64,000 nt of DNA from positions 1 to 64,000 of the IMG/VR virus record IMGVR_UViG_3300037010_001702. One strand, given 5' to 3'. The stretch's first letter is position 1. Each line of letters starts with the position of its first letter. Of this stretch, positions 1 to 64,000 are shown in pieces. The notes under the pieces are model-generated. The model was given only the letters and a program-made list of their open reading frames with translations. It searched no databases and was not told the origin of the DNA. The DNA is from a virus. A program made the translations under genes and the position numbers.

Positions 1-1291
1 TGATTGCCTGCTGTGCTAACATTGCTGGCCCACCAGCACTGCCATTAGCATTACCGCCCGCTCCAACAATGTAACCGTTGTTAGTTAGGTTAATTATATC
101 TGACCCACTCCATCCAGTGCCAGTATCAAAAGCGAAGTTAGCAATAGATGATGCGCCTACGACAACGCCTGGATTAACGTTTACATTTATAGTTGTTCCT
201 GGAGCATATGTTCCATTAATTGTCACTGCTGAACCGTACTGGCTATTAATCCTATTGTCAAATAAAACAAAATTCTGAACGTTACCAGTAATCGTAATGT
301 ACATTGCTGGTGGCGGAGGAACATATGATGCATCTAGTGTTGTGGTAGTAGATATAGATGGCACTATAAGTGCCAAACTAGAAGCTTTTAAGATAGTCAC
401 ATTTACTGTTGTTCCAGGACTAACATTGTCAACAGTGTTAGTATATTCGTCAGTGAATGTAACTCTAAAATTAAGTGTAAGCCCATTACCACCATTTACG
501 CCAGCTACATTTGACGTGGATGCTTCAATATAATAGTCATTGGCGCTATAAGCACCACCACCAGAATTTACTCCATTATAAATGGTTTGCCAAGTTCCAT
601 TTAGCTGATAGTATCCTATGCCAGTAGCATTCCCAGTAGCTCCAGATATTTTATATGAATTGTTCCCTCTGAAAGCAGCCACTACTCCATTCAATGCATT
701 TGCCCATGCTGCATCTTGAGGTGTAACACCACTAGGATGGCTTAGTGCAAAGCGAACTTCTCCACCAGTATTGAAGAAAAAACGAACCTGATCTTCATTT
801 ATGAAGGTCATGCTATATTCAGCAGATATGGAAATGTTGTTAGATGCATTACCCCAAGCATATGACCTAACAGTTGTCGTGCCTGCTACTACAGACATAT
901 TTCCTATTAAGTAATTAAATCTGTTAGCATCCAGAGCACTAAGCATAGTTACTAAGTCGTAAGAAGGATTGCCAGCAGGATATGCTTTGATGTTATTTCC
1001 GGCATTAAAATCAGTACTAGGTGGTACTGTTACAGTACTAGTTCCCTGCCAAGCAGCAAGATTAGATATAACTGTTCTTAAATCCTGCCATTCTTGGCCA
1101 ATTACACTACCTATGGTCTTAACTCCCAAATTAGGAGTAGTTTGCCCATATCCTCTATCTCCATAGCCAACACCCCACAAATAACCTGCTTTAGCAACAG
1201 CAGCTGCTGCATTTGGTGCAGCAGCTGCTGTTAGGCCTGCAAGAGCTGTATAGTCAGTGGTAGCTATATTACTGTTTTGCGAATATGTCAT
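1..1291 (-). CDS. Virion/adhesin-like protein, partial (C-terminus outside window)
   Basis: Reading the minus strand from an ATG at 1291, the frame stays open to the window edge (430 codons seen). The N-terminus is Ala-rich, and the last part visible holds a Gly-rich stretch (NNGYIVGAGGNANGS, then GGPAM) like those in phage receptor-binding tips and glycine-rich tail adhesins. It lies downstream of two fibre genes on the same strand, which supports a role at the fibre tip or as a tail-surface protein. An AAGGA stands about 13 bases before the ATG, a loose spacing. No catalytic motif is seen. The virion role is inferred from composition and neighbours; the exact family is not recognised. Confidence 0.7.
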   Translation of the reverse strand, partial: MTYSQNSNIATTDYTALAGLTAAAAPNAAAAVAKAGYLWGVGYGDRGYGQTTPNLGVKTIGSVIGQEWQDLRTVISNLAAWQGTSTVTVPPSTDFNAGNNIKAYPAGNPSYDLVTMLSALDANRFNYLIGNMSVVAGTTTVRSYAWGNASNNISISAEYSMTFINEDQVRFFFNTGGEVRFALSHPSGVTPQDAAWANALNGVVAAFRGNNSYKISGATGNATGIGYYQLNGTWQTIYNGVNSGGGAYSANDYYIEASTSNVAGVNGGNGLTLNFRVTFTDEYTNTVDNVSPGTTVNVTILKASSLALIVPSISTTTTLDASYVPPPPAMYITITGNVQNFVLFDNRINSQYGSAVTINGTYAPGTTINVNVNPGVVVGASSIANFAFDTGTGWSGSDIINLTNNGYIVGAGGNANGSAGGPAMLAQQAI

Positions 1292-1354
1292 TTTGTAAAA
1301 GAAGTCCTTAACTGGTATTATTTAGTAGTGAAGTCTATCAGATCATTTCGCTGC

Positions 1355-1388
1355 CAGGGCTGCTAGCGAATTTTCGCAAGCAGCCCTG
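1355..1388 (-). terminator. Long hairpin across the stop codon of the S74 gene
   Basis: A 9-bp perfect stem (CAGGGCTGC/GCAGCCCTG) continues, after a 2-base mismatch, into a 5-bp stem (GCGAA/TTCGC) with a TT loop. The TAG stop of the 1363-2187 gene lies inside it. No clear U-tract follows on the minus strand, so it may be an RNA-end stabiliser rather than a classical terminator. Confidence 0.5.
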
Positions 1389-2187
1389 TGATAGCTTCAA
1401 TCAGCAAAGGAGCAAGACGTTCATATTGGACTGTCTTGTAATTCTCTCCGCTAATAGATTGACTAGTAGTTCCTTCATCTCTAGAGATATCGAATGGTGC
1501 TGCTTGAACTGCTTCAGGAACAACAGCTTCAACTTCCTGAGCTGATACACCTACTTGAACACGTTCATCGGTGAAGCCATATGATTTACCAAGTGCATTT
1601 ACTGTGTAGTAGAATCCGGATAGCTTATTTACCTTATCCAATGCTCCAACTATTTCGCCAGTCCTGTCTTTAAGACGCACGTCAGAATAGAATGCTGCAA
1701 CATCGCCTGCTGCATATAACGTGCCATTGACTTGGAATGAAGAGTTATTATAGGTTTGAACTAAGCTTGCACTAGTAGAGAAAATACCAGTTGTGTATGT
1801 TTCATTGTACCAGCCAGCATTGCCAGCAGTTCTCCACCATCCATCAGTTCCATTTGTATGAGCATATGCATTTGACAAGGTATTTGCACTACCAGAAATG
1901 CTGATGTTATAAGTAGCAGCATTATCGATTACAACTTTGTTCCAAGCTGAAGCGCCATTACCATTTGTGGAACGATAGTATAAGTTGTTTGTGTAGAAAT
2001 CTGCAGATAACTGCATCGCATAATAGTTAGTGCTGTTGCTGTGGGTGGTGCTAAGTAGGTGATAATATCCGCTGGAGGTTACTGACCAACCAGTTGCTGC
2101 AGTTGCCGATATTGCTGCAGTTGAAGAAATGCCAGCCATCGCGTTATAGTGTGGTGCTTGGATTATCCCAGCTTGTTGATATGACAT
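1363..2187 (-). CDS. Short tail-fibre protein with S74 chaperone domain
   Basis: This 274-residue protein ends in a peptidase S74 / endosialidase-type intramolecular chaperone domain (about residues 168-274). Visible marks are SDVRLKDRTGEIVGALDKV, then a VGVSAQEVEAVVPEAV segment and a terminal YERLAPLLIEAITGLL helix. In this family the domain helps fibre trimers fold and is usually cut off by autoproteolysis at the Ser before D-x-R-L-K. The N-terminal part has the low-complexity, Ser/Thr/Ala/Gly-rich look of a fibre shaft or head. The gene starts two bases after the stop of the 4-kb fibre gene upstream and is probably co-transcribed with it. Fibre identity is secure; the receptor is unknown. 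Confidence 0.88.
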   Translation of the reverse strand: MSYQQAGIIQAPHYNAMAGISSTAAISATAATGWSVTSSGYYHLLSTTHSNSTNYYAMQLSADFYTNNLYYRSTNGNGASAWNKVVIDNAATYNISISGSANTLSNAYAHTNGTDGWWRTAGNAGWYNETYTTGIFSTSASLVQTYNNSSFQVNGTLYAAGDVAAFYSDVRLKDRTGEIVGALDKVNKLSGFYYTVNALGKSYGFTDERVQVGVSAQEVEAVVPEAVQAAPFDISRDEGTTSQSISGENYKTVQYERLAPLLIEAITGLLAKIR

Positions 2188-2188
2188 T

Positions 2189-5100
2189 TTACTTCTTGCT
2201 CAATTCATTTTCAAGGAGTGCAACTCTAGCATCCAGTGCCTTTATAGCTTCAATAAGAACAGGGACTATTTTAGAGTAGTCAACTGTCTTGTAAACATCG
2301 CCATCAATTTGAACAGAGTCAGTTACTATTTCTGGCATTACAGCTTCGACTTGGTCTGCAAGAATACCATAGTCATGTTTACCAGCCTTGAATGAAGTGT
2401 GGGCAATTCCCGACTTCCAGTCAAATGTACCACCGTCAAGCTGTTTAAGAATACTAATTGGGTTAGCAATAACTTTGAAGTTTTCCTTAAGGCGTGGGTC
2501 AGAGTAAGCAGTTACATTACCGCCAGCCACCATATTACCAGATGGATCTGAGTACCAAGACCATGCTGCGCGATTCCACCCGCCTAGACCAAAATAGCCA
2601 TCAGCTCTAATACCCATCTTAACAGCGTAAGCATCATTCCAGAAAGTCATACCAGCAAGATTTGAATCACCTGTACCACTAGCCCTGACAATCACTGAAC
2701 CTCTAGTAGCACCACCATCTTGAGACATTGCCATGCTAGTTGTTACACCAAACATAGGATTTGTCTGTTGTGTTGCTGAGAAGTAGGTAGCATTTCCTAC
2801 CGTCAAGTTATTAGCAGTACCAGTTGCGTTGGTAAGAACAACAGCTGAAGGCGTGCCAAGGTTTGGGGTTACAAGCGTTGGAGATGTAGATAGAACAACA
2901 GCTCCGGTACCAGTTGAAGAACCAAATCCTGCAGACCATGTACCACTCGTAATTGTTCCTAGCGTTGTAATTTGGGATTGATTTGCAAGAACGCTAATAG
3001 TGTTACCAGAGATACCAACACCGGTTCCAGCTGAAAGAACAGCAGCGCTGAACTGTGCCCACGTAACAGGAGATGTATCTACCGTAGTTACTGTTGATGT
3101 AACTATCCAGCCTGTATTTGACTGAGATGTTCCGCTTGTTACAAGAACAGCAGCACCATTGAACTCATTAATTGGTGTTGATGCATCCATATCAGCTGCC
3201 CGAGACCAAGCTGAAGTGCTTACAACGTAGATACCATTTTCAGAAGATGTAGTTTGGTTCTTTACGAGAACTCTTGTGCCAACTGTAACCGCGATGCCAT
3301 CAATAGTTTGCGTTCCACTACGTGTGATGTTAGTGGTAGTAGCAACTAAGACCGTGTTCTTCCAGGTCAATCCTGCGGCTACAGCGTCAACGTAGTTCTT
3401 ATTAGCTACTTGTGTTCCCAATGTAGGAGTGTCGGCTACTGTAATGCTTTGACCGGTAGGAATGGTAATTGAACCAGTCATTACCCCGCCACTCAGCGAC
3501 AGCTTAGACGTGTCACTAGGGTGAACGTGATCAGCGCGAGCAACTTCAAAATCATAACCAACAGCAGCAGTTCCATCCATTAGTGGGACAGTGCTTGAAA
3601 GTCCTGTAATCGAGTTGAATGAAACACCCGTAGCAATGCCAATGCTTGGCGCTACAAGAAGAGGACCATTGTTGAATACAAGTTGACCAGTTCCAGTCTC
3701 ATCAGAGATAACACCGGCGAGTTGCGCTGAAGTTGTAGATGCAAACTGCGCTAGAGGACCACTTGTTACTGCGGTGGCTGGATCGCTGGGGTGAACGTGA
3801 TCTTGTCTAGCGACAAGAGTGGATGTTCCAACAGTAGCTGCACCAGGGACCAGCGGTGTTGCAACTGCAAGGCCAGTAATAGAGTTGAATGAGGTACCAG
3901 TAGCAACGCCGATATTAGGAGTTACAAGGATTGCTCCAGCTATTGTTGGTGAAGTGTCCATTACAAACTTGGAACCAGTACCAGTTTGAGATGCTACAGA
4001 CGTAGCGTTTCCAACAGAGGTAATTGGACCGGTTAGGTTTGCATTAGTCGTGACTGTAGAAGCATTACCAGTTAAGTTACCGGTGAATGTAGTCGCGTAA
4101 ACATTCTGCCAAACAGCAGAAGGCGTACCAATCGTGTAGCTGTTGGTAGCAGATGGAACCATTGATCCACCAATGCTACCACCGCTTGAGCTAGCTGGTG
4201 TATATCCAAGCGCTGTGATAATATCGGCTGAAGAAATAGTAGTTCCGATAGTAATACGGCCCTTTGCATCAACAGTAACTTTCGTATATGTTCCTGCCGT
4301 AACACCAGTGTTACCGAGAGTTGCAGTAAGAATAACGTCAGACGTACCATCAATGTTTGGAGTTGATCCAAGAAGATCACCAGAAAGATTTATCTTTCTA
4401 GCATTCTTCCAGCTGGTGGCGGTGCTTGCATTACCGATAAGATCAGCAGTAACAATACCAGCAGCGAAACTTCCAGCTGCATCTCTAGCAACCAATGTTG
4501 ATCCCACGTTCGCAGCTGTCGCATTAGAGGTAATGGTTGGATTGCCAGAAACACCATCAGGGTTAGTAATTGAAATACCAAGACCGCTTACGGCTAGACT
4601 TATCGTGTTAAAGCTGTTAGTGCCAATATTAGCAAGTAAACCAGTAGAGCTTACACTTGAAATACTTGTTAGATTTCCATTTAACGGTTGAGCATCGGTG
4701 ATTCCGTAACCATTAAGAGTTGTTGGCTTACCATCTATAGATGTCCACGCAAGAGTTGAAGTACCTGCAGTGACGCGACCGTATGTATCAACCGTAATGC
4801 CTGCATAATTTCCAGCAGCAACTCCAGTAGTTGCAAGGTCAATGTTGTCAGCATTAACTACGATGCGGGAGGTTGAAGCTGTGCCAATGTCAAACGTGTG
4901 ACCAGTAAGAGTAAGACCAGCTCCTGCAGTGAAGTCACCTGGACGGCTAAAGACCGTGAAAATAAGTGCGGTAACATCAACGGTGATAGTGCCAGTGGTT
5001 GTTAAAACCCATGAGCTGTTACCAGAAGATGTACCAACAGCAACGTAGATAAGCGCGCCAGTTTTAATCTCAACTACTGGCTGATTGTTAGAATCAAGGT

Positions 5101-6247
5101 TGTCAAAGTCAGTGGCTCTAGCCCAAGCGTCACTTGCTGCAGTGTAAATACCATTTGCAGCTGCATTAGATTGGTCCTTTACAAGAACTCTATCACCTGC
5201 AGTCAAGACGATGTCATCTATAGTTTGAAGACCGCTTAGGACGATAGGTCCAGTTGTTGCAACTCTAACGGATTTCTGAAGTGAAAGACCAGCAGCAACG
5301 TTATCAACGTAAAGCTTAGTAGCAAGGTGAGATGCGATTGTTGGAGGAGAACCAGTGACTGGATTGTTAAATGTCCAATTGCCTGTGATCGTTTCATTAC
5401 CCGCGACACGAGCTAAAACAGTGCCGTCAAGAATTTGATTTTCAGATATAGCGAGAGATGCTTGGTACTGAGTAACAGAATCAACTGAAATTCTAGCACT
5501 AGAAACAGAACCGCTTATCATTTGAGAAGCATCTATTCCAATAGGAACATTTACTGCATGAGTAACTCTACCCTTCACATCTATGTCGAGCTGTGGAACC
5601 GAAGAAGCTATTCCATAGGATGCGGCAGTAACACCAGAGTTAGCTAGTGTCAAGGCGATAGAAGTGGTTCCAAAACCAGTTGCATCGCCAGAAACGGCTA
5701 TCTGTTGGTTCTGGGTAATATAAGTAGTGGTATCCAGCGCCCACGAATTTACTCCTATCTTCTTCAAAAAGCCAGCTGTATCGCTAATAGCAGCAATAGC
5801 CGTAAGATCAGCATCAAGTGGCTGTGCATCAGTTATGTTGTAGCCACCAAGGGTAGTTGGAGTAGAACCACCTATAACTCTGCCAAGTGAATCGACCTTT
5901 ACTTTCGTGTAGAATGTACCTTGCACCGGATCAATTGCTGGCGTAAATGCAGCAAGTCCGGACACTGGGTCAATAGGTGATACTGGAGGAAGGATGTTGC
6001 GAATTTCTTCAGGCGTAATGCTGTTCTGGTTAAGCTGTAATGTCCAGTTAGTTGGATTATAGATGTTTCCGGTGTCTGCTCCATTATAGGAGTAGACACC
6101 ATTAAGTGCAGGGTTTGGGTTGCCGATAAGGTTGAAGAGCTCACCCTTAACTGGAACGTGCGGGGCAGATGGAAAAGCACTGCCACTCGCTACAATCAGA
6201 GTGGAAATCTCTGAACCTTCTACCAAATTGATGCCGGAAAATTGCAT
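2189..6247 (-). CDS. Large tail-fibre protein with S74 chaperone domain
   Basis: This 1352-residue fibre protein has shaft repeats such as GGYNITDAQPL and NGYGITDAQPL. It carries two copies of a module of about 120 residues with the signature YVD..AAGL..K, then GDRVLVK(D/N)Q and NGIY (nucleotides about 4950-5330 and 3040-3415). Two further copies lie in the plus-strand fibres at 54 and 57 kb. The C-terminus has a second S74 chaperone (AYSDPRLKENFKVIANP, then a YSKIVPVLIEAIKALDARV helix). A late-type octamer CATAAATA (minus strand, 6271-6278) and an AGGAG ribosome site precede the ATG. The 1363-2187 gene follows directly. It is probably a main long or side tail fibre. Confidence 0.92.
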   Translation of the reverse strand: MQFSGINLVEGSEISTLIVASGSAFPSAPHVPVKGELFNLIGNPNPALNGVYSYNGADTGNIYNPTNWTLQLNQNSITPEEIRNILPPVSPIDPVSGLAAFTPAIDPVQGTFYTKVKVDSLGRVIGGSTPTTLGGYNITDAQPLDADLTAIAAISDTAGFLKKIGVNSWALDTTTYITQNQQIAVSGDATGFGTTSIALTLANSGVTAASYGIASSVPQLDIDVKGRVTHAVNVPIGIDASQMISGSVSSARISVDSVTQYQASLAISENQILDGTVLARVAGNETITGNWTFNNPVTGSPPTIASHLATKLYVDNVAAGLSLQKSVRVATTGPIVLSGLQTIDDIVLTAGDRVLVKDQSNAAANGIYTAASDAWARATDFDNLDSNNQPVVEIKTGALIYVAVGTSSGNSSWVLTTTGTITVDVTALIFTVFSRPGDFTAGAGLTLTGHTFDIGTASTSRIVVNADNIDLATTGVAAGNYAGITVDTYGRVTAGTSTLAWTSIDGKPTTLNGYGITDAQPLNGNLTSISSVSSTGLLANIGTNSFNTISLAVSGLGISITNPDGVSGNPTITSNATAANVGSTLVARDAAGSFAAGIVTADLIGNASTATSWKNARKINLSGDLLGSTPNIDGTSDVILTATLGNTGVTAGTYTKVTVDAKGRITIGTTISSADIITALGYTPASSSGGSIGGSMVPSATNSYTIGTPSAVWQNVYATTFTGNLTGNASTVTTNANLTGPITSVGNATSVASQTGTGSKFVMDTSPTIAGAILVTPNIGVATGTSFNSITGLAVATPLVPGAATVGTSTLVARQDHVHPSDPATAVTSGPLAQFASTTSAQLAGVISDETGTGQLVFNNGPLLVAPSIGIATGVSFNSITGLSSTVPLMDGTAAVGYDFEVARADHVHPSDTSKLSLSGGVMTGSITIPTGQSITVADTPTLGTQVANKNYVDAVAAGLTWKNTVLVATTTNITRSGTQTIDGIAVTVGTRVLVKNQTTSSENGIYVVSTSAWSRAADMDASTPINEFNGAAVLVTSGTSQSNTGWIVTSTVTTVDTSPVTWAQFSAAVLSAGTGVGISGNTISVLANQSQITTLGTITSGTWSAGFGSSTGTGAVVLSTSPTLVTPNLGTPSAVVLTNATGTANNLTVGNATYFSATQQTNPMFGVTTSMAMSQDGGATRGSVIVRASGTGDSNLAGMTFWNDAYAVKMGIRADGYFGLGGWNRAAWSWYSDPSGNMVAGGNVTAYSDPRLKENFKVIANPISILKQLDGGTFDWKSGIAHTSFKAGKHDYGILADQVEAVMPEIVTDSVQIDGDVYKTVDYSKIVPVLIEAIKALDARVALLENELSKK

Positions 6248-6270
6248 GTCATTAATCTCCTAAGTCATTA

Positions 6271-6278
6271 TATTTATG
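6271..6278 (-). promoter_or_regulatory. Late-type promoter octamer CATAAATA for the fibre gene
   Basis: CATAAATA reads on the minus strand 24 bases before the ATG of the large fibre gene. T4 late promoters consist of a TATAAATA -10 element without a -35. The position ahead of a structural gene supports the call. Confidence 0.6.
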
Positions 6279-6314
6279 AAAACGTGCTACGATTGACATA
6301 TCTTACTCATCCCC

Positions 6315-6322
6315 AATAAATA
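6315..6322 (+). promoter_or_regulatory. Late-type promoter octamer AATAAATA for the nucleotidyltransferase
   Basis: AATAAATA lies 26 bases before the GTG start at 6348 and back to back with the minus-strand octamer at 6271-6278, making a divergent late promoter pair. Late timing agrees with the capsid-targeting-like start of the protein. Confidence 0.5.
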
Positions 6323-6347
6323 TTGGAATTATTCAAAGGATTTTCTC

Positions 6348-7229
6348 GTGATCTCTTTCAAACAGTTTCTAATGGAGGGCGGCAAAGCAACTGCTAAGTT
6401 TGATGTGCAGCGAGCAGAGCAAGCTGATGTAAAGGCAGCTTTAGAATTTGTATCTAAAGTGCTTGGAATTCCATTTGACACGCTCAAAAATGATCTTCTA
6501 GGTTCAACAGAGCTTACTCTTCTAGGTAAAAAGAAAGACAGCGGAGATGTAGACATCGCTATGTCACTTAAGGATTCTGACGTCAACAAAATAAATGACG
6601 AGATGCTTAAGGCAACTGGTGGAGAGGGTGACTACAATGCTGGAACAAAGGTGGGTTCCTACGCAGTTCCAGTTAACGGAAAGAAGATTCAGGTCGACCT
6701 TATGTACGTGAACAATAAGGACTGGGCTAAGTTTGCGTATCACTCTGCAATTGGAAGAGGTTCAGTCTATCCAGGTTCCGTTCGCAATATCATCATGCTT
6801 ACGGCTCTTGCACATACACAAGAGCCTGGTAAAGATTTTGTTATGCGTGATGAAGATGGTAAAGCAATCATCAGAGCATCTAAGTCTGTCAAGCTAGACT
6901 CTGGAATGGAACGTCTATTCAAGATGGCTAAAGTCAATGCTAAGACGGGAAAATACAACAAGACCATTGAAACTGTAGCTCCTGAAGAAATAGAAGCTCA
7001 CCTTAAGTCACTTGGTAAGGATGTAAAGTTCTCCAAGGATAAGGATCACACTGATGTTCCAGATGAAGTGGCAGCATTTATCTTTGGCAAGAGTGTCAAA
7101 GCTGCTGATGTTATGACAGCAGAGAATGTTATCAAGCATATCAAGAAGCTTAAGAATTCTACTGAAATTATAGAAGCTGCACGTAAAGAGCTTGAACGTC
7201 TGAAGCTACCTATCCCGAAAGAACTATGA
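6348..7229 (+). CDS. Pol-beta-fold nucleotidyltransferase with capsid-targeting-like N-terminus
   Basis: This 293-residue protein starts at GTG with an AAAGGA ribosome site 8 bases upstream. It has the minimal nucleotidyltransferase signature: G52-S53, D67-V-D69 and a third acidic residue D117 (IQVDLMY). Proteins of this superfamily transfer NMP to proteins, RNA or small molecules. The first residues, MISFKQFLME followed by GG, resemble the capsid-targeting peptides of T4 internal proteins, whose prohead-protease site is (L/I)xE before A or G. I infer that it is packed into the head and injected. The substrate is unknown. A second enzyme with the same start and the same catalytic layout lies at 24899. 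It overlaps a short duplicated sequence with the next gene. Confidence 0.75.
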   Translation: MISFKQFLMEGGKATAKFDVQRAEQADVKAALEFVSKVLGIPFDTLKNDLLGSTELTLLGKKKDSGDVDIAMSLKDSDVNKINDEMLKATGGEGDYNAGTKVGSYAVPVNGKKIQVDLMYVNNKDWAKFAYHSAIGRGSVYPGSVRNIIMLTALAHTQEPGKDFVMRDEDGKAIIRASKSVKLDSGMERLFKMAKVNAKTGKYNKTIETVAPEEIEAHLKSLGKDVKFSKDKDHTDVPDEVAAFIFGKSVKAADVMTAENVIKHIKKLKNSTEIIEAARKELERLKLPIPKEL

Positions 7230-7259
7230 AAGTCAAAGAACTATGAAAGTCAAAGAACT
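7226..7259 (+). repeat. 17-bp perfect tandem duplication at a gene start
   Basis: ATGAAAGTCAAAGAACT occurs twice, head to tail (7226-7242 and 7243-7259). The first copy encodes M-K-V-K-E-L and then a stop, and overlaps the TGA of the upstream gene. The second copy is the start of the 7243 gene. Seventeen bases is not a multiple of three, so only the second ATG leads into the long frame. Confidence 0.95.
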
Positions 7260-8253
7260 ATTTGAAGCAGTGAAGCGAAAGCCAGGTGATACGTATTCTG
7301 ATGATGAGCTGAAGGCCCAACAGGATGAAAGACTTAAAAGGAAAACCGCGGCCCAAAGCCAACTTATAAATTTGCTAAAAACAAAATGTAAAAAGAACTT
7401 TACTGCCTTGGTAAATGGTACGTCATCAATTCTGTATAGATCAACTAACATGCCAAATTATGTGAAGCTTGGTGATTATGTGTTTGCAGATATTACAGGA
7501 AGAACTGAACCACGCCGTTCAAAGACTGGTAGTAATCTATTCATGAACTATGCATCACAATCTCACGATTGGGCTGGATATCCTAAAAGAGAAATTTCAA
7601 ATTCAGCTACTCCAGATTATTCTGCTGCTAAACAGTTTGGCGGGGTGTGTTGGCTGATTATTCCTTACGATGACGTAGGACCATTTGCCAGATGTAAGGG
7701 CGATTTCAATTACATAGATTTAGGTGATGGAACAGAAGGTATGATAGACCGGCTTAGCATAATTGATAATGTGATCCTCACAGCCCAAAATGTGCTAAAA
7801 TCTAAGTCGAAAGAGCTAAGAGCATTAGGGCCTAAAATTTTTAGTCTTGTAGATTCTCGTATTCTTAAATTTGTTCCAGAACGCCACCGATACTCAATTG
7901 AAGAAATAGAGCAGTTATCAGATACCATTGAAAAACTGATATATGAATTTGACGAAATAGGTTCACAGACTTATAAAGATGTTCGTAACATTGTTAGCTT
8001 GAAAGAAGCGCTAGATTATTTCGAAGATGAATTTAACACACGTTCATTGGACGAGTGGCTATCAGAACATATTGCCCCTAAAGCGTTAGGAATAAAATTA
8101 TTCGATTCATATCCTGGGATGAAAATTCCTAAAAATTCTGAAGTCTGGTTTGAAGGTAGCTATGTTGCAATTGCAGCAGACCCTGGCGGATATGAGGAGA
8201 CTGATAAACTTGTATCCTCTGAATGGTTTAAGGGGATAGCAAAACAGGTCTAA
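7243..8253 (+). CDS. Putative ADP-ribosyltransferase with capsid-targeting-like N-terminus
   Basis: This 336-residue protein shows an R-S-E-like arrangement typical of ADP-ribosyltransferases: R66 in ILYRST, an S-T-S-like strand at 119-123 (SNSAT, followed by AAKQFGG), and acidic residues E300 and E304 in SEVWFEGSYVAI. The strand after SNSAT continues to WLIIPYDDVG, as in phage ART-like folds. The final motif is E-x3-E rather than the usual E-x-E, so the assignment is tentative. The start MKVKELFE then A fits the capsid-targeting pattern with an LxE-type protease site. T4 Alt is a head-packaged ADP-ribosyltransferase, so an injected ART would be consistent. The start codon lies in the second copy of the 17-bp duplication. 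Confidence 0.5.
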   Translation: MKVKELFEAVKRKPGDTYSDDELKAQQDERLKRKTAAQSQLINLLKTKCKKNFTALVNGTSSILYRSTNMPNYVKLGDYVFADITGRTEPRRSKTGSNLFMNYASQSHDWAGYPKREISNSATPDYSAAKQFGGVCWLIIPYDDVGPFARCKGDFNYIDLGDGTEGMIDRLSIIDNVILTAQNVLKSKSKELRALGPKIFSLVDSRILKFVPERHRYSIEEIEQLSDTIEKLIYEFDEIGSQTYKDVRNIVSLKEALDYFEDEFNTRSLDEWLSEHIAPKALGIKLFDSYPGMKIPKNSEVWFEGSYVAIAADPGGYEETDKLVSSEWFKGIAKQV

Positions 8254-8310
8254 GATTTCTTGTTATTGAAGCCGTGATAAAATATACATTACAGCTTACA
8301 AGGAGCCTAC

Positions 8311-9060
8311 ATGACATTAACAACATCAGACATTCGCGACCTGTTTAAGGCTCGCTTAGCAGCAAAGCAATTCACGTCAATCAACCGTGAAGCTTCAATG
8401 ACCAACCTGGTTGGCAACACAACCATTGAAATTGTGGGCGCATCTTTTATTGCTGATGAAGATGCTATCTTCGGCGAAGTCAATTGGGATTACGTTGAAC
8501 GCGAAGAAGCTTGGTATAACTCTTTATCCTGTAATGTAAATGATTTTCCTGGCGGTGCCCCCGCCATCTGGAAAGCGGTTGCAGATAAGGACGGCTTTAT
8601 TAACAGCAATTATGGTGCTATTCTTTTTTCTGATTGGAACGGTAATCAATATGAAAACTGTGTAGCAGAACTAAAGTCTAATCCTGGCTCGCGAAGAGCT
8701 ACGGCGATTTACAATCGACCGTCAATGTGGAAAGATTACAATCTAAATGGGCGTAGTGATTTTCTATGCACTAATGCCGTCGGCTATCTTATTAGACAAG
8801 ATGAGCTTCACGCAGTTGTTCAAATGCGCAGTAATGATGCCTGGGCCGGGTATCGAAATGATAGAGCATGGCAGCAGCATATTTTAGAAAAGATGGCCGC
8901 AGAACTCTCTGTTGAGCCTGGTAATCTTTATTGGAATGTAACCTCACTCCATGTTTATGCACGGAATTATTATCTTGTAGATCACTATTCTAAAACTGGT
9001 AAATACCATATTTCTAAAGAAAAATACAAAGAACTTTATCCAGAGTCTGAATATATCTAA
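8311..9060 (+). CDS. 42: dCMP hydroxymethylase (T4 gp42-like)
   Basis: This 249-residue protein matches T4 gp42 along most of its length: IEIVGASFIADE, INSNYG, SRRATAIYNRPSMW, the catalytic Cys in SDFLCTNAVGYLIR (C153), QMRSNDAWAGYRND and WNVTSLHVYARNYYLVDH. The enzyme uses methylene-tetrahydrofolate and water to turn dCMP into 5-hydroxymethyl-dCMP. It belongs to the thymidylate synthase superfamily. With the beta-glucosyltransferase at 14439, it shows that the phage replaces cytosine with 5-hydroxymethylcytosine and then glycosylates it. An AAGGAG ribosome site lies 6 bases before the ATG, and AT-rich promoter-like sequence precedes it. Confidence 0.95.
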   Translation: MTLTTSDIRDLFKARLAAKQFTSINREASMTNLVGNTTIEIVGASFIADEDAIFGEVNWDYVEREEAWYNSLSCNVNDFPGGAPAIWKAVADKDGFINSNYGAILFSDWNGNQYENCVAELKSNPGSRRATAIYNRPSMWKDYNLNGRSDFLCTNAVGYLIRQDELHAVVQMRSNDAWAGYRNDRAWQQHILEKMAAELSVEPGNLYWNVTSLHVYARNYYLVDHYSKTGKYHISKEKYKELYPESEYI

Positions 9061-9062
9061 TC

Positions 9063-9374
9063 ACGTTTTCGCAGGTACTCGAGAAGAGTAGATTGAGACG
9101 AGTATTACCGTCTCAATCTACTGATGAAGACTGCGTAGTTTATTGGATACATGATAGCACGTGTGTTCGTTCAATAACTGATGAGTATGTTGTCGTAACT
9201 ACGGTAAAGCGTTATTGAGCACATAAGCTAGAACATCTTAGGTCTGGTAGATTTCCAAAAGAGGCAGTCATGGATATTATTCGTGACGGTAATATTGCAA
9301 GATGTTACCTTTATAGGGATCATCGTGATTGTTTAGCATCCGTTGGCATATTTAAACCTAAAAAAGAGAAAATA
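9063..9374 (+). pseudogene. Decayed GIY-YIG homing endonuclease remnant
   Basis: One frame reads through this gap with a single in-frame TGA at about 9216. The upstream part reads CVVYWIHDSTCVRSITDEYV and then VTTVKRY, like the GIY-YIG core variant VYWxH...GYVGVT of phage endonucleases. The downstream part reads HKLEHLRSGRFPKEAVMDII and then CYLYR. The key Gly of YVG is changed to Val and no start codon is present, so it cannot be active. The frame runs on into the small gene at 9375, which suggests that this gene once began next to, or was invaded by, the endonuclease. Confidence 0.55.
9087..9122. repeat. Perfect 14-bp inverted repeat
   Basis: AGTAGATTGAGACG and CGTCTCAATCTACT are separated by an 8-base loop. 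No T-run follows, so it is a hairpin downstream of gene 42 rather than a standard rho-independent terminator. It lies inside the endonuclease remnant. Confidence 0.85.
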
Positions 9375-9572
9375 ATGGAACAAGTCTTCCTATCCCGTCG
9401 CAACCTTCTTTTGCTTCTTGATAAGCTTGACAAGAAGAAGCCCGGCGATCCTATTATTGCTGCATCTATTATCAAACATGACGGGCAAGGTGAGGATTTC
9501 AATCAAACAATTCCAATCATCTGCGTAACAGCAGTCGAAGATGAAATTTATTATGGAGCAAATCATGTCTGA
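9375..9572 (+). CDS. Small unknown protein, tandem paralogue 1
   Basis: A 65-residue protein beginning MEQVFLSRRNLLLLLDKLDKKK. The first ATG of the frame lies at 9270, but I prefer 9375: it follows an AGAGAAAA ribosome-like site, and the paralogue next door starts with the same VFLSRRNLL block. Both share V-F-L-S-R-R-N-L-L, K-L-D-x-K, G-D, I-I-K and V-T-A near the end, so they arose by tandem duplication. No family is recognised. It overlaps the start of the second copy by 8 bases, implying translational coupling. Confidence 0.75.
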   Translation: MEQVFLSRRNLLLLLDKLDKKKPGDPIIAASIIKHDGQGEDFNQTIPIICVTAVEDEIYYGANHV

Positions 9573-9801
9573 TGTTGAACATGTCTTCCTATCTCGCCGT
9601 AATCTGTTGACCCTGCTTAACAAGCTAGACCGCAAAGCTACAGGTGATAATTCTACGCTTTGCACTATCATTAAGAATGATGATGCCCACACCAAGTATC
9701 CCCAATCTTGCCCAACAATAGTGGTTACTGCTATTGATGATGACGAGTATTACGACACTCGCGAAGCAGGCAAAGTTCACCCCCTGGATACACCAAAATG
9801 A
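9565..9801 (+). CDS. Small unknown protein, tandem paralogue 2
   Basis: A 78-residue protein beginning MSDVEHVFLSRRNLLTLLNK. GGAG lies 6 bases before this ATG, whereas an earlier in-frame ATG at 9541 has no such site. It is a diverged duplicate of the 9375 gene with an extra tail of about a dozen residues (REAGKVHPLDTPK). The function is unknown. It overlaps the next gene by 4 bases (ATGA), which places all three in one operon downstream of gene 42. Confidence 0.75.
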   Translation: MSDVEHVFLSRRNLLTLLNKLDRKATGDNSTLCTIIKNDDAHTKYPQSCPTIVVTAIDDDEYYDTREAGKVHPLDTPK

Positions 9802-10397
9802 GATTAAAAGAACTCCGTGAAATGGCAGTCAGGAATCCTATGGAAATGAATTTGACGGATTCTCAGCTTGATGAATTTTCTAAACTGTTATCAACTTCAA
9901 CGGATGTAAAACAAATAAATGAAAATAAGACAGTGAAGATCAAGCACAGTGATGGTAAAATTTACTATTCTCTTTGGCTTAGTGAGATACTTGTTTCCTT
10001 TAGCGTATGTTCTTTCATAACTATTGCTGCTAAGAAATATCTTAGTATTTTATTTTCTCATACACTAAAGGAATTTCAGCGAAAAGGTTATTCCCAAGAA
10101 CTTATTTGGGAATTACATCTAATCATTGAAGAACCAATTTACATCGGCGGATCATTTACAACTGCAGGTGAAGGTTCTACAGTCAAACTAGCAAATTATC
10201 TTGAAAAGATTAGAAGTATAAAACTAAAGATGATCGATAATAAATCGGGCGAAATTTTGGATTATGATAATGGCCTATTAATGAAAAAACCAAAAATTGG
10301 GCTATTAATAGAAAGTGCTGGAATGTTTGAAGCATTTACTGATGCTGGCCTTGTAAAATTTTGGTTGAATGACAATATAGATTTTAGTGAGACATAG
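9798..10397 (+). CDS. Putative GNAT-like protein, capsid-targeting-like start
   Basis: This 199-residue protein resembles the 13827 protein in size and layout. A central helix with KEFQRKGYSQELIWEL looks like the acetyl-CoA-binding R/Q-x-x-G-x-G/S turn of GNAT acetyltransferases, and both proteins carry I-x-S-A-x-x-F-x-A near the C-terminus. The start MRLKELREMA resembles the short amphipathic N-termini shared by several putative head-targeted proteins here (L-R-E site). Neither acetyltransferase activity nor packaging is proven. It overlaps the small tandem gene upstream by 4 bases and is followed by a tiny membrane-protein gene. Confidence 0.45.
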   Translation: MRLKELREMAVRNPMEMNLTDSQLDEFSKLLSTSTDVKQINENKTVKIKHSDGKIYYSLWLSEILVSFSVCSFITIAAKKYLSILFSHTLKEFQRKGYSQELIWELHLIIEEPIYIGGSFTTAGEGSTVKLANYLEKIRSIKLKMIDNKSGEILDYDNGLLMKKPKIGLLIESAGMFEAFTDAGLVKFWLNDNIDFSET

Positions 10398-10398
10398 A

Positions 10399-10560
10399 AT
10401 GCAAGTTAAAGATCCGCGTAAAGCGCACTTACACATCTCTCTCGTAAAGAGTGTCTTTCGTGTTTTAGCAGGTGCTGTTATAATGAGCCAGATGTTTTAT
10501 ACTGGTGGTTTGCTTATCATCATTGCTGAAGTTCTTGGCGTCTTGGAAGAGATTGTGTGA
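10399..10560 (+). CDS. Small (53 aa) probable membrane protein
   Basis: The ATG at 10399 opens a 53-residue frame. It starts MQVKDPRKAHLHISLVKS, and a hydrophobic stretch from about residue 22 to 47 (including TGGLLIIIAEVLGVLEEI) could form one or two membrane segments. Short proteins with a basic K-x-P-R-x-A-H start and one hydrophobic helix are common in large phages, with no function known to me. It begins one base after the stop of the upstream gene, which supports real expression. Confidence 0.65.
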   Translation: MQVKDPRKAHLHISLVKSVFRVLAGAVIMSQMFYTGGLLIIIAEVLGVLEEIV

Positions 10561-10563
10561 CCT

Positions 10564-10719
10564 GTGAATGTCAAGTCTGTAAAGATATTGCCCCGCAGGA
10601 AACGTATTATAATTAATGGAAATGAGGAACAACGCCTCCAAGTTTTCAGCGAGCCGTTTGACCGCATTGAAGATGCTGAGACAGATGTAACATACTATAA
10701 AGCTATTTTGCATGGCTAA
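10564..10719 (+). CDS. Small unknown ORF with GTG start (51 aa)
   Basis: A GTG three bases after the stop of the membrane-protein gene opens a 51-residue frame that reads sensibly (VKILPRRKRIIINGNEEQRL, and YYKAILHG at the end). It is basic at the start and acidic near the end. The tight spacing to the upstream stop favours it, but there is no good ribosome site. The 145 bases that follow (10720-10864) hold no clear gene, although WxPKSDDFQIYKVVLIK can be read across a stop and may be a relic. Confidence 0.4.
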   Translation: MNVKSVKILPRRKRIIINGNEEQRLQVFSEPFDRIEDAETDVTYYKAILHG

Positions 10720-10864
10720 ATGGTAAAGCAATCTTAGAACACTGGCTGAAGCTGTTGATCTGCACAAACACATCCAAAGTAAAAATTGCTCGGGATAGTG
10801 ACAGAAAATGCAAGTGGTAGCCAAAGTCTGATGACTTTCAAATTTACAAAGTGGTACTTATTAA

Positions 10865-12607
10865 ATGAAATACGAAAAACAAGTTGCTAATGCCTTTGAG
10901 CGGTTAGGATTCGTTCCCCGTGCAGGGCAGATGGATGCCGTTAACCAGGTCTTGGTTGCATTTGTGGATGAGAACATGCAGAATGTTGTCTTGAATGCTT
11001 CTACTGGAACCGGTAAGTCTATCATCGGCGCTGCTGTTGCTGAGGCATTGATTGAGATTCGTGGTGGGTTGGATTCTGCTACTAAGGCTAGTATCTCATT
11101 GACGGCCACAAACGTCCTCGCAAAACAGTATTCCACTACCTTTGAAAAGCTGGGTGGTAATGGCAAGTACATACAGATTAAGGGAGCAGGCAATTACGGT
11201 TGTTCTGCTTTATCTACTGGTGATGAAGAAGAAAATGCAGAAGCTTGCGCATGGTATACGATGGTACAATCTGGTTCTGAGTTTGAAGAAGTAATTAACC
11301 AGCATTGCAATAAGTGTGAGTACCTGAAAGTTAAGAAGCTAAAGAACACTACTCGACATCTTACAACCAACTACTCCTATTTCTTTATTGATCGGATGTA
11401 CACTGGTAAGTTTGAAGACCGCGATCTACTTATCTGGGATGAAGCTCACCTTGTTAATGATCTCTTCTCTGAACATAATGCAATTCACTTCTCACAGAAG
11501 CGAGTACAACAAATGGCTCAGGAAATTGCTGATACAGTTCGCCTAACTGATTTGGAAATCTCTAAAATTCTGACTTCAGTGGCTGCAGACTGTAGCAAGA
11601 AGGATAAGATTAACCAAAGCAACTATGAAGCTTACCTTCGTGCCATGCATAAAGTTTATTCTTATGCTAAGGAACAGGGAACCATTGCTGCTGAAAAAGC
11701 ATTACGCTCAAATCAAAATGGGCAGTACTCCAAGCTGACACGCTTCACGAAGAAGTATGAAGGACTTGCTTGTAAGATTGATGACCTCTTCAACTATAAC
11801 TACGAGCATGTGTTCGAGTATAAGGAAGAAGATAACTCAGTTACGGTGAAGCCTGTATTTGTTGGTTCAATGACAGAAGCTTTGCAGTGCAGTCCGCATA
11901 ATCTCTTTATGTCAGCTACTGTAACCGATCAGTTCATGATTAAGACTTTGCACTTGGATGTTGCGAAGACAAAGTTCATTAAGCTTGAGCCTACATTCCC
12001 TAAAGAGAATAAGGAAGTTGTGTTCTTTGATCCGCTATCTTTGAGTTACACCTCTCTTCAGAATCCCGACACAGTGAAAGCACTTCGAAAGAATGTAGCA
12101 CGGGTAGTTAGAAAGCACATCGACGATAATGAACGTGGTATCATTCTTACGCCATCATTTAAGCTACAAGCCGAATTGGTTGCAGAAATTACTCCTCTTG
12201 CTAGAGCAGGCAGGATGAAATTGTTCGAGCATGTACAGGGCACTAAGCTTGAAGCTACTCTAACAGCATTCAAAGAATATAAGGGAGAACTCCCTGCTAT
12301 TCTTGTATCACCTTCTATGTTTGAAGGTATTGACTTACCTGGAGACCTATCACGGTTTCAGATTTTAGTTAAGGCTCCATTCCCATCTCTGGGTGATAAG
12401 AGAATGAAGTTCATTCTAGACCACCACAAAGACATTTACGAGATAATTACGATCATGAAATGCGTGCAAGGCGCTGGCCGAAGTGTAAGATCGATAGATG
12501 ATCACGCAGTTACATATATCCTAGATTTAAATGGGCAAAGAATTTGGGGATCACCAGCAAACATATGGAAAAACGAATTCAATACCCGATATACTAAATT
12601 CTTATGA
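10865..12607 (+). CDS. DinG/Rad3-family (XPD-like) DNA helicase with Fe-S cysteines
   Basis: A 580-residue superfamily-2 helicase. Walker A is ASTGTGKS (45-52) and the DEAH box is at 192-195 (LIWDEAHLV). Between them are four cysteines (C113, C128, C148, C151) spaced as in the 4Fe-4S domain of DinG/XPD helicases. The C-terminal RecA domain has FEGIDLPGD, the PFPSLGD motif and QGAGRSVRS (motif VI). Such enzymes unwind 5'-to-3' on single-stranded DNA and remove R-loops or D-loops. The following gene overlaps by 4 bases (ATGA). It probably acts in replication or recombination of the phage genome. Confidence 0.9.
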   Translation: MKYEKQVANAFERLGFVPRAGQMDAVNQVLVAFVDENMQNVVLNASTGTGKSIIGAAVAEALIEIRGGLDSATKASISLTATNVLAKQYSTTFEKLGGNGKYIQIKGAGNYGCSALSTGDEEENAEACAWYTMVQSGSEFEEVINQHCNKCEYLKVKKLKNTTRHLTTNYSYFFIDRMYTGKFEDRDLLIWDEAHLVNDLFSEHNAIHFSQKRVQQMAQEIADTVRLTDLEISKILTSVAADCSKKDKINQSNYEAYLRAMHKVYSYAKEQGTIAAEKALRSNQNGQYSKLTRFTKKYEGLACKIDDLFNYNYEHVFEYKEEDNSVTVKPVFVGSMTEALQCSPHNLFMSATVTDQFMIKTLHLDVAKTKFIKLEPTFPKENKEVVFFDPLSLSYTSLQNPDTVKALRKNVARVVRKHIDDNERGIILTPSFKLQAELVAEITPLARAGRMKLFEHVQGTKLEATLTAFKEYKGELPAILVSPSMFEGIDLPGDLSRFQILVKAPFPSLGDKRMKFILDHHKDIYEIITIMKCVQGAGRSVRSIDDHAVTYILDLNGQRIWGSPANIWKNEFNTRYTKFL

Positions 12608-12840
12608 ACATCGAACAACTAAAAGAATATTTTGCAGAACAAATCAGCCGTGGTATCACTAATCTATTCTTCATGACACAGGAAGTTCATCCTGCTAATA
12701 AAGATGAATGGTGCGTGAGGGTTATCCCAGCGGCTGAGCTCGCAGAACTGGTTCCACATCTGCAGGATTATACATACTACCGTAATACGAATCACTGCCC
12801 ACATTTTTACAAGTGTCAAGTCAGGTTGAGCTTTACATAG
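12604..12840 (+). CDS. Small unknown protein (LKEYFAEQI family)
   Basis: A 78-residue protein translationally coupled to the helicase by a 4-base overlap. Its start, MNIEQLKEYFAEQISRGITN then LFF, resembles that of the 30174 protein (LKFIFSKQIKEGTTSLYF), and both have a mid-protein acidic, Leu-rich motif (AELVPHLQDYTYY versus EELIPMLEHFELT). These are paralogues in different operons. The function is unknown. The last dozen residues differ and may come from a fused or shifted end. Confidence 0.65.
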   Translation: MNIEQLKEYFAEQISRGITNLFFMTQEVHPANKDEWCVRVIPAAELAELVPHLQDYTYYRNTNHCPHFYKCQVRLSFT

Positions 12841-12888
12841 GCAAGTTGCGTGTTATAATAAATTTTATCTTATTTTAAAGGAGACGTA
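12841..12888 (+). promoter_or_regulatory. Sigma70-like promoter ahead of the Cys-tailed protein gene
   Basis: GCAAGTTGCGTGT precedes TATAAT at 12854-12859. This resembles the CAGGTTGCAGTG-TATAAT core of the repeated module found later in the window, but without the upstream TGTTACA boxes. An AAAGGAG ribosome site follows before the ATG at 12889. Confidence 0.6.
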
Positions 12889-13203
12889 ATGTCCAAAAAG
12901 TTGAAGTATAAAGAAGACAAGTGTATCTATCGTTTGAACCTCACTCATACTGAAGTTGAACTAATTGCGGCCTTAGTGCAGCAGGTTCGTCTTGGCAGTG
13001 GTGACATCTATAAAGAAGTTGCATTTAATCTGTGCGAGTTATTTGGTAGCACAGAAGACTTTAATTGTTCTGTTTTGGATTCACACATCACTGTTGGATC
13101 TTCCATTGATAAGGGAGGGTATACGACTATTGAAGTCGAGGAAGCTGCATTCCAAGGTATGGGATGCCAAGGTTGCTGCTCAGGATGCAGTTGTGGCGAT
13201 TGA
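12889..13203 (+). CDS. Unknown protein with Cys-rich tail
   Basis: A 104-residue protein with a strong AAAGGAG ribosome site and its own promoter. The body is mixed alpha/beta (LNLTHTEVELIAALVQQVRL). The last dozen residues hold six cysteines (GCQGCCSGCSCGD), a possible metal-binding tail. No family is recognised. The promoter suggests early expression separate from the helicase operon. Confidence 0.7.
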   Translation: MSKKLKYKEDKCIYRLNLTHTEVELIAALVQQVRLGSGDIYKEVAFNLCELFGSTEDFNCSVLDSHITVGSSIDKGGYTTIEVEEAAFQGMGCQGCCSGCSCGD

Positions 13204-13257
13204 TAGTTATCATAACCTTCTATAAATTGACCCATCTAAAATAGATAGAGTAAAAGT

Positions 13258-13830
13258 ATGACAATAAATGCTATCCTCGTGGAGGGTTTGGACAGATTGG
13301 GCAAGAGTACATTAGTAGAAAGTATTCAACAAGAGCTCGGATATTTCCAAGTCATTCATTTTGGGAAGCCACAACACTTGAAGTTCTATGAGCAAAAAGA
13401 CAACAATGGATTTGTTTCGACTGGGGAGAGCGCGTATCTTTACCAGCACGCCTCATTCGACAACATGTTCAGAATCCTTAATTCAACAGCAAGAGTTATC
13501 TTTGATCGAGCACATCTCGGAGAATGCGTCTACTCACCAATTTATCGCAACTATTCTGGTGATTACGTGTATGATCTTGAGTGCTATCATGGCATGGATC
13601 ATAATGACTCTACCAAACTCATACTCTTGGTAGAGAATATGTCTATCTCTGAACACTTTGTTGACGATGGTTTATCCTTCGACATTACAAAGCGTCAGCA
13701 AGAGCAAGACCTTTTCGAAGAAGCGTTTCATAAATCAATCATTAAGAACAAACAGATCATCTGTGTAACAGACCCTGCAACGGGCAAGTTCCGCTCTAAA
13801 GAAGACATTCTAAAAGAAGCTTTACAATGA
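13258..13830 (+). CDS. Deoxynucleoside monophosphate kinase-like (thymidylate kinase family)
   Basis: A 190-residue P-loop kinase. Walker A is GLDRLGKST (10-18), and FDRAHLGECVYSPIYRNYSG is the nucleoside-binding Asp-Arg motif of thymidylate-kinase-like phage enzymes. A lid-like region carries KRQQEQDLFEEAF. Such kinases turn dNMPs (dTMP, or hydroxymethyl-dCMP in T4-type phages) into dNDPs. In a phage with hydroxymethylcytosine DNA one kinase must accept hm-dCMP; this one and the guanylate-kinase-like protein at 18693 are the candidates. It overlaps the next gene by 4 bases. Confidence 0.8.
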   Translation: MTINAILVEGLDRLGKSTLVESIQQELGYFQVIHFGKPQHLKFYEQKDNNGFVSTGESAYLYQHASFDNMFRILNSTARVIFDRAHLGECVYSPIYRNYSGDYVYDLECYHGMDHNDSTKLILLVENMSISEHFVDDGLSFDITKRQQEQDLFEEAFHKSIIKNKQIICVTDPATGKFRSKEDILKEALQ

Positions 13831-14438
13831 AATTGAATGAAATTTTACGTGTAGCTTCTTTATCCGATTTAGAATCAAAAATTAAACTCAGCCAAGAACA
13901 GATTAATAATGCTAAAAGTTTAGGCTTTATGGCACATAGTTTTGAAGTGTTTGAAATTAATGGTGAAGTCGGGGGACTGAAAGTATTTTATGCGAAAAAG
14001 GAAGAGAATATTATTGGTCAGTTAGCTCTTGAAAAAACTGAAATTTGCAAAATTAGTGGGTATATCTGTAGACGTTCATATATTATTCCATCAGAAGAAA
14101 AAAAAGGATATGGTTCAGATTTTTATGTCTTCATAAGAAAATATCTCAAGTCACCAATGTTTGCCATGTTCAGTGATGAATCGCAAACACCTGATGGAAT
14201 AAACCTGTGGAAATCTTTAAGCAAAAGATTTGATGTTAAAGTGTTAAACATTCAGACTGGCGAAATAAAATCCCGAAAAGATGTTAATGATGATATAATA
14301 TACACTAATGATGCTGACAAATCAGCAGATTTTATGCTAATGATTGAATCTGCCAAAGCATTTGCTATCCCCACACAGTCGTATATTAAGGGAAGCATCT
14401 TAACACCATATGCATTATTTGAAGATGGAGATTATTAA
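13827..14438 (+). CDS. GNAT-type N-acetyltransferase-like protein
   Basis: This 203-residue protein has the GNAT pattern: a strand with RRSYIIPSEEKKGYGSDFYV (the Q/R-x-x-G-x-G/A acetyl-CoA loop), then FAMFSDESQTPDGINLWKSL, as in phage acetyltransferases with S-D...LW-x-S-L. It is related in plan to the 9798 protein. The start, MKLNEILRVA, is like the other short amphipathic starts but lacks the clear (L/I)xE site. The substrate is unknown; protein or nucleobase acetylation are both possible. It sits between the kinase and the glucosyltransferase. Confidence 0.6.
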   Translation: MKLNEILRVASLSDLESKIKLSQEQINNAKSLGFMAHSFEVFEINGEVGGLKVFYAKKEENIIGQLALEKTEICKISGYICRRSYIIPSEEKKGYGSDFYVFIRKYLKSPMFAMFSDESQTPDGINLWKSLSKRFDVKVLNIQTGEIKSRKDVNDDIIYTNDADKSADFMLMIESAKAFAIPTQSYIKGSILTPYALFEDGDY

Positions 14439-15560
14439 ATGAAAGTTGCAGTCATCAAGTTGGGATCGCGTATCTCCTTCAATGCTAATGATACGTCCGG
14501 TGCCAATGGAGAAGCTAGAAGCATCTGTAAGATGCTTAAAGGTGGAGGAGCCGAGGTTCATATCTACACGAAGATTCTTAAGAAAGATAAACTAGTAGAA
14601 GATTACCAGTGGCATGATCTGTCTGAGCATATTCTTGACCACCCCACAGAAGATATTCTTGTTATTCTGAATGGTAATGTTAACTTCTTTGGTGGTGCTG
14701 AAGATCGCGAACAGCTTTTGAACTATGCAATCATCAATGCATTTGAAGGCCCTATCTTTTATGTATACTGCGACCCTGAACTTACATTGAAGCAAGTATG
14801 GCCATCAGTTGCTAAGAAGCCATGGGCTGGCAATTGGTCTCAAGGCACACTTGATATCGTTCGTAAGGACATCAATTATCTGTGTCAGCCCTTCGACACT
14901 GAGATGATTCGAAATGATCTGAAGAAGCATGAAATCATTCCACAGAATATCATTCATTTCCCGTTCGAACAGTTTCCCTGTTTGAATGAACGGCTCCCAT
15001 TCAACCCAGCTCCAGAAGTTGATCTATCTTACGGCGGAACAATGCGGGGCGGTAAGCGTGTTAAGAAGATGGCTAAGTTTTACTTTGGTCATCCAGATGA
15101 AATCTCTGTAGAGATGTTTGGTAAGATTGAAGCTAAAGACTTTGAAGACAAATATGTTATGGGTCTACGCCATCCTACTTACACTGGTCCAGTTAAATAC
15201 GATGACATGCTTCCTAAGATGAATAAAGCAATGGCGCATTGTGTTATCGGAGATCCTTATTACGAGAAGATTAATGACATTCCGCAGCGCTTGTGGGAGA
15301 GCGTTAATTCCAATGTGGTTACGTTTATTGATTATGAAATGGATAAAATGCGTAGAGTGTGGGCAGCAGATAAAGTGCTAGGCGATTTTCTTTATGTAAA
15401 AGATAGACAAGAACTTTCTGAGAAAATACTATTACTAAAGTCTGATAATGAACTTCGCAAGCAAATACTGTCAGATCAGTTTACAGCACTTAACTTTAAT
15501 CCTGAAGAATATTGCGCATCATTTGTCAATCTGATTAAAAGCAATATCAGAATCCCGTAA
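14439..15560 (+). CDS. bgt: DNA beta-glucosyltransferase-like (T4 BGT family)
   Basis: A 373-residue protein (T4 BGT has 351) that matches T4 BGT in order: NGNVNFFGG, a Y.YCDPELTLKQVWPSV..KPWA block, DLSYGGTMRGGKRVKKM, YTGPVKYDDMLPKMN, CVIGDPYY and LWESVNSNVVTFIDYEMD. BGT moves glucose from UDP-glucose to 5-hydroxymethylcytosine in duplex DNA in beta linkage, protecting against restriction. With gene 42 nearby, the acceptor is clear. The donor sugar is not, because the next genes look like sugar-nucleotide enzymes that T4 lacks. It follows the GNAT gene with no gap. Confidence 0.9.
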   Translation: MKVAVIKLGSRISFNANDTSGANGEARSICKMLKGGGAEVHIYTKILKKDKLVEDYQWHDLSEHILDHPTEDILVILNGNVNFFGGAEDREQLLNYAIINAFEGPIFYVYCDPELTLKQVWPSVAKKPWAGNWSQGTLDIVRKDINYLCQPFDTEMIRNDLKKHEIIPQNIIHFPFEQFPCLNERLPFNPAPEVDLSYGGTMRGGKRVKKMAKFYFGHPDEISVEMFGKIEAKDFEDKYVMGLRHPTYTGPVKYDDMLPKMNKAMAHCVIGDPYYEKINDIPQRLWESVNSNVVTFIDYEMDKMRRVWAADKVLGDFLYVKDRQELSEKILLLKSDNELRKQILSDQFTALNFNPEEYCASFVNLIKSNIRIP

Positions 15561-15581
15561 ATAAAGCGAGCCCGGAAAATT

Positions 15582-15785
15582 ATGGTAGTGCATTTAAAGG
15601 TTGGCGTTTATTGTGGATTTATGGAAATCTATACTGATGATAGAATATTTGCTACAAATATTATGGGTGTAGATTGCACTGTAGATAGAGATAAGATGTG
15701 TGTAGAATTTCCCTCTCTAGGTTATTCAAAGCGTATTATTGAAGATACAGGGTTCTCGATATTATTTGAAGCAATAAAATTGTGA
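15582..15785 (+). CDS. Small unknown protein (67 aa)
   Basis: A 67-residue, mostly beta-strand protein (VGVYCGFMEIYTDDRIFATN). No family is recognised. It lies between the glucosyltransferase and another small gene in the same direction. No strong ribosome site is visible, so the start is uncertain (a second Met is at residue 14). Confidence 0.5.
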   Translation: MVVHLKVGVYCGFMEIYTDDRIFATNIMGVDCTVDRDKMCVEFPSLGYSKRIIEDTGFSILFEAIKL

Positions 15786-15804
15786 TACTCTTAAAGGTAG
15801 TATA

Positions 15805-15990
15805 ATGGAACTTATCAGCAAAACCACTGTAATAGATGATGTGACATATGAACCTATTCACACACTAACATTTAAAGTTAGTCAAACTCTCCTTGATGAT
15901 TTAGCTCTCATCAAGGAGATGTATGGAGCGAATGAGGCAGCTACTATTATTGGGACCGAGCTTTTAGAACAAATTCTTAAGAGGAAATAA
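15805..15990 (+). CDS. Small unknown protein (61 aa)
   Basis: A 61-residue protein, with TLTFKVSQTLLDDLALIKEM followed by an Ala/Glu-rich helix ending ILKRK. The plan of a strand followed by two helices resembles small ribbon-helix-helix DNA-binding proteins, but this is only a shape argument. An AAAGGTAG ribosome-like site precedes the ATG, and it ends one base before the CofD-HAD gene. Confidence 0.55.
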   Translation: MELISKTTVIDDVTYEPIHTLTFKVSQTLLDDLALIKEMYGANEAATIIGTELLEQILKRK

Positions 15991-15991
15991 A

Positions 15992-17902
15992 ATGAACATT
16001 GTTATCTTAGCTGGTGGCACCGGCAGTATTGCTATCCAGACAGCGCTCTATAACTCTCTAGAACAAATCGGGGATAAAGGAGATGTTGATATAAAAATCC
16101 TAGTGAATGCATATGATGCAGGTTTGAGTACTGGTGCCGTTAGACGAGTAATGAATGGTGACATCCTTGGTCCATCTGATGTTCGTAAGAACCAGACCAC
16201 ACGGCTTAAGCTTGAGCATCCTGTATCTCCGTGGCATAAATTTCTTGACATTCGATTCTCAAAACCTGCGACCGAAGTAGAAGCATTCTGTATTCAGCAG
16301 ATTAATACACTTCAAAAGGAACTAGAAGATTATGAACTTCCATCTAATCTTAGTGTTATTGACAAGGCGGTCGGGTCTTACTTCAATGCGCCACTTGCTA
16401 CTAAGATTGACTACTATGATTTCTCTTTAGCGAATATTATCTATGCAGGCCTTGCTCGCATGCATAAGAACTCTCTTCGTGCTGCAGCTCGTGAGATGGC
16501 AAAATTGCTTGGTATCAAAGACAATGTTCTATTGAATGATGACACCTCTTTGTTCCTTGGGGCTATTACTAAGTCTGGTATCCGCGTGACAGATGAGGGA
16601 GATATTGTTTCATGGGGAAGAATGGACGATCCATTCGTAGACATCTTTTTTACTGATTCAAGAGGTAATGAATCGAAACCAGTGTTGTGCAATGAAGCTC
16701 ACCATGCAATTATGGATGCTGATCTGATTATCCTTTCATCTGGAACACAATGGTCATCATTGATTCCTACTTATGCATCTTCTGGATTTAAATCAGCCAT
16801 TGACCAGTGCAATGCGAAGTTGCTAATGGTTATGAATCGAATTCCTGATAAGGATTCTCCTGGCCAGTCTGCATCTGACATCATCAACATTCTTGTGCCA
16901 AACTATTTCCCAGCAGGTCGCTTGCATGTTCTATGTGATAATACTGCTCATGAACTTATGCAGGGTTCTAACATTGACTTCAATATCCAATCTACTGTAG
17001 CAGGCATTTATAGCTATGACTTGTCTGATTCCGAATCCAACAAGCATAGTCCTAGAGCTCTAGCAAAGTCTATTGCATCCATTTACTGGAACATCGAATC
17101 AAGTAGCCAAGTGCAGAACACCACATACGTTTTTGATTATGATGACACCCTTGTTGGTCGTGGTAATGCATACAAGAGAGCATCACAATACAATGTCAAT
17201 GGGTTAAGCGCACTAAACGAAAAGATTAATGTTGCTGTCTGCACTGGTAACGGTATCAAAGCTGTCAAACTAACCCGCAAAGCTGAAATCATGGGCAATG
17301 GTTTGACGCCAATGAGATTTGATAAACCTATGCTGCGAGTATTTGCAGATGGTGGTATTAATGAATATGCTTACAGCACTAACTGCGAAGACAGCAATGA
17401 TGGAGTTTGTGCTCTTGCAATGAAACATCTTGATCCTTCTAAAGTGCTAAGCAAAACAGAACTGTCATTAGTCATGATGCGATTGAAGGAAGCAGGAATT
17501 CCTGTTGCTAAAATTGAAAATCGTGGAGACACTGTCATTGCCATCAAACCGATTGATGCTGAGTACCGTGACTCGATTACACGATTACTTGAACTTACCT
17601 TCCTTTCTCAGAATGGAAATGAAAAGAACTCATGGGCTATTACACCTTCAGGTAGAACGACTATTGAAATTTCTAAATCTGGAATCTCGAAAGCTCGTGC
17701 TATTGAGGAATTGCTAGCATCAACATTTGAACCAATTGTATTCATCGGTGACGAGCTTGATTACGGAAATGACTTCTGTATTAAAGAACTCGCACAGAAG
17801 AATATTCAGCTGTCCTGTTTGAAAGTGCGATCACCTATTCACACCGCATGGCTGATCAACACGCTACTTGATAACTTACAAGTTATAATGTTTAATAAAT
17901 GA
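15992..17902 (+). CDS. CofD/YvcK-like domain fused to HAD phosphatase
   Basis: A 636-residue fusion. Residues 1 to about 365 are CofD/YvcK-like: AGGTGS at the start, NAYDAGLSTG, DDTSLFLGAI and DLIILSSGTQWSSLIPTYA. This family binds or transfers phosphate-linked groups (2-phospholactate transferase) or binds UDP-sugars (YvcK). Residues from about 378 are a HAD hydrolase: FDYDDTLVG (D382, D384), CTGNG, and FIGDELDYGND near 586, most like phosphomannomutase/sugar-phosphatase HADs. I know of no characterised enzyme with this exact fusion. Next to BGT and a sugar nucleotidyltransferase, it probably makes or processes a sugar phosphate for DNA glycosylation. The function is inferred. Confidence 0.8.
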   Translation: MNIVILAGGTGSIAIQTALYNSLEQIGDKGDVDIKILVNAYDAGLSTGAVRRVMNGDILGPSDVRKNQTTRLKLEHPVSPWHKFLDIRFSKPATEVEAFCIQQINTLQKELEDYELPSNLSVIDKAVGSYFNAPLATKIDYYDFSLANIIYAGLARMHKNSLRAAAREMAKLLGIKDNVLLNDDTSLFLGAITKSGIRVTDEGDIVSWGRMDDPFVDIFFTDSRGNESKPVLCNEAHHAIMDADLIILSSGTQWSSLIPTYASSGFKSAIDQCNAKLLMVMNRIPDKDSPGQSASDIINILVPNYFPAGRLHVLCDNTAHELMQGSNIDFNIQSTVAGIYSYDLSDSESNKHSPRALAKSIASIYWNIESSSQVQNTTYVFDYDDTLVGRGNAYKRASQYNVNGLSALNEKINVAVCTGNGIKAVKLTRKAEIMGNGLTPMRFDKPMLRVFADGGINEYAYSTNCEDSNDGVCALAMKHLDPSKVLSKTELSLVMMRLKEAGIPVAKIENRGDTVIAIKPIDAEYRDSITRLLELTFLSQNGNEKNSWAITPSGRTTIEISKSGISKARAIEELLASTFEPIVFIGDELDYGNDFCIKELAQKNIQLSCLKVRSPIHTAWLINTLLDNLQVIMFNK

Positions 17903-18717
17903 AACAAGACCTCTATATTATTGCTGCAGGTAAAGGCTCTCGAATGGGAGGGAGCCTTCCTAAAGCATTAGTTCCAATTAATGGTACAGAACCATGTTTA
18001 ACAACAACTCTAAAGCAGATTGGAAATAAATTTCTAAATGTATTCTTAGTTGTTAATACTGACATCATTGAGATTTGGGAAAAGTATCTCCGCACGCAAG
18101 TTGATTATACCGAGTATCCACTTGACTATGCAAGGAATGTTACCCTAGTCCCCATTAAATCAGGATTGGGCGATGGCCATGCTGTTATGTCTGCATTAGA
18201 ATCAGTTGTTGCAGAATTAGGCAAGACGAAATCAACACCTAAGTTCTCAGATGACATCGTTGTTTGCTGGGGTGATGTATTCTTTCCCCATGCAGAACTT
18301 ATCGATGAGTTGCTATCTAGACCACTAAAGAATGGATTGTTCCCTGTTGTTAGAGAAGATAATCCTTACGTGACCTTGCTTACGAATTCTGATATGCAAT
18401 GCATATCAGCAGATTTTTCTAAGTATGGTGAGAACCATCCTACTGGATTCCATGATCAATCCATTTTTAGATTCAATAGAAATCTATTGAGCCAAACCCT
18501 TTATACTCTTCATGACGCCTACTGGAAGAATGGTCGCTATATGACACCTGGTGGTGAGCTCTCACTGCTTCACACCTTCCATTATTTGTATAACACAGAA
18601 TCACCCGCATCTGTTTATGAAACAGATTACCCAACGCTAAGCTTCAATACACCTGAAGAAGTAGCAGATATTCAAAAGGAAATTAACAAAAAATGGCAGA
18701 ACAATCAGTCCTCGTGA
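17899..18717 (+). CDS. Sugar-phosphate nucleotidyltransferase-like protein
   Basis: A 272-residue protein with the NDP-sugar pyrophosphorylase signature AAGKGSRMGGSLPKAL (9-24), a GLGDGHAV motif for base/sugar binding, and WGDVFF for metal. It is the GlmU/RmlA-type fold without the C-terminal hexapeptide domain. The expected reaction is sugar-1-phosphate plus NTP to NDP-sugar. It overlaps the CofD-HAD gene by 4 bases and the guanylate-kinase gene by 25. I infer that it supplies the activated sugar for the BGT-like enzyme. Confidence 0.85.
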   Translation: MKQDLYIIAAGKGSRMGGSLPKALVPINGTEPCLTTTLKQIGNKFLNVFLVVNTDIIEIWEKYLRTQVDYTEYPLDYARNVTLVPIKSGLGDGHAVMSALESVVAELGKTKSTPKFSDDIVVCWGDVFFPHAELIDELLSRPLKNGLFPVVREDNPYVTLLTNSDMQCISADFSKYGENHPTGFHDQSIFRFNRNLLSQTLYTLHDAYWKNGRYMTPGGELSLLHTFHYLYNTESPASVYETDYPTLSFNTPEEVADIQKEINKKWQNNQSS

Positions 18718-19355
18718 CCCTTACTGCACCATCATGCAGTGGAAAGAGTCACCTTTTAAACTACATTCGCAATGAGCAAAAGCTTCCATGCATAGTGTCA
18801 ACTACAACTAGACCTCCTCGCCCAGGTGAAGTTGACGGCGTTGACTACTTCTTTATCTCTGAAGAACAATCAAAAGACATTGAGGCAGCAGATGGGTTCG
18901 CAGAGCTTGCTATCTATAATGGTGTACGCTATGGTGTTACTAAATCGGAATTCAAGACGAAGCTTGATACGGGTTTAACATTCCTAATCGTTGAACCTTC
19001 TGGTATTGACCATTATGTAAAGCCAGCTCTCGATGCTGGGGCAATACATCTAAAATACTTCATCACTGTTCCACAAACAGTTCGTCTTGAACGATTCAAA
19101 AAACGGCTAGATGCCGATCTGGCTGAGGTTATGGATCGTCACACCCCCACCATTGAGGATGAACTTAATAAGAAGAAACAAATTCAATCATGTGTTGAAA
19201 TGGGGTTGAAACGATATAAAGCCATGCTGACTGTTGAACCGGGATGGATTGACTTAGTGGCATGGGACGGAGTATTGTCAGGATTAGATTCGCCAAATCA
19301 TAACATGTCAGTAATCCTTGGTAAGATTCAGCAAATGAATCTGAATAGCAACTGA
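18693..19355 (+). CDS. Guanylate kinase-like nucleotide kinase
   Basis: A 220-residue protein of the guanylate kinase fold: P-loop APSCSGKS (12-19), STTTRPPRPGEVDGVDYFF (the GMP-binding block), FAELAIYNGVRYGV and a lid with RFKKRLDADL. Guanylate kinase turns GMP/dGMP into the diphosphate; a changed specificity for a modified nucleotide is possible in this operon. Its start lies inside the end of the nucleotidyltransferase gene, so the two are coupled. Confidence 0.85.
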   Translation: MAEQSVLVTLTAPSCSGKSHLLNYIRNEQKLPCIVSTTTRPPRPGEVDGVDYFFISEEQSKDIEAADGFAELAIYNGVRYGVTKSEFKTKLDTGLTFLIVEPSGIDHYVKPALDAGAIHLKYFITVPQTVRLERFKKRLDADLAEVMDRHTPTIEDELNKKKQIQSCVEMGLKRYKAMLTVEPGWIDLVAWDGVLSGLDSPNHNMSVILGKIQQMNLNSN

Positions 19356-19389
19356 ACGGATCGAGATTAACTACAAAGTAAATACCTTT

Positions 19390-19836
19390 ATGAAAATTAC
19401 AGACAACACTCCTATGAGCGAAACTACTCCTACTTTCTGGCCCGCCGATATTGAAGATATGCACACCAAGTTTGGTGTTAACAAGGTCGTCGATACTCTT
19501 ACTAATGAACAACTCAAAACTTATCTTAAGTTCCGCTTGGATATGGTTCAAGAAGAAGTTACAGAAGCCCATGCTGCTTTTGAAGCAGCAGATGCTGATG
19601 GAATTGTTGATGCATTAATCGACGACATCGTCTTTGTAATCGGAACTCTTAATGTATTGGGTGTCGATGCTTATAAAGCATGGAACATTGTCCATGCAAA
19701 GAACATGGAAAAGTCTCCAGGTGTTAAAGAAGGTCGTCCTAACCCTTACGGATTCCCTGACTTGATTAAGCCGGCTGGATGGACCGCTCCTTCTCACCTT
19801 GACAACCTCGGCTTGCTTAGCAAGATTTTCAAATGA
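19390..19836 (+). CDS. MazG-like / phosphoribosyl-ATP pyrophosphohydrolase-fold protein
   Basis: A 148-residue all-alpha NTP pyrophosphohydrolase: EEVTEAHAAFEAADADGIVD then ALIDDIVFVIG gives the E-x2-E...D-x3-D metal pattern, followed by NMEKSPGVKEGRPNPYGFPD, typical of phage MazG-like proteins. Such enzymes remove unwanted NTPs or dNTPs, for example unmodified dCTP, or lower ppGpp. The alternative start at 19414 (MSETTPTF) is equally possible. It overlaps the next gene by 4 bases. Confidence 0.8.
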   Translation: MKITDNTPMSETTPTFWPADIEDMHTKFGVNKVVDTLTNEQLKTYLKFRLDMVQEEVTEAHAAFEAADADGIVDALIDDIVFVIGTLNVLGVDAYKAWNIVHAKNMEKSPGVKEGRPNPYGFPDLIKPAGWTAPSHLDNLGLLSKIFK

Positions 19837-20021
19837 AACAGATTAAATCTGTAGAATACGTTTACAATGGCAAAGAAGCTATTGTGACATACACTGATGG
19901 AACTAGACGAGTAGTTGCATCTGCAGCTGAACTCAATGAAGTTCAAGAAAACATTAATGTGCAGCAACAACGGCAAATCTTGATTGAGAAACCTCACCTT
20001 GCTGCAGGTAAACCAGTTTGA
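19833..20021 (+). CDS. Small unknown protein (62 aa)
   Basis: A 62-residue protein with a short beta hairpin (VEYVYNGKEAIVTYTDGTRR) and a Glu/Gln-rich helix. It is coupled to the MazG-like gene by a 4-base overlap. No family is recognised. The hairpin at 20039-20058 follows its stop. Confidence 0.65.
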   Translation: MKQIKSVEYVYNGKEAIVTYTDGTRRVVASAAELNEVQENINVQQQRQILIEKPHLAAGKPV

Positions 20022-20038
20022 GATGAAGTATCTCAAAT

Positions 20039-20058
20039 AGAAGAGCCGAAGCTCTTCT
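20039..20058 (+). terminator. 8-bp hairpin with CGAA loop after the nucleotide operon
   Basis: AGAAGAGC-CGAA-GCTCTTCT closes just after the 19833 gene. It lacks a U-tract, so it may slow polymerase or stabilise the RNA end rather than terminate fully. Confidence 0.45.
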
Positions 20059-20094
20059 ACAACTTTGATGTATAAGAAATAAAGGAAACAAATT

Positions 20095-20394
20095 ATGTCT
20101 ACAGCAAAAACAATCGCAGCAGTACAACGCTCTAAGCCATTCCAGAACTTGCTTGCCGCGGGTCTTCAATTGGTATCTACAGATCGTCAACTTCAAAATG
20201 GCACCCTTGCTTTCTCTGGAAAGATTAAGGCTGGTCGTAAGACAATCAAGCCTACCTACGCGGTCACTGCCAGTGGCGCGGTATTGAGCAATGAATTCGT
20301 TGCCCGTCGCGTAACAGCTGAAAAGGCGACTGATCAATACCGTCGGGGGCTCTCTGCAGTTTCTGAACTTCTTGACAAGAGATTGGCGGCTTAA
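20095..20394 (+). CDS. Small basic unknown protein (99 aa)
   Basis: A 99-residue protein rich in Lys and Arg (GKIKAGRKTIKPTYAV) with an AAGGAA ribosome site. The basic charge could suit nucleic-acid binding, but no family is recognised. It stands alone between two hairpins (20039-20058 and 20414-20439). Downstream, 20440-20587 holds only a 34-codon frame (from 20473) that I do not call. Confidence 0.65.
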   Translation: MSTAKTIAAVQRSKPFQNLLAAGLQLVSTDRQLQNGTLAFSGKIKAGRKTIKPTYAVTASGAVLSNEFVARRVTAEKATDQYRRGLSAVSELLDKRLAA

Positions 20395-20413
20395 GCCAGG
20401 CAGCTCTCAGGAT

Positions 20414-20439
20414 ATGAAGGGAGCCTTGGCTCCCTTCAT
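20414..20439 (+). terminator. 12-bp stem terminator-like hairpin
   Basis: ATGAAGGGAGCC and GGCTCCCTTCAT pair perfectly around a TT loop, 20 bases after the 20095 gene. The following TGTCTTAGATT is only weakly T-rich. Confidence 0.6.
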
Positions 20440-20587
20440 TGTCTTAGATTACTTATCCCGCGATGAAGTGTGATGGGTGAAAGAGGAATGGGCAATGATG
20501 GTCAGAATGCAGCCAACTTGGAGTTGATCTCTCTGTTAAAACTGGGCCTACTGCCGATAAGTATTAATTCGATTACTTAGATAGTCT

Positions 20588-20618
20588 AAATAGGAGTCTT
20601 TGGGCTCCTATTTTGTTT
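20588..20618 (+). terminator. Rho-independent terminator
   Basis: AAATAGGAG and CTCCTATTT pair around an 8-base loop and run straight into TTTGTTT. This is the cleanest terminator in the window and separates the nucleotide operon from the fractured ATPase gene. Confidence 0.8.
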
Positions 20619-20625
20619 GAGCAGT

Positions 20626-20633
20626 GATAAATA
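20626..20633 (+). promoter_or_regulatory. Late-type octamer GATAAATA
   Basis: GATAAATA lies between the terminator and the ATG at 20669. The spacing suits a T4-type late promoter for the fractured ATPase N-half. It could also be chance in AT-rich sequence. Confidence 0.35.
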
Positions 20634-20668
20634 AAAGGTAATAATTACCATATAACCTGCTCGAGAAT

Positions 20669-21643
20669 ATGAAACTACTTGTACTTGCAAACGCGCACCA
20701 TGAACTTATCAAGGAAGCTACGGTTGGAACTGCCAGCGTAGCCCTAGCCATGGAGAAGATGATCAAGTTTATCCAACGAAAGATGGATGAAAAGCTCATC
20801 AGGATTCCTGGAATTGAGCATTTTCACAATTCCACTGACAGCGGGTATGGTATTCGCTATGTATTTTCAGGTACAACGCGCTGTCTTCGCTTCAACTGGG
20901 GTTCTGAAGCTTCAGCTGGTAAGACTAGTGAGATTCACTCCATCGACATCTTCAATGGTAAGTCTGCTGATCCAACGTTCAGCATTCACTGCAAGGGTAT
21001 TTCCTTCGCGCAATCACTGCCAGCTCTTGTAGCAATTCTTCATTCTCCAACAATTGGTCATGTTCGTGCCTTCCCAGTTAGCCCTGTTGAAGCTTTGTCT
21101 GAGTCAGTTATCATGGAAGTTGCGCGGGATGCATTCTCGCCTGAAGCTGCTCTCAATGACTTCCTCGGAAAACTCGCAGCAGGCAAGACATTCACCCGTT
21201 CTGAATTCATTGGTTCCTACCACATTATCAATGCCGGTATCTTTGACACAGTCTTCAGGGACTTCAATGACAGGTTTCAAATTGATGCCAGGAGAGTTTC
21301 GCTAAAGCCAGGTTCGAAGATCGACTCTCTTAAGGACTCTATTCTTTCAAAGGCAGGAGTCATCACTGTAACCCAAGGTGGTACAGATGAATCCTTCATG
21401 AAGACCAAGCAGGAAGAGCAAGTTGAAAAGGATACCGCTGAACGCATTCCATTTGGTGACACCCTTGAACACTTGGAAGGTCTCGTAACAGGTACCATAA
21501 AGGGGGCATTCAACGCTCTCTTTGTTGCTGGTAAGGGTGGATCGTTTTCAGGTTCAACTCTTGTAAATGTTATGGTTAATAATTCATCAATAAATTTAAA
21601 TGATAATCATCAAACCGAAAACAAGATTGCCAATCATAATTAA
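20669..21643 (+). CDS. P-loop ATPase, N-terminal half fused to N-intein (fractured gene)
   Basis: A 324-residue product. Residues 1-291 are the N-extein of an AAA-type ATPase and stop at FVAGKGG, the first half of a Walker A loop. Residues 292-324 begin SFSGSTLVNVMVNN, matching the intein block A pattern (C/S-F-S-G-D-T-L-V), and end after only 33 residues. The rest of the Walker A motif (TGKT) is at residue 138 of the 22657 product. Neither half has a complete P-loop, so ATPase activity would need protein trans-splicing. The region before residue 291 matches no domain I know. The unbroken paralogue at 27959 shows the same loop uninterrupted (GEGGLGKT). Confidence 0.88.
   Translation: MKLLVLANAHHELIKEATVGTASVALAMEKMIKFIQRKMDEKLIRIPGIEHFHNSTDSGYGIRYVFSGTTRCLRFNWGSEASAGKTSEIHSIDIFNGKSADPTFSIHCKGISFAQSLPALVAILHSPTIGHVRAFPVSPVEALSESVIMEVARDAFSPEAALNDFLGKLAAGKTFTRSEFIGSYHIINAGIFDTVFRDFNDRFQIDARRVSLKPGSKIDSLKDSILSKAGVITVTQGGTDESFMKTKQEEQVEKDTAERIPFGDTLEHLEGLVTGTIKGAFNALFVAGKGGSFSGSTLVNVMVNNSSINLNDNHQTENKIANHN
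21542..21640 (+). other. N-intein fragment (33 residues, Ser1)
   Basis: This is the coding segment for the split N-intein: S1-F-S-G-S-T-L-V as block A, then a polar tail. It is far shorter than the usual N-intein of about 100 residues. Block B (SNH) has moved to the C-terminal partner, which is the atypical split arrangement. The sequence becomes markedly more AT-rich from this point to 23067. Confidence 0.85.
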
Positions 21644-22655
21644 AACGATAGAAGAAATTATTCCTCATCTTAAACGAGTATCAAAAAGCTGGCGATCTTT
21701 AACACCACAAGTTAAAGATAGCCTTTTATCACTTCTTTCAAGAAATCCAATTTATTCAGGAATGAATCTATTTCATCTAGACTTACGTAAAGATGTTTTA
21801 CACATGCGATCCGGGACATTTTCTAGTGATCAGTATAAAAATATATTTGGATGGAGTGAAGAAGAAATAAGTTCATTAATAAAAAGTAAGGATAATATAA
21901 TAAAAAATTCTTCTGGAGGTTTAACTCCGTGTATGAAAGAATTTTGGATTAAACATCACGGATTATCTGAAAAAGATGCTATTAAAAAAGTATCAGAAAT
22001 CCAAACTAAACTAAGTAAAAGAAAAAAGAAAACTGTTTTTAACAATCCAATTTCTTTACAATATTATTTGCAAAGGGGTATTAATAAAGATGAAGCAATT
22101 AGGGCACAAAGTGAAGTTCAAAAGAAAAGAAGAAATAACTGTATCGAGTATTGGTTAAACAAGGGATATTCAAAGGAATATGCGAAAAAGGAAATATCTA
22201 ATTTACAAAAACTTAGAAGTAAATTAAGTATAGAATATTGGTTACACAGAGGATACACATTAGAACAAGCACAAAAAGAAGCCTATCTTGCACAAAAAGC
22301 TCAGATGCCATCAAAAGTTTCAAAAATATCCAAAAAATTTTTTACCGAATTATTATTAGAGCTTAAAAAATATGGTTATTTAGAAAATGAATTCAAGTAT
22401 GGTGATAACGAAGAATGCATTTATATTAGTTCAAAAAGACGCATATATTTAGATTTTTATCATCAATTAACTAAGAAGGTAATAGAATTTGATGGAAAAT
22501 ATTGGCATTCTGAAAAAACCATAGAAGATGAAAAAAGAGATAAAATGCTAAAAGAATTAGGTTATTCGGTTTTAAGAATTCCAGAAACATATGATAATGA
22601 ACTTTGGAATAAATATCTTATTCAGGCTGTTGAATTCATCGTAAAGGAAAATTAA
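21600..22655 (+). CDS. Vsr-like (EDxHD) homing endonuclease between the gene halves
   Basis: A free-standing frame of up to 351 residues, overlapping the end of the N-half by 44 bases in another frame. The C-terminal domain has IEFDGKYWH and then KRDKMLKELGYSVLRIPE (E296, D298, H303, D314), the E-D-x-H-D nuclease pattern of Vsr-like homing endonucleases. Residues about 120-245 hold four copies of a DNA-binding-type repeat with Y-W-L-x-x-G-Y-x-x-E-x-A. This family is known to sit between the halves of split-intein fractured phage genes. The start is uncertain because no Shine-Dalgarno precedes 21600. It would spread the insertion into intein-free ATPase genes. Confidence 0.88.
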   Translation: MIIIKPKTRLPIIIKTIEEIIPHLKRVSKSWRSLTPQVKDSLLSLLSRNPIYSGMNLFHLDLRKDVLHMRSGTFSSDQYKNIFGWSEEEISSLIKSKDNIIKNSSGGLTPCMKEFWIKHHGLSEKDAIKKVSEIQTKLSKRKKKTVFNNPISLQYYLQRGINKDEAIRAQSEVQKKRRNNCIEYWLNKGYSKEYAKKEISNLQKLRSKLSIEYWLHRGYTLEQAQKEAYLAQKAQMPSKVSKISKKFFTELLLELKKYGYLENEFKYGDNEECIYISSKRRIYLDFYHQLTKKVIEFDGKYWHSEKTIEDEKRDKMLKELGYSVLRIPETYDNELWNKYLIQAVEFIVKEN

Positions 22656-22656
22656 T

Positions 22657-23067
22657 ATGCAGTATATACAAGTCAATATGTATTGGCTAGAGCAGTATGT
22701 TAAAGACACATATAAGATTGAAGAACTAGAAATTGGGCACTTGTACAAAATTTCTGATATAATGATTGAAACCCCAAATGGGTTTAAACCTACTATTGGA
22801 TTTATAAAGAAAAAGGGAAATCAAGCTTTTGTTGAATTTGAGTCAGGTATCAAGCATGAGTGTCTTTCCAATCATATGTATATTGCCGAAAATGGAAAAG
22901 CACATTTTGTTTATAATATGGTGCCAGGAGATAAAATTCGTACAAGAAATGGTATTGATATTGTTAAAGCTGTAACAATTACCGAAAATGAGATGTTTGC
23001 TTATGACTTATCTGTTGATTCTAATGATCAAATTTTTGTAACAGCAGATGGTATTCAAAGCCATAAT
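22657..23067 (+). other. C-intein fragment (137 residues)
   Basis: This is the first 137 codons of the C-half. It contains block B (CLSNHMYI, H73), VPGDKI, a block F-like stretch (MFAYDLSVD) and block G (GIQSHN) with the penultimate His and last Asn needed for C-terminal cleavage. The next residue, Thr138, is the +1 nucleophile. The His usual in block F is absent (SNDQIF). Confidence 0.9.
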
Positions 23068-23709
23068 ACAGGTAAGACACAGACTGTTGAAAAGGTTCTT
23101 CATAATCATGGTTTGTCAGATGGTAACGGTTACTTCAAGAATACTGGTACGGCTTCCGCACTCGGTATCTACTCGCTTCTCTACAAGCACCGCGACGGCA
23201 TTCTTTTGTTTGATGACTCCGATGGAGCTTTGGCCGATCAAGATGGTCGTAACCTTATCAAAGCAGCTACTGATACCAAGAAGCACCGCAAGATTGCTTG
23301 GAACAAAAAGTCTGCAGGTATGTATGATCCAGAACATGAAGATGCAGAAGAGTATGCAGAAGATGCGGACAAGTTGCCACGGCATTTTGAATTCACTGGG
23401 CGCATCATCTTTATTTCTAACTTGCCATTAAGCAAGCTTGATCCAGATGGTGCGCTTCGAACTCGAGCCTTCGTCATCAACATCGATCCAACGGATGAAG
23501 AGCTTTACGAGCACATGGAAAAGATTCTTCACGAAATTAAACTCGAAGATGGCCTTTCACTCTCAAATGAAGAACGTGAGAATGTTCTAACAGTTGTCAA
23601 GAAGTCAAAGCGCAAGGGAGATGTATCTCTTCGTAAGCTTGTTCGAGCTCTTAACCTTGCAGCATCTGGTGCGCCCAACTGGGAGCGCCTGGTTTCCCTA
23701 TATGCATGA
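22657..23709 (+). CDS. C-intein fused to P-loop ATPase C-terminal half (fractured gene)
   Basis: A 350-residue product with an AAAGGA ribosome site 7 bases before its ATG. Residues 1-137 are the C-intein. From T138 it is the ATPase: TGKTQTVEKVL completes Walker A, GILLFDDSDGAL is Walker B, and FTGRIIFISNLPLSKLD and RTRAFVINID are sensor and arginine-finger-type motifs. These line up with the paralogue at 27959 (FTGGVIFISNFPLYKID, RSRAICVDLS). Joined by splicing, the two halves would give about 504 residues. The native role is unknown; such phage AAA proteins are often next to replication genes. Confidence 0.9.
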   Translation: MQYIQVNMYWLEQYVKDTYKIEELEIGHLYKISDIMIETPNGFKPTIGFIKKKGNQAFVEFESGIKHECLSNHMYIAENGKAHFVYNMVPGDKIRTRNGIDIVKAVTITENEMFAYDLSVDSNDQIFVTADGIQSHNTGKTQTVEKVLHNHGLSDGNGYFKNTGTASALGIYSLLYKHRDGILLFDDSDGALADQDGRNLIKAATDTKKHRKIAWNKKSAGMYDPEHEDAEEYAEDADKLPRHFEFTGRIIFISNLPLSKLDPDGALRTRAFVINIDPTDEELYEHMEKILHEIKLEDGLSLSNEERENVLTVVKKSKRKGDVSLRKLVRALNLAASGAPNWERLVSLYA

Positions 23710-23764
23710 CCTGTTTTTGCCGATTTCTATAATACTCTTATCTAAACAATGAGAGTATTTTATT

Positions 23765-24595
23765 ATGGAAAAGAAATATGTAAGAGCATCAAACAGAAAA
23801 CATCACATAGTTTATAAAACGACATGTATAGAAACAAATGCATTCTATATAGGCATGCACAGCACTGATAATCTAAATGATGGTTATCTGGGAAGTGGGG
23901 TTAGGCTTAGAAAATCGATTAGAAAATATGGTGAAGCTGCACATAAGACTGAAATCTTATTCGAATTAGAAAATAGACAGGCTGCATCAGATAAAGAAAG
24001 AGAACTTATTACTGCTGAACTAAGAAAGGATCCAAAGTGTATGAACTGCGGACCTGGTGGTGAAGGCTATTATGATAGACCAGCTACTAAAGAAGAAACG
24101 TCAGCTAAACTTTCTAAAGCTTCTAAGCAATATGTTCGCACTAAAGAGTGGTATGAAAAAGTAGTAGCTACTCGAAAAGCAAACAACAGTTATACTCATA
24201 CCCCAGAAGCAAGAGAAAAGATTAGAGCTTCTCTAACCGGTAAAACTTTAACTGAAGAGCACAAGAAGAAAATATCAGAAGGTGGTACTGGGCAGAAGAG
24301 AACAGAAGAAACATGTTTGAATATCTCTAAGTCTCTAAAGGGAAAGAAGTTTAAATCTGGGGTAGATAGAAAACCTGTATCAGAAGAAGCTAAAGAGAAT
24401 ATTAGACAAGATCGCATTGGTAAAAAGCACTCTGAAGAAGCCAAATCTAATATGCGAAAACCTCATAAAAAGCCAAAAACCCGCCAATGTACTGTAGATG
24501 GTATAAATATCTATCAATCAGTAAGTCAAATGGTTAAAGCTTTAGGTTCTGGTCAAAATAGTCGGAGATCACCAAATTTTAGGTGCATAATATGA
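23765..24595 (+). CDS. GIY-YIG homing endonuclease with NUMOD repeats
   Basis: A 276-residue protein. The GIY-YIG core is HHIVYKTTC (IVY 15-17) and FYIGMHST (YIG 28-30), with RKSIRKYGEAAHKTEIL after it. The middle holds several NUMOD3-type helices (TPEAREKIRASLTG, LTEEHKKKISEG, and others). The end is a NUMOD1-like helix-turn-helix region (VDGINIYQSVSQMVKALG). It is free-standing, just downstream of the fractured ATPase, with its own -10-like CTATAAT. It probably targets a nearby site in related phages lacking it. Confidence 0.9.
   Translation: MEKKYVRASNRKHHIVYKTTCIETNAFYIGMHSTDNLNDGYLGSGVRLRKSIRKYGEAAHKTEILFELENRQAASDKERELITAELRKDPKCMNCGPGGEGYYDRPATKEETSAKLSKASKQYVRTKEWYEKVVATRKANNSYTHTPEAREKIRASLTGKTLTEEHKKKISEGGTGQKRTEETCLNISKSLKGKKFKSGVDRKPVSEEAKENIRQDRIGKKHSEEAKSNMRKPHKKPKTRQCTVDGINIYQSVSQMVKALGSGQNSRRSPNFRCII
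24502..24509 (+). promoter_or_regulatory. Exact T4-type late promoter TATAAATA
   Basis: TATAAATA lies in the end of the GIY-YIG gene, about 80 bases before two genes whose products begin with capsid-targeting-like peptides. Late expression would fit. The octamer alone could be chance. Confidence 0.4.
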
Positions 24596-24897
24596 AAACT
24601 TCATTCAAACAGTTCGTTCAAGAAGGTCCTATACTTGATAAGGTGAAGAAATTTTTCAAGAAGAAAGAAGTTATTCCTACTGACCCACGAATGAAGCCTG
24701 CTTTCATTCAAGCAGGTGGTGAAAAGAAGTATGACATCATGGGATGGCAAATCGGATGGTTTTGTTGTCAAGCAGATCCATCAGGAGATCCAAAAGAAAT
24801 TTTCAACAAGATGTATTATGGTGGCGGAAGCCCTATCTCATTTGATGAGAAGTCTTTTTACGCTGGATTTAAAACTTGCAGAGAGATGGCATCCTAA
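24592..24897 (+). CDS. Unknown protein with capsid-targeting-like start
   Basis: A 101-residue protein starting MKTSFKQFVQEGP; I prefer this ATG to one three codons earlier. The first residues resemble T4 internal-protein targeting peptides (MKTYQEFIAEA) with a VQE-G junction. After a Lys-rich stretch (KVKKFFKKKE) comes GWQIGWFCCQADPSG. No domain is recognised. It overlaps the GIY-YIG gene by 4 bases and precedes a nucleotidyltransferase with the same type of start, so both may be head proteins. Confidence 0.6.
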   Translation: MKTSFKQFVQEGPILDKVKKFFKKKEVIPTDPRMKPAFIQAGGEKKYDIMGWQIGWFCCQADPSGDPKEIFNKMYYGGGSPISFDEKSFYAGFKTCREMAS

Positions 24898-24898
24898 A

Positions 24899-25930
24899 AT
24901 GATTTCCTTCAAGCAATTTATTACCGAAATGGGCGGTTGGTCTAAGACTATTACGCAAGACGTAAAGCTTACCCCAGCTACAGCAAAGAAAGCATTAGCT
25001 AATATGCCTAAATTCGAAAAAGAGTTTAATGCTTATTTGAAGACGCACGATTATGCTCCTATTAAAATTGGTAAGCCAATCGGTTCAACTGCATATCTTG
25101 AAAGAGATTTGAAGGAGCATCCAGATAAAGAATATGGAGACATTGATATTATCTTTTCAATGCCACGTATTCAAGGGACAACTGAGAGCAAGAATCAATC
25201 CCTATATCGTCAAATGGTTATCTCATTCATTAAGGATGAAAAACCTTCTTACATTTACGATGGTGGTTCTGAAAATGGAACTAATATTACCGTCTCAGTA
25301 GGAGATGATAAGTGGGCGCAAGTAGATTTAGTAGCAGCATTTACTGAGACTGAGGATTGGACTACCCATCGTATGACCCCCGAGTATGGATTAAAGGGAG
25401 CTCTAATGGGATTCCTTTATGCTTCATTAAGTGAGTTATTAAATGTAAGTATTGGCACTTCTGGTGTTCAAGTAAAACATATTGATGGTGAAATGGTTCC
25501 ATTTAAGAAAATAAAGGTTGATAGCGTTAATACTATTACAACTGATATTGGACATTTTGCTTTAGATACTTTCAATTACCTATACAATCGCACTCATGCT
25601 ACTGGAAGCAAACCGAAAATTGCTCCACTACTTAATTCAAACCCCGGTATGAAGAGAGGAGATATTAAATTCGACGATTTAGCAAATGCTGTTCGCGGAA
25701 TGGGCAAGTCTTTTGAGCTTAATAATATGTGGGGCCAGGGCGATTTGAAACATATTAAAGACTACTCTGATTTTATATCGAAAGTCAAGGCATCCTATAT
25801 TGCTAAGGCAGAAGATGCAGCAAATGCATCGAAATTTGAGAAAGCAGCTACTGTTGATGCGAAGAATAGAGCTGAAGCTACAAAAGAGATGCTTAGATCT
25901 AAGTCAAAAGAACTCATAGCAAAACTGTAA
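24899..25930 (+). CDS. Pol-beta-fold nucleotidyltransferase, capsid-targeting-like start
   Basis: A 343-residue protein beginning MISFKQFITEMGGW at 24899, one base after the upstream stop. The frame is open further upstream, but that part overlaps the previous gene. It has G62-S63 (PIGSTAYLERD), D81-I-D83 (YGDIDIIFSMP) and D143 (WAQVDLVAAF), a full nucleotidyltransferase triad. The first seven residues are the same as those of the 6348 protein, with an ITE cleavage-type site. Substrate unknown. Candidates by family are protein AMPylation/UMPylation, nucleotide second-messenger synthesis or RNA tailing. I infer injection with the DNA. Confidence 0.75.
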   Translation: MISFKQFITEMGGWSKTITQDVKLTPATAKKALANMPKFEKEFNAYLKTHDYAPIKIGKPIGSTAYLERDLKEHPDKEYGDIDIIFSMPRIQGTTESKNQSLYRQMVISFIKDEKPSYIYDGGSENGTNITVSVGDDKWAQVDLVAAFTETEDWTTHRMTPEYGLKGALMGFLYASLSELLNVSIGTSGVQVKHIDGEMVPFKKIKVDSVNTITTDIGHFALDTFNYLYNRTHATGSKPKIAPLLNSNPGMKRGDIKFDDLANAVRGMGKSFELNNMWGQGDLKHIKDYSDFISKVKASYIAKAEDAANASKFEKAATVDAKNRAEATKEMLRSKSKELIAKL

Positions 25931-26016
25931 CAGAGTTACAAGAATTGTTACACATTTTGGTTACAAAATAACCTGAAAACTGTGTACTTTCCTCAGGTTG
26001 TAGGGTATAATTACTT
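25929..26016 (+). promoter_or_regulatory. Repeated early promoter module, copy 1
   Basis: It contains GTTACAA...TTGTTACAC boxes, a GGTTACAAAATAACC inverted repeat, GTGTAC, CAGGTTGTAG and TATAAT (26006-26011). It is almost the same as copy 3 at 31154. The ATG of the next gene is only 5 bases after the -10, so its mRNA would have virtually no leader. Confidence 0.8.
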
Positions 26017-26349
26017 ATGACCAAAAAGCTAAAGTCCTCCAGAAAGCGTAGAACCGATAGATCTCACATCATCTATCTTCTTACTAACTGCGTTACCTCG
26101 GAAACCTACATTGGTCTGGCTGTTTGTGTAGATCGTTCGGGCAAGGAAACTTTAGCTGCTCGTTGGTCACGTCACGTAGGTCGTGCCTTCAATCAAGACA
26201 AAGGCTGGAAGCTTTGCGAATCCATTCGTAAGTATGGTCCAGAAGTTTTCCACAAGGAAATCATTTGCTTTGTTCGTGGTAAGGCTGCAGCCCACACTCT
26301 CGAAACCCAACTGAAGAAAGAAGGCCGCCCGGCCTTGAATACTGTATGA
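26017..26349 (+). CDS. Small GIY-YIG endonuclease
   Basis: A 110-residue single-domain GIY-YIG protein: SHIIYLLTN (18-20), TYIGLAV (31-33), a WSRHVGRAF helix with Arg, KLCESIRKYGPEVFHKEII and the catalytic Glu in LETQLKKEGRPALNT. It lacks the DNA-binding extension of large homing enzymes. The -10 box ends 5 bases before its ATG and no ribosome site is possible, so either translation is leaderless or the promoter serves mainly the next genes. It overlaps the 26346 gene (ATGA). Confidence 0.85.
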   Translation: MTKKLKSSRKRRTDRSHIIYLLTNCVTSETYIGLAVCVDRSGKETLAARWSRHVGRAFNQDKGWKLCESIRKYGPEVFHKEIICFVRGKAAAHTLETQLKKEGRPALNTV

Positions 26350-26642
26350 TGCCCATTACTATGTCTCAACGTGATGCTCTCTTTGAAGCTGGTTATGCTG
26401 CTCGAAAAGCTGAACGTCCTCGTGCTACTGCTACTTGCGTAAAGTTTGCTGAGATCATGAAGGAATTTCCCGGCTTTGATCTCAAAACCTTTGAAGTTCT
26501 GTGCCATGAATGGTATGAAGGTTTCGATGCTTACACTGATGACATTATTGCTGCGACATTCGATGATGATGAATTCTTCTTAGCCAAGACAGTTGCTAAG
26601 AAGCAAAAACGTGCAGCTCGCCTGGCTCATGCAGGAGAATAA
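26346..26642 (+). CDS. Unknown protein (98 aa)
   Basis: A 98-residue protein rich in aromatic and acidic residues, with a repeated plan: ALFEAGYAARKAE near the start and HEWYEGFDAYTDD later. This F-x-x-G-Y/F pattern recurs in other small proteins here (30368, 24592). A second Met at residue 6 is an equally good start. It is coupled to the GIY-YIG gene upstream and to the HNH gene downstream. Function unknown. Confidence 0.6.
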   Translation: MMPITMSQRDALFEAGYAARKAERPRATATCVKFAEIMKEFPGFDLKTFEVLCHEWYEGFDAYTDDIIAATFDDDEFFLAKTVAKKQKRAARLAHAGE

Positions 26643-27275
26643 ATGTTTCAAAATCAAGAAACCTTTCTGCCTGGTATGCGGCGACATACCTTCAAGCCCA
26701 AGACAGTTTTCCACCGGGTTGCTACCTTCACCTTCGAAGAAGGTATGTATGTTATCAACCACATCAAACAGAAGAATCTCCATGGTGTTGAAGTTGAGGG
26801 TATCACTGATCCGCAATCTACTCGCATCCGTATGATCGCAAATGGTCAAACTGCTTGCGTTAAATGCGGCCTGAAAGGTAATCACTTCTACATTGAACGC
26901 CACAAGAAAGATTTGGCTAGCAAGTACAGTCTCAATCTGTATGCTCTCACAGAAGATGGTTTTGAAGTCATGATGACGTGGGATCACATCATCCCTAAGT
27001 CTCTAGGTGGTTCAAACCGGCTGTGGAATGCTCAGTGCATGTGTCAAAAGTGCAATGCTGCTAAAGGCAATTATCTGAGTTTGGCTGAGCTGGTTGAGAT
27101 TGGCAGTCATAAGAATGCTCACCTCATGTATAGCTTGCCGCAAATACAACTTAACAAGGACAACGGAATTACACGTACTTTGAAAGATGTTCGTGAGATG
27201 AACCAGAAATGGGAAAATACTCAAGCTGTGCCAGTGTTTAAGAAAGCTGACCTAACGGAAACTGCAAATGTCTAA
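26643..27275 (+). CDS. HNH endonuclease
   Basis: A 210-residue protein. The first zinc-binding pair is CVKC (C72, C75), the HNH core is WDHIIPKSLGG (D114-H115) with N129, and the second pair is C134/C137 (CMCQKC), followed by NAAKGNYL. It is a zinc-finger HNH nuclease of the type found in phage homing or packaging contexts. It starts directly after the stop of the gene upstream and overlaps the next by 8 bases, so it is embedded in an operon like a host gene. Free-standing homing function is likely but not shown. Confidence 0.85.
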   Translation: MFQNQETFLPGMRRHTFKPKTVFHRVATFTFEEGMYVINHIKQKNLHGVEVEGITDPQSTRIRMIANGQTACVKCGLKGNHFYIERHKKDLASKYSLNLYALTEDGFEVMMTWDHIIPKSLGGSNRLWNAQCMCQKCNAAKGNYLSLAELVEIGSHKNAHLMYSLPQIQLNKDNGITRTLKDVREMNQKWENTQAVPVFKKADLTETANV

Positions 27276-27678
27276 AGAACTATTCACCGTAAATTATGAC
27301 AAGGTGCTGAGTGATCCCAGTATCTCGGCTTTGACCAAGCTGACTGCCATGGAGCTGAAAACTCAACAGTACCTGACGCTTGCTGAGTTCATTCAAGGCT
27401 TGAGCGAATCTGACTTGGAAGGTTTGGTGCAATCATTCGACAAGTTGTCTGATGATCGTGTCATCAACGACGTCATTATACTTGCAGAGATTGTCGCAAG
27501 TGGTGAAGGTGATAGCATTTTCAACAATGATGAGAATGAGCGGATGTCAAACCTCTGCTATTTTGTGAATGTGGTTACGTGTGAATCACTGAAGCGCAAG
27601 GGATTGATTACGATTGATTACAAAAACGTAACATTTGATCCTGCATACAAAGACAAAATTTTTGCAAAGGTGGTCTAA
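27268..27678 (+). CDS. Unknown acidic helical protein (136 aa)
   Basis: A 136-residue, acidic, mostly helical protein (LAEFIQGLSESDLEGLVQSF, ENERMSNLCYFVNV). No family is recognised. It overlaps the HNH gene by 8 bases and is followed without a gap by a 53-residue gene, so it belongs to the same operon. Confidence 0.65.
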   Translation: MSKELFTVNYDKVLSDPSISALTKLTAMELKTQQYLTLAEFIQGLSESDLEGLVQSFDKLSDDRVINDVIILAEIVASGEGDSIFNNDENERMSNLCYFVNVVTCESLKRKGLITIDYKNVTFDPAYKDKIFAKVV

Positions 27679-27840
27679 ATGAAATCATTCACTGTAGAAC
27701 TAATCGAGGATGGTGATGATGTCATTCTGCCATTGCCTCAGGAAGTACTGAGCTCTCTTGACCTAAAAGAGGGAGATGCTGTAAACTGGTCTGTACAGGA
27801 AGACGGATCTGTAAAATTGACTAAAGTCATTGTTCCTTAA
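27679..27840 (+). CDS. AbrB/MazE-like small protein (53 aa)
   Basis: The ATG directly follows the stop of the gene upstream. The 53 residues read FTVELIEDGDDVILPLPQEV, a Leu-rich turn, LKEGDAVNWSV and a final strand. That is the beta-rich swapped-hairpin pattern of AbrB/MazE-type DNA-binding or antitoxin domains, which occur in many T4-type phages as a tiny protein. DNA binding is not shown. The promoter of the next gene starts right after. Confidence 0.6.
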   Translation: MKSFTVELIEDGDDVILPLPQEVLSSLDLKEGDAVNWSVQEDGSVKLTKVIVP

Positions 27841-27851
27841 ACAATACTTTT

Positions 27852-27930
27852 GGACAGAATGTAACAATTGTTACACTTCTTTTGTAAATAACTGTGTTCA
27901 AAGCTCAGGTTATGGGGTATAATAACCTAT
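27852..27930 (+). promoter_or_regulatory. Repeated early promoter module, copy 2
   Basis: It holds a perfect 14-base palindrome GTAACAATTGTTAC (27861-27874), then TTTTGTAAATAACTGTGT, CTCAGGTTATGGGG and TATAAT (27918-27923). The leader TTAATTAACTTAGAAAGTTT is shared with copy 4. Confidence 0.85.
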
Positions 27931-27958
27931 CAGTTAATTAACTTAGAAAGTTTATCAG

Positions 27959-28924
27959 ATGTCCCATGTTGCTACTCTCTCCTTTCAGACCTCCACAAAC
28001 AAGTGGGTGGCCTCCTTCAACGGAAAGATTCTGGCTTCCTCTCCTAACAAGGACTATGTGATAGGTAATATCCGCTCCGGTCGTTGCACTAAAGCCGTAG
28101 CTGCGGGTGTAACTGAAGTTCGTGAGGTTGGCGAAGCTACTGTGAATGTTACAACTGGAAAGACCGAGAAGGTTGATCGTTTTTCGATCAATGAACGTTT
28201 CGACTTTATGACCGACTTTGTTAACATGGTTGCTGACCACACCTGTGCTTCAGTTATCGTAACTGGTGAAGGTGGTCTTGGAAAAACTTTCACAGTCAAC
28301 AAAGCCCTTCAAAATGCCGGTCTCCAAAATACTGCTGATCTGGTCGGGTTCGGATCTGACTCCCTTTTGAATCCTTCTGTGTCTGCGAAGATTTACTCAG
28401 TAGTCAAAGGCTACTCGACTGCTAAGGGTCTCTACCGCACTCTCTACGAAAACCGTAATCGTATTGTGATCTTCGATGACTGTGATTCTATTCTCCGTGA
28501 CCCTGTTGCCCTGAACCTTTTGAAAGGTGCTCTCGATTCCTATGATCGTCGCATCATTTCTTGGAATGCCGAGTCTTTCGGTGACGATGATCTTCCTCGC
28601 TCGTTTGAATTCACTGGTGGTGTGATCTTCATCTCGAATTTCCCACTCTACAAAATCGATCAAGCTATCCGGTCTCGTGCAATATGTGTTGATTTGTCCA
28701 TGACGACTGCTCAGAAGATTGAACGCATGGGAGCTATCATCAAGGGGGATGACTTCTTGCCTGAATACGAATTGAACACCAAGAAAATGGCTCTTGCTTT
28801 CCTCGACAAGATGAAAGATGAAGCCACGGATTTGAATCTGCGGACTTTGATTGCTGTTACGAAGGTTGCAGGTCGTGGAGATAACTGGGAACGGCGGGCA
28901 GAATACCTGTTGAATGCTGCATAA
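27959..28924 (+). CDS. AAA-type P-loop ATPase, unbroken paralogue of the fractured gene
   Basis: A 321-residue protein. Walker A is GEGGLGKT (103-110), Walker B is IVIFDDCDS, the sensor region is FTGGVIFISNFPLYKID, and RSRAICVDLS is an arginine-finger-type motif. It lines up with the spliced product of 20669 plus 22657 over the ATPase domain but is shorter at the N-terminus. It has no intein, so it is the natural intein-free comparison. Its own strong early promoter suggests early expression. The role is unknown; it could be a helicase loader or remodelling ATPase. Confidence 0.85.
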   Translation: MSHVATLSFQTSTNKWVASFNGKILASSPNKDYVIGNIRSGRCTKAVAAGVTEVREVGEATVNVTTGKTEKVDRFSINERFDFMTDFVNMVADHTCASVIVTGEGGLGKTFTVNKALQNAGLQNTADLVGFGSDSLLNPSVSAKIYSVVKGYSTAKGLYRTLYENRNRIVIFDDCDSILRDPVALNLLKGALDSYDRRIISWNAESFGDDDLPRSFEFTGGVIFISNFPLYKIDQAIRSRAICVDLSMTTAQKIERMGAIIKGDDFLPEYELNTKKMALAFLDKMKDEATDLNLRTLIAVTKVAGRGDNWERRAEYLLNAA

Positions 28925-29121
28925 TGAGACACTTTACAATCATGGCCGAGCATCTCGATGGCCGAGTTCGTCTCATGCATACCGACAAAGACTATCTTCT
29001 TGCAGAGGAAGATAGTGTCTATCTGCTCAATGAATTAGGAGATAGAATGCTCGAAGAGGGCTTGATTATCAGTTATCAGATTTTGGAACTTGTGGGTTCT
29101 CCAGTATCAAAGGTCGAATAA
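28924..29121 (+). CDS. Small unknown protein (65 aa)
   Basis: A 65-residue protein, MRHFTIMAEHLDGRVRLMHT, with a central Leu/Glu-rich helix (YLLNELGDRMLEEGLI). Its ATG overlaps the ATPase stop (TAATG). Between its end and 29203 only 10- and 17-codon frames occur. No family is recognised. Confidence 0.6.
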   Translation: MRHFTIMAEHLDGRVRLMHTDKDYLLAEEDSVYLLNELGDRMLEEGLIISYQILELVGSPVSKVE

Positions 29122-29202
29122 ATGTCATACAGTATTCCCAAGATCACAAATGCCTGAGCATGATGAAGCTTTGCAACAACTGGAAGAAGAGGATAACTGG
29201 TA

Positions 29203-29445
29203 ATGATTAAATCTGCAAACAAAGTTAGCGGGCATCTGTTGAGAACTTTTGGCCATGAAGGAGGGGGATATGTTTTTCGTGTTTATGGTCCTGATCATAC
29301 CTTTATTGACTATGATATTCATCATGTTGATCTTTGTGTTACCATCGAAGATGAAGATGCTTTCTTCTATAGTGGAGATGGTATTGACCGAATCGACCAC
29401 TCCCCGCAAACTCTTGGATTGAAAAAAGACTCAGCTTCTGATTAA
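29203..29445 (+). CDS. Small unknown protein (80 aa)
   Basis: An 80-residue beta-rich protein with aromatic strands (GGGYVFRVYGPDHTFIDYDI, VDLCVTIEDEDAFFYSG). No family is recognised. It lies in the small-gene operon downstream of the ATPase. Confidence 0.6.
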   Translation: MIKSANKVSGHLLRTFGHEGGGYVFRVYGPDHTFIDYDIHHVDLCVTIEDEDAFFYSGDGIDRIDHSPQTLGLKKDSASD

Positions 29446-29449
29446 AGAA

Positions 29450-29674
29450 TTGTTAGCTAAGGACAGAGCCCAAGACTACTGGTCAGTTGATGAAGCCCGA
29501 TTTATGGTTGAACACATTGGCCAGAATAAATTCTGTAAGCTGATCATTGAACGTCTTTGTGAAGAGTTTGATGCTGTAACTTGTGGTGATCATAATACTG
29601 ATGAGTTCGACGATGGCTATGATGCAGGTCTGGCCCAGGCTGCAAGTTCTGCTAGAGCATTGTTTGGTCTATAA
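29450..29674 (+). CDS. Small unknown protein, probable TTG start
   Basis: The frame opens at TTG 29450, five bases after the previous stop, giving 74 residues (AKDRAQDYWSVDEARFMVEH). The first ATG is 18 codons later, so the true start is open. The end carries FDDGYDAGLAQAA, again the F-x-x-G-Y/F-x-A-G pattern seen in small proteins of this region. No family is recognised. Confidence 0.5.
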   Translation: MLAKDRAQDYWSVDEARFMVEHIGQNKFCKLIIERLCEEFDAVTCGDHNTDEFDDGYDAGLAQAASSARALFGL

Positions 29675-29769
29675 TAGAACGAGCTAACAAAAATAGTTTG
29701 ATAAGATAAAGAATATGGAAGACATCAAGGTCTCCAGTGCAATCATAAATGTTAAGATAAAGATGAGGA

Positions 29770-30177
29770 ATGAAAATGAGCAAAGAACCGTATGCACCCT
29801 TCCTAACAGCAATGAAAAAGCTGGCTGAGGTGCAAGAACTTCTATCACATGGGCAAGCAACCATCTATGTGGAACAGATGGTGGGCGCCTATGAATACTT
29901 GATGAATCGTTTTGCGCCTTTTTGGCCTGGCGATACTGTGATGCTATTGAAGGCCCCAGATCCTATGCCGTCTGGATGGGTCAGCTGTTCGCACTATCTC
30001 AAGCCCGGGTCACTAGCTATAGTGAAGCACGTGTCGTGCGATGGAAAAGGCTTTCGGGTTGAAGTAGAATTTCTAGACGAGAGCTGGATCAATAGTGCTG
30101 GTGAAGTTATCCTCTTGGAGCAAGATCGTCGGCATACATTTAGCTTTAGTGATGTAAGTTTTGTGAAGGTACCATGA
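29770..30177 (+). CDS. Unknown protein (135 aa)
   Basis: A 135-residue protein. The N-terminal helix (FLTAMKKLAEVQELLSHG) is followed by a beta domain with WPGDTVMLLKAPDP, KPGSLAIVKHV and RVEVEFLDESW, which looks like a small SH3-like barrel. Two nearby ATGs (29770 and 29776) are possible; a GAGGA suits the second. It overlaps the next gene by 4 bases. Confidence 0.65.
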   Translation: MKMSKEPYAPFLTAMKKLAEVQELLSHGQATIYVEQMVGAYEYLMNRFAPFWPGDTVMLLKAPDPMPSGWVSCSHYLKPGSLAIVKHVSCDGKGFRVEVEFLDESWINSAGEVILLEQDRRHTFSFSDVSFVKVP

Positions 30178-30371
30178 TGACCTTGGATGATTTGAAATTT
30201 ATCTTCAGTAAGCAGATCAAAGAAGGCACCACAAGCCTTTATTTTCTGCTAGTTGATGGTGCGCATAAAGTTGTAGAGCACCACCCTCTAGATAAGATTG
30301 AAGAGCTCATCCCAATGCTTGAGCACTTTGAACTCACACCGTTTGATCCTATGCCAAGGTTTGTAAAATGA
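30174..30371 (+). CDS. Small unknown protein (paralogue of the 12604 product)
   Basis: A 65-residue protein starting MMTLDDLKFIFSKQIKEGTT; it shares with the 12604 protein the L-K-x-x-F-x-x-Q-I-x-x-G-x-T-x-L start and a late L-x-P-x-L. It is coupled at both ends by ATGA overlaps. Function unknown. Confidence 0.65.
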   Translation: MMTLDDLKFIFSKQIKEGTTSLYFLLVDGAHKVVEHHPLDKIEELIPMLEHFELTPFDPMPRFVK

Positions 30372-30598
30372 CAGACGACTTTAGGGCTGGGGCCAAAGCC
30401 ATGTTCGACTATTTTCATTTTAGAGCCGCTAATAATTGGCACCCCAGAATGCAGGAACATTGCAATAAAGAAAATGCTCTAGTATTATCTTGGGCTAAAG
30501 ATGCATTAAGTGAAGTGTCACCTGAAGATGCTGATGAATGGGTGTCAATTGATCAAGCATACAAGGATGGTTTTGAAGCTGGAAAGAATTCAAAATGA
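30368..30598 (+). CDS. Small unknown protein (76 aa)
   Basis: A 76-residue helical, acidic protein beginning MTDDFRAGAKAMFDYFHFRA and ending AYKDGFEAGKNSK. The D-G-F-x-A-G ending recurs in several small proteins of this phage, suggesting a family. Function unknown. The next 82 bases hold no clear gene. Confidence 0.6.
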   Translation: MTDDFRAGAKAMFDYFHFRAANNWHPRMQEHCNKENALVLSWAKDALSEVSPEDADEWVSIDQAYKDGFEAGKNSK

Positions 30599-30680
30599 GA
30601 AACAAATATTAACCCGTCTGCTCTGTTTGTCACAGGGCTGTTGCTGTTGGCGCAGACAAAACAAATATGTTTGATGGTAA

Positions 30681-30836
30681 ATGGCTTACACGACACGGGG
30701 AGACCCGCGTTGTATTAAGCGTGACAAACCAACTCCTCCACCATATGTTCATACGCATGGGGACTACCACCAAATACAAGAAGAATTTACTAACACAGAA
30801 TTTGAAGATGCCATGGGTATCGGACGGGAACCATAA
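30681..30836 (+). CDS. Small unknown protein (51 aa)
   Basis: ATG 30681 gives a 51-residue frame (MAYTTRGDPRCIKRDKPTPP, then HGDYHQIQEEF). Its TAA overlaps the next ATG by one base (TAATG), the usual spacing in this operon. I prefer it to a longer frame at 30667-30885 that would overlap the next gene by 50 bases. Confidence 0.55.
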   Translation: MAYTTRGDPRCIKRDKPTPPPYVHTHGDYHQIQEEFTNTEFEDAMGIGREP

Positions 30837-31150
30837 TGTCAATTTACAATCCAGATGTTTGGGTAGTGCTAGAATTCACAACTGAAAATGAAACTGTTCG
30901 CAAGGTATTTGCTGGATGGTATGGTGGTTTTGCTGGCTCTGATAGTTGGAAGCTCAGCTCAATGATCAACACCATATCTGAATTCCAAAATCACTACGAG
31001 TTCTTGTGCGAGAGCGGAAGCACCTACAAGTGTCATAAAAGTACTCAGAAGATGAGCATGTACATGATGACTGTATGCAGCTTTTGGCTCGAGGAAGCTA
31101 AAAAAGAGGGAGCCTTGAAAATCGAAGTCGTAGAAGGTAAATTGACCTAA
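30836..31150 (+). CDS. Unknown protein (104 aa)
   Basis: A 104-residue protein rich in aromatic residues (DVWVVLEFTTENETVRKVFA, GWYGGFAGSDSWKLSS). The VFAGWYGGF...SWKLSS pattern looks like that of small T4-type early proteins, none with a function known to me. Promoter copy 3 starts a few bases after its stop. Confidence 0.65.
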   Translation: MSIYNPDVWVVLEFTTENETVRKVFAGWYGGFAGSDSWKLSSMINTISEFQNHYEFLCESGSTYKCHKSTQKMSMYMMTVCSFWLEEAKKEGALKIEVVEGKLT

Positions 31151-31153
31151 ATC

Positions 31154-31241
31154 TTGTTACAAAGTTACAAGAATTGTTACACATTTTGGTTACAAAATAA
31201 CCTAAATAAGTGTGTACATTTAGCAGGTTGTAGTGTATAAT
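31154..31241 (+). promoter_or_regulatory. Repeated early promoter module, copy 3
   Basis: TTGTTACAAAGTTACAA, GAATTGTTACAC, the GGTTACAAAATAACC inverted repeat, TGTACA, CAGGTTGTAGTG and TATAAT (31236-31241). TGTACA to TATAAT is 17 bases, a sigma70-type spacing with a partial -35 match. It is the near-twin of copy 1. Confidence 0.85.
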
Positions 31242-31273
31242 TACTTATCTTTAACAAATGCAGAAAGTATTTT

Positions 31274-31435
31274 ATGTCCTCAATCTTTGTTTCTCGTAGT
31301 CCAGCTCCTCAAACCAAAGAACAAAAGAAGATTTCTTCCTTGGTCTTGAAGCCCAGTACTGCTGCTAAAAAGCGCATGTTGCCTGGTCCGGTTACTGTGC
31401 TTTACAAGAAGCCCGAAACCGAAGTCAAGGAGTAA
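31274..31435 (+). CDS. Small basic protein (53 aa)
   Basis: The first gene after promoter copy 3. Its 53 residues are strongly basic (PQTKEQKKISSLVLKPSTAA, KKRMLPGPVTVLYKKPE). The short basic make-up resembles phage host-takeover peptides, but no family is recognised. The leader is 26 bases or so, as for the other module-driven genes. Confidence 0.65.
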   Translation: MSSIFVSRSPAPQTKEQKKISSLVLKPSTAAKKRMLPGPVTVLYKKPETEVKE

Positions 31436-31441
31436 ATCCAA

Positions 31442-31735
31442 ATGTCTTATGTCATCTTCAACACCGAAACTACCGAATTCTTTCGTGTGTGGCGCCAAGG
31501 TTATTGGCAAGATGCAAAGTATGCTGATGAAGGTGCCGCAAAGACTGCAATGACCAAGCTTACCAAGGCTGGCAAGATCGATCCTTCGAAGTTTTCCATC
31601 ATGGAAATGTCCGAGTTCAAGAAGATCGAGAAGACAGAAACGGTTTGCAGTTTGATGTCTGGTAAGCCAGTAGTTCAGTCTGTAAACACCCCTCTCTGCT
31701 GTGACCCTAGTTCAGAGACCTATTGGAGTATGTAA
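31442..31735 (+). CDS. Unknown protein (97 aa)
   Basis: A 97-residue protein, MSYVIFNTETTEFFRVWRQG then YWQDAKYADEGAAKTAMTKL. This short beta-hairpin plus Ala-rich helix pattern (YxT-aK-Yad-eGAAKtA) is widespread in phages and has no function known to me. It has three Cys near the end. Early promoter copy 3 drives it. Confidence 0.7.
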   Translation: MSYVIFNTETTEFFRVWRQGYWQDAKYADEGAAKTAMTKLTKAGKIDPSKFSIMEMSEFKKIEKTETVCSLMSGKPVVQSVNTPLCCDPSSETYWSM

Positions 31736-31845
31736 TGTCCACTTTCAATAACGAATATCTCCATTTTGTGGAAACTGTTTCTATTGTCCCTTGGGAAACC
31801 TTCGATGCTGACTATGCCGAATTTTTAATTGGTGGAGAACTATAA
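31735..31845 (+). CDS. Very small ORF (36 aa)
   Basis: An ATG overlapping the upstream stop by one base opens 36 codons (MSTFNNEYLHFVETVSIVPW). The overlap and sensible composition support it. The following 200 bases (31846-32048) hold a coding-like frame without a start (WHEYYVNTKIEAAILTLNLN, MRVRFPWMGKVETRDILMTA), probably a relic. Confidence 0.45.
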   Translation: MSTFNNEYLHFVETVSIVPWETFDADYAEFLIGGEL

Positions 31846-32049
31846 TAAACTTCAAACGAAAACTTACCATTGTGAAAACAGCAGTTTCTCAATCAAGCGA
31901 TTGCTGAGGTGGAAAATGGCATGAATATTACGTCAATACTAAGATTGAAGCTGCAATTCTCACCTTGAATCTGAATGCTAGTTCTATGCGTGTCCGCTTC
32001 CCTTGGATGGGGAAGGTAGAAACCCGAGACATCTTGATGACAGCAGACA

Positions 32050-32116
32050 TGAATGTTACACTTTGTTACACTTAAACTGCAAAACTGTGTACATTTTGTC
32101 AGGTTTAGTGTATAAT
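32050..32116 (+). promoter_or_regulatory. Repeated early promoter module, copy 4
   Basis: TGTTACACTT occurs twice in perfect tandem (32054-32063, 32064-32073). TGTACA follows, then 17 bases including CAGGTTTAGTG, then TATAAT (32111-32116). The leader GATTAACTTAGAAAGTTTA is shared with copy 2. Confidence 0.85.
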
Positions 32117-32149
32117 TACTTATCGATTGATTAACTTAGAAAGTTTAAA

Positions 32150-32611
32150 ATGCTGAAACAAATCGCTGAAATCACTGGTCTCCGTTACAATGAACAAGAC
32201 ACTATCGCAATGGGGCTCCTGAACCGCATTGCTAACTACATCCCAGCAAACGTGAAGGCTGATGACAAGTACTTCGCTCGCATGGTTGCTATGGCCGAAG
32301 ATCGAGTTAATGCTGAAGGCAATCTCTGCATTGTGAGCCTTGTCAAGGCAATTACTGCTGAACCTATTGAGAAGGTTCTGAAAATCAAGTCTAGCCCTAA
32401 GGGTGCTCGCATCAAGGTTGCTGCAGTCAATGGAGTTCGCTTCAGCTTCGGTCCAATCTGGAATGCTTCGGTTATCAAGGGTAAGGGTATCGCATTGGTT
32501 GAAGCCAACCGTGTGAAGCTCAACCACCAAGCTGAAATGCTGGGTATCGCAGCTCCCGAAAAGATGGAAGCTGTTGCTCTCACCGCTGCTATTGCTACCC
32601 TGATTGCTTAA
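32150..32611 (+). CDS. Unknown protein (153 aa)
   Basis: A 153-residue Ala-rich protein (LLNRIANYIPANVKADDKYF, IKSSPKGARIKVAAVNGVRF), driven by promoter copy 4. No domain is recognised. After its TAA the same frame reads on for 25 codons (KKITQAFTIDGFEVLSSDGD...) without ATG, GTG or TTG; this is either a lost C-terminal extension or an unusual small ORF. Confidence 0.65.
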   Translation: MLKQIAEITGLRYNEQDTIAMGLLNRIANYIPANVKADDKYFARMVAMAEDRVNAEGNLCIVSLVKAITAEPIEKVLKIKSSPKGARIKVAAVNGVRFSFGPIWNASVIKGKGIALVEANRVKLNHQAEMLGIAAPEKMEAVALTAAIATLIA

Positions 32612-32727
32612 GGAAAGAAAATCACGCAGGCATTTACTATTGATGGTTTTGAAGTTCTCAGTTCTGATGGTGACTGCATGACGATTAGCTGGTAAGTAAA
32701 TAGTTTAACGCATCAAAGGAAAATATC

Positions 32728-32901
32728 ATGGGCGGAAAAGCAACATCGATTTATCTGACCGTTTGCCCTAAGGGCAGCCACATCAGTGTTTTCAAGAAGG
32801 TCTTCTTTGAAGCCAAGGCATACAACGAGTTTGTGAGGGATCCAGCCTTCATTGAGAAGTATCCTAAGGACCGGTTTGACGTCATCAAAGAGACCTACTG
32901 A
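32728..32901 (+). CDS. Small unknown protein (57 aa)
   Basis: Fifty-seven residues, MGGKATSIYLTVCPKGSHIS then FKKVFFEAKAYNEFV. An AAAGGAAA ribosome site precedes the ATG. No family is recognised. The next gene starts one base after its stop. Confidence 0.65.
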   Translation: MGGKATSIYLTVCPKGSHISVFKKVFFEAKAYNEFVRDPAFIEKYPKDRFDVIKETY

Positions 32902-32902
32902 C

Positions 32903-33061
32903 ATGTCCGCCTTTGAACTACTTGATGCAGTAGAGACCCAGATTATCCGTCTGGGTGAGCTGCGTAATCTTTACAATGTGATAGTAAATGGCATGCCTAC
33001 CTCTAATGCTACTGAATTGCTAGTTCAATTCGGTATATCCAGGGGTCTCTTGAAGATATAA
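32903..33061 (+). CDS. Small unknown protein (52 aa)
   Basis: Fifty-two residues, MSAFELLDAVETQIIRLGEL, a helical pair. I chose the ATG one base after the upstream stop rather than one at 32852 inside the previous gene. No family is recognised. Confidence 0.6.
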   Translation: MSAFELLDAVETQIIRLGELRNLYNVIVNGMPTSNATELLVQFGISRGLLKI

Positions 33062-33112
33062 GTTTGCGGCTTTCTGCAGACTTCCAAATACTGCGTGAAG
33101 CTATAATGACAA

Positions 33113-33346
33113 ATGATAACACTGACTGAAATACTTGAAAGCATCAACGTACATAGACAGAAACGCATTGAGCGAAGAGCTAAAGAGCTGATTAGCGACG
33201 ATTTGGTTTTTCGGCTTCGCAAGCGAGCAGAAATTCGCAGACAGATTTCTACACGTAAGAGCGTGCAAGAAGGTAAGCCTGATCGTATTGCTGATCTTCT
33301 TGAAGAAGCTGCAAATGAAATAGAACGATTGAGAAATGGCAAATAA
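33113..33346 (+). CDS. Small basic coiled protein (77 aa)
   Basis: Seventy-seven residues, highly charged and helical (RQKRIERRAKELISDDLVFR, DLLEEAANEIERLRNG). The start MITLTEILES has the shape of the capsid-targeting-like peptides (ILE site), but its position in an early operon makes that doubtful. It overlaps the phosphoesterase gene by 11 bases. Confidence 0.6.
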   Translation: MITLTEILESINVHRQKRIERRAKELISDDLVFRLRKRAEIRRQISTRKSVQEGKPDRIADLLEEAANEIERLRNGK

Positions 33347-33920
33347 GTTTTTTACATCTGACCTCCACTGGGGTCATGAACGTATTATCGGATATTGCAA
33401 CCGACCGTACCAGTCTGCTCGCCAAATGGACGAAGCGTTGATTTACAACTGGAACCTTGCAGTCAAGCCTGATGACATCATCTACATTTTGGGGGATGTC
33501 TTCTTCTGCAATCAAGAAGAAGCAAAGACTATCCTCAATCGTCTAAATGGTAAAAAGAGATTAGTCTATGGAAACCATGACAAGGTTATTCGTAATCAAA
33601 AACCTATTCAGGATCTATTCGAGGAAATTCTTCCTGAACTTTACACTGAGCACATTGACGGTATTATGGTTCATATGTGCCATTACCCAATGCATTCCTG
33701 GAACAAAGCTTTTCACGGTTCCTATATGCTTCATGGTCATGTGCATAGTCCTCAACCTATAGATGGCAAAGTCCGTCGATATGATGTAGGTGTTGATGCT
33801 AACCATTATGCACCAGTTAGGTGGGAAACAATTAAGAAGACGCTCGATAGTATCCCTGCTGGAGAACCTGATAATATTCGTTCAAACCGCAAAACAGAAA
33901 ACGAGAAGAAAGAACTATGA
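33336..33920 (+). CDS. Calcineurin-like metallophosphoesterase
   Basis: A 194-residue protein with the metal-binding motifs in order: TSDLHWGHERII (D9, H11), ILGDVFF, GNHD, CHYPMHSW and HGHVHS. It is of the short phage phosphoesterase type (2',3'-cyclic phosphodiesterase or nucleotidase-like). Substrates may be cyclic nucleotides, RNA ends or signalling nucleotides. It overlaps the Nudix gene by 4 bases. A second, larger family member lies at 35932. Confidence 0.9.
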   Translation: MANKFFTSDLHWGHERIIGYCNRPYQSARQMDEALIYNWNLAVKPDDIIYILGDVFFCNQEEAKTILNRLNGKKRLVYGNHDKVIRNQKPIQDLFEEILPELYTEHIDGIMVHMCHYPMHSWNKAFHGSYMLHGHVHSPQPIDGKVRRYDVGVDANHYAPVRWETIKKTLDSIPAGEPDNIRSNRKTENEKKEL

Positions 33921-34345
33921 CAAACTTCACGTGCGAGCTTGCCTGCACACTTGAATTGAAGCCAGATTTTAAAGCTGCAGGCGTTATCCTGCACTCAGTT
34001 AAATCTAATCGTTATCTATTCGTGCAGCGTGGTAATCGTGTTATGCAGCCCCGAACCTGGGCAGGCTTCGGTGGTGAGATTGATCCGGGTGAAACAGCTG
34101 AAGAAGCAGTTATTCGCGAGCTCAAAGAAGAAGCTGGATATTCAAATGCTGTTAAGCTAAAGAAAGTTTTCACTTTCAACAATGGTAAGTTTACCTACAC
34201 TAACTATATTGGCGATGTGTGGGATGAATTTGAACCTACACTCAACTGGGAAAATATTGATTACATTTGGTGCAATGCTAACGATCTTCCATCACCTCTT
34301 CACCCGGGTATTATTGACATGTTAAAAGTGGTCAAATTGAGTTGA
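33917..34345 (+). CDS. Nudix hydrolase
   Basis: A 142-residue protein with a complete Nudix box at 53-75 (GX5EX7REUXEEXGU: G53, E59, R67, E68, E71, E72, G74). It hydrolyses nucleoside diphosphates linked to another group; phage examples clean damaged dNTPs, decap RNA (NudE-like) or degrade NAD or ADP-ribose. ADP-ribose is worth testing because this phage codes for ADP-ribosyltransferases. It is coupled to the phosphoesterase gene. Confidence 0.9.
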   Translation: MTNFTCELACTLELKPDFKAAGVILHSVKSNRYLFVQRGNRVMQPRTWAGFGGEIDPGETAEEAVIRELKEEAGYSNAVKLKKVFTFNNGKFTYTNYIGDVWDEFEPTLNWENIDYIWCNANDLPSPLHPGIIDMLKVVKLS

Positions 34346-34893
34346 TAATGGTTGGTATGCAGTAGCTTGTTGTTTAACGTCAAGCGCTGCTCTATCTTCC
34401 CGTGATAACTTCTTCCATTCCTTATTTGGAATGTTCTAGCCTTTCTAGGGGAAGGCCATCCAATAACTGCCCTTCTTCATCTTCCCATCAGGGTTAGTGA
34501 TAGCCCTTGTCCCAAATCGCTGCATGCCCATAGCAGTCTCTTCACCCTCCGGCGTTTGTCATACTATACGGTTAGTGTGGCCTTCCTTGTCAGTATAAGT
34601 AGCTAATATCTTTCTTGGAGGTATTGATCCTTTGCTTGCACCAGGAGACTTCCATAATTCACCCGGCTTATTATGAGTGCCATCGAACTCAGGGTTAATT
34701 TTGAATTTAATCACTGGTGTGGCAAGTGGGCATCAGCTTCTACATACTTCCTGATTTGCTGTAAATCTTCAGACCTGTCAGCTTGAGTAGCTAATTTCAA
34801 GAATACAAGTGGAGCTGTATAGGCCACAAAACCTTCATATACTACATTCAGCCCCATAGGAGTAGATGCAGTGACCTGCTTCTTTGTAAGCAT
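34330..34893 (-). pseudogene. Decayed minus-strand gene of unknown family
   Basis: From an ATG at 34893 the minus strand reads MLTKKQVTASTPMGLNVVYE and on for 60 residues. Then a frameshift near 34715 switches to a frame with TPVIKFKINPEFDGTHNKPG, ILATYTDKEGHTNRIV, a stop, GMQRFGTRAITNPDGKMKKG, two more stops, and NIPNKEWKKLSREDRAALDV. The pieces are clearly protein-like and in order, so this was a gene of about 180 residues. I do not recognise its family. It is the only minus-strand gene relic in this operon region apart from the one at 38 kb. Confidence 0.7.
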
Positions 34894-35026
34894 TAATAAT
34901 GTCAGAACACTATGCTTTCAAAATGGTAGCCAGGCCTTCAACCTTACTAACCTTAGTGACTTCTTTATCTTTAGGGTCAGCCAGGTTATGGATTGCACGA
35001 GGGCAGAATAGTTCAAAAACTTTCAC

Positions 35027-35114
35027 GTGTAACACTTTTCTCGAGTATTTGACAAACTTATTTGTAAAATCTTTTTGCAACCTGGCAAAAAGTACGCAGG
35101 TTGCAGTGTATAAT
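35027..35114 (+). promoter_or_regulatory. Repeated early promoter module, copy 5
   Basis: GTGTAACAC (35027-35035) is a small palindrome; GCAACCTG (35077-35084) and CAGGTTGC (35097-35104) form an inverted repeat; then AGTG and TATAAT (35109-35114). The region 34894-35026 upstream has no gene. Confidence 0.8.
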
Positions 35115-35146
35115 TACTTATCAGTTGATTATAATAGAAATTAAAA

Positions 35147-35275
35147 ATGGATGTTGAAATAGTTATGGAAGAAGTTAAAATGCCAATTAAGGAAAATCTT
35201 TCCTCGCATACATACATTGACATTGATGGCGAATTTATCCGCCAAACCAGTGTAATCGAATTTCAAGTAGAGTAA
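35147..35275 (+). CDS. Very small acidic protein (42 aa)
   Basis: The first gene after promoter copy 5. It has 42 residues: MDVEIVMEEVKMPIKENLSS then TYIDIDGEFIRQTSV. The start position 33 bases after the -10 matches other module-driven genes. Function unknown. Confidence 0.6.
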   Translation: MDVEIVMEEVKMPIKENLSSHTYIDIDGEFIRQTSVIEFQVE

Positions 35276-35277
35276 AA

Positions 35278-35484
35278 ATGGCCGTTCAACTCGATAATCT
35301 TACCGATGAGCAGTGCAAGATTGCCAGCATTCTTTGGGCGTGCGAGACACAAGAAGAAGCAGATGAAGTAGTTGAAAAGGGAGGCATTGAGTTTGCTAAA
35401 ATTCGTTCCCTCTTAATTGCGGCTGCCTTTGATGACATAGAACATATTAGGGATGCACAAGCATTAGTTGAGAGAATAAAATGA
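35278..35484 (+). CDS. Small unknown protein (68 aa)
   Basis: Sixty-eight residues, helical and acidic (NLTDEQCKIASILWACETQE). It starts two bases after the stop upstream and overlaps the next gene by 4. No family is recognised. Confidence 0.6.
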   Translation: MAVQLDNLTDEQCKIASILWACETQEEADEVVEKGGIEFAKIRSLLIAAAFDDIEHIRDAQALVERIK

Positions 35485-35720
35485 CGAATGACGAGCTTCG
35501 AAAAATCTTTGACTTGAAGCCTTGCCCAAACCCCGGTCATGAATTCAAGTTCGGAAGATTGATGGGTGAATGGCGGCGGGCTGCAGATTGCTGGTCTCAG
35601 CTAGTTGGCGATAAACTTCAGACTTTGTGGTTCTCAATTCACACTACCAAATCAACCGATAATCTGACCATTTACTGCTTAACAGTTTGGAAGCTGAAAG
35701 TTATAGTAGGGGTAGTATGA
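35481..35720 (+). CDS. Small unknown protein (79 aa)
   Basis: Seventy-nine residues, MTNDELRKIFDLKPCPNPGH, Trp-rich in the middle (GEWRRAADCWSQLVG). It is coupled by 4-base overlaps on both sides. No family is recognised. Confidence 0.55.
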   Translation: MTNDELRKIFDLKPCPNPGHEFKFGRLMGEWRRAADCWSQLVGDKLQTLWFSIHTTKSTDNLTIYCLTVWKLKVIVGVV

Positions 35721-35935
35721 TGAAGCGCGGTTTCTTCTGGTCCAAGACTAAAGGCCTCAATGCCGACATCGCTCGTCATCGCATAAAAGAAAAAGAACTC
35801 CGTGAAAAGATTGCAGAACTTGAAAAAGAAGTTCTAACTGACCCTGGAATGGACACTTATTTACAGGCCTATCGTTCTCTTCTCATCAAGCTCCAAGATA
35901 GCAAGGCAGAAGTTGTTTCGAGGATTGGACAATGA
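35717..35935 (+). CDS. Small coiled-coil protein (72 aa)
   Basis: Seventy-two residues from ATG 35717: MMKRGFFWSKTKGLNADIAR, then a charged heptad-like helix (RIKEKELREKIAELEKEV). I chose this start because it overlaps the upstream stop; a frame start at 35687 lies inside the previous gene. No family is recognised. Confidence 0.6.
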   Translation: MMKRGFFWSKTKGLNADIARHRIKEKELREKIAELEKEVLTDPGMDTYLQAYRSLLIKLQDSKAEVVSRIGQ

Positions 35936-36738
35936 AAATTCGTATCGCATCTGATCTGCATCTTGAAGCCTTTCGCGGGTGCAACATGGAGTCTTTAATT
36001 GTTGATGTTCTTCCATCTGACCCACAAGATGCAGAATCAGTACTCATTTTGGCAGGTGACATCTCTGCCGATCCTAACCAGCTGCTGGATTTTCTGCGAT
36101 TGGTTGAGGTTCGATTCCGCCAAGTCATCTATATTCCGGGTAACCATGAATATTACCGACATGAGTATCATGCTTGGAACAAAACCCTGGATGATCGCTT
36201 TACTGAGGTTCTGACTCGAACTCAATGGGCGAATGATAGGGTCGGCTTCTACATCCTTGAAGGGCAACCTTTCATCTTCGCAACCATGTGGACCGAGGGT
36301 GGGCGTACTCTACAAGAACGTGCGATGGTTGGTTCTGCAATGAATGACTTCCGTTTGATTCGCCACGGACAAAGTCCCTTCACCGTTAGTCTGATGGAGA
36401 TGTACCACAAGCGACAGAAGAAAGAGATTGTTCGGCTGCTGACGGAATGGAAGGGTGGAGTTCGGCCCGTTGTGATTACCCATCACATGCCCAGCTATTC
36501 GCTGTGTCATCCACGATTTGGAAACCATATTAATGGTGGCTTTGCAGCAGAATGCGATGACATTTTGCACGAGGATTATGCACCCCCAATCTGGATCTAT
36601 GGTCATACGCATGACTGCGGAGATACTGTGATTGAGAAGACACGTGCTATTGCTAACCCGATGGGATATCCTCGCGAATTTGGTCCTAACTCTCAATACA
36701 ATAAGTACAAAAAAGGTCCATTCTTTGTAGAAGTGTAA
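35932..36738 (+). CDS. Calcineurin-like metallophosphoesterase (larger paralogue)
   Basis: A 268-residue protein: IASDLHLEAF, ILAGDISAD, IPGNHEYYRHEY, ITHHMPSYSLC and YGHTHDCGD are the five metal-binding blocks. GNHEYY and the HTH ending match 'predicted phosphohydrolase' proteins common in phages and bacteria. It differs from the 33336 enzyme in length and motif details. The stop codon overlaps promoter copy 6. Confidence 0.9.
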   Translation: MKIRIASDLHLEAFRGCNMESLIVDVLPSDPQDAESVLILAGDISADPNQLLDFLRLVEVRFRQVIYIPGNHEYYRHEYHAWNKTLDDRFTEVLTRTQWANDRVGFYILEGQPFIFATMWTEGGRTLQERAMVGSAMNDFRLIRHGQSPFTVSLMEMYHKRQKKEIVRLLTEWKGGVRPVVITHHMPSYSLCHPRFGNHINGGFAAECDDILHEDYAPPIWIYGHTHDCGDTVIEKTRAIANPMGYPREFGPNSQYNKYKKGPFFVEV

Positions 36739-36795
36739 CAAGTTACACTTCTTTTGCAAATAACTGTGTACTTTTGCCAGGTTGCAGTGTATAAT
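36733..36795 (+). promoter_or_regulatory. Repeated early promoter module, copy 6
   Basis: GTGTAACAAGTTACAC (36733-36748) has perfect 7-base arms. TTTTGCAAATAACTGTGTAC, CCAGGTTGCAGTG and TATAAT (36790-36795) follow. The start of the box overlaps the stop codon of the phosphoesterase gene. Confidence 0.85.
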
Positions 36796-36825
36796 AAATC
36801 ATAAATTGATGATACTGAGGAATAA

Positions 36826-37038
36826 ATGATCTACGATTCAAGTAAGAACTACCTAGATGGATGGGTCACTCTTATCTTCGATGGTAATGATCCTACCCTC
36901 TTTGAAGTTGTCGAATATGTTCAAAAGAACTACGGCTTCATCCCAAAGAGTGATGGCATTGAAAGTCCTTGTGAAGGTTTCGGTGGTTTCCCCAATCCTG
37001 GTATCGTAAAAGCCCATCCACTTGAAGGAAGATTCTGA
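36826..37038 (+). CDS. Small unknown protein (70 aa)
   Basis: Seventy residues, MIYDSSKNYLDGWVTLIFDG then FGGFPNPGIVKAH. It has a TGAGGAA ribosome site and is the first gene of promoter copy 6. No family is recognised. Confidence 0.65.
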   Translation: MIYDSSKNYLDGWVTLIFDGNDPTLFEVVEYVQKNYGFIPKSDGIESPCEGFGGFPNPGIVKAHPLEGRF

Positions 37039-37051
37039 TGAAAAAGGTGAA

Positions 37052-37495
37052 ATGCTTTCCAAGATGATTGTCATCGCAACGAATGCCCATGCAGGACAGT
37101 TCGACAAAGGTGGCAACCCCTATATCTTGCATCCATTGCAAGTGATGTCCTCTCTCAAAGAGGATGATGAAGAACTCCAATGTATTGCAGTTGGGCACGA
37201 TGTCATTGAAGATACTTCTACGACTTACAAGTTCCTCCGAGATGAGGGAATGTCTGAACATGTCATCGAAGGTATCCGCTGCTTGACAAAAGTTCCTGGT
37301 CAAACCTATGAAGAATACCAAGCAGATGTATTCGGCAGTGTGGATGCTATGAAGGTCAAGAAATGCGACCTCCGCCATAACACAGATACCCGGCGCTTGA
37401 GGGGTATTACCAACAAGGACACTGCTCGAATGGCAAAGTACATGAAGTTCTATGCCGACATTGAAACGCGTCTGAACCTCAAGGTGGTAGTATGA
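37052..37495 (+). CDS. HD-domain phosphohydrolase (RelA/SpoT hydrolase-like)
   Basis: About 147 residues from ATG 37052; an in-frame ATG at 37022 overlaps the previous gene. It has ATNAHAGQFDKGGNPYILHP (the first His and H-P of the SpoT-type HD fold), GHDVIEDT (the HD pair and E-D), and KKCDLRHNTDTRRL near the end. Family members hydrolyse (p)ppGpp or similar nucleotides. In a phage this could reset stringent signalling. It overlaps the next gene by 4 bases. Confidence 0.85.
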   Translation: MLSKMIVIATNAHAGQFDKGGNPYILHPLQVMSSLKEDDEELQCIAVGHDVIEDTSTTYKFLRDEGMSEHVIEGIRCLTKVPGQTYEEYQADVFGSVDAMKVKKCDLRHNTDTRRLRGITNKDTARMAKYMKFYADIETRLNLKVVV

Positions 37496-37674
37496 ACGAT
37501 ATCGAATTCATTGAAGAATGTCTTGCTAGTTATATCCAAGATCAACGCCGAGCTGTAGAGAACAGCAATAGCTGCACCCCATCGTTCTACACTAATGAAG
37601 AGCGACGGATTGTTGAAGAGCAATCTGCTATCTACATGGCTATGGCTCGTATCAAGGAAAGGCTTGGAGAATAA
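37492..37674 (+). CDS. Small unknown protein (60 aa)
   Basis: Sixty residues, helical, MNDIEFIEECLASYIQDQRR then EERRIVEEQSAIYMAMARIK. It is coupled on both sides. No family is recognised. Confidence 0.6.
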   Translation: MNDIEFIEECLASYIQDQRRAVENSNSCTPSFYTNEERRIVEEQSAIYMAMARIKERLGE

Positions 37675-37811
37675 TGAGTTTGAAAGAAAGATTTGCTCTA
37701 TGGTGGAAGCAGTTCTCATGCTTACATACAATGGAAGTAGAACATGAAGATGATGCATGTCAGGTAGAGCGATGCACTCATTGTGGATTAACACGAACAC
37801 ATGGTGGTTGA
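37674..37811 (+). CDS. Small zinc-ribbon-like protein (45 aa)
   Basis: Forty-five residues from an ATG overlapping the stop upstream. MSLKERFALWWKQFSCLHTM is followed by CTHCGLTRTHGG, so a C-x-H and a C-x-x-C could hold one zinc. Tiny phage proteins with this layout are common and have no function known to me. Confidence 0.6.
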   Translation: MSLKERFALWWKQFSCLHTMEVEHEDDACQVERCTHCGLTRTHGG

Positions 37812-37812
37812 A

Positions 37813-38088
37813 ATGAACGAGAAGATAAAAAAGCTTATTGAGCAATCTTACGATCAAGTTCCTCATGAGCGAGATTGGGATGCAATGTCATCTGTCTTTA
37901 ACAAAGAAAAGTTTGCTAATTTGCTTCTCAAAGAAGTTCTCAAAGAGACACAGAAGGTTTGGTACCAGCTTAATGATACACCTCCTGCCGAAGGTGAAAC
38001 TCTGCGAGATGTGGGTATTCACATAGGACAAAAGGCTGGCATTATGAAAGTAGCACAACATCTTCGTAAACATTTTGACGTAACCTAA
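37813..38088 (+). CDS. Unknown protein (91 aa)
   Basis: Ninety-one residues, MNEKIKKLIEQSYDQVPHER then FANLLLKEVLKETQKV. The ATG at 37813 is one base after the upstream stop; an earlier frame start at 37801 lies in the previous gene. It is typical of a small phage helical protein family. No function known. Confidence 0.65.
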   Translation: MNEKIKKLIEQSYDQVPHERDWDAMSSVFNKEKFANLLLKEVLKETQKVWYQLNDTPPAEGETLRDVGIHIGQKAGIMKVAQHLRKHFDVT

Positions 38089-38094
38089 TCTCAA

Positions 38095-38645
38095 GTTTAC
38101 GCCAGATATTTCTTTTGTATGGTACTGCATATCTCGTTGGGTGTCACCCTTGTTTTACTTATGTGACCTCGCTTTTCAATATTTGGAAGTTGTTCTAAGT
38201 TTTGTTTTCTAGTTATTTTCCAAACTTCTCTTTTATAGTTTTCGAAATCTGAACGCAGCACAGGAGAAACAATATCACTATTAACTATTAACTGTTTTAG
38301 TTAGTACGTCATTATTAGCTCCGCTTTGAGCTCGAGATAAACCGGTCTGGTCATCCCGACTCTTATTTTCTGAGAAAAAAATTTTCATCAAATTTTATAG
38401 TGTTTAGTCTCTTTTGTGCTGCTTCTAAATATCCATCATTCTGTTTTCTTGTAATAGCAGTTTTCCGTGCGGATACTACTGAAAATTTCAGGCCATCTAC
38501 TAATTTTGATTTTCCTATAGATATAAGTTTACCTCTACAGTAACTTGAGCACGTTCTCGGAAAACAATACCTCCCATTATAGCACTAGTGAAGTGTTGAT
38601 TCTACGCACATCTCACATACAGGTTGAATAATTTTTCTAGGACGA
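38095..38645 (-). pseudogene. Decayed HNH-type homing endonuclease upstream of gene 39
   Basis: The 632-base gap before gene 39 holds, on the minus strand, three protein-like pieces in order: PRKIIQPVCEMCVEST, then RTCSSYCRGKLISIGKSKLV and KTAITRKQNDGYLEAAQKRL, then DFENYKREVWKITRKQNLEQ then IEKRGHIS. The Cys-rich start and the YKREVWKIT...IEKRG block resemble phage HNH homing endonucleases, where a His-Asn core should follow RG. That core is missing and several stops and shifts intervene. Its presence next to topoisomerase genes matches known hot spots for such enzymes. Confidence 0.6.
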
Positions 38646-38720
38646 CTCAACGACTCACAGTTTACTTCCTTATTAGGCTAGTTTATAATCTATTATAACA
38701 ACGTTGACACAAAGCCAATC

Positions 38721-40667
38721 ATGACAAAATACGCAAAACAGACGTACCAGGTTCTAGACGAAATTGAGCACATCCGTAAACGGACTGGTATGTATGCTGG
38801 TTCTACAGCAGAACAGCAAGCAATGGAATGGGTTTATGATCTCGAAACCAAGAAGATGGTGAAGCGAGACATCAACTACATCCCAGCATTGGTAAAAATC
38901 TTCTCAGAAATTCTCGATAATGCTATTGACGAATCTCGTCGAGCACCAGAGACACTCGATTCTATTCGTGTATCCTTTGAGGATGATGGAAGCATTTCAG
39001 TTCAAGACAACGGTCGCGGAATTCCCGTTCAGATTCATGAGCAAACTGGTAAGTATATTGCTGAGACAGTGTTCTCTAATCTTCGTGCTGGTTCAAACTT
39101 CAACGATGATGAAGATCAACAGCTTATTGGAACCAACGGTGTAGGTTCAACCCTCACAAATGTTCTCTCTTCACATTTCAGAATCGAAAGTTGTGATGGT
39201 AAGAAGTTGTTCAAGCAAGACTTCCGGAAGGGTATGCGCGAGCGTGACGAACCTACCATAAAGGCTGATAACAAGAATCGCACAAAGATTACCTTTACCC
39301 CTGATTACGAGTTCTTCAACCTGAAAGGGTTGAATGAAGGCAATCGTCTTCGTATGATGAAGAAGGTTGTTGATGCTGCTGCATGTAACATTGGTGTAAA
39401 GTTCTATATCAATGGTGAACGTATTATGATTCGAGACTTCGAGGATTATGTTGCACTCTATGCTACTGACTATGTTGTTGATTCAACTCCAGATTGGAAG
39501 GTTGGTATCTCTTCGAGCGACGGATTTGAGCATGTAAGCTTTGTGAACTCAGTTGAAACATACCAAGGCGGTACCCATATTCTGTACGTGACGATGCAGA
39601 TTGCAAATGCTGTCCGCGAGTTCATTAAGAAAAAGCACAAAATCGATGTTACCCCAGCTCAAATTCGTGATCACTTCCGTGTCTACATTGCTGCCAACAT
39701 TAATCGCCCTAAGTTCTCTTCACAGACAAAAGAGAATATGATTTCAGCTGTTAGCGATTACAAGACAAGCTGGGAAGTTCCAGACAAGATGATCAACAAG
39801 ATTGTCAAGTCGACGATCATCCAATCAATTCTGGATTGGGCAGAAGCTAAGGCCCACCAGGAACAGATGAAGGACCTGCGCAAGCTTAACAAGGATACTG
39901 ATAAGGCTGACCCTCGTCGTGTTGATAAGTTCTGCGATGCTCTCGAAAAGAAGGACCGCACTAAGTGCGTTCTGTTCTTGGCTGAAGGAGATTCTGCGGC
40001 TAAGTCTTTGTTCGCTGCTCGTGGTAAGACTAACTTCATTGGTACATTCCCTCTGAAGGGTAAGCCATTGAATGTCCGTGAAAAGGATATTGCTCGAGTA
40101 CTTGGACTTGATAAGAAGAAGGACGGTAAGTCTGAGCCAAATGAAATCCAGAAGATTCTGACTATCATCGGTCTTCGTATCGGTGAGAAGGTTAACTCTC
40201 TGTCTGAACTCCGCTTCGGTAAGGTTGCGTTTGCCACCGATGCTGACGTTGACGGCTCCCACATTGCCGGTCTGCTCATGAATGTATTCGATACATTCTG
40301 GCCTGAATTGTTCGAGCTTGGGTTCATTCACATCCTCCGTACTCCTGTTGTGAAGGTTGTTTTGAAGAACAAGGAAGTTATTGAGTTCTTTACTGAACGT
40401 GAATTCAAGGATTGGGTAAAGAAAGACGGTCAGAAGGCAAAGGGTTGGTCACATCGCTACTATAAAGGATTGGGTACGACAAAGACCAATGACTTTATCC
40501 CATACATGGAAAACTTGAATCAATATCTGTTCCAGATTACAATGGATGGGCAGGATGACAAGCAAGCTCTTGACCTTGCTTTCAATGGAGAACGCGCTGA
40601 TGACCGTAAGGCCTGGCTCGAGACTCCTGCCGATAACTTTGAAGACTTCATAGTTGAAGCAGCCTAA
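38721..40667 (+). CDS. 39: Type II DNA topoisomerase large subunit (T4 gp39-like, with gp60 part)
   Basis: A 648-residue protein. The GHKL ATPase domain has EILDNAIDES (63-72) and DNGRGIP (96-102), and GTNGVGSTLTNVLSS follows. The TOPRIM domain has AEGDSAAKSL (about 421) and TDADVDGSH (about 507). In T4 these domains are split between genes 39 and 60; here they are in one frame. With gp52 it forms an ATP-driven topoisomerase needed for replication initiation. A -10-like TATAAT and TTGACA lie between the HNH remnant and the ATG. No intein or intron is visible. Confidence 0.95.
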   Translation: MTKYAKQTYQVLDEIEHIRKRTGMYAGSTAEQQAMEWVYDLETKKMVKRDINYIPALVKIFSEILDNAIDESRRAPETLDSIRVSFEDDGSISVQDNGRGIPVQIHEQTGKYIAETVFSNLRAGSNFNDDEDQQLIGTNGVGSTLTNVLSSHFRIESCDGKKLFKQDFRKGMRERDEPTIKADNKNRTKITFTPDYEFFNLKGLNEGNRLRMMKKVVDAAACNIGVKFYINGERIMIRDFEDYVALYATDYVVDSTPDWKVGISSSDGFEHVSFVNSVETYQGGTHILYVTMQIANAVREFIKKKHKIDVTPAQIRDHFRVYIAANINRPKFSSQTKENMISAVSDYKTSWEVPDKMINKIVKSTIIQSILDWAEAKAHQEQMKDLRKLNKDTDKADPRRVDKFCDALEKKDRTKCVLFLAEGDSAAKSLFAARGKTNFIGTFPLKGKPLNVREKDIARVLGLDKKKDGKSEPNEIQKILTIIGLRIGEKVNSLSELRFGKVAFATDADVDGSHIAGLLMNVFDTFWPELFELGFIHILRTPVVKVVLKNKEVIEFFTEREFKDWVKKDGQKAKGWSHRYYKGLGTTKTNDFIPYMENLNQYLFQITMDGQDDKQALDLAFNGERADDRKAWLETPADNFEDFIVEAA

Positions 40668-40707
40668 TACAAGATTACTTCCGTTAAAGAACAGGTTATA
40701 ATACTAT

Positions 40708-42087
40708 ATGGTTACAAAACATACACCTACTGATACTGGCAATCTTAAGGTTCGCTGTATCCCAGCCCGACACTTTTTTAATACGGCATTTAAAGAATTT
40801 TCACTATATGATAACGTTAGAAGTATTCCACTTTTGACGGACGGATTAAAACCTGCTCAGCGAAAAGCAGTATATGGCACATTTCTTAGAGGAGAAAATG
40901 CTGGACTATTAAACGTAGAGCGGTTATCTGCTGCAGTTGCCGCGTCCACTGACTATCACCACGGCATTGGCAGCCTTACATCAACTATCATTGGTCTTGC
41001 AAACGATTATCCTGGTTCGAACAACATGAACCTCTTTGTCCCTGAAGGACAGTTTGGTTCTCGTTTGACTTCTGAAGCAGCTGCTCCTCGTTATATTGAG
41101 ACGAAGCTCTCTACATTCTTTCGCGCACTCTTTCCTAAGGCAGATGATGCCATCCTGGTTCACAATGAAACCGATGGTGAGAAGATTGAACCAAAAACCT
41201 ATCTTCCAATCCTTCCTTTGTCATTGATTAATGGTGCGCAAGGTACCGGAACTGGACACGCTTGTGTTATCATGGCATACAATCCTAAAGAGATTGCTGC
41301 TGCGTGCTTAAATGTTCTGGCTGGTAAGAAGCTGAAGCCTGGTACCTTGACCCCCTGGTACAATGGATTTAGTGGCAACATCACTCGCAATCCAGAAACT
41401 GGGCAAGTTGTTATTACTGGCAAGCTTCAAGTGGTTAACTCAACCACCATCAAGGTCACAGAGCTTCCAGTTGGAGTGTATCTCGACCAATACAAATCCC
41501 ACTTGAACAAGATGGAAGATGCTGAGTTGATCAAGGATTGGGAAGACCGTTCCACTGAAGATGGATTCGACTTCACTATCACTGTTCCTCGCTCACTGAC
41601 TGCTTTGCCTGAAGAAGAACTTTACAAGAAGTTCAAGCTCATCTCTCGTGATACAGAAAATCTGACTCTTTGGGATGTTGATGGAGTTCTAAAGCGCTTT
41701 GATTCTGTTGAAGCAATAGTTGAAGCATTTGTCCCGTGGCGCCTGAGCCAGTATGAAGTTCGGCGTCAGAAGCTTATTGCTGATGCTAAGGAATCCATTC
41801 ATTGGTCCTCTATGAAAATCAGGTTCATTAATTTTTATCTGAAGAATACTGTACTCTTTAAAAATACTGGTAAGAAAGAGTTGATTGAACTCCTTATCAA
41901 AAATGAATTTAATGAGTATGACCGTCTGTTGTCGATGGCTCTTTGGAATTTAACTAAGGATAAAATAAAAGAGCTTGAAGACGAACTAGATGAGTTCAGA
42001 AAACAACTTGCTAGTCTTGAAGAAGATACTGCTAAGGCAATGTATTCTCGAGAGCTAAAAGTTTTTTCCTCATCCAATATTCCTTGA
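40708..42087 (+). CDS. 52: Type II DNA topoisomerase medium subunit (T4 gp52-like)
   Basis: A 459-residue protein. It has RSIPLLTDGLKPAQRKAVYG, the catalytic Tyr129 in SEAAAPRYIETKLS, INGAQGTGTGHACVIM and the GyrA/ParC-like cleavage-core order. The C-terminal quarter is a charged coiled coil (KDKIKELEDELDEFRKQLAS). It pairs with the gene 39 product. A -10-like GGTTATAATAC lies 10 bases before its ATG. A strong hairpin follows the stop. Confidence 0.95.
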   Translation: MVTKHTPTDTGNLKVRCIPARHFFNTAFKEFSLYDNVRSIPLLTDGLKPAQRKAVYGTFLRGENAGLLNVERLSAAVAASTDYHHGIGSLTSTIIGLANDYPGSNNMNLFVPEGQFGSRLTSEAAAPRYIETKLSTFFRALFPKADDAILVHNETDGEKIEPKTYLPILPLSLINGAQGTGTGHACVIMAYNPKEIAAACLNVLAGKKLKPGTLTPWYNGFSGNITRNPETGQVVITGKLQVVNSTTIKVTELPVGVYLDQYKSHLNKMEDAELIKDWEDRSTEDGFDFTITVPRSLTALPEEELYKKFKLISRDTENLTLWDVDGVLKRFDSVEAIVEAFVPWRLSQYEVRRQKLIADAKESIHWSSMKIRFINFYLKNTVLFKNTGKKELIELLIKNEFNEYDRLLSMALWNLTKDKIKELEDELDEFRKQLASLEEDTAKAMYSRELKVFSSSNIP

Positions 42088-42108
42088 GTGTATTAGCTAT
42101 TTTCTGAG

Positions 42109-42146
42109 AATGCTCATCAGATTTGCTTTTCTATCTGATGAGCATT
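42109..42146. terminator. 14-bp perfect hairpin after gene 52
   Basis: AATGCTCATCAGAT and ATCTGATGAGCATT pair around a 10-base loop just after gene 52. The T-run is short, so it may be a weak terminator. The rest of 42147-42365 holds only a promoter-like GATATAATACC (about 42292) before the next gene. Confidence 0.6.
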
Positions 42147-42365
42147 TGGTGAAGTGCCCAGGACGTCTTGGAACGTAATGAACTGCCAACCATCCTTACT
42201 AAGAGTAAATGACAGACATAATGTTGTCTAGCAGATAGAAATACTAAATTATTCTTGGTGTTTTCAATATACCCGGGTTGTTGATTATGTAATGATATAA
42301 TACCTTTGTTGTTCAGTAACAATAGACCTCTGATTTATGCTAATCTCTCTATAAGGAATGCAAAT

Positions 42366-42533
42366 ATGTATAAGATTTTGGTTGTTATCCGTGCAGTAGG
42401 AAGCTTTGATGGTGGGCGGGCTGTATCTCAACAGCTCATTGAGTTCGATAGTAAGGGTGATGCACAATATGCACTTGAGCAGCTATTCGTTTCTAAAACA
42501 GCTGAATGGACAATCGTGAAACTGTGGGCATGA
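42366..42533 (+). CDS. Small unknown protein (55 aa)
   Basis: Fifty-five residues, MYKILVVIRAVGSFDGGRAV, then an amphipathic helix (DAQYALEQLFVSKT). The ATG at 42366 follows an ATAAGGAA ribosome site; an earlier ATG at 42306 has none. It overlaps the J-domain gene by 4 bases. Confidence 0.65.
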   Translation: MYKILVVIRAVGSFDGGRAVSQQLIEFDSKGDAQYALEQLFVSKTAEWTIVKLWA

Positions 42534-43168
42534 AGACTGAACTGGCTTATAAGCTACTAGGGATAGACACCTCAGCCAATTTTGAGCAAGCACAAAAGGC
42601 TTATAGAAAGCTTGCACAGCAATATCACCCTGATAAGCAAGGTGGAAATGAAGAGAAGTTCAAGCTCATCAAAGAAGCTTTTGAAACCCTCTCACCTTTA
42701 ACCAAGACTAAGACTGAGGTAATAACAATTACTTTAGAGGAAGCATTCAGTGGCTGCATCAAGGAATTGGATGGACGCGTGTTTGTAATACGCCCCGGTG
42801 TTTATCCAGGCGATGTTCTTGAAAATGATGTTGTGATTGAAATCACTTCTGAATCATGGTCTCCACGTTGGGGTGATGATTATCCCAAAGGTGATGTCAT
42901 GAAAGACTTCAAACTTAGTCCATTCAAGATGATCCTTGGTGGTTGGGTTGATGTTCCTATTCTTGGTGGCACTAAGAAGGCTTACATCCACCCAGGTTTC
43001 AGAGCAAATAGCATTCTGAAATTGGCGCAGGGTGGTTATTGGAAGAATACAGAAGACCCGGAGCGTGGTGATTGCTACCTTAGGTTAGTCCCAGATATAA
43101 AACAATTACATGAATACGATAAGGAAGAATTAAATGTCGTTGCAAAATACACAGATTCTTGCATTTGA
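42530..43168 (+). CDS. DnaJ-like J-domain protein
   Basis: A 212-residue protein from ATG 42530. The J-domain (AYKLLGIDTSANFEQAQKAY and QQYHPDKQGG, HPD at 33-35) is followed by a DnaJ-C-like beta domain (ITLEEAFSGC, VIRPGVYPGD, GGWVDVPILGG). The Gly/Phe and zinc domains of full DnaJ are missing. It likely recruits host DnaK for phage assembly or replication-complex remodelling. Its end overlaps the start of the next gene by 35 bases. Confidence 0.85.
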   Translation: MKTELAYKLLGIDTSANFEQAQKAYRKLAQQYHPDKQGGNEEKFKLIKEAFETLSPLTKTKTEVITITLEEAFSGCIKELDGRVFVIRPGVYPGDVLENDVVIEITSESWSPRWGDDYPKGDVMKDFKLSPFKMILGGWVDVPILGGTKKAYIHPGFRANSILKLAQGGYWKNTEDPERGDCYLRLVPDIKQLHEYDKEELNVVAKYTDSCI

Positions 43169-43670
43169 TTATAGAGGACTTCATAAGGTAATAAGTGGCG
43201 GCCAGTGTGGGGCAGATAGAGCAGGTATTACAGCTGCACGAGATCATGGCATAAAGACTGGTGGGTATGCTCCTCATGGATGGCGCACCCATCACGGCCC
43301 AAGGCCCGACCTGGCAGAGTTTGGTCTAAAGGAGCATTCAAGTGTTACGTATCATGCACGCACTGAATGGAATGTTGTTGCAGCTGAAGGCACTTTAGTT
43401 GTCGCATCTAATTTCAATTCTCCTGGCGTAACGCTTACACACAATCTCAACAGAAAATATCAGAAGCCGTACCTTCAAATACCACCATCTATCGAACATA
43501 CACTAGAGATAGTTGAGTGGCTCATAGCAAATGATATAGGCATTCTAAATGTCGCTGGTAATCGAGACAAAGAAACCGAAATAGGACCTATTCACAACAT
43601 GACATACTGCATTATGGTCATGGCCTTCGCAGAGTTAGACCGCAGAGGATTTCTGGTCAGAGCAGCATAA
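43134..43670 (+). CDS. SLOG-superfamily protein ('putative molybdenum carrier' type)
   Basis: A 178-residue protein with KVISGGQCGADRAGITAARD, then GYAPHGWRTHHGP, TLVVASNFNSPGVTLTHN and NVAGNRDKETEIG. These are the blocks of the SLOG/Rossmann-like family often annotated as molybdenum carrier, a fold that binds nucleotides or nucleotide-derived signals. I would not accept the molybdenum label. It could sense or cleave a nucleotide signal, including in anti-defence. It overlaps the J-domain gene by 35 bases and precedes thyA. Confidence 0.75.
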   Translation: MSLQNTQILAFDYRGLHKVISGGQCGADRAGITAARDHGIKTGGYAPHGWRTHHGPRPDLAEFGLKEHSSVTYHARTEWNVVAAEGTLVVASNFNSPGVTLTHNLNRKYQKPYLQIPPSIEHTLEIVEWLIANDIGILNVAGNRDKETEIGPIHNMTYCIMVMAFAELDRRGFLVRAA

Positions 43671-43673
43671 ATA
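43666..43673 (+). promoter_or_regulatory. Late-type octamer CATAAATA before thyA
   Basis: CATAAATA overlaps the stop of the SLOG-like gene and lies 25 bases before the thyA ATG. Thymidylate synthase is normally early, so this could be a chance match. Confidence 0.25.
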
Positions 43674-43697
43674 CAAAACCTATAACGAATAGAAAAT

Positions 43698-44621
43698 ATG
43701 GAACAACAATACTTAGACCTATGCAATGACGTTATGAAAAATGGTGATGATCGTATTGATCGCACTAAAGTAGGAACACGCTCACTCTTCGGACGTCAGA
43801 TTCGTGGAGACCTTGAAAAGGGATTCCCACTGATTACCACCAAACAGACTTACTTTAAACCTATCCTTGGTGAAATTCTTTGGTTTGTAGAAGGAAGTTC
43901 TGATGAACGCCGTCTTGCTGAAATTACCTATGGTACTCGTGACCCAAGCCGCACCACCATCTGGACTGCTAACGCAAATGCCGATTACTGGAAGCCTAAG
44001 GCTAAGTTTCCTGGTGATCTTGGGCGTGTTTATGGCACTCAGTGGCGTAATTGGACTCACTCAGAGCTCCGTGGTTCCAATGATGTTCTATCCCACCCCG
44101 AAGGTGGCCACACTTACTATGGCGCAAAGGTTCTAGTAAAGCAGTTCGACCAGCTTAAGACTATTGTAGAGACTATCAAAAAGGAACCAGCATCACGTCG
44201 AATGGTTCTAACAGCATTCAATGTTGGGGCAATGGATAACATGGCTCTTCCACCGTGCCATATGTTTGCCCAGTTCCATGTCAATGCTCGTACAGACAAG
44301 CTGTCTTGCCAAGTCTACATGCGCTCTGTAGATGTTGCACTTGGTTTGCCGTTTAATATTGCGTCTTATGCAATATTAACGCATATGGTTGCCCAAGTTG
44401 TGAATTTGCAAGTAGGTGAATTAATTATGACATTGGGAGACACTCATCTGTATCTCAATCATTTAGATGGTATAGAAGAACAGATATCACGCGCCCCATA
44501 TGATTTTCCTGAACTAAAAATTAACCCAGCTATAAAAAATATAGATGACTTTAAAATGTCCGATTTTGAAGTTGTTGGATATAAACACCACCCTGAGATC
44601 AAATATCAAATGGCAGTTTGA
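43698..44621 (+). CDS. thyA: Thymidylate synthase
   Basis: A 307-residue, full-length enzyme. It has GFPLITTKQTYFKPILGEIL, YGTQWRNW, the catalytic Cys187 in ALPPCHMFAQFHV, CQVYMRSVDVALGLPFNIAS, GDTHLYLNH and the C-terminal IKYQMAV. It methylates dUMP to dTMP with methylene-tetrahydrofolate. T4 td carries a group I intron; this gene is unbroken. Immediately after its stop is the C-terminal remnant of a homing endonuclease, showing that this was a past invasion site. Confidence 0.96.
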   Translation: MEQQYLDLCNDVMKNGDDRIDRTKVGTRSLFGRQIRGDLEKGFPLITTKQTYFKPILGEILWFVEGSSDERRLAEITYGTRDPSRTTIWTANANADYWKPKAKFPGDLGRVYGTQWRNWTHSELRGSNDVLSHPEGGHTYYGAKVLVKQFDQLKTIVETIKKEPASRRMVLTAFNVGAMDNMALPPCHMFAQFHVNARTDKLSCQVYMRSVDVALGLPFNIASYAILTHMVAQVVNLQVGELIMTLGDTHLYLNHLDGIEEQISRAPYDFPELKINPAIKNIDDFKMSDFEVVGYKHHPEIKYQMAV

Positions 44622-44820
44622 CTGCTACTCCTATAAATCATTACTTAAGAAAGAAAATTTACGATATCAGGAATTAATGTCTGCAAATGCAAGACGAATG
44701 TTAGTAGATGGAACAGAATATTCTCATAGAAGAGATGCAGCAGAAGCAACCGGACTTAAACAAGAGACCTTATGGTATCGAGCAAATAGTAAAAATTTCC
44801 CAAACATTAAACGGCTTTAA
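44622..44820 (+). pseudogene. C-terminal remnant of a homing endonuclease after thyA
   Basis: In the frame after the thyA stop, SYKSLLKKENLRYQELMSAN leads into RRMLVDGTEYSHRRDAAEAT then GLKQETLWYRANSKNFPNI. This is the NUMOD-type DNA-binding tail (VDGxEY...DAAxATGL...T..YR..SxxFP) found at the C-terminus of phage GIY-YIG and HNH homing enzymes. The nuclease part is gone. A short product from ATG 44678 could still be made. Confidence 0.7.
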
Positions 44821-44832
44821 CATAATAAAAGT

Positions 44833-45204
44833 ATGAATTCAAAATCCTCAATCGATTCCTTCTTTCCTGAAGACACTGTATCAGAAGAACTCTTGAAGTC
44901 AGTCCCTAAGAAGGTCTACTTCTGGATTCAGGGACTTGTTGCTGATGTCGAGGAACCTGGTTGCTACAACAAGCTCTCATGGCACTTTGTTCCAGATGGA
45001 ACGAGCACTATTTCATATGGTGAGCAAGACGTGGATGATGACTTCTGCGCCATTTGGTGGGAAGGTATGCCAGACAATCCTAAAGGTCTTTGTGGTAGCG
45101 ATAAGAGAATCCAGTCCATCGTGAGCAACATGGATTTCTTTACGCTGTTCGAAGAAAATGTTTTCACCACACTTGAAACATTTGAAGAAGAACATGACCG
45201 ATAA
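44833..45204 (+). CDS. Unknown protein (123 aa)
   Basis: A 123-residue acidic protein, with KVYFWIQGLVADVEEPGCYN, LSWHFVPDGTSTISYGEQ and IWWEGMPDNPKG. It is Trp-rich and probably globular. No family is recognised. It overlaps the next gene by 11 bases. Confidence 0.6.
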   Translation: MNSKSSIDSFFPEDTVSEELLKSVPKKVYFWIQGLVADVEEPGCYNKLSWHFVPDGTSTISYGEQDVDDDFCAIWWEGMPDNPKGLCGSDKRIQSIVSNMDFFTLFEENVFTTLETFEEEHDR

Positions 45205-45616
45205 TCTTGAAATCTTTAGACATCTCCGCCGACAGTTCTTTGATAGAACTACAGCCCAGTTAGTTCCAGGTATTAATGGAGGAATATCCTTCATGCTTAA
45301 GCCTACAGCTGAAAAGCAGTATGATTACTGGATCTATATTTGTCCTAAGGATATTCAATTCTCTACAAAGCAAGCTGTAAAATCCCTGCGTGATACAGCT
45401 GCTAGAGACGCAATGCCTTGGGGTACTATCAATTTAGATGGTACTCCAATCATTGATCAATTAATCGGATCTGTCTTAGCTTCTAGACACGGACTTCCAT
45501 CTGAAGTATCAGCTTATGTTAGAGAAATAATTGGCTTCTCTAATTATTCAGAAGCTCGCATGTCTGAATTTAAAGATAACGCGGCGGCGAATAAAGCTAT
45601 CTATGAAACAAATTAA
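45194..45616 (+). CDS. Unknown protein (140 aa)
   Basis: A 140-residue protein from ATG 45194 (MTDNLEIFRHLRRQFFDRTT). A beta-rich middle (QYDYWIYICPKDIQF) is followed by helices. An ATG 12 codons earlier lies inside the previous gene. Its end overlaps the start of the broken macrodomain gene by 14 bases. No family is recognised. Confidence 0.55.
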   Translation: MTDNLEIFRHLRRQFFDRTTAQLVPGINGGISFMLKPTAEKQYDYWIYICPKDIQFSTKQAVKSLRDTAARDAMPWGTINLDGTPIIDQLIGSVLASRHGLPSEVSAYVREIIGFSNYSEARMSEFKDNAAANKAIYETN

Positions 45617-46130
45617 ATTTGGTGACATTCTTGATGCCCAATATGGCATCATCGTTCATGGGTGCAATGCACAGGGTGTTATGGGTTCGGGCACAGCTCT
45701 TCACATCAAGTAGAGATATCCGCAAGCCTATGGTGATTATGTTGAAGCCTGTCAGAAAAACAAGCCTGCTGATCTAATGGGACAGGTTATTCTATCGCCC
45801 CGTCACTCCAAGCCTGTTCATAGCAAACTGCATAACACAGCTCAACTACGGCAGAATGGGAACGAAGTACGTTAGCTACCAAGCTGTTCAGAAGTGCTTT
45901 GAACAGGTAGCGTCAGCGTCAGAAAGTATTCAATACCTCGATCCAGATGGCTGCAGGATGACTATTCACTACCCTTTAATAGGTGCTGGTTTAGGAGGTG
46001 GTGATTTGGCTATCATCTCAGACATCATTGAAGCAGTATTTGCTAAGCCAGAACACAAGGATAAGCCTCGAACCCTTTGGATTTACGAGCAGGATTTCAT
46101 AAATAGTTTTATCGATTCTGCTCAGATAAA
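45603..46130 (+). pseudogene. Broken macrodomain (ADP-ribose-binding/hydrolase) gene
   Basis: The frame from ATG 45603 reads MKQIKFGDILDAQYGIIVHG then CNAQGVMGSGTALHIK, a classical macrodomain start, and then a TAG (45711-45713). The same frame goes on RYPQAYGDYVEACQKNKPAD then LMGQVIL. After a frameshift at about 45795-45820 it continues in another frame: FIANCITQLNYGRMGTKYVSY, and HYPLIGAGLGGGDLAIISDI then RTLWIYEQ. All the core motifs are present but broken by one stop and one shift. Macrodomains remove or bind ADP-ribose. It precedes an ADP-ribosyltransferase gene, and its second half runs into it without a stop. Confidence 0.85.
46098..46105 (+). promoter_or_regulatory. Late-type octamer CATAAATA before the ADP-ribosyltransferase
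   Basis: CATAAATA lies in the last codons of the broken macrodomain gene, 33 bases before the ATG at 46138. It supports 46138 as the true start and late timing for a head-packaged enzyme. Confidence 0.5.
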
Positions 46131-46137
46131 CTCAAAA

Positions 46138-47838
46138 ATGTATCTCTTAAAACTTCTTCAGGAAGCAAGTTCCCTTAAAATTTCTGATCTCAAGAAGGCT
46201 ATCAAGAAGGATAAGCGTGCAGCTATTATCTTCGACAAGGACTTGTCACTTGAGAACATCAGAGACAAGGACGGTTTTCTTGCAACCCTTAAGTACTACT
46301 TCTTCAACAACCAAGAAGTAAGAGATTTCATTGCAGCACGTCACAGCATCAAGGAAATTAACAAGTTAGAGTTTGACGATCTTAAGAAGAAGCAGGGCAA
46401 GGATCTTACCCAAGCAGACCTTTATCAAATTCAGGACATGGTTAACATTGTTTTCAAGGAGTACTCCGCAGTAGATCGCGGATCAATGTCAGCTGAACTC
46501 AAGCGTGAGCTTAGTAAGTGGATCAATACATCAGGTCGCTACTTTAACTTACCAAAGTGGGCTTTAGCTGAGCTGAAAAGCCTTCCAGGGGTTAGGCCGA
46601 ACAAGAGAGTCCTTCTTTACCGTGGTCTGCTGTTTAACAACAGCGATCTTGGGTCGCGCGAAAAGTACGATGGCACCCTTGAGATTGGTGATGGTCTAAA
46701 ATTCCTAAAGACAATACGTGAAGGTGGACGTGAAGTTGACCTTAAGTGGGACCGTCCTTCCAGCTGGACAACTGACAAGAGCATTGCGATCCAATTTGCA
46801 AAGTACGGACCTGCATCAAGTCACGTTAGTGCTATGATGGGATGGTTTGACAGTCAAATCGAAAAGCACGAGATAGATGGAGCCCTTGGCTACGTTATTT
46901 CGACATTCGCGAATCCAGAAGACATACTTTTGGACACCCAGTTAGTAACGCTTAATGGCAAGCATGGTAATGAAGGTGAGATGCTTCTTCAGCCAGGCGA
47001 ATACCTTACCAGAGTCGTTCACAAGTTCACTGTCAATGGTGAAGTTGACCCATCGATGAGCACGGCTGCTGATGAAGACCTGCCAGTCAGCAAAGCTATC
47101 AAGGCGACCGAAGAGCTTTCACAAACCTTTAAGGTTAGCGATCTCATAGACGTATCAGCTAAGGAATTAAAGCAGAACATTTGGGGTTCGAGTTCAGTAA
47201 AAATTCTTAACAATACCTCCCTCTTTAAGAAGCTTATTCTCAACAGTGCAACGACCGCAACGCTTCACGCCTATGATAAGCTGCTTGACTTCTACAAGCA
47301 CAACCTTGATTATCTGCAAGATGATGATCTACTCAATGACAAGTATGCTCACAGTGATGAGCTTCGTGAAAAGGTTCAGTCGCTTAAGAAGGTAGTTACG
47401 CGTTTCAGAAACACCATCAATCATTCAAAGTTCAAGTCAGATAAAAATCCAAATGCTAAGGGTAAGATGCACGAACTTTCCAGTGAAGAGTACCGTGCAA
47501 CCATTAAGTGCTACGATCTTGCTGACCTTGAAAAGCAGCTACTACTTCAGGGAAGAATAGTTGATCGTGAGGGACAAGTTGCATTTGGTAATCTTGCTAG
47601 CGCGCTGGGCATTGATCTTCCTGTACCAGCAGGGTTCGCAATGTTTGGCTCGGCAAAGCAGAAACCGGTCATCGATGAAGTAGTAAATGCCTTCTACAAT
47701 AAGATTGGTGTAGCAAAACCAGGTGATCTAAATGAAGCAATAAAGATGATGTTGAACCTAATTCGTAAGGCGTACCGCAATTACGAAATGATTCAGATGC
47801 TTGAACAATTACAATCTGACATTCAGGATATTAAATGA
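46138..47838 (+). CDS. Large ADP-ribosyltransferase with capsid-targeting-like N-terminus
   Basis: A 566-residue protein from ATG 46138. The frame extends upstream to 45856, but that part belongs to the broken macrodomain. The ART core has R162 (LLYRGLLF), S208-S209 (PSSWTTDKSIAIQFAKYG) and E279-x-E281 (NEGEMLLQPGEYL), the R-S-E triad of arginine-type ADP-ribosyltransferases. The start MYLLKLLQE then AS has the LxE-A site of T4 prohead-protease substrates. T4 Alt is likewise an injected, head-packaged ART that modifies RNA polymerase. A C-terminal region of about 230 residues is helical and unknown. It overlaps the next gene by 4 bases. Confidence 0.85.
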   Translation: MYLLKLLQEASSLKISDLKKAIKKDKRAAIIFDKDLSLENIRDKDGFLATLKYYFFNNQEVRDFIAARHSIKEINKLEFDDLKKKQGKDLTQADLYQIQDMVNIVFKEYSAVDRGSMSAELKRELSKWINTSGRYFNLPKWALAELKSLPGVRPNKRVLLYRGLLFNNSDLGSREKYDGTLEIGDGLKFLKTIREGGREVDLKWDRPSSWTTDKSIAIQFAKYGPASSHVSAMMGWFDSQIEKHEIDGALGYVISTFANPEDILLDTQLVTLNGKHGNEGEMLLQPGEYLTRVVHKFTVNGEVDPSMSTAADEDLPVSKAIKATEELSQTFKVSDLIDVSAKELKQNIWGSSSVKILNNTSLFKKLILNSATTATLHAYDKLLDFYKHNLDYLQDDDLLNDKYAHSDELREKVQSLKKVVTRFRNTINHSKFKSDKNPNAKGKMHELSSEEYRATIKCYDLADLEKQLLLQGRIVDREGQVAFGNLASALGIDLPVPAGFAMFGSAKQKPVIDEVVNAFYNKIGVAKPGDLNEAIKMMLNLIRKAYRNYEMIQMLEQLQSDIQDIK

Positions 47839-48959
47839 AACTACTCCAATTTCTTATAGAGCGAGCGCCTACCGAGGCAGCAAAGGCTGCAGAATTTCTT
47901 GTCCCATTCATCTGCAATAAGGCAGGTGTTGAGGAGATGAGAGGCAAGCGCGGTTCAGACTATAACATTTCTAACCAATACCAGATTCGTGTTAAGCCAA
48001 CTGACAAGGATGATGAGCTTGACCTAATCCTAGCTCGCATTGAGAAGGTTCTTAAGACACCAGATGCAAAGAAGCTTGGTATCTCTAATGCCAAGACAAA
48101 TGATCTATCAGCCAATTCAAGCAAGTTTTCAAGCGTTTCATTTGAGTGTGAAGGAATTATCTACGATGTAGTCGTAGCTCGGGGTGGTAACAAAGGTGAG
48201 AACTTTGAGAAGGATATACTAGTAAAGATGGACAACTTGGTTGGTGGAATTGAAAGCTCTGAAGAAGCAGAAGCTGCTTTCAAGGCCCTTGAAAAGGTAG
48301 ACCCCGTCTTTAAGATCACGAACATCGCGAATGTTACAGCTCGTTCTGGTTCCACTAAGCGCTCGGGAGACTTATCACCAGATGATATTGGTAAGATCAT
48401 CGCTGATGTTATCGTCGAGCTAAAGAATGGAGATAAGAAGTACATCTCAATAAAGAATCAAGATGGTAAAACTGTTGGGCAGTTCGGCCTATCAGCTGCA
48501 TTCAATGACGACTTAACTGTCAACACTAACTCTTCAGAATGGAAGACGTGGCTAGCTCCATTTGGTCTTGACCCAAAGAAAATTACCGCTGGTTTGGAAG
48601 CATCACAAAGTGGTGATGACCTTGACTTTGATGATGTTGAGGAAATGTCAAAGAAGGTAACGTCAGAATCAGCTGTTCACAAGATTATGCAGAAAATGTG
48701 GGGTTCGAACTACTACTATCTCCGCCACACGGGTAAGGACTTTAAGGCGCTAAAGATCGATGCTGACTACGTCAATAAATCACTTCTCAAGGACCTTGTT
48801 GTGACGAAGATTTGTTATCCGTCAAAGGATAGAAAGCAGATCAACATCTACCTGCATAGCGTCACTATGAACTTTAAGCTTGAGGTTAGAAACCCAAGAG
48901 GAAAGGGATCAGCTAAACCTACCCAGATTCAGCTGACAGTGATGAAGGGTGCTAAGTAA
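47835..48959 (+). CDS. Unknown protein with capsid-targeting-like start, possible PD-(D/E)xK fold
   Basis: A 374-residue protein starting MKLLQFLIERAP, which fits the short targeting-peptide pattern (LIE site). The middle has IIADVIVELKNGDKKYISIK then NQDGKTVGQFG. An Asp-strand followed by strand-S-x-K is the look of PD-(D/E)xK nucleases and their inactive relatives. This is a weak motif-level guess. It is coupled to the ART by an ATGA overlap, so both are probably co-packaged head proteins. Confidence 0.55.
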   Translation: MKLLQFLIERAPTEAAKAAEFLVPFICNKAGVEEMRGKRGSDYNISNQYQIRVKPTDKDDELDLILARIEKVLKTPDAKKLGISNAKTNDLSANSSKFSSVSFECEGIIYDVVVARGGNKGENFEKDILVKMDNLVGGIESSEEAEAAFKALEKVDPVFKITNIANVTARSGSTKRSGDLSPDDIGKIIADVIVELKNGDKKYISIKNQDGKTVGQFGLSAAFNDDLTVNTNSSEWKTWLAPFGLDPKKITAGLEASQSGDDLDFDDVEEMSKKVTSESAVHKIMQKMWGSNYYYLRHTGKDFKALKIDADYVNKSLLKDLVVTKICYPSKDRKQINIYLHSVTMNFKLEVRNPRGKGSAKPTQIQLTVMKGAK

Positions 48960-48968
48960 CCTGACACC

Positions 48969-48976
48969 CATAAATA
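48969..48976 (+). promoter_or_regulatory. Late-type octamer CATAAATA before the virion genes
   Basis: CATAAATA lies 27 bases before the ATG at 49004 with an AGGAG ribosome site between. It begins the run of virion genes. Confidence 0.6.
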
Positions 48977-49003
48977 AAATGTTAATCAAGAGGATTAGGA
49001 GAT

Positions 49004-49336
49004 ATGGCTAAAAGCTCAGAATACGAACATCACCAGCCACGGGCAGGCATTAAGAAGAAACAAAAGGTCTACAATGAGGAAGCGGTTCTTGAATCAAGAG
49101 GCTCACGCGTTAGCTTCAAGAATTACATTCGACAGCTTCGTGAGGAAGAAATTGCTCAAGAGGGTAATGGTGAAGAGTACGCTGTTCACGGTGGTATCAT
49201 CGATGATGGTGGCGACTTTATTGGTAAAGAGCTTGCTGTCTTCGTAACAGAAGATGAAGCCCAAGATGAGGTAGATCGTCTTTATGACTTAGAGCCAGAA
49301 GGTTCTTCTAAAGTTTATAGAGTCATTCCAGTTTAA
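49004..49336 (+). CDS. Unknown protein, late (110 aa)
   Basis: A 110-residue protein: a basic start (HHQPRAGIKKKQKVY), then a segment RVSFKNYIRQLREEEIAQEG that recalls the targeting peptide motif but is internal, then an acidic beta domain (GKELAVFVTEDEAQDEVD). It has a good AGGAG site and a late promoter octamer. No family is recognised. Confidence 0.7.
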   Translation: MAKSSEYEHHQPRAGIKKKQKVYNEEAVLESRGSRVSFKNYIRQLREEEIAQEGNGEEYAVHGGIIDDGGDFIGKELAVFVTEDEAQDEVDRLYDLEPEGSSKVYRVIPV

Positions 49337-49348
49337 CCTAGGACAAAC

Positions 49349-49849
49349 ATGTTAGTAGTTCCGCTCTATAAAGATACCATTGAAACAAGGGATGGTGCTA
49401 AGTACAAGGTAGTTGAGTACACCAACTATAAGGATGGTGGTCCAGCTGTCTACGCTAAACCAGTTGATGGTGGAGGTGTTGCACTTGTTTACTTCTTTGA
49501 CATCGCGTCAATCAATGGGACCAAGGTAGACTATTTGAAGGGTGCTAAGATTTTCCAAGCACTTGGAAAGATAAAGCGTCTTCAGCAGCTCCCACAACCA
49601 GACGACAAGATAGTCGTTCTTACCGACAACATCTCTGACGATGATGATGTAGGCAAGGAGAAGGCGGAGGTTGATAGCTTGAAGCTCAAATCAAAATCCC
49701 TCGGAATTAACAAAGGACTCTTTGTGAAGGACTCTAATGGTGTTTACCATCGTTTAAAGCAGATACTTGACATCACGCCAGCTCTTGGTGGCAGTGCCTT
49801 TAATCGTGAAGAATTTTTAAAATACTACAAGCACTATACTGGAGTTTGA
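49349..49849 (+). CDS. Unknown protein, likely virion-associated (166 aa)
   Basis: A 166-residue protein with beta strands at the start (MLVVPLYKDTIETRDGAKYK) and an acidic linker (TDNISDDDDVGKEKAEV). Operon position between late genes suggests a virion or assembly role. No family is recognised. Confidence 0.6.
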   Translation: MLVVPLYKDTIETRDGAKYKVVEYTNYKDGGPAVYAKPVDGGGVALVYFFDIASINGTKVDYLKGAKIFQALGKIKRLQQLPQPDDKIVVLTDNISDDDDVGKEKAEVDSLKLKSKSLGINKGLFVKDSNGVYHRLKQILDITPALGGSAFNREEFLKYYKHYTGV

Positions 49850-49850
49850 A

Positions 49851-50078
49851 ATGGCTAAATTACTCGGACAGGAAATTGTAACACACGATGAATTTAAAAA
49901 CTTTCTTGAAGATGATGTTAAGAAGCTAAAACACACATGTGCTGATTACCAATGCGCTGTTATTGATGCTCAGGCTCAAATGTCAGACTTGAAGTCAAGG
50001 TTTCTAGCTGTTATGGTAGTTTCAGCCACGGCCATAGTGGTCTCAATCGGGACGCTGCTTTTTGCCTTTCTGCACTAA
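49851..50078 (+). CDS. Small protein with C-terminal membrane segment (75 aa)
   Basis: Seventy-five residues: a coiled N-terminal part (EFKNFLEDDVKKLKHTCADY) and one transmembrane helix at about 53-74 (VMVVSATAIVVSIGTLLFAF). A tail-anchored layout like this is seen in phage spanin- or holin-like and small structural proteins; no lysis role can be claimed. It starts one base after the stop upstream. Confidence 0.65.
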   Translation: MAKLLGQEIVTHDEFKNFLEDDVKKLKHTCADYQCAVIDAQAQMSDLKSRFLAVMVVSATAIVVSIGTLLFAFLH

Positions 50079-50103
50079 ATAATAGAATCAATGTGGAAGT
50101 GCC

Positions 50104-50322
50104 ATGTCAAAATTTGGGTTAATATCGGGATTAGCGGAAGACGCTAAGACGCCAAAGGTAAAGTATCAGCTTTTTGAAGTTGAGATGGGCTTTGAAAAGG
50201 CCACAGTTCTGATTCCCTATATTGATGCTGAACAATTTGAAACAAGGGTATCCCAAGTAAAACCAAAGAGCATTTCGGCTCTAAGTAAGCTTGCTGAAGA
50301 ATTTGGAGGCTCTGTACAATGA
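50104..50322 (+). CDS. Small unknown late protein (72 aa)
   Basis: Seventy-two residues, MSKFGLISGLAEDAKTPKVK then FEKATVLIPYIDAEQFETRV. It overlaps the collagen-like gene by 4 bases. No family is recognised. Confidence 0.6.
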   Translation: MSKFGLISGLAEDAKTPKVKYQLFEVEMGFEKATVLIPYIDAEQFETRVSQVKPKSISALSKLAEEFGGSVQ

Positions 50323-51083
50323 GTCTATTGCAGCTATTCGCGAATAACGCGGTTTCACTTTTAAACGCGCCTCTTGGAATTTCAGCTACATCTATTCAGG
50401 TTCAGCCGGGTCTTGGCGCTGAATTTCCGCTCCCATTAAATCCTGGCGAGTTCTTTCTTGTTACGCTTGAAGACGTAGCCAACCCATCTAAGCGTGAAAT
50501 TGTAAAAATCATCGCACGTGCTGGCGATACGCTCATCATCGACGCGGCTGGCCGCGGCCAAGAAGGAACGATAGCACAAGACTGGGCTGCAGGCGATACT
50601 CTTGTTGATCATAGAGTTACAGCTGAAACTATGCGGCAAGCGTTCCTTCAGCCGGATGCTATCCCTGGTCCTAAGGGAGATAAAGGCGACAAGGGAGATA
50701 AAGGCGATCCCGGCTCTCCTGGAACTGGTGGAAGCATCTCTGGTTCTAACCAAGACCCTGTAGTAGTTGATCCAGCTTGGACAACATCAGTCTCTACCCC
50801 AATTCCCTACTCTGATCTTAAAAGAGGTCATAAGTTCTGGGTAACTCTCTTCTGTCCTGCCAATGGCTTAGCTCAAACATTTGAAGTATTAGCTATTATT
50901 CAAGGGTTAGTTGACACCACTAATGAAACAGTTGACTGGACAAGAACTAACAGGATTGGATATGACTTCCTTGGATCGATTAACATTGTCCTGGACCAAG
51001 CAAACAACACGCTTGCGCTAGCTTGGACAAATTCTGAGCCGCTTATGTCCGTTACTGTATCAGTGGCACATCTTTCACTATAA
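50319..51083 (+). CDS. Tail protein with collagen-like repeat
   Basis: A 254-residue protein. The N-terminal domain (residues 1-110: QPGLGAEFPLPLNPGEFFLV, RGQEGT, DWAAGDTLVDHRVTAETM) is of a type often found at the base of phage fibres. Residues about 117-135 are a collagen-like run of G-x-y triplets (GPKGDKGDKGD and so on). A C-terminal beta domain follows. It is trimeric by family analogy. It precedes the repeat-rich fibre genes. Confidence 0.8.
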   Translation: MSLLQLFANNAVSLLNAPLGISATSIQVQPGLGAEFPLPLNPGEFFLVTLEDVANPSKREIVKIIARAGDTLIIDAAGRGQEGTIAQDWAAGDTLVDHRVTAETMRQAFLQPDAIPGPKGDKGDKGDKGDPGSPGTGGSISGSNQDPVVVDPAWTTSVSTPIPYSDLKRGHKFWVTLFCPANGLAQTFEVLAIIQGLVDTTNETVDWTRTNRIGYDFLGSINIVLDQANNTLALAWTNSEPLMSVTVSVAHLSL

Positions 51084-51095
51084 CAGACCATATCT

Positions 51096-51103
51096 AATAA
51101 ATA
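51096..51103 (+). promoter_or_regulatory. Late-type octamer AATAAATA before the repeat-rich fibre gene
   Basis: AATAAATA lies in the 73-base gap ahead of the ATG at 51157, with TTAGGAG as the ribosome site. Confidence 0.5.
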
Positions 51104-51156
51104 AGATTTATAAACTCAACTGCTCGTTTGTCGGGCTAATTTTTAGGAGACACTAA

Positions 51157-52557
51157 ATGTCACAAGATTTTTTCCGCATTGAGCGTGGCCTGGAGCTCGA
51201 TGAAACAGTACAAATACTTCAGGGTTCTGGAGCACCAGGCGCAGCAGGTGATACATCAATTGCACCAGTAGGTTCAACATATCAAGACAACACCGACGGT
51301 TCCCTTTACACGAAGATTGCTTCTGGTGTTGGTGTTGTCAAATGGCAAAAGATGGCATCTGAAAAGTATGTCAACGACGCCGTTGGTGCTACTATTTCTT
51401 GGAGAGAACCAGCTATCGTTCGTGATAACGTAGCTACAGTTCTTCCAACGTCCACAGCAACATCGCCAATCGTTGTTGATGGTGTAACAGTTACAGATGG
51501 TGGTAGAGTTCTTTTCTCTGCTATCGTTGGTGGTCTTGGTAAGAACATCTATATTTACAACCAAGCAACAGGAACATTCACAGAAGACAGCAACCAAGAA
51601 TCTTCTGGTGATGCAACCTACATTCAATCTGGTACATCCGCTGGTAAGACATTCGTTTACAATGGTACTCAGTGGGTTCTTACTGACCAATCTTCTCTTG
51701 ACGAAGAAGGTTACATTCGCGCTTTCGTTGGTAAGTCTGGTTCTGGTAACGTTCTTCCAACTTACAGCACAACAAACTTCATTGCTGATGGGTCAAATCT
51801 TGAAGTTGCTATCGGCGCATTAGATGGTGAAATTGGTGCTAATGTAAATCTTGGCGCATATGTTACTCCAGCTAATACTGTAAATGCTAACATTCAAGCT
51901 CTTGATACAGAAATTGGTGCTAATGTTTCTGCTGGTAACCACATCTCCCCAGCAAATACTGTTAACAAAAATATCCAAGCTCTTGATACCTTCACTGGTG
52001 TAACACTTGCAGCTGGTAACTTCATTACTGCTGGTGAAAAGCTTTCTGCTGCTATCACAACTCTTGACAGCGAACTTGGTCCTAATGTTGCAGTTGGCAA
52101 CTTTGTAGATCCAACAGCAAAAATTAACCAAAATATTCAAGCTCTTGATACACAGATTGGTGCTAATGTTCTTGCTGGACAGTATGTATCACCAGCTGTT
52201 AGCACCAATGCTAACGTTCAAGCTCTTGATACAGCAATTGCTACAACAAGCAAGCAAGTTGCAGTTACTAATATCACTGCGGTTCAAACAGTTGATACTG
52301 CAGTCGGTGCAGCTAGCGCTAAATGGTTGGTAAGAGTTGAGAATGCTGCTGACCCAACAAATGTTTACTCTACAGAAGTTTATGCTGTTTCAAATGGTGT
52401 ATCTGCAGACTATACACGCTATGCTACCCTTAAGATTGGTGCTTCTATTATGGGCTTGACAGTTACTGTTGACCTTAGTGGAACTGATCTTCGTCTTCGG
52501 GTTGCATCAACAGGCGCAGTCAATGTTATCGCACGTAGAGTTGGTGTTATTGTTTAA
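51157..52557 (+). CDS. Tail-fibre-like protein with 27-residue repeats
   Basis: A 466-residue protein. The N-terminal domain has GAPGAAGDTSIAPVGSTYQD and KWQKMASEKYVND, as in attachment parts of phage fibres. Residues about 221-355 hold five tandem 27-residue repeats (A-L-D-T-x-I-G-A-N-V-x-x-G-x-x-x-x-P-A-x-x-x-N-x-N-I-Q), a likely trimeric coiled or beta-helical shaft. The last 100 residues form a beta-rich tip (VRVENAADPTNVYSTEVYAV). Late octamer and strong ribosome site precede it. Confidence 0.85.
   Translation: MSQDFFRIERGLELDETVQILQGSGAPGAAGDTSIAPVGSTYQDNTDGSLYTKIASGVGVVKWQKMASEKYVNDAVGATISWREPAIVRDNVATVLPTSTATSPIVVDGVTVTDGGRVLFSAIVGGLGKNIYIYNQATGTFTEDSNQESSGDATYIQSGTSAGKTFVYNGTQWVLTDQSSLDEEGYIRAFVGKSGSGNVLPTYSTTNFIADGSNLEVAIGALDGEIGANVNLGAYVTPANTVNANIQALDTEIGANVSAGNHISPANTVNKNIQALDTFTGVTLAAGNFITAGEKLSAAITTLDSELGPNVAVGNFVDPTAKINQNIQALDTQIGANVLAGQYVSPAVSTNANVQALDTAIATTSKQVAVTNITAVQTVDTAVGAASAKWLVRVENAADPTNVYSTEVYAVSNGVSADYTRYATLKIGASIMGLTVTVDLSGTDLRLRVASTGAVNVIARRVGVIV
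51817..52221 (+). repeat. Five 81-bp tandem repeats in a fibre gene
   Basis: Five in-frame units of 81 bases start at 51817, 51898, 51979, 52060 and 52141, with a partial sixth at 52222. The third and fourth are diverged. All keep the ALD/TLD start. Confidence 0.85.
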
Positions 52558-52576
52558 TTTTTAAAGGTTACGTCTT

Positions 52577-55500
52577 GTGGCGGATATCAGTCTCTCATTC
52601 TCAGCTGAAGGTGGTATCAGCCTTGATGATCTTGTAGGTATTTTCACAGGAACAACGGACCCTAGTATTGCTGGTGAAACAGCTCCATTAGGTTCGCTGT
52701 TCATTCGTCAAAATGGACAGTTATTTCAGAAGATCGGTCCTCTCGATACAGATTGGATCGGTTTTTCTCAAGGACTTTCCGAAGCCGTAAAGATTTCATC
52801 AACTGATACGACGCCCAACTATCTTAACTCTAAGTTAGTAGTTGCTGCTGCACTCATTAAAGATGTCATCAATAGTGGTGGCAATGAGACTCTTCTATTA
52901 GACCTTTCAGATGTAGGTACTCCTGGTACCTACACAAAGATTACTACTGATTCAAAAGGTCGTGTAATTTCTGCTTCTAATCCAACTACTCTTAGCGGAT
53001 ATGGAATTACAGATGCACAGCCGTTAGATCAAACTTTATCAGCTTTAGCTGTCTTTAATACCAATGGTATTTTAGTTCAGACTGCTCCTGATACATTTGC
53101 TGGTAGAACTATTACTGGCACAGCAAATCAAATTAGCATTCTTAACGGTAGTGGAGTTACTGGCAATCCAGTCATATCTCTTCCAACGTCAATGCTCACA
53201 TTGCCAGGCACAGAGGGTTTCATTCCTCCTTCCGGCACTACTGCCCAGCGTGTTGATATAACGGGTTATACTCGCTTCAATGCAACTACGTCTCGTTTAG
53301 AATATTTTGATGGCACTGTGTGGGTTCAAGTTGATCCATCTACTGGTGGTACTGTAACTTCTATTGCGGTAAATGCTCCATCATCTGGCATTCAAGTATC
53401 TGGTTCTCCTATCACTACTTCAGGGACAATTGTTCTTTCATTAGCCAATGATTTGGCCAGTGTTGAAGGTCTTAATGGTTTAGGTTTTGCTACTCGTATA
53501 GCAACTGATACATGGACTACACGAACTATAAATGGAACTACCGGTAGAGTTGCTGTTACGAATGGTGATGGCATCAGTGGCAGTCCAACTATTGATATTG
53601 ACTCTGCTTATGTAGGTCAATCTTCTATTTCAACTGTTGGCGTTATTAATTCTGGTATCTGGGAAGGTACCGTCATCAATACTCAATTTGGTGGTACAGG
53701 TCGTAGCACAATAGGCAATGCTAATACACTTCTTGGCGTTGCTACTACTGGAACAGAGTTAGAATATAAAGAGCTAGTTGGTGGTAATGGCATCAACCTT
53801 GCGCCAACACCACAGCAGATTCTTATCTCCAATACAGGTGTCTTAAAGATAACTGGAACAGCCAATCAAGTTGCAGTAACTCCTACACTTGGTACGGGCT
53901 ACGTAACTCTTTCTCTTCCACAGAATATTGATGCAACAGCATCTCCAGTCTTTGCAGAAGTAACAGTTGCAGCAGATCCAACTCAGCCTTTCCATCTCGC
54001 TACTAAGCATTATGTTGATAACGCTATTCAAGGCTTGCAGGTAAAAGCATCTGTTAAAGCTGCTACAACTGCTAATGTCACGCTTAGTGGTGAGCAAACA
54101 ATAGATGGCATTGTTCTTGTAACTGGTGATAGAGTTCTCGTAAAGAACCAATCAGCTCCAGCTGAAAATGGTATCTATGTTGTTGATGCAGCTTCTTGGG
54201 CACGCGCAGCAGATGTTGATGATTGGGCAGAAGTTCCTGCAGCATTTACATTCGTTGAAGAGGGTAATACTCTTCAAGATACTGGCTGGATTTCTACAGC
54301 TATATCCGGTGGTTCACTTGGCACAACAGCAATTGAATGGGTGCAGTTCAGTTCTGCTGGCATCATTCAAGCTGGTACTGGTCTTACTAAGAATGGTAAT
54401 GTAGTTTCAATTGCTAACACAGCTGTTTCACCTGGTGCCGGCTATAATAATTTTAGTGTAAATGCACAGGGCCAAGTAATCCTTGCATCAACTATCCCCT
54501 ACCTGACGAACAACCAGACAATTGTTCTTGGTGGTGATGTTAGCGGTAGTGGTACTAATGCGATTACTACAACACTTTCTGCAACAGGTGTTGAAGCAGG
54601 CACTTATACTTCTGTAACAGTAGATACAAAAGGGCGTGTAACTGCTGGCACAAATCCAAATACCTTAGCTGGATATGGAATTACAGATGCGCAGCCACTA
54701 AATTCGTATATTACTGCAGTCACTGGTTTAGGTAATGGTATTGTCATCAAGGATGGTGATCTTGCTTTCTCTCGCGCTATAATTGCTGGCTCCTCAAAGG
54801 TTTCAGTTATTGATGGTGATGGTATTATTGGCAACCCAACAGTTGATGTTGTTGAAGCTAACCTCGATCTAAATAATATCAGTGGCACTTTAGCCATTAC
54901 TAAGGGTGGTACTAATCTAACTACACTTGGTACTTCTAACCAAGTACTTGCTGTAAATGTTGCAGCGAATGGTTTAGAGTACAAGACATTCACCGGAACA
55001 AATATCATTGTTACTTCAACAGACAATGAAATTAATTTCGAGACAGTTAACAATGGTACAGTAACTTCAGTTGATGTTCTTGGTTCAACAGGAATTACTT
55101 CTACAGGCGGTCCAGTAACTTCAAGTGGTTCTATCCAACTTACTTTGAGTGCTGAGCTTCAAGGATTATCAGCTCTAAGTGCTCTAGGATTTGTAACTCG
55201 CACTGCTTCTAATACATATACAGCTAGATCAATAGTTTCTGGTGCTAGCACCATTTCTATTACTAACCCAATGGGAACTGCTGGAAATATTGGGTTGGAT
55301 CTATCAACAGTAGGAACACCTGGTAATTATTACAAAGTTACTACTGATATTTTCGGCCGTGTAACATCTGGTGCAACAACAATTCCTTGGTCCGTAATCA
55401 ACCTTACTCCAACTACATTAGCTGGATATGGAATTACAGATGCGCAGCCGTTAAATACCATTCTAACTGGAGTTGTAAACTCTCCATTTAATGGGTTAAT

Positions 55501-56284
55501 GGTAAAGAATGGAACAAGTGGAGTTATTCGTACTATAGTAGCAACAACTCCAAAGATTGTTGTAACTAATGGCGATGGTAGTGCTGGCAATCCTTCTATT
55601 GATCTTGGCACTGTTAATCTTGGTGACCTAGCTAATGCCGTTGTTCCCACTCCATTAGCTGGTGATTCACTAGTATTTGATGGTACTAATTGGGTAAATG
55701 GTTCTGTTACTCCTAAGCTTTATGCTGAGCATCATGTATCAGAAGTTCCACCTGTTGCAGTGGGAATCAATTCTATTGCTCTTGGCTCTGCTGCAACCGC
55801 TGATGCTCATGATTCGATTGCACTTGGTGTGCAATCTCTTTCTAGATTGCCAGGTATCACTCAAGCTAATGGTCGTTTTGCAACTCAGGGCGATGCACAA
55901 GCAGGCAAATATCTTCTTAGAACTGGAACTATTAATGCACTCACTGCAGAGATGTTCTTAGATGGAACTAATGGTTCAGAAAGACTGCAGCTTGCTTCTG
56001 ATATGACCTGGGTGTGGGAAGCAACTATTATTGCGCACCGCACTGATAGTTCAGATCATGCAGGTTTCAAAATTAAGGGTGTGACTTACTGTGGCGCATC
56101 TCTAAATAGTATCACTATGCTAGGAAATCCTACCAAGGAAATCTTGGCTCGCAGCGACTCTTCATGGGATGTATCAGCTTCAGTTGATCCAACTCAGGGG
56201 TCTTTAAAATTGACAGTAAAAGGTGCTACCGGGCAATCAATCAGATGGTTCGCTGTAGTAGAAACAACAGAAGTTACAAACTAG
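52577..56284 (+). CDS. Large tail-fibre protein
   Basis: A 1235-residue protein with a GTG start. The shaft has three GYGITDAQPL repeats, a GTTAQRxDITGYTRFN...LEYFDGTVW block and one copy of the YVD...GDRVLVKNQ...NGIYVV module (about 53994-54350). Near the end a YadA-type head motif occurs (SIALGSAATADAHDSIALGV), followed by a C-terminal domain of about 130 residues (FATQGDAQAGKYLLRTGTIN, RLQLASDMTWVW, SIRWFAVVET) shared with the next gene. It is paralogous to the minus-strand fibre at 2189, but that one ends in an S74 chaperone instead. Confidence 0.9.
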   Translation: MADISLSFSAEGGISLDDLVGIFTGTTDPSIAGETAPLGSLFIRQNGQLFQKIGPLDTDWIGFSQGLSEAVKISSTDTTPNYLNSKLVVAAALIKDVINSGGNETLLLDLSDVGTPGTYTKITTDSKGRVISASNPTTLSGYGITDAQPLDQTLSALAVFNTNGILVQTAPDTFAGRTITGTANQISILNGSGVTGNPVISLPTSMLTLPGTEGFIPPSGTTAQRVDITGYTRFNATTSRLEYFDGTVWVQVDPSTGGTVTSIAVNAPSSGIQVSGSPITTSGTIVLSLANDLASVEGLNGLGFATRIATDTWTTRTINGTTGRVAVTNGDGISGSPTIDIDSAYVGQSSISTVGVINSGIWEGTVINTQFGGTGRSTIGNANTLLGVATTGTELEYKELVGGNGINLAPTPQQILISNTGVLKITGTANQVAVTPTLGTGYVTLSLPQNIDATASPVFAEVTVAADPTQPFHLATKHYVDNAIQGLQVKASVKAATTANVTLSGEQTIDGIVLVTGDRVLVKNQSAPAENGIYVVDAASWARAADVDDWAEVPAAFTFVEEGNTLQDTGWISTAISGGSLGTTAIEWVQFSSAGIIQAGTGLTKNGNVVSIANTAVSPGAGYNNFSVNAQGQVILASTIPYLTNNQTIVLGGDVSGSGTNAITTTLSATGVEAGTYTSVTVDTKGRVTAGTNPNTLAGYGITDAQPLNSYITAVTGLGNGIVIKDGDLAFSRAIIAGSSKVSVIDGDGIIGNPTVDVVEANLDLNNISGTLAITKGGTNLTTLGTSNQVLAVNVAANGLEYKTFTGTNIIVTSTDNEINFETVNNGTVTSVDVLGSTGITSTGGPVTSSGSIQLTLSAELQGLSALSALGFVTRTASNTYTARSIVSGASTISITNPMGTAGNIGLDLSTVGTPGNYYKVTTDIFGRVTSGATTIPWSVINLTPTTLAGYGITDAQPLNTILTGVVNSPFNGLMVKNGTSGVIRTIVATTPKIVVTNGDGSAGNPSIDLGTVNLGDLANAVVPTPLAGDSLVFDGTNWVNGSVTPKLYAEHHVSEVPPVAVGINSIALGSAATADAHDSIALGVQSLSRLPGITQANGRFATQGDAQAGKYLLRTGTINALTAEMFLDGTNGSERLQLASDMTWVWEATIIAHRTDSSDHAGFKIKGVTYCGASLNSITMLGNPTKEILARSDSSWDVSASVDPTQGSLKLTVKGATGQSIRWFAVVETTEVTN

Positions 56285-56296
56285 GGGAGTTCCTAA

Positions 56297-58891
56297 ATGG
56301 ATTTCAATCACGATACCGGTACTATTCTCACCGGCCTTCAAACACTTGACGTAACAACTACTCCTCCTCTTGGCGGAGTAGCTGGCGTTCTTTCAATCGT
56401 AGGTACAGGTGCAGTTGTTTTAACAGCTGGTACTACAGCACAACGTCCAGCCGGTGTAGCCGGTGCATTGCGTTACAACTCAGATATTTCTGACCTTGAG
56501 TACTACAATGGCACAGCGTGGGTTCAGCAAACCGGTGGTACTGTAACTTCTATTACTGCTACCGGTTCAACGGGTCTTACAGTTGGTGGTTCTCCAATCA
56601 CTTCATCTGGTACTCTTACATTCACTTTAGCACCAATCCTTTCAAGCTTGTCTTCATTGGCAACTTCTGGTTTGACTGTTAACAATGCAGGTGTTATCTC
56701 TGCTGTTACCATCGCTGGTACTGCTGGTAATATCGTTGTTACCAATGGCTCCGGCACTACTGGTGCTCCAACAATCAACCTCGCAACAGCTGGTACTCCA
56801 GTTGCTGGCTTCTTTGGTCAGATCACTACTGATACATTCGGTCGTGTAACATCTACTGGTGCTGCTACTTCAGCTAACATCACAACGGCTCTTGGTTATA
56901 CTCCAGTAAATAAAGCTGGCGATACCATGGGTGGCAACCTTAACATGGGTGGCTTCGTTATCTCTAACGTAGGCACTCCAGTTGCTGGCACTGATGCTGC
57001 TAACAAGAACTATATTGACCAAGCTATTGCAGGTCTTTCTTGGAAGCAAGAAGTTGCAGCTGCTACAACTGGTAACATCACTCTTTCAGGTCTTCAAGCA
57101 ATTGATGGATATACTACTGTTGCTGGTGATCGCGTTCTTGTCAAGAACCAAACTGCCGGTTCAGCAAATGGTATTTATATTGCTTCAACTGGTGCTTGGA
57201 CCCGCTCTTTGGATGCTGACGCTGCTTCTGAACTTGTTGGCGCTGCTGTTTATGTTACTCAGGGTACCTCACAAGCTAATACAGGCTGGACACAAACTGT
57301 AGACATTATTACTCTTGATACTACATCACTTGTGTGGTCTCAGTTCTCTGGTTCTAATACATACGTTGCGGGTGCGGGTCTTACACTTACTGGCAATTCC
57401 TTTGCAATTACTGCTCCAGTATCTATTGCTCTTGGTGGTACCGGTCTTACGACTACCCCAGCCAATGGTCAAATTGATATTGGTAATGGCACAAGCTTCA
57501 CGCGTACTACTCTTACAGCTGGTACTGGTGTTTCTGTTACTAATGCTGCCGGTTCTATTACACTTGCAAATACCGGCGTAACAGCTTTCACATCTAATAC
57601 TGGTCTTTCAGCTAATGTATCTGCTACAGGCGCTGTGACTGTTACCAACACTGGTGTTCTTTCTGTTGCTGGTACTGCTAACCAGGTTATGGTAAATGGT
57701 ACTACGGGTGCTGCTACAACTGGTGCAATCACTCTTACATTGCCACAGTCAATCGCTACCACATCTTCACCAACTTTTGCCAACATCACTGACACAGCTC
57801 TTACAGCTAATGGTCACGTTTATGCGGGCGCTGGAGGTATCCTTTCTTCTACTGCTGCTGGCACAAATGGACAGATCCTTATCAGCTCAACCGGCGGTGC
57901 ACCAGTTCTTGCAACAATCACTGGTACTGCTGGCCAAATTGGCGTAATTAATGCAGCTGGTTCTATCACACTTACCAACCTTGGCGTTACATCAAATGTT
58001 GCAGGGGCCGGTATTTCTGTATCAGGTGCTACAGGTGCAGTCACTATCGCTAACACTGGTGTTACATCCATTGTTGCTGGTACTGGTATTTCTGTATCAG
58101 GTGCTACAGGTGCAGTCACGGTTAACAACACTGGCGTAACTTCTGTTGCTCTTGCTCTTCCTGCTATCTTCGCAATATCTGGTTCTCCAGTTACAACGAC
58201 AGGTACTTTGACAGCAGCTCTTGCTTCACAAACAGCTAACACAGTATTCGCAGCTCCTAATGGTTCTGCTGGTGCTCCTACATTCCGTGCTCTTGCATAT
58301 GCTGATCTTCCAATCAAGCTTTATGTCGAAAATCCATCTACTCCTACAGCTCCTATAGCTGCTGGTGCTAATGCAGTTGCTATTGGTTCTGGTTCTTCAG
58401 CTGCAGCTGCAAACTCTGTAGCAGTTGGTTCTGGTTCTTCTGCAACTCTTCCAGGAAGCTTCGTCTCTGCTAGTGGTTCATTCGCTACAGCTGGTGATGC
58501 ACAAGAAGTTGAAGCATTGCTTCGCAACATTACAACAACTGCAACAGCAACTGAATTGTTCCTTGACGGTGTAACTGGCACCCAGCGTTTTGTTCTTCCT
58601 AATAACTCTGCAGCATCATTCACGATTATGGTAACAGCACGTCGCACTGATGCTACTGGTGGTGCTGCTGGCTATAAGTTCGAAGGTAACATCCGTAAGG
58701 ATACAACCTCAGCTTCTACAGCTCTTACGGGTACTCCATCTAAGACTGTTCTTGGTGAAACAAACGTAGGCTGGGATTGCAGCGTATCAGCTGATACAAC
58801 AAATGGTTCTATCAAGGTAACAGTTACTGGCGAAGCAGCTAAGACAATCCGCTGGGTTGCTTCTGTTAAGGCAGTTGTTGTAACTAACTAA
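56297..58891 (+). CDS. Tail-fibre protein, paralogue of the preceding gene
   Basis: An 864-residue protein. It has GTTAQRPAGVAGALRYNSDI then LEYYNGTAWVQ near the start, one YVD/IDQ...GDRVLVKNQ...NGIYIA module (about 56998-57350), a tandem 25-residue repeat (G-I-S-V-S-G-A-T-G-A-V-T), a YadA-type stretch (AVAIGSGSSAAAANSVAVGS) and the same C-terminal domain as the 52577 protein (FATAGDAQEVEALLRN, TIRWVASVKAVVVTN). It has a GGGGAG ribosome site. The repeated C-terminal domain is probably a trimer-closing or receptor domain. Confidence 0.9.
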   Translation: MDFNHDTGTILTGLQTLDVTTTPPLGGVAGVLSIVGTGAVVLTAGTTAQRPAGVAGALRYNSDISDLEYYNGTAWVQQTGGTVTSITATGSTGLTVGGSPITSSGTLTFTLAPILSSLSSLATSGLTVNNAGVISAVTIAGTAGNIVVTNGSGTTGAPTINLATAGTPVAGFFGQITTDTFGRVTSTGAATSANITTALGYTPVNKAGDTMGGNLNMGGFVISNVGTPVAGTDAANKNYIDQAIAGLSWKQEVAAATTGNITLSGLQAIDGYTTVAGDRVLVKNQTAGSANGIYIASTGAWTRSLDADAASELVGAAVYVTQGTSQANTGWTQTVDIITLDTTSLVWSQFSGSNTYVAGAGLTLTGNSFAITAPVSIALGGTGLTTTPANGQIDIGNGTSFTRTTLTAGTGVSVTNAAGSITLANTGVTAFTSNTGLSANVSATGAVTVTNTGVLSVAGTANQVMVNGTTGAATTGAITLTLPQSIATTSSPTFANITDTALTANGHVYAGAGGILSSTAAGTNGQILISSTGGAPVLATITGTAGQIGVINAAGSITLTNLGVTSNVAGAGISVSGATGAVTIANTGVTSIVAGTGISVSGATGAVTVNNTGVTSVALALPAIFAISGSPVTTTGTLTAALASQTANTVFAAPNGSAGAPTFRALAYADLPIKLYVENPSTPTAPIAAGANAVAIGSGSSAAAANSVAVGSGSSATLPGSFVSASGSFATAGDAQEVEALLRNITTTATATELFLDGVTGTQRFVLPNNSAASFTIMVTARRTDATGGAAGYKFEGNIRKDTTSASTALTGTPSKTVLGETNVGWDCSVSADTTNGSIKVTVTGEAAKTIRWVASVKAVVVTN
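58010..58120 (+). repeat. 75-bp period tandem repeat in a fibre gene
   Basis: The 35-base segment starting at 58010 recurs exactly at 58085 (beginning GGTATTTCTGTATCAGGTGC), giving a 25-residue repeat in the fibre shaft. Confidence 0.85.
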
Positions 58892-58903
58892 TAGGAAGTA
58901 AAA

Positions 58904-60343
58904 GTGGAATTTGACCACAGCTTTGAAGTAATCTACCCTTGGACATCAGGGGTAGATTCAATTACCTTAGGCGGAACAGCTGGAGTTAATATCCCAGCTG
59001 GTGCTACTGCGAGCAGAACATCTACTCCTGTTGCTGGTTCCATCCGTATTAATACTGATACTTCTCAATTAGAATACTATACAGGAACTACTTGGATGTC
59101 GCAGGGAGCAATCGCTGCAGGTACAGGCATTTCTATTGCTACGTCAAATGGTGTCTCAACCATTTCAGCTGCAGGTACTGGTACAGTAACTTCAGTTGCT
59201 CTGTCATTACCATCAATTTTTTCTGTCAGTGGTTCGCCAGTTACTTCATCTGGAACACTAACAGCAGCTCTTGCATCTCAAGCAGCCAATACGTTTTTTG
59301 CCGCTCCATCTGGAAACGCAGGAACACCTACATTCAGAACAATTGGTCTAGCGCAGAATGATTTAAATGATGTAACGATAACTTCAGCTACTGCTGGGCA
59401 GTATCTTACTTATAATGGTTCTCGCTGGGTAAATTCTAACTCTGATGGCGCTGGAAGTGCAGCGGGATTAATCGGATTCGGGCAGACTGGTGGGCAGGCA
59501 TGGACACTTATTTCTGGAACAACTTACTATGCAGATTTCCCTCATAATTTGGGAACATATAGTGTGGTCGTAACAGTCTTTGACAGTTCAACAAATATTG
59601 TTGTTCAACCAGATCTAGTTACACTTACTTCTGCTAATAATGTCCGGGTTCAAGTTACTGGAAACTCTAGAACACTTAGAGTAGTTGTAGTAGCATTTGG
59701 GTCATCAATCACAGGTGTAGCTACTCCTTCAGCAGTTATCACTGCTCTTGGTGGTGTAACAGTTAATACAGCAGCAACAAAATTAAATTTTGTTGGTCAG
59801 GCCGTTAATGTGACAGATGGTGGTGCAGGTGTTTCGAATATTACCATTGGTGCACGTTATACTTATTTTGCTAACTCATTAGACTCTGTTAATAGCACAG
59901 ACTTTGCTGTTAATGGTTTATCCCCTGTAACAACTGACCCAGCAAATCCTGCATTTAACGTTCGTTCATTTTCAAATACTACCGAAACTGGTGTTGGCTT
60001 CATGTGCTCCATCCCACAGGGCGCTACACAGGTAACTATTAGACTTAAAGGTCGTCCAGCCACAGCACCCACAGCATCATCTGTTGTAATGTTCAAGTTA
60101 TACAACAGATTGATCCCAAGTGGTGCTGCTATGGGAATGTGGTCTGGCTCCAATCTAGCAAATAATGTGATTCCAACGAATGCATTCTTTCAGTATTTTA
60201 ATCAAACACTTACATTATCCTCCCTAGGATTAACTGCTGGTAACTTGTATCAGTTTGAAATGACTAGACCTACTAGCGGTTTTACTGGCACCAACCTTGC
60301 ATTTGCATTCTTACTAGCAGAGCTTACACTGGAGTTCTCGTAA
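58904..60343 (+). CDS. Tail-fibre/tip protein (479 aa)
   Basis: A 479-residue protein with a GTG start and a GGAAG ribosome site. The N-terminal part repeats the GATASRTSTPVAGSIRINTD then LEYYTGTTW block of its neighbours. From about residue 190 it becomes globular (WTLISGTTYYADFPHNLGTY, SVVVTVFDSS), ending in a jelly-roll-like domain (LYQFEMTRPTSGFTGTNLAF). The next gene starts one base after its stop. It is a plausible receptor-binding tip. Confidence 0.8.
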   Translation: MEFDHSFEVIYPWTSGVDSITLGGTAGVNIPAGATASRTSTPVAGSIRINTDTSQLEYYTGTTWMSQGAIAAGTGISIATSNGVSTISAAGTGTVTSVALSLPSIFSVSGSPVTSSGTLTAALASQAANTFFAAPSGNAGTPTFRTIGLAQNDLNDVTITSATAGQYLTYNGSRWVNSNSDGAGSAAGLIGFGQTGGQAWTLISGTTYYADFPHNLGTYSVVVTVFDSSTNIVVQPDLVTLTSANNVRVQVTGNSRTLRVVVVAFGSSITGVATPSAVITALGGVTVNTAATKLNFVGQAVNVTDGGAGVSNITIGARYTYFANSLDSVNSTDFAVNGLSPVTTDPANPAFNVRSFSNTTETGVGFMCSIPQGATQVTIRLKGRPATAPTASSVVMFKLYNRLIPSGAAMGMWSGSNLANNVIPTNAFFQYFNQTLTLSSLGLTAGNLYQFEMTRPTSGFTGTNLAFAFLLAELTLEFS

Positions 60344-60344
60344 T

Positions 60345-61061
60345 ATGGCTATTAAGCTTAATTCGTCAAACTCGCACATGTATGTGGCTGGCGCCAATTT
60401 TCTAAGATCGATTGATCCCTACACTATAAATATCTGGATCAATGCAAATTGGAATGCTGGGACAGTATCTAGCTTTGTTGGTATGTACGACGGCACCCCC
60501 TTAACTGGTACACCTACAACAGGATTACAGATTGGCACGCGCAATGGCGCCGGAGATTTAGCTGTCTGGACATATGGGGGGACAATGTTAGTAACCAGCA
60601 CAAATGGTGTCATGACACCATTTAGCAACAAATATGCGATGGTTACATATACATTCGATGGTACTTCGCATAGATTATATCTTAATGGGGTTCTACTAAA
60701 TACAACTACGGGCAATACAGTTACTGGGACATTCACCCAAATTTATATCAATGGGTACCCACCAACAGGTAATGCTTATGAGACAGCAACGTATACATTA
60801 GATGCATATAGTTATTATGGCAGAACTTTATCTGCTGACGAACTATTAACAATTTATAATTCTGCTGGTACGCGTAATGGTATTTTTTATGGAGAAATTG
60901 TTAGATATGAGTTTGATGAATTAGCAGAGGGAGCTACTGTGACAGGTGCAGTTGATCTGTCAGGACACAATAATCCTATGCTTTATTCCGGCAATGGAAC
61001 AGCTATAACTTATACTTACATAGCTTCATATGCAGATTCAAATATAAGGCCAGTATTATGA
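60345..61061 (+). CDS. LamG/concanavalin-like lectin-fold protein
   Basis: A 238-residue protein with INIWINANWNAG, MVTYTFDGTSHRLYLNGVLL and the YYGRTLSADELLTIYNSAGT end, the pattern of LamG-type carbohydrate-binding domains. In a fibre cluster it likely binds host surface glycan. It overlaps the next gene by 4 bases. A TATAAATA inside it (60423-60430) is in mid-gene and is not called. Confidence 0.8.
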   Translation: MAIKLNSSNSHMYVAGANFLRSIDPYTINIWINANWNAGTVSSFVGMYDGTPLTGTPTTGLQIGTRNGAGDLAVWTYGGTMLVTSTNGVMTPFSNKYAMVTYTFDGTSHRLYLNGVLLNTTTGNTVTGTFTQIYINGYPPTGNAYETATYTLDAYSYYGRTLSADELLTIYNSAGTRNGIFYGEIVRYEFDELAEGATVTGAVDLSGHNNPMLYSGNGTAITYTYIASYADSNIRPVL

Positions 61062-61948
61062 CAACGGAAGTTTTAGGTACGTATTCATTTGCATCAGCAC
61101 CAACCGTCAATGGTAGCCCTGTTGTCTTGAACGACGGTACAGTGCCATCATTATCTTCTGGCATAGCAAGTGTTAGACCAACCGCTGGTGTTGCTGGAAG
61201 AATGTTTATCGACACGTCAGTATTAGGTATCTTTAGAGACAACGGTGCTACGTGGGATGAGGTAGGTAGTAATCTTACTCTCTCTCCTAAAGCAAATGAA
61301 ACAACTGTTTTGTCATCGGCTGGTGCAGCGACAATTGGTCTAGCTGATAATGCAATTATGCCAGGTTTTGGCGGTCTTACATTCCCCACGGGCACAACAG
61401 CCCAGCGGCCGGTTGCTCCTAACAATGGTCAAACACGTTGGAATTCCACGCTCAACTATGCAGAACAATTTAATGGGGCAGTGTGGCAGCCTTTGGGTAA
61501 AGTGCTTCAGTATATTACTGGAGCAATCCCGCAATCATCTGGTGCAATGACTAGCGGTATTCGCTGGACATTAGGTTCAACTGCTCCAACAACTGCTCAA
61601 GGATTCCAGGTATGGTCACAATCGGTCACACCTATCTCTGCAGCTTCTAAATTCGTTATTCGTTGCGCATTCACTGTCGCATATTCTACTGTATCAGTTC
61701 CTATCTATCTTGCCATTTATTCTGGGACAACCTGCATAGGCATGTCTCTTGTTGTTTCATCAGCATTAGCTAATCAGCCAGTTTGTATTGCTATCAACTT
61801 AGCACAGCCATCGGTATCAACAGCAGCTCTGACATTTAGTGCACGCATAGGAGTTACATCTGGTACCGGAACATTATACTGGAACCAAATGTCAACAGCA
61901 CTTCCAGCCCAAATGGTTACTGCATTCGAAATAGGGGAGATTCTATAA
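61058..61948 (+). CDS. Tail-fibre-like protein (296 aa)
   Basis: A 296-residue protein with two copies of the fibre motif (VRPTAGVAGRMFIDTSVLGI then FRDNGATWDEV; GTTAQRPVAPNNGQTRWNST then AEQFNGAVWQPLG). A C-terminal beta domain of about 150 residues follows (VWSQSVTPISAASKFVIRCA). It is another short fibre or tip subunit. Coupled on both sides by overlaps. Confidence 0.8.
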   Translation: MTTEVLGTYSFASAPTVNGSPVVLNDGTVPSLSSGIASVRPTAGVAGRMFIDTSVLGIFRDNGATWDEVGSNLTLSPKANETTVLSSAGAATIGLADNAIMPGFGGLTFPTGTTAQRPVAPNNGQTRWNSTLNYAEQFNGAVWQPLGKVLQYITGAIPQSSGAMTSGIRWTLGSTAPTTAQGFQVWSQSVTPISAASKFVIRCAFTVAYSTVSVPIYLAIYSGTTCIGMSLVVSSALANQPVCIAINLAQPSVSTAALTFSARIGVTSGTGTLYWNQMSTALPAQMVTAFEIGEIL

Positions 61949-62448
61949 TGGCTGCTAGCTACATTGACGTCATATCACAATTTTTCCCTAATGTGGGCGC
62001 TACTGCTGACGGCTCAGCATACGAGTATAATAATCTAATGCATGTTAGCGGCGATCCTATACCACCAAAATCAGAATTAGATCCATATCTTATAAAGGTT
62101 CTTCAGAATAACAAGTGGAAAGAAATTCAAACGTACAGAGATCAACGTAAAGTATTAGGTACTTTCGTTGTAGACAAATGGTTTAACTCAGATGACTTCT
62201 CCCGTATTCAACAACTGGGATTAGTTATGATGGGGACGAATATGCCGCCAGGCATTATGTGGAAGACTATGGATGGTTCATTCATTCCTATGACCCCACA
62301 GTTGGCGCAGCAATTGTTCTTTGCTGTTGCAACACAGGATATGGTAATCTTCGGAGTTGCGGAGCATCATAGAGTAGCTATGATGGCTTCATCTCACCCA
62401 GATACATATGATTTTTCACAAGGTTGGCCTAAAGTGTATGGAGAATAA
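61948..62448 (+). CDS. DUF4376-like tail protein
   Basis: A 166-residue protein with IQTYRDQRKVLGTFVVDKWF then NSDDFSRIQQLG, and IMWKTMDGSFIPMTPQLAQQ. The R-D-x-R...D-x-x-S-R...W-x-T-x-D-G-x-F pattern is that of the DUF4376 domain found at the ends of phage tail proteins and fibre-assembly proteins. Its start overlaps the upstream stop. Confidence 0.75.
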   Translation: MAASYIDVISQFFPNVGATADGSAYEYNNLMHVSGDPIPPKSELDPYLIKVLQNNKWKEIQTYRDQRKVLGTFVVDKWFNSDDFSRIQQLGLVMMGTNMPPGIMWKTMDGSFIPMTPQLAQQLFFAVATQDMVIFGVAEHHRVAMMASSHPDTYDFSQGWPKVYGE

Positions 62449-62450
62449 CT

Positions 62451-63086
62451 ATGCAAGATTTTCTTAGAAAGTATTTTGGATGGTTGGTGAATTGGATTTC
62501 ATCTACTATCGGTAAAATTAATTGGAAACAAACTCATCCAATTACAGATGCGGATAAAGCACTGATCATGTCTATGCTCGAAAAAGATTATTACATTATT
62601 GCTACACGACATAGTAATCATTTGTCAACTTATGCAATTAGCTTGGCTGGATTCTGCTGTACAGGAAGATGGAGCACTTATGGCCATGTATGCATGAATC
62701 TTGAAGGTGATGCCCCAGGAAAAGAAGATTTCCGTTTGGTTGAGGCTGTTGGAGTTGGGTCAAAGTATTCCACGTTTGATGAAGTATTTGGCGACTGTGA
62801 TGGGGTTGCTCTTCTGAAGCCACGTAATATGTCAATTGACCAATGGACATTAGTTCTAGACAAAGCAAAATCAGAAGTCGGTAAACCATATGATACGCTA
62901 TTTGATCTTTCAAATGATAAAGCAGTAAGTTGTGTTGAATTAGTTAGAGATGCTCTTCAAGGTGAACAAAACTATGCAACCGACTTTGCCAACTTTGATC
63001 GCATGATAAATAAGATCAACAATCTTACTCCTCAAATGTTCAGAGACTGCCCAGACTTTGAGGTTGTTCTTGAAATAAAGAGATAA
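62451..63086 (+). CDS. NlpC/P60-like (permuted papain-fold) peptidase
   Basis: A 211-residue protein with H79 (STYGHVCMNLEG), E98 (LVEAVGVGSKYSTF), FDEVFGDCDGVALLKPRN, KAKSEVGKPYDTLFDLSND and the catalytic-type C161 (AVSCVELVRDAL). The order His first, Cys later, is that of the permuted NlpC/P60 (YiiX/YebB) family, whose members cut peptides or lipid or peptidoglycan links. In a tail cluster it may open the cell wall or process a tail protein. It has an amphipathic N-terminal helix. Confidence 0.75.
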   Translation: MQDFLRKYFGWLVNWISSTIGKINWKQTHPITDADKALIMSMLEKDYYIIATRHSNHLSTYAISLAGFCCTGRWSTYGHVCMNLEGDAPGKEDFRLVEAVGVGSKYSTFDEVFGDCDGVALLKPRNMSIDQWTLVLDKAKSEVGKPYDTLFDLSNDKAVSCVELVRDALQGEQNYATDFANFDRMINKINNLTPQMFRDCPDFEVVLEIKR

Positions 63087-63467
63087 ATGTCAATTAACGC
63101 CTGCTCGATTAACGAGTTCACAATTAACACCCTGTGTGGAAGACGTCGGCAGGCTATCATTGATAGTCTGCGTCCACCAGTTCCTGTTATAGGTGAGCGT
63201 GGACATCCACAGCACGTTAATCCTGTAACGCAGGTTCCTATGAGCATCTTCAGAAGAGATGCTGATAGAGACGATGATGTTGAGATCACTAACCTTGAAC
63301 AGTCGCACGTGTCGGTCACTATCCAGTTTGCTGGGCAGACCTTCAGTCAGATACTTGAACGCCCAAGCTTTGATCCTGTGGTAACTGTTTACGGTATATC
63401 AGTTTCTGATCAAATAGACGAACAAGTAAGTATTACTGATTTTAGAATGCACGTTCTAAATGCATAA
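63087..63467 (+). CDS. Unknown virion-cluster protein (126 aa)
   Basis: A 126-residue protein: MSINACSINEFTINTLCGRR, RPPVPVIGERGHPQHVNPV and a beta end (SHVSVTIQFAGQTFSQILER). It starts directly after the stop of the peptidase gene. Its end overlaps the start of an endonuclease remnant. No family is recognised. Confidence 0.65.
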   Translation: MSINACSINEFTINTLCGRRRQAIIDSLRPPVPVIGERGHPQHVNPVTQVPMSIFRRDADRDDDVEITNLEQSHVSVTIQFAGQTFSQILERPSFDPVVTVYGISVSDQIDEQVSITDFRMHVLNA

Positions 63468-63745
63468 TTTCTACTGCTACATTTGGTTTAATCCTAAGAA
63501 CGATTCACTAATATATGTTGGCAAGGGCCATTGGGCCAAATCTCATCTTCAATCAAAGCAAACACGACTAAGTAAATTATTGAACAAGAGAAATTAAGAT
63601 TATTTTTCCATCTGGTGAGGAACAGGTTATTTCTAATCTGAATAGCTTCTGTAAAGCACGCTCGCTTAATCAGGGAAATATGACTATCATTGCTAAGAAC
63701 GGCAGGCCGAAGCAACATAAAGGTTTCAAATGCCAGTATGTATAA
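63460..63745 (+). pseudogene. Deleted GIY-YIG homing endonuclease remnant
   Basis: From ATG 63460 the frame reads MHNFYCYIWFNPKNDSLIYV then GKGHWAKSHLQSKQTRL, a GIY-YIG core start (YIW...YVGKG), and stops at about 63597. In another frame the next bases read FPSGEEQVISNLNSFCKARS then LNQGNMTIIAKNGRPKQHKG then FKCQYV, the standard DNA-binding tail of such enzymes. The middle, with the catalytic Glu, is deleted and the frames no longer join. Its stop overlaps the late octamer at 63741. Confidence 0.8.
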
Positions 63746-63748
63746 ATA
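63741..63748 (+). promoter_or_regulatory. Exact late promoter TATAAATA
   Basis: TATAAATA lies 28 bases before the ATG of the next gene at 63776 and overlaps the stop of the endonuclease remnant. Confidence 0.65.
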
Positions 63749-63775
63749 TTGCTATCAAATTCAGGATTCTTTAAA

Positions 63776-64000
63776 ATGGAATTGTCATTCCCTTCCAACA
63801 AACAAATAGAACTGACCTTCAAGGTTGGTGTAGCTGGTACTTCAAGTGCTCCTCAGTCTGTGTCTGTCGTTCTTGAAAAGAATTCCAAGTCGCAAAGCTT
63901 CTCAGCTAAGCAGGATGGAGATGATTGGATTGCACTTATCGATAACCCAGGTCACCTTTTTGGTGAAGGTGAGGTGAGTATTGCCATCAATGTTCTTCTC
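63776..64000 (+). CDS. Virion-type protein, partial (N-terminus only)
   Basis: ATG 63776 opens a frame that runs to the window edge (75 codons): MELSFPSNKQIELTFKVGVA, then KNSKSQSFSAKQDGDDWIAL. A late octamer 28 bases upstream points to a late structural gene. No family can be assigned from this piece. No strong ribosome site is seen other than AGGATT. Confidence 0.65.
   Translation, partial: MELSFPSNKQIELTFKVGVAGTSSAPQSVSVVLEKNSKSQSFSAKQDGDDWIALIDNPGHLFGEGEVSIAINVLL

What the first reader, a model, noticed from the sequence alone, without database searches (positions are those of the whole stretch)
20669..23709. P-loop ATPase gene fractured by a split intein with a Vsr-like homing endonuclease between the halves
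The N-half ends FVAGKGG and then a block-A-like SFSGSTLV; the C-half starts with a C-intein ending GIQSHN and then TGKTQTVEKV. Joining the exteins gives GKGGTGKT, an exact Walker A. An EDxHD-type endonuclease frame (21600-22655) fills the gap, and the insert (21542-23067) is more AT-rich than its flanks. This is the fractured-gene arrangement known from a few phage genes (DNA helicase, ribonucleotide reductase), but I know of no example in this ATPase family. Activity of an ATPase would depend on trans-splicing.
Basis: partly seen in the sequence, partly recalled or inferred. Interest (0 to 1): 0.92.

Follow-up and report, generated by a model that had tools for sequence, protein, structure and literature searches.

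The report
ATPase gene split by trans-splicing intein
A giant phage's ATPase gene is broken in two exactly inside its ATP-binding loop by a self-splicing protein element with a DNA-cutting gene between the halves, so the working enzyme should exist only after the two proteins are stitched together; related phages show both the unbroken gene and the same trick evolved in other forms.

Summary
Confirmed and extended. The window lies in a 239-kb T4-like virus record. A T4 NrdC.10-like P-loop ATPase (phrog_1250) is split by a 1,526-bp AT-rich insert (21542-23067), inside the Walker A motif (GKGG|TGKT). Removing the insert gives 504 aa, exactly the length of an uninterrupted 79%-identical homologue. 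The C-half begins with a 137-aa C-intein: TIGR01443 above cut-off, predicted HINT fold, best PDB profile match VidaL. The N-half ends in a Ser1 N-intein of at most 33 aa. This is an atypically (S1) split intein with Ser1/Thr+1 junctions; a 2026 paper names only PolB16 as a natural cysteine-less atypically split intein. Between the halves is a 351-aa endonuclease gene with a DUF559 domain. About 75 of 80 relatives are uninterrupted. Two other lineages are fractured too, one at the same site and one at GK|T, with different endonucleases or none, under purifying selection (C-intein dN/dS 0.12). Two near-identical phages differ by an exchanged IntN+endonuclease cassette flanked by synonymous changes, as homing would leave. 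The same genome has four more split-intein genes: RnlA-like ligase, TerL, UvsW-like helicase, NrdA. Splicing and endonuclease activity are inferred, not shown.

The parts
20669..21541 (+). N-extein: first 291 aa of the NrdC.10-like P-loop ATPase, ending FVAGKGG (first half of Walker A)
   Evidence: 78% aa identity to the uninterrupted homologue in L009
21542..21643 (+). IntN: Ser1 N-intein fragment SFSGSTLVNVMV..., 33 aa plus stop; the last 14 residues overlap the EN frame, so the functional part is probably the first 13-19 residues
   Evidence: intein block A pattern; relatives have IntNs of 13-20 aa ending in a stop at the same place
21600..22655 (+). Endonuclease gene, 351 aa: N-terminal ~30-aa repeats (xYWLxxGYSxExAxxxxxxxQ) and a C-terminal DUF559 restriction-endonuclease-like domain (residues 284-327)
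   Evidence: Pfam PF04480 E=6.5e-7, above gathering score; same position in L012, L047, L122, L123
22657..23067 (+). IntC: 137-aa C-intein (N3 His73, C2 motif YDLSVDSNDQIF, C1 motif GIQSHN), start codon one base after the EN stop codon
   Evidence: TIGR01443; AlphaFold model pLDDT 84 with intein structures as best PDB matches; profile hit to VidaL 2e-7
23068..23709 (+). C-extein: 213 aa from Thr+1 (TGKT..., Walker B ILLFDDSD)
   Evidence: phrog_1250 E=2e-27; 83% identity to L009
21542..23067 (+). Whole insert absent from uninterrupted alleles (1,526 bp, GC 0.284)

Best explanation
A T4 NrdC.10-family AAA+-like ATPase gene in a jumbo T4-like phage has been fractured by a mobile split-intein element. 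The two half-proteins are made separately. The short Ser1 N-intein at the end of the N-half completes the incomplete HINT fold of the large C-intein at the start of the C-half. Class 1 protein trans-splicing (N-O acyl shift at Ser1, transesterification to Thr+1, Asn137 cyclisation) then joins GKGG to TGKT and restores Walker A, so ATPase activity should depend on splicing. The gene between the halves encodes a homing endonuclease that cuts uninterrupted alleles at the P-loop codons and spreads the element by repair. Shown: anatomy, intein fold and motifs, exact insertion point, empty alleles, fractured relatives, purifying selection on the relatives' C-intein. Inferred: splicing, nuclease activity and target.
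For: Insertion point exact to the codon, joined length 504 = L009. Intein C-terminal profile above cut-off. Predicted IntC fold matches inteins, gp41-1 and VidaL first; profile matches VidaL, Cat and gp41-1. Homologous contiguous inteins in TerL of Vibrio phages, 35% at 4e-9. About 75 of 80 IMG/VR homologues have one ORF with an unbroken Walker A. Fractured relatives at the same site (L012; EN-less L113, L114, L115) and three residues downstream (L047, L122, L123), all with IntN of 13-20 aa and IntC of ~137-146 aa. IntC dN/dS 0.12 between L012 and EN-less L113. IntN+EN cassette exchange with synonymous flank changes in L122/L123. No group I/II intron in Rfam. Insert AT-rich with different GC3.
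Against: No direct evidence of splicing. The window IntN alone matches no profile. Its N3:7 residue is Leu70 where relatives have Ser/Ala and most inteins Thr, and mutating that Thr in PolB16 impairs splicing (PMC10189870). The motif-NX His typical of Ser1 inteins could not be placed with confidence. Tree support for its nearest intein is weak. The EN model is too poor to use. An uninterrupted paralogue at 27947-28921 might cover the function.
Confidence: 0.9

Rival explanations
1. The intein is degenerate: the halves no longer splice and either act as a non-covalent heterodimer or are dead, with the uninterrupted paralogue doing the work.
For: Window-specific Leu70 in N3, Ser1 where its fractured relatives have Cys1, IntN tail overlapping another frame; an uninterrupted paralogue exists at 27947-28921.
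Against: All junction residues (Ser1, His136, Asn137, Thr+1) and N3 His73 are intact. Both exteins keep 78-83% identity with low dN against saturated or near-saturated dS. Relatives' IntC is under purifying selection. A Walker A split between two chains would be unusual for an ATPase.
Confidence: 0.07
2. The three frames are one contiguous intein with an internal endonuclease, broken by sequencing or assembly errors.
For: Metagenomic assembly; many contiguous inteins carry endonuclease domains.
Against: Two further contigs are identical. Other lineages are split at the same intein position, in L113/L114/L115 with only 144 bp of non-coding DNA between the halves. EN and C-half have their own start codons, and no frame is open across the insert.
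Confidence: 0.01
3. The insert is a self-splicing RNA intron with an endonuclease ORF.
For: Intron endonucleases are common in T4-like phages.
Against: No group I or II intron at E<=1; the C-half carries an intein profile and HINT fold in frame with the extein.
Confidence: 0.01

Closest known systems
Fractured genes with split inteins and intervening homing endonuclease (Dassa et al. 2009; cited in PMC6892783 and PMC11766414, original not held)
   Same: Halves of a phage gene, each with an intein fragment, with an endonuclease gene between them
   Different: Host is the NrdC.10 ATPase, split inside Walker A; the split is after intein motif N1 (short IntN) rather than at the usual endonuclease site
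VidaL intein (PDB 6vgv; IntN 16 aa, PMC13014065)
   Same: S1 atypical split site, best profile match (2e-7) and second-best fold match
   Different: VidaL is cysteine-dependent; here Ser1/Thr+1
PolB16 OarG intein (PMC10189870)
   Same: Ser1 with a hydroxyl +1 residue, S1 split with a 15-aa IntN, non-junction Cys in motif N3
   Different: PolB host, 168-aa IntC, Ser+1, motif N3 Thr present; here ATPase host and Thr+1
AceL-TerL / GOS-TerL / Cat inteins
   Same: Atypically split phage inteins; Cat matched at 1.6e-6; this phage's own TerL intein groups with Cat
   Different: S2 split after the first helix, Cys+1, terminase host
Contiguous TerL inteins of Vibrio phages Kuja and VAP7 (L100, L101)
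   Same: 35% identity in IntC (Kuja), also inserted in a Walker A motif (SGK|TT)
   Different: Not split, no endonuclease, different host protein

Membership tests
Inteins (HINT, class 1) | C-terminal splicing motifs with His-Asn before a C/S/T +1 residue | tested here: met
   TIGR01443 21.5 bits, cut-off 15.6; GIQSHN|T
Inteins (HINT, class 1) | HINT fold | tested here: met
   IntC model pLDDT 84; top PDB matches are inteins
Inteins (HINT, class 1) | Motif N1 nucleophile (Cys1/Ser1) and motif N3 with His | tested here: met
   SFSGSTLV by inspection; His73 invariant in alignment A3. N3:7 Thr is absent (Leu70)
Inteins (HINT, class 1) | In-frame insertion absent from homologous genes | tested here: met
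   L009-L011 and about 70 more uninterrupted homologues
Inteins (HINT, class 1) | Protein splicing activity | not testable with these tools
   Needs expression or mass spectrometry
Atypically (S1) split inteins | Short IntN on one chain, long IntC on another | tested here: met
   IntN at most 33 aa, IntC 137 aa; relatives 13-20 and ~137-146 aa
Cysteine-less / Ser1 inteins | Ser1 and Ser/Thr+1 junctions | tested here: met
   Ser1 (21542), Thr+1 (23068); one non-junction Cys69 in IntC
Cysteine-less / Ser1 inteins | Motif NX His preceded by R/K (PMC10189870) | tested here: inconclusive
   Only K65-H66 fits the K-H pattern, close to N3; no structural superposition was possible
Fractured genes | Free-standing homing endonuclease gene between the two halves | tested here: met
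   21600-22655, own frame and start; nuclease activity itself not tested
EDxHD (Vsr-like, I-Bth0305I) homing endonucleases | Match to the EDxHD/I-Bth0305I family | tested here: inconclusive
   DUF559 matched; no PDB match to an EDxHD enzyme; model unusable
T4 NrdC.10 family (phrog_1250) | Sequence match over the C-terminal ATPase domain | tested here: met
   phrog_1250 E=2e-27; tblastn to 1,181 phage records, mainly T4-like

The most novel reading that the evidence does not exclude
In this ATPase family the N-intein fragment and the adjoining endonuclease form one mobile cassette that homes into the P-loop codons and can be exchanged while the C-intein stays resident, so that IntN-IntC pairs re-assort in nature. 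In L122/L123 two phages 98-99.6% identical on both sides share the same IntC but have unlike IntNs (CQIGTTELLGKFE, CLDPNSELAGVFGE) and unlike endonucleases, with five synonymous changes in the 24 nt before the junction, as co-conversion would leave.
Probability: 0.4. Interest if true: 0.82.

Novelty: new variant of a known kind. Interest (0 to 1): 0.72.

Why it matters
It adds an ATPase family to the hosts of split inteins and places the break inside the nucleotide-binding loop, so enzyme activity is tied to trans-splicing. A 2026 paper names PolB16 as the only natural cysteine-less atypically split intein and says that IntNs near 15 aa would be desirable (PMC13014065); this intein has cysteine-free junctions, and its Cys1 relatives have natural IntNs of 13-14 aa, shorter than the 15-aa record reported there. 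Empty, occupied, endonuclease-free and cassette-swapped alleles of one gene let the origin and homing of split inteins be tested directly. One phage genome with five fractured genes, including replication and packaging enzymes, is a striking load.

Tried and rejected
RNA intron: no Rfam match. Assembly or frameshift artefact: rejected by fractured relatives in other lineages. EN structure: AlphaFold pLDDT 54, not used for fold search. EN against PDB by sequence and profile: nothing significant. Bacterial and archaeal genomes: no relative. N-half against phage records: no match, probably because the N-terminal domain diverges fast. C-intein alone in IMG/VR: only the identical contigs, so junction-codon patterns were used and found eight further fractured contigs beyond L012 and L047. 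The GIY-YIG gene 23765-24595 was considered as part of the element and rejected: it also follows the uninterrupted allele in L009. The original paper on fractured genes (Dassa 2009) is not held, and the AceL-TerL and VidaL papers were not read, so claims of novelty rest on later open-access papers.

Full report
WHAT IS THERE. The window is bases 1-64000 of a 239,441-bp virus record. At 20669-23709 three genes in three frames follow one another: an N-half ending FVAGKGG-SFSGSTLVNVMVNN..., a 351-aa endonuclease-like gene, and a C-half beginning with 137 residues that end GIQSHN and continue TGKTQTVEKV. The EN start lies inside the N-half's last codons and the C-half start follows the EN stop by one base. 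The insert is 21542-23067 (1,526 bp, GC 0.284 against 0.45-0.46 in the exteins; GC3 about 0.2 against 0.4).

HOST GENE. The C-half after TGKT matches phrog_1250 and 1,181 phage records, mainly T4-like. T4 nrdC.10 encodes a protein of this type, with GAAGIGKT and VLLIDDVD at the corresponding places. The ORF at 24716-25930 looks like a nucleotidyltransferase by inspection, and nrdC.11, beside nrdC.10 in T4, is annotated as one. I know of no function for NrdC.10; the joined 504-aa protein has Walker A GKGGTGKT and a Walker B-like ILLFDDSD.

EMPTY ALLELES. In IMG/VR, about 75 of 80 relatives have a single ORF with an unbroken Walker A. The nearest, L009 (79%), is also 504 aa, and nucleotide similarity with the window breaks at 21540 and resumes at 23068. 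The insertion point is therefore firm.

INTEIN. The C-half matches TIGR01443 above its cut-off. A model of IntC built from five related C-inteins (pLDDT 84) has intein structures as its best PDB matches, gp41-1 first and VidaL second. The same alignment as a profile finds VidaL at 2.2e-7 and Cat and gp41-1 at 1.6e-6. Its nearest sequence relatives among phage records are contiguous inteins in the terminase of Vibrio phages, also inserted in a Walker A motif. The N-intein is at most 33 aa, and its last 14 residues are another frame's reading of the EN start; relatives have 13-20 aa. This fits the S1 atypical split known from VidaL and PolB16 (PMC13014065). The junction residues are Ser1 and Thr+1. 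[quoted passage not shown] The window intein keeps one cysteine (Cys69) in motif N3, as wild-type PolB16 also does. Departures to note: Leu70 at N3:7, and no confidently placed NX histidine.

FRACTURED RELATIVES. L012 (same site, GRGG|TGKT) has a 13-aa IntN (CLSADTAIVATQD) and an endonuclease with the same ~30-aa repeats but another C-terminal domain, GIY-YIG-like by inspection, with no Pfam match. L113, L114 and L115 have the same split with a 13-aa IntN and only 144 bp between the two open frames, no endonuclease. L047, L122 and L123 are split three residues downstream (GLGK|THTV) with Cys1 IntNs of 13-20 aa and endonucleases, L047 and L122 with a weakly DUF559/MTES_1575-like end. The IntC of L012 against L113 has dN/dS 0.12, like the C-extein at 0.12: the intein is maintained even where there is no endonuclease.

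CASSETTE EXCHANGE. L122 and L123 are 98.3% identical over 2.5 kb upstream and 99.6% over 3.3 kb downstream, with the same C-intein, but the stretch from codon 1 of IntN to the last codons of EN is different. Five synonymous differences sit in the 24 nt just before the junction, as expected of co-conversion during homing.

MECHANISM. Two polypeptides are made; IntN fills the gap in the IntC fold; class 1 trans-splicing through oxyesters restores GKGGTGKT. Until then the P-loop is divided between two chains. The endonuclease probably cuts uninterrupted alleles at this conserved codon stretch. The two activities are inferred.

THE REST OF THE GENOME. TIGR01443 finds five C-inteins in the record, all in fractured genes: this ATPase; an RnlA-like RNA ligase split in its KxDGS motif (KRDG|S) with an endonuclease-like gene on the opposite strand; TerL (EVL|CEFI) with a 37-aa IntN and no endonuclease ORF in the gap; a UvsW-like helicase split in its DECH box (DE|CH) with a TnsA-like/NUMOD3 endonuclease; and NrdA (NL|CTEI) with a GIY-YIG endonuclease.

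VERDICT. The kind of thing is known (fractured genes, atypically split inteins). The host, the site inside Walker A, the Ser1/Thr+1 chemistry at an S1 split outside PolB, and the exchangeable IntN+EN cassette in relatives are not described in the papers I could read; the primary papers on fractured genes and on AceL-TerL were not available to me.

Noticed in passing
G000:C1 70445-73139, 172860-175350, 185096-187938, 189691-193256 (L110, L111, L112): Four more fractured genes with split inteins in the same virus: RnlA-like RNA ligase (KRDG|S), TerL (EVL|CEFI, no EN ORF in the gap), UvsW-like helicase (DE|CH), NrdA (NL|CTEI), three with endonuclease genes of different types in the gap.
   Followed up: partly
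L122 2544-4043 and L123: Two near-identical phages differ by replacement of exactly IntN plus endonuclease while IntC is the same, with synonymous changes clustered just upstream of the junction.
   Followed up: partly
L122 4133-5305: Two minus-strand ORFs sit between the endonuclease and the C-half, so the gap of a fractured gene can carry passenger genes.
   Followed up: no
window 21900-22320 (EN), L012, L047, L122, L123, L137, L138: Tandem ~30-aa repeats xYWLxxGYSxExAxxxxxxxQ shared by endonucleases with different catalytic ends, with no Pfam family; possibly a DNA-binding repeat. Similar stretches occur in Pseudomonas phage MIJ3 and in a Lak phage just downstream of a RecA/UvsX-like gene that ends in an intein-like N-part.
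   Followed up: partly
window 23765-24595: GIY-YIG/NUMOD3-type homing endonuclease gene directly downstream of the C-half, also present downstream of the uninterrupted allele in L009, so independent of the intein.
   Followed up: yes
window 27947-28921: A second, uninterrupted NrdC.10-like ATPase (VTGEGGLGKTFTV) in the same phage.
   Followed up: partly
Intein motif N3 in alignments: The inteins aligned there (ATPase, TerL, VidaL, Cat, gp41-1) have C/T-x-x-x-H instead of the common T-x-x-H.
   Followed up: no
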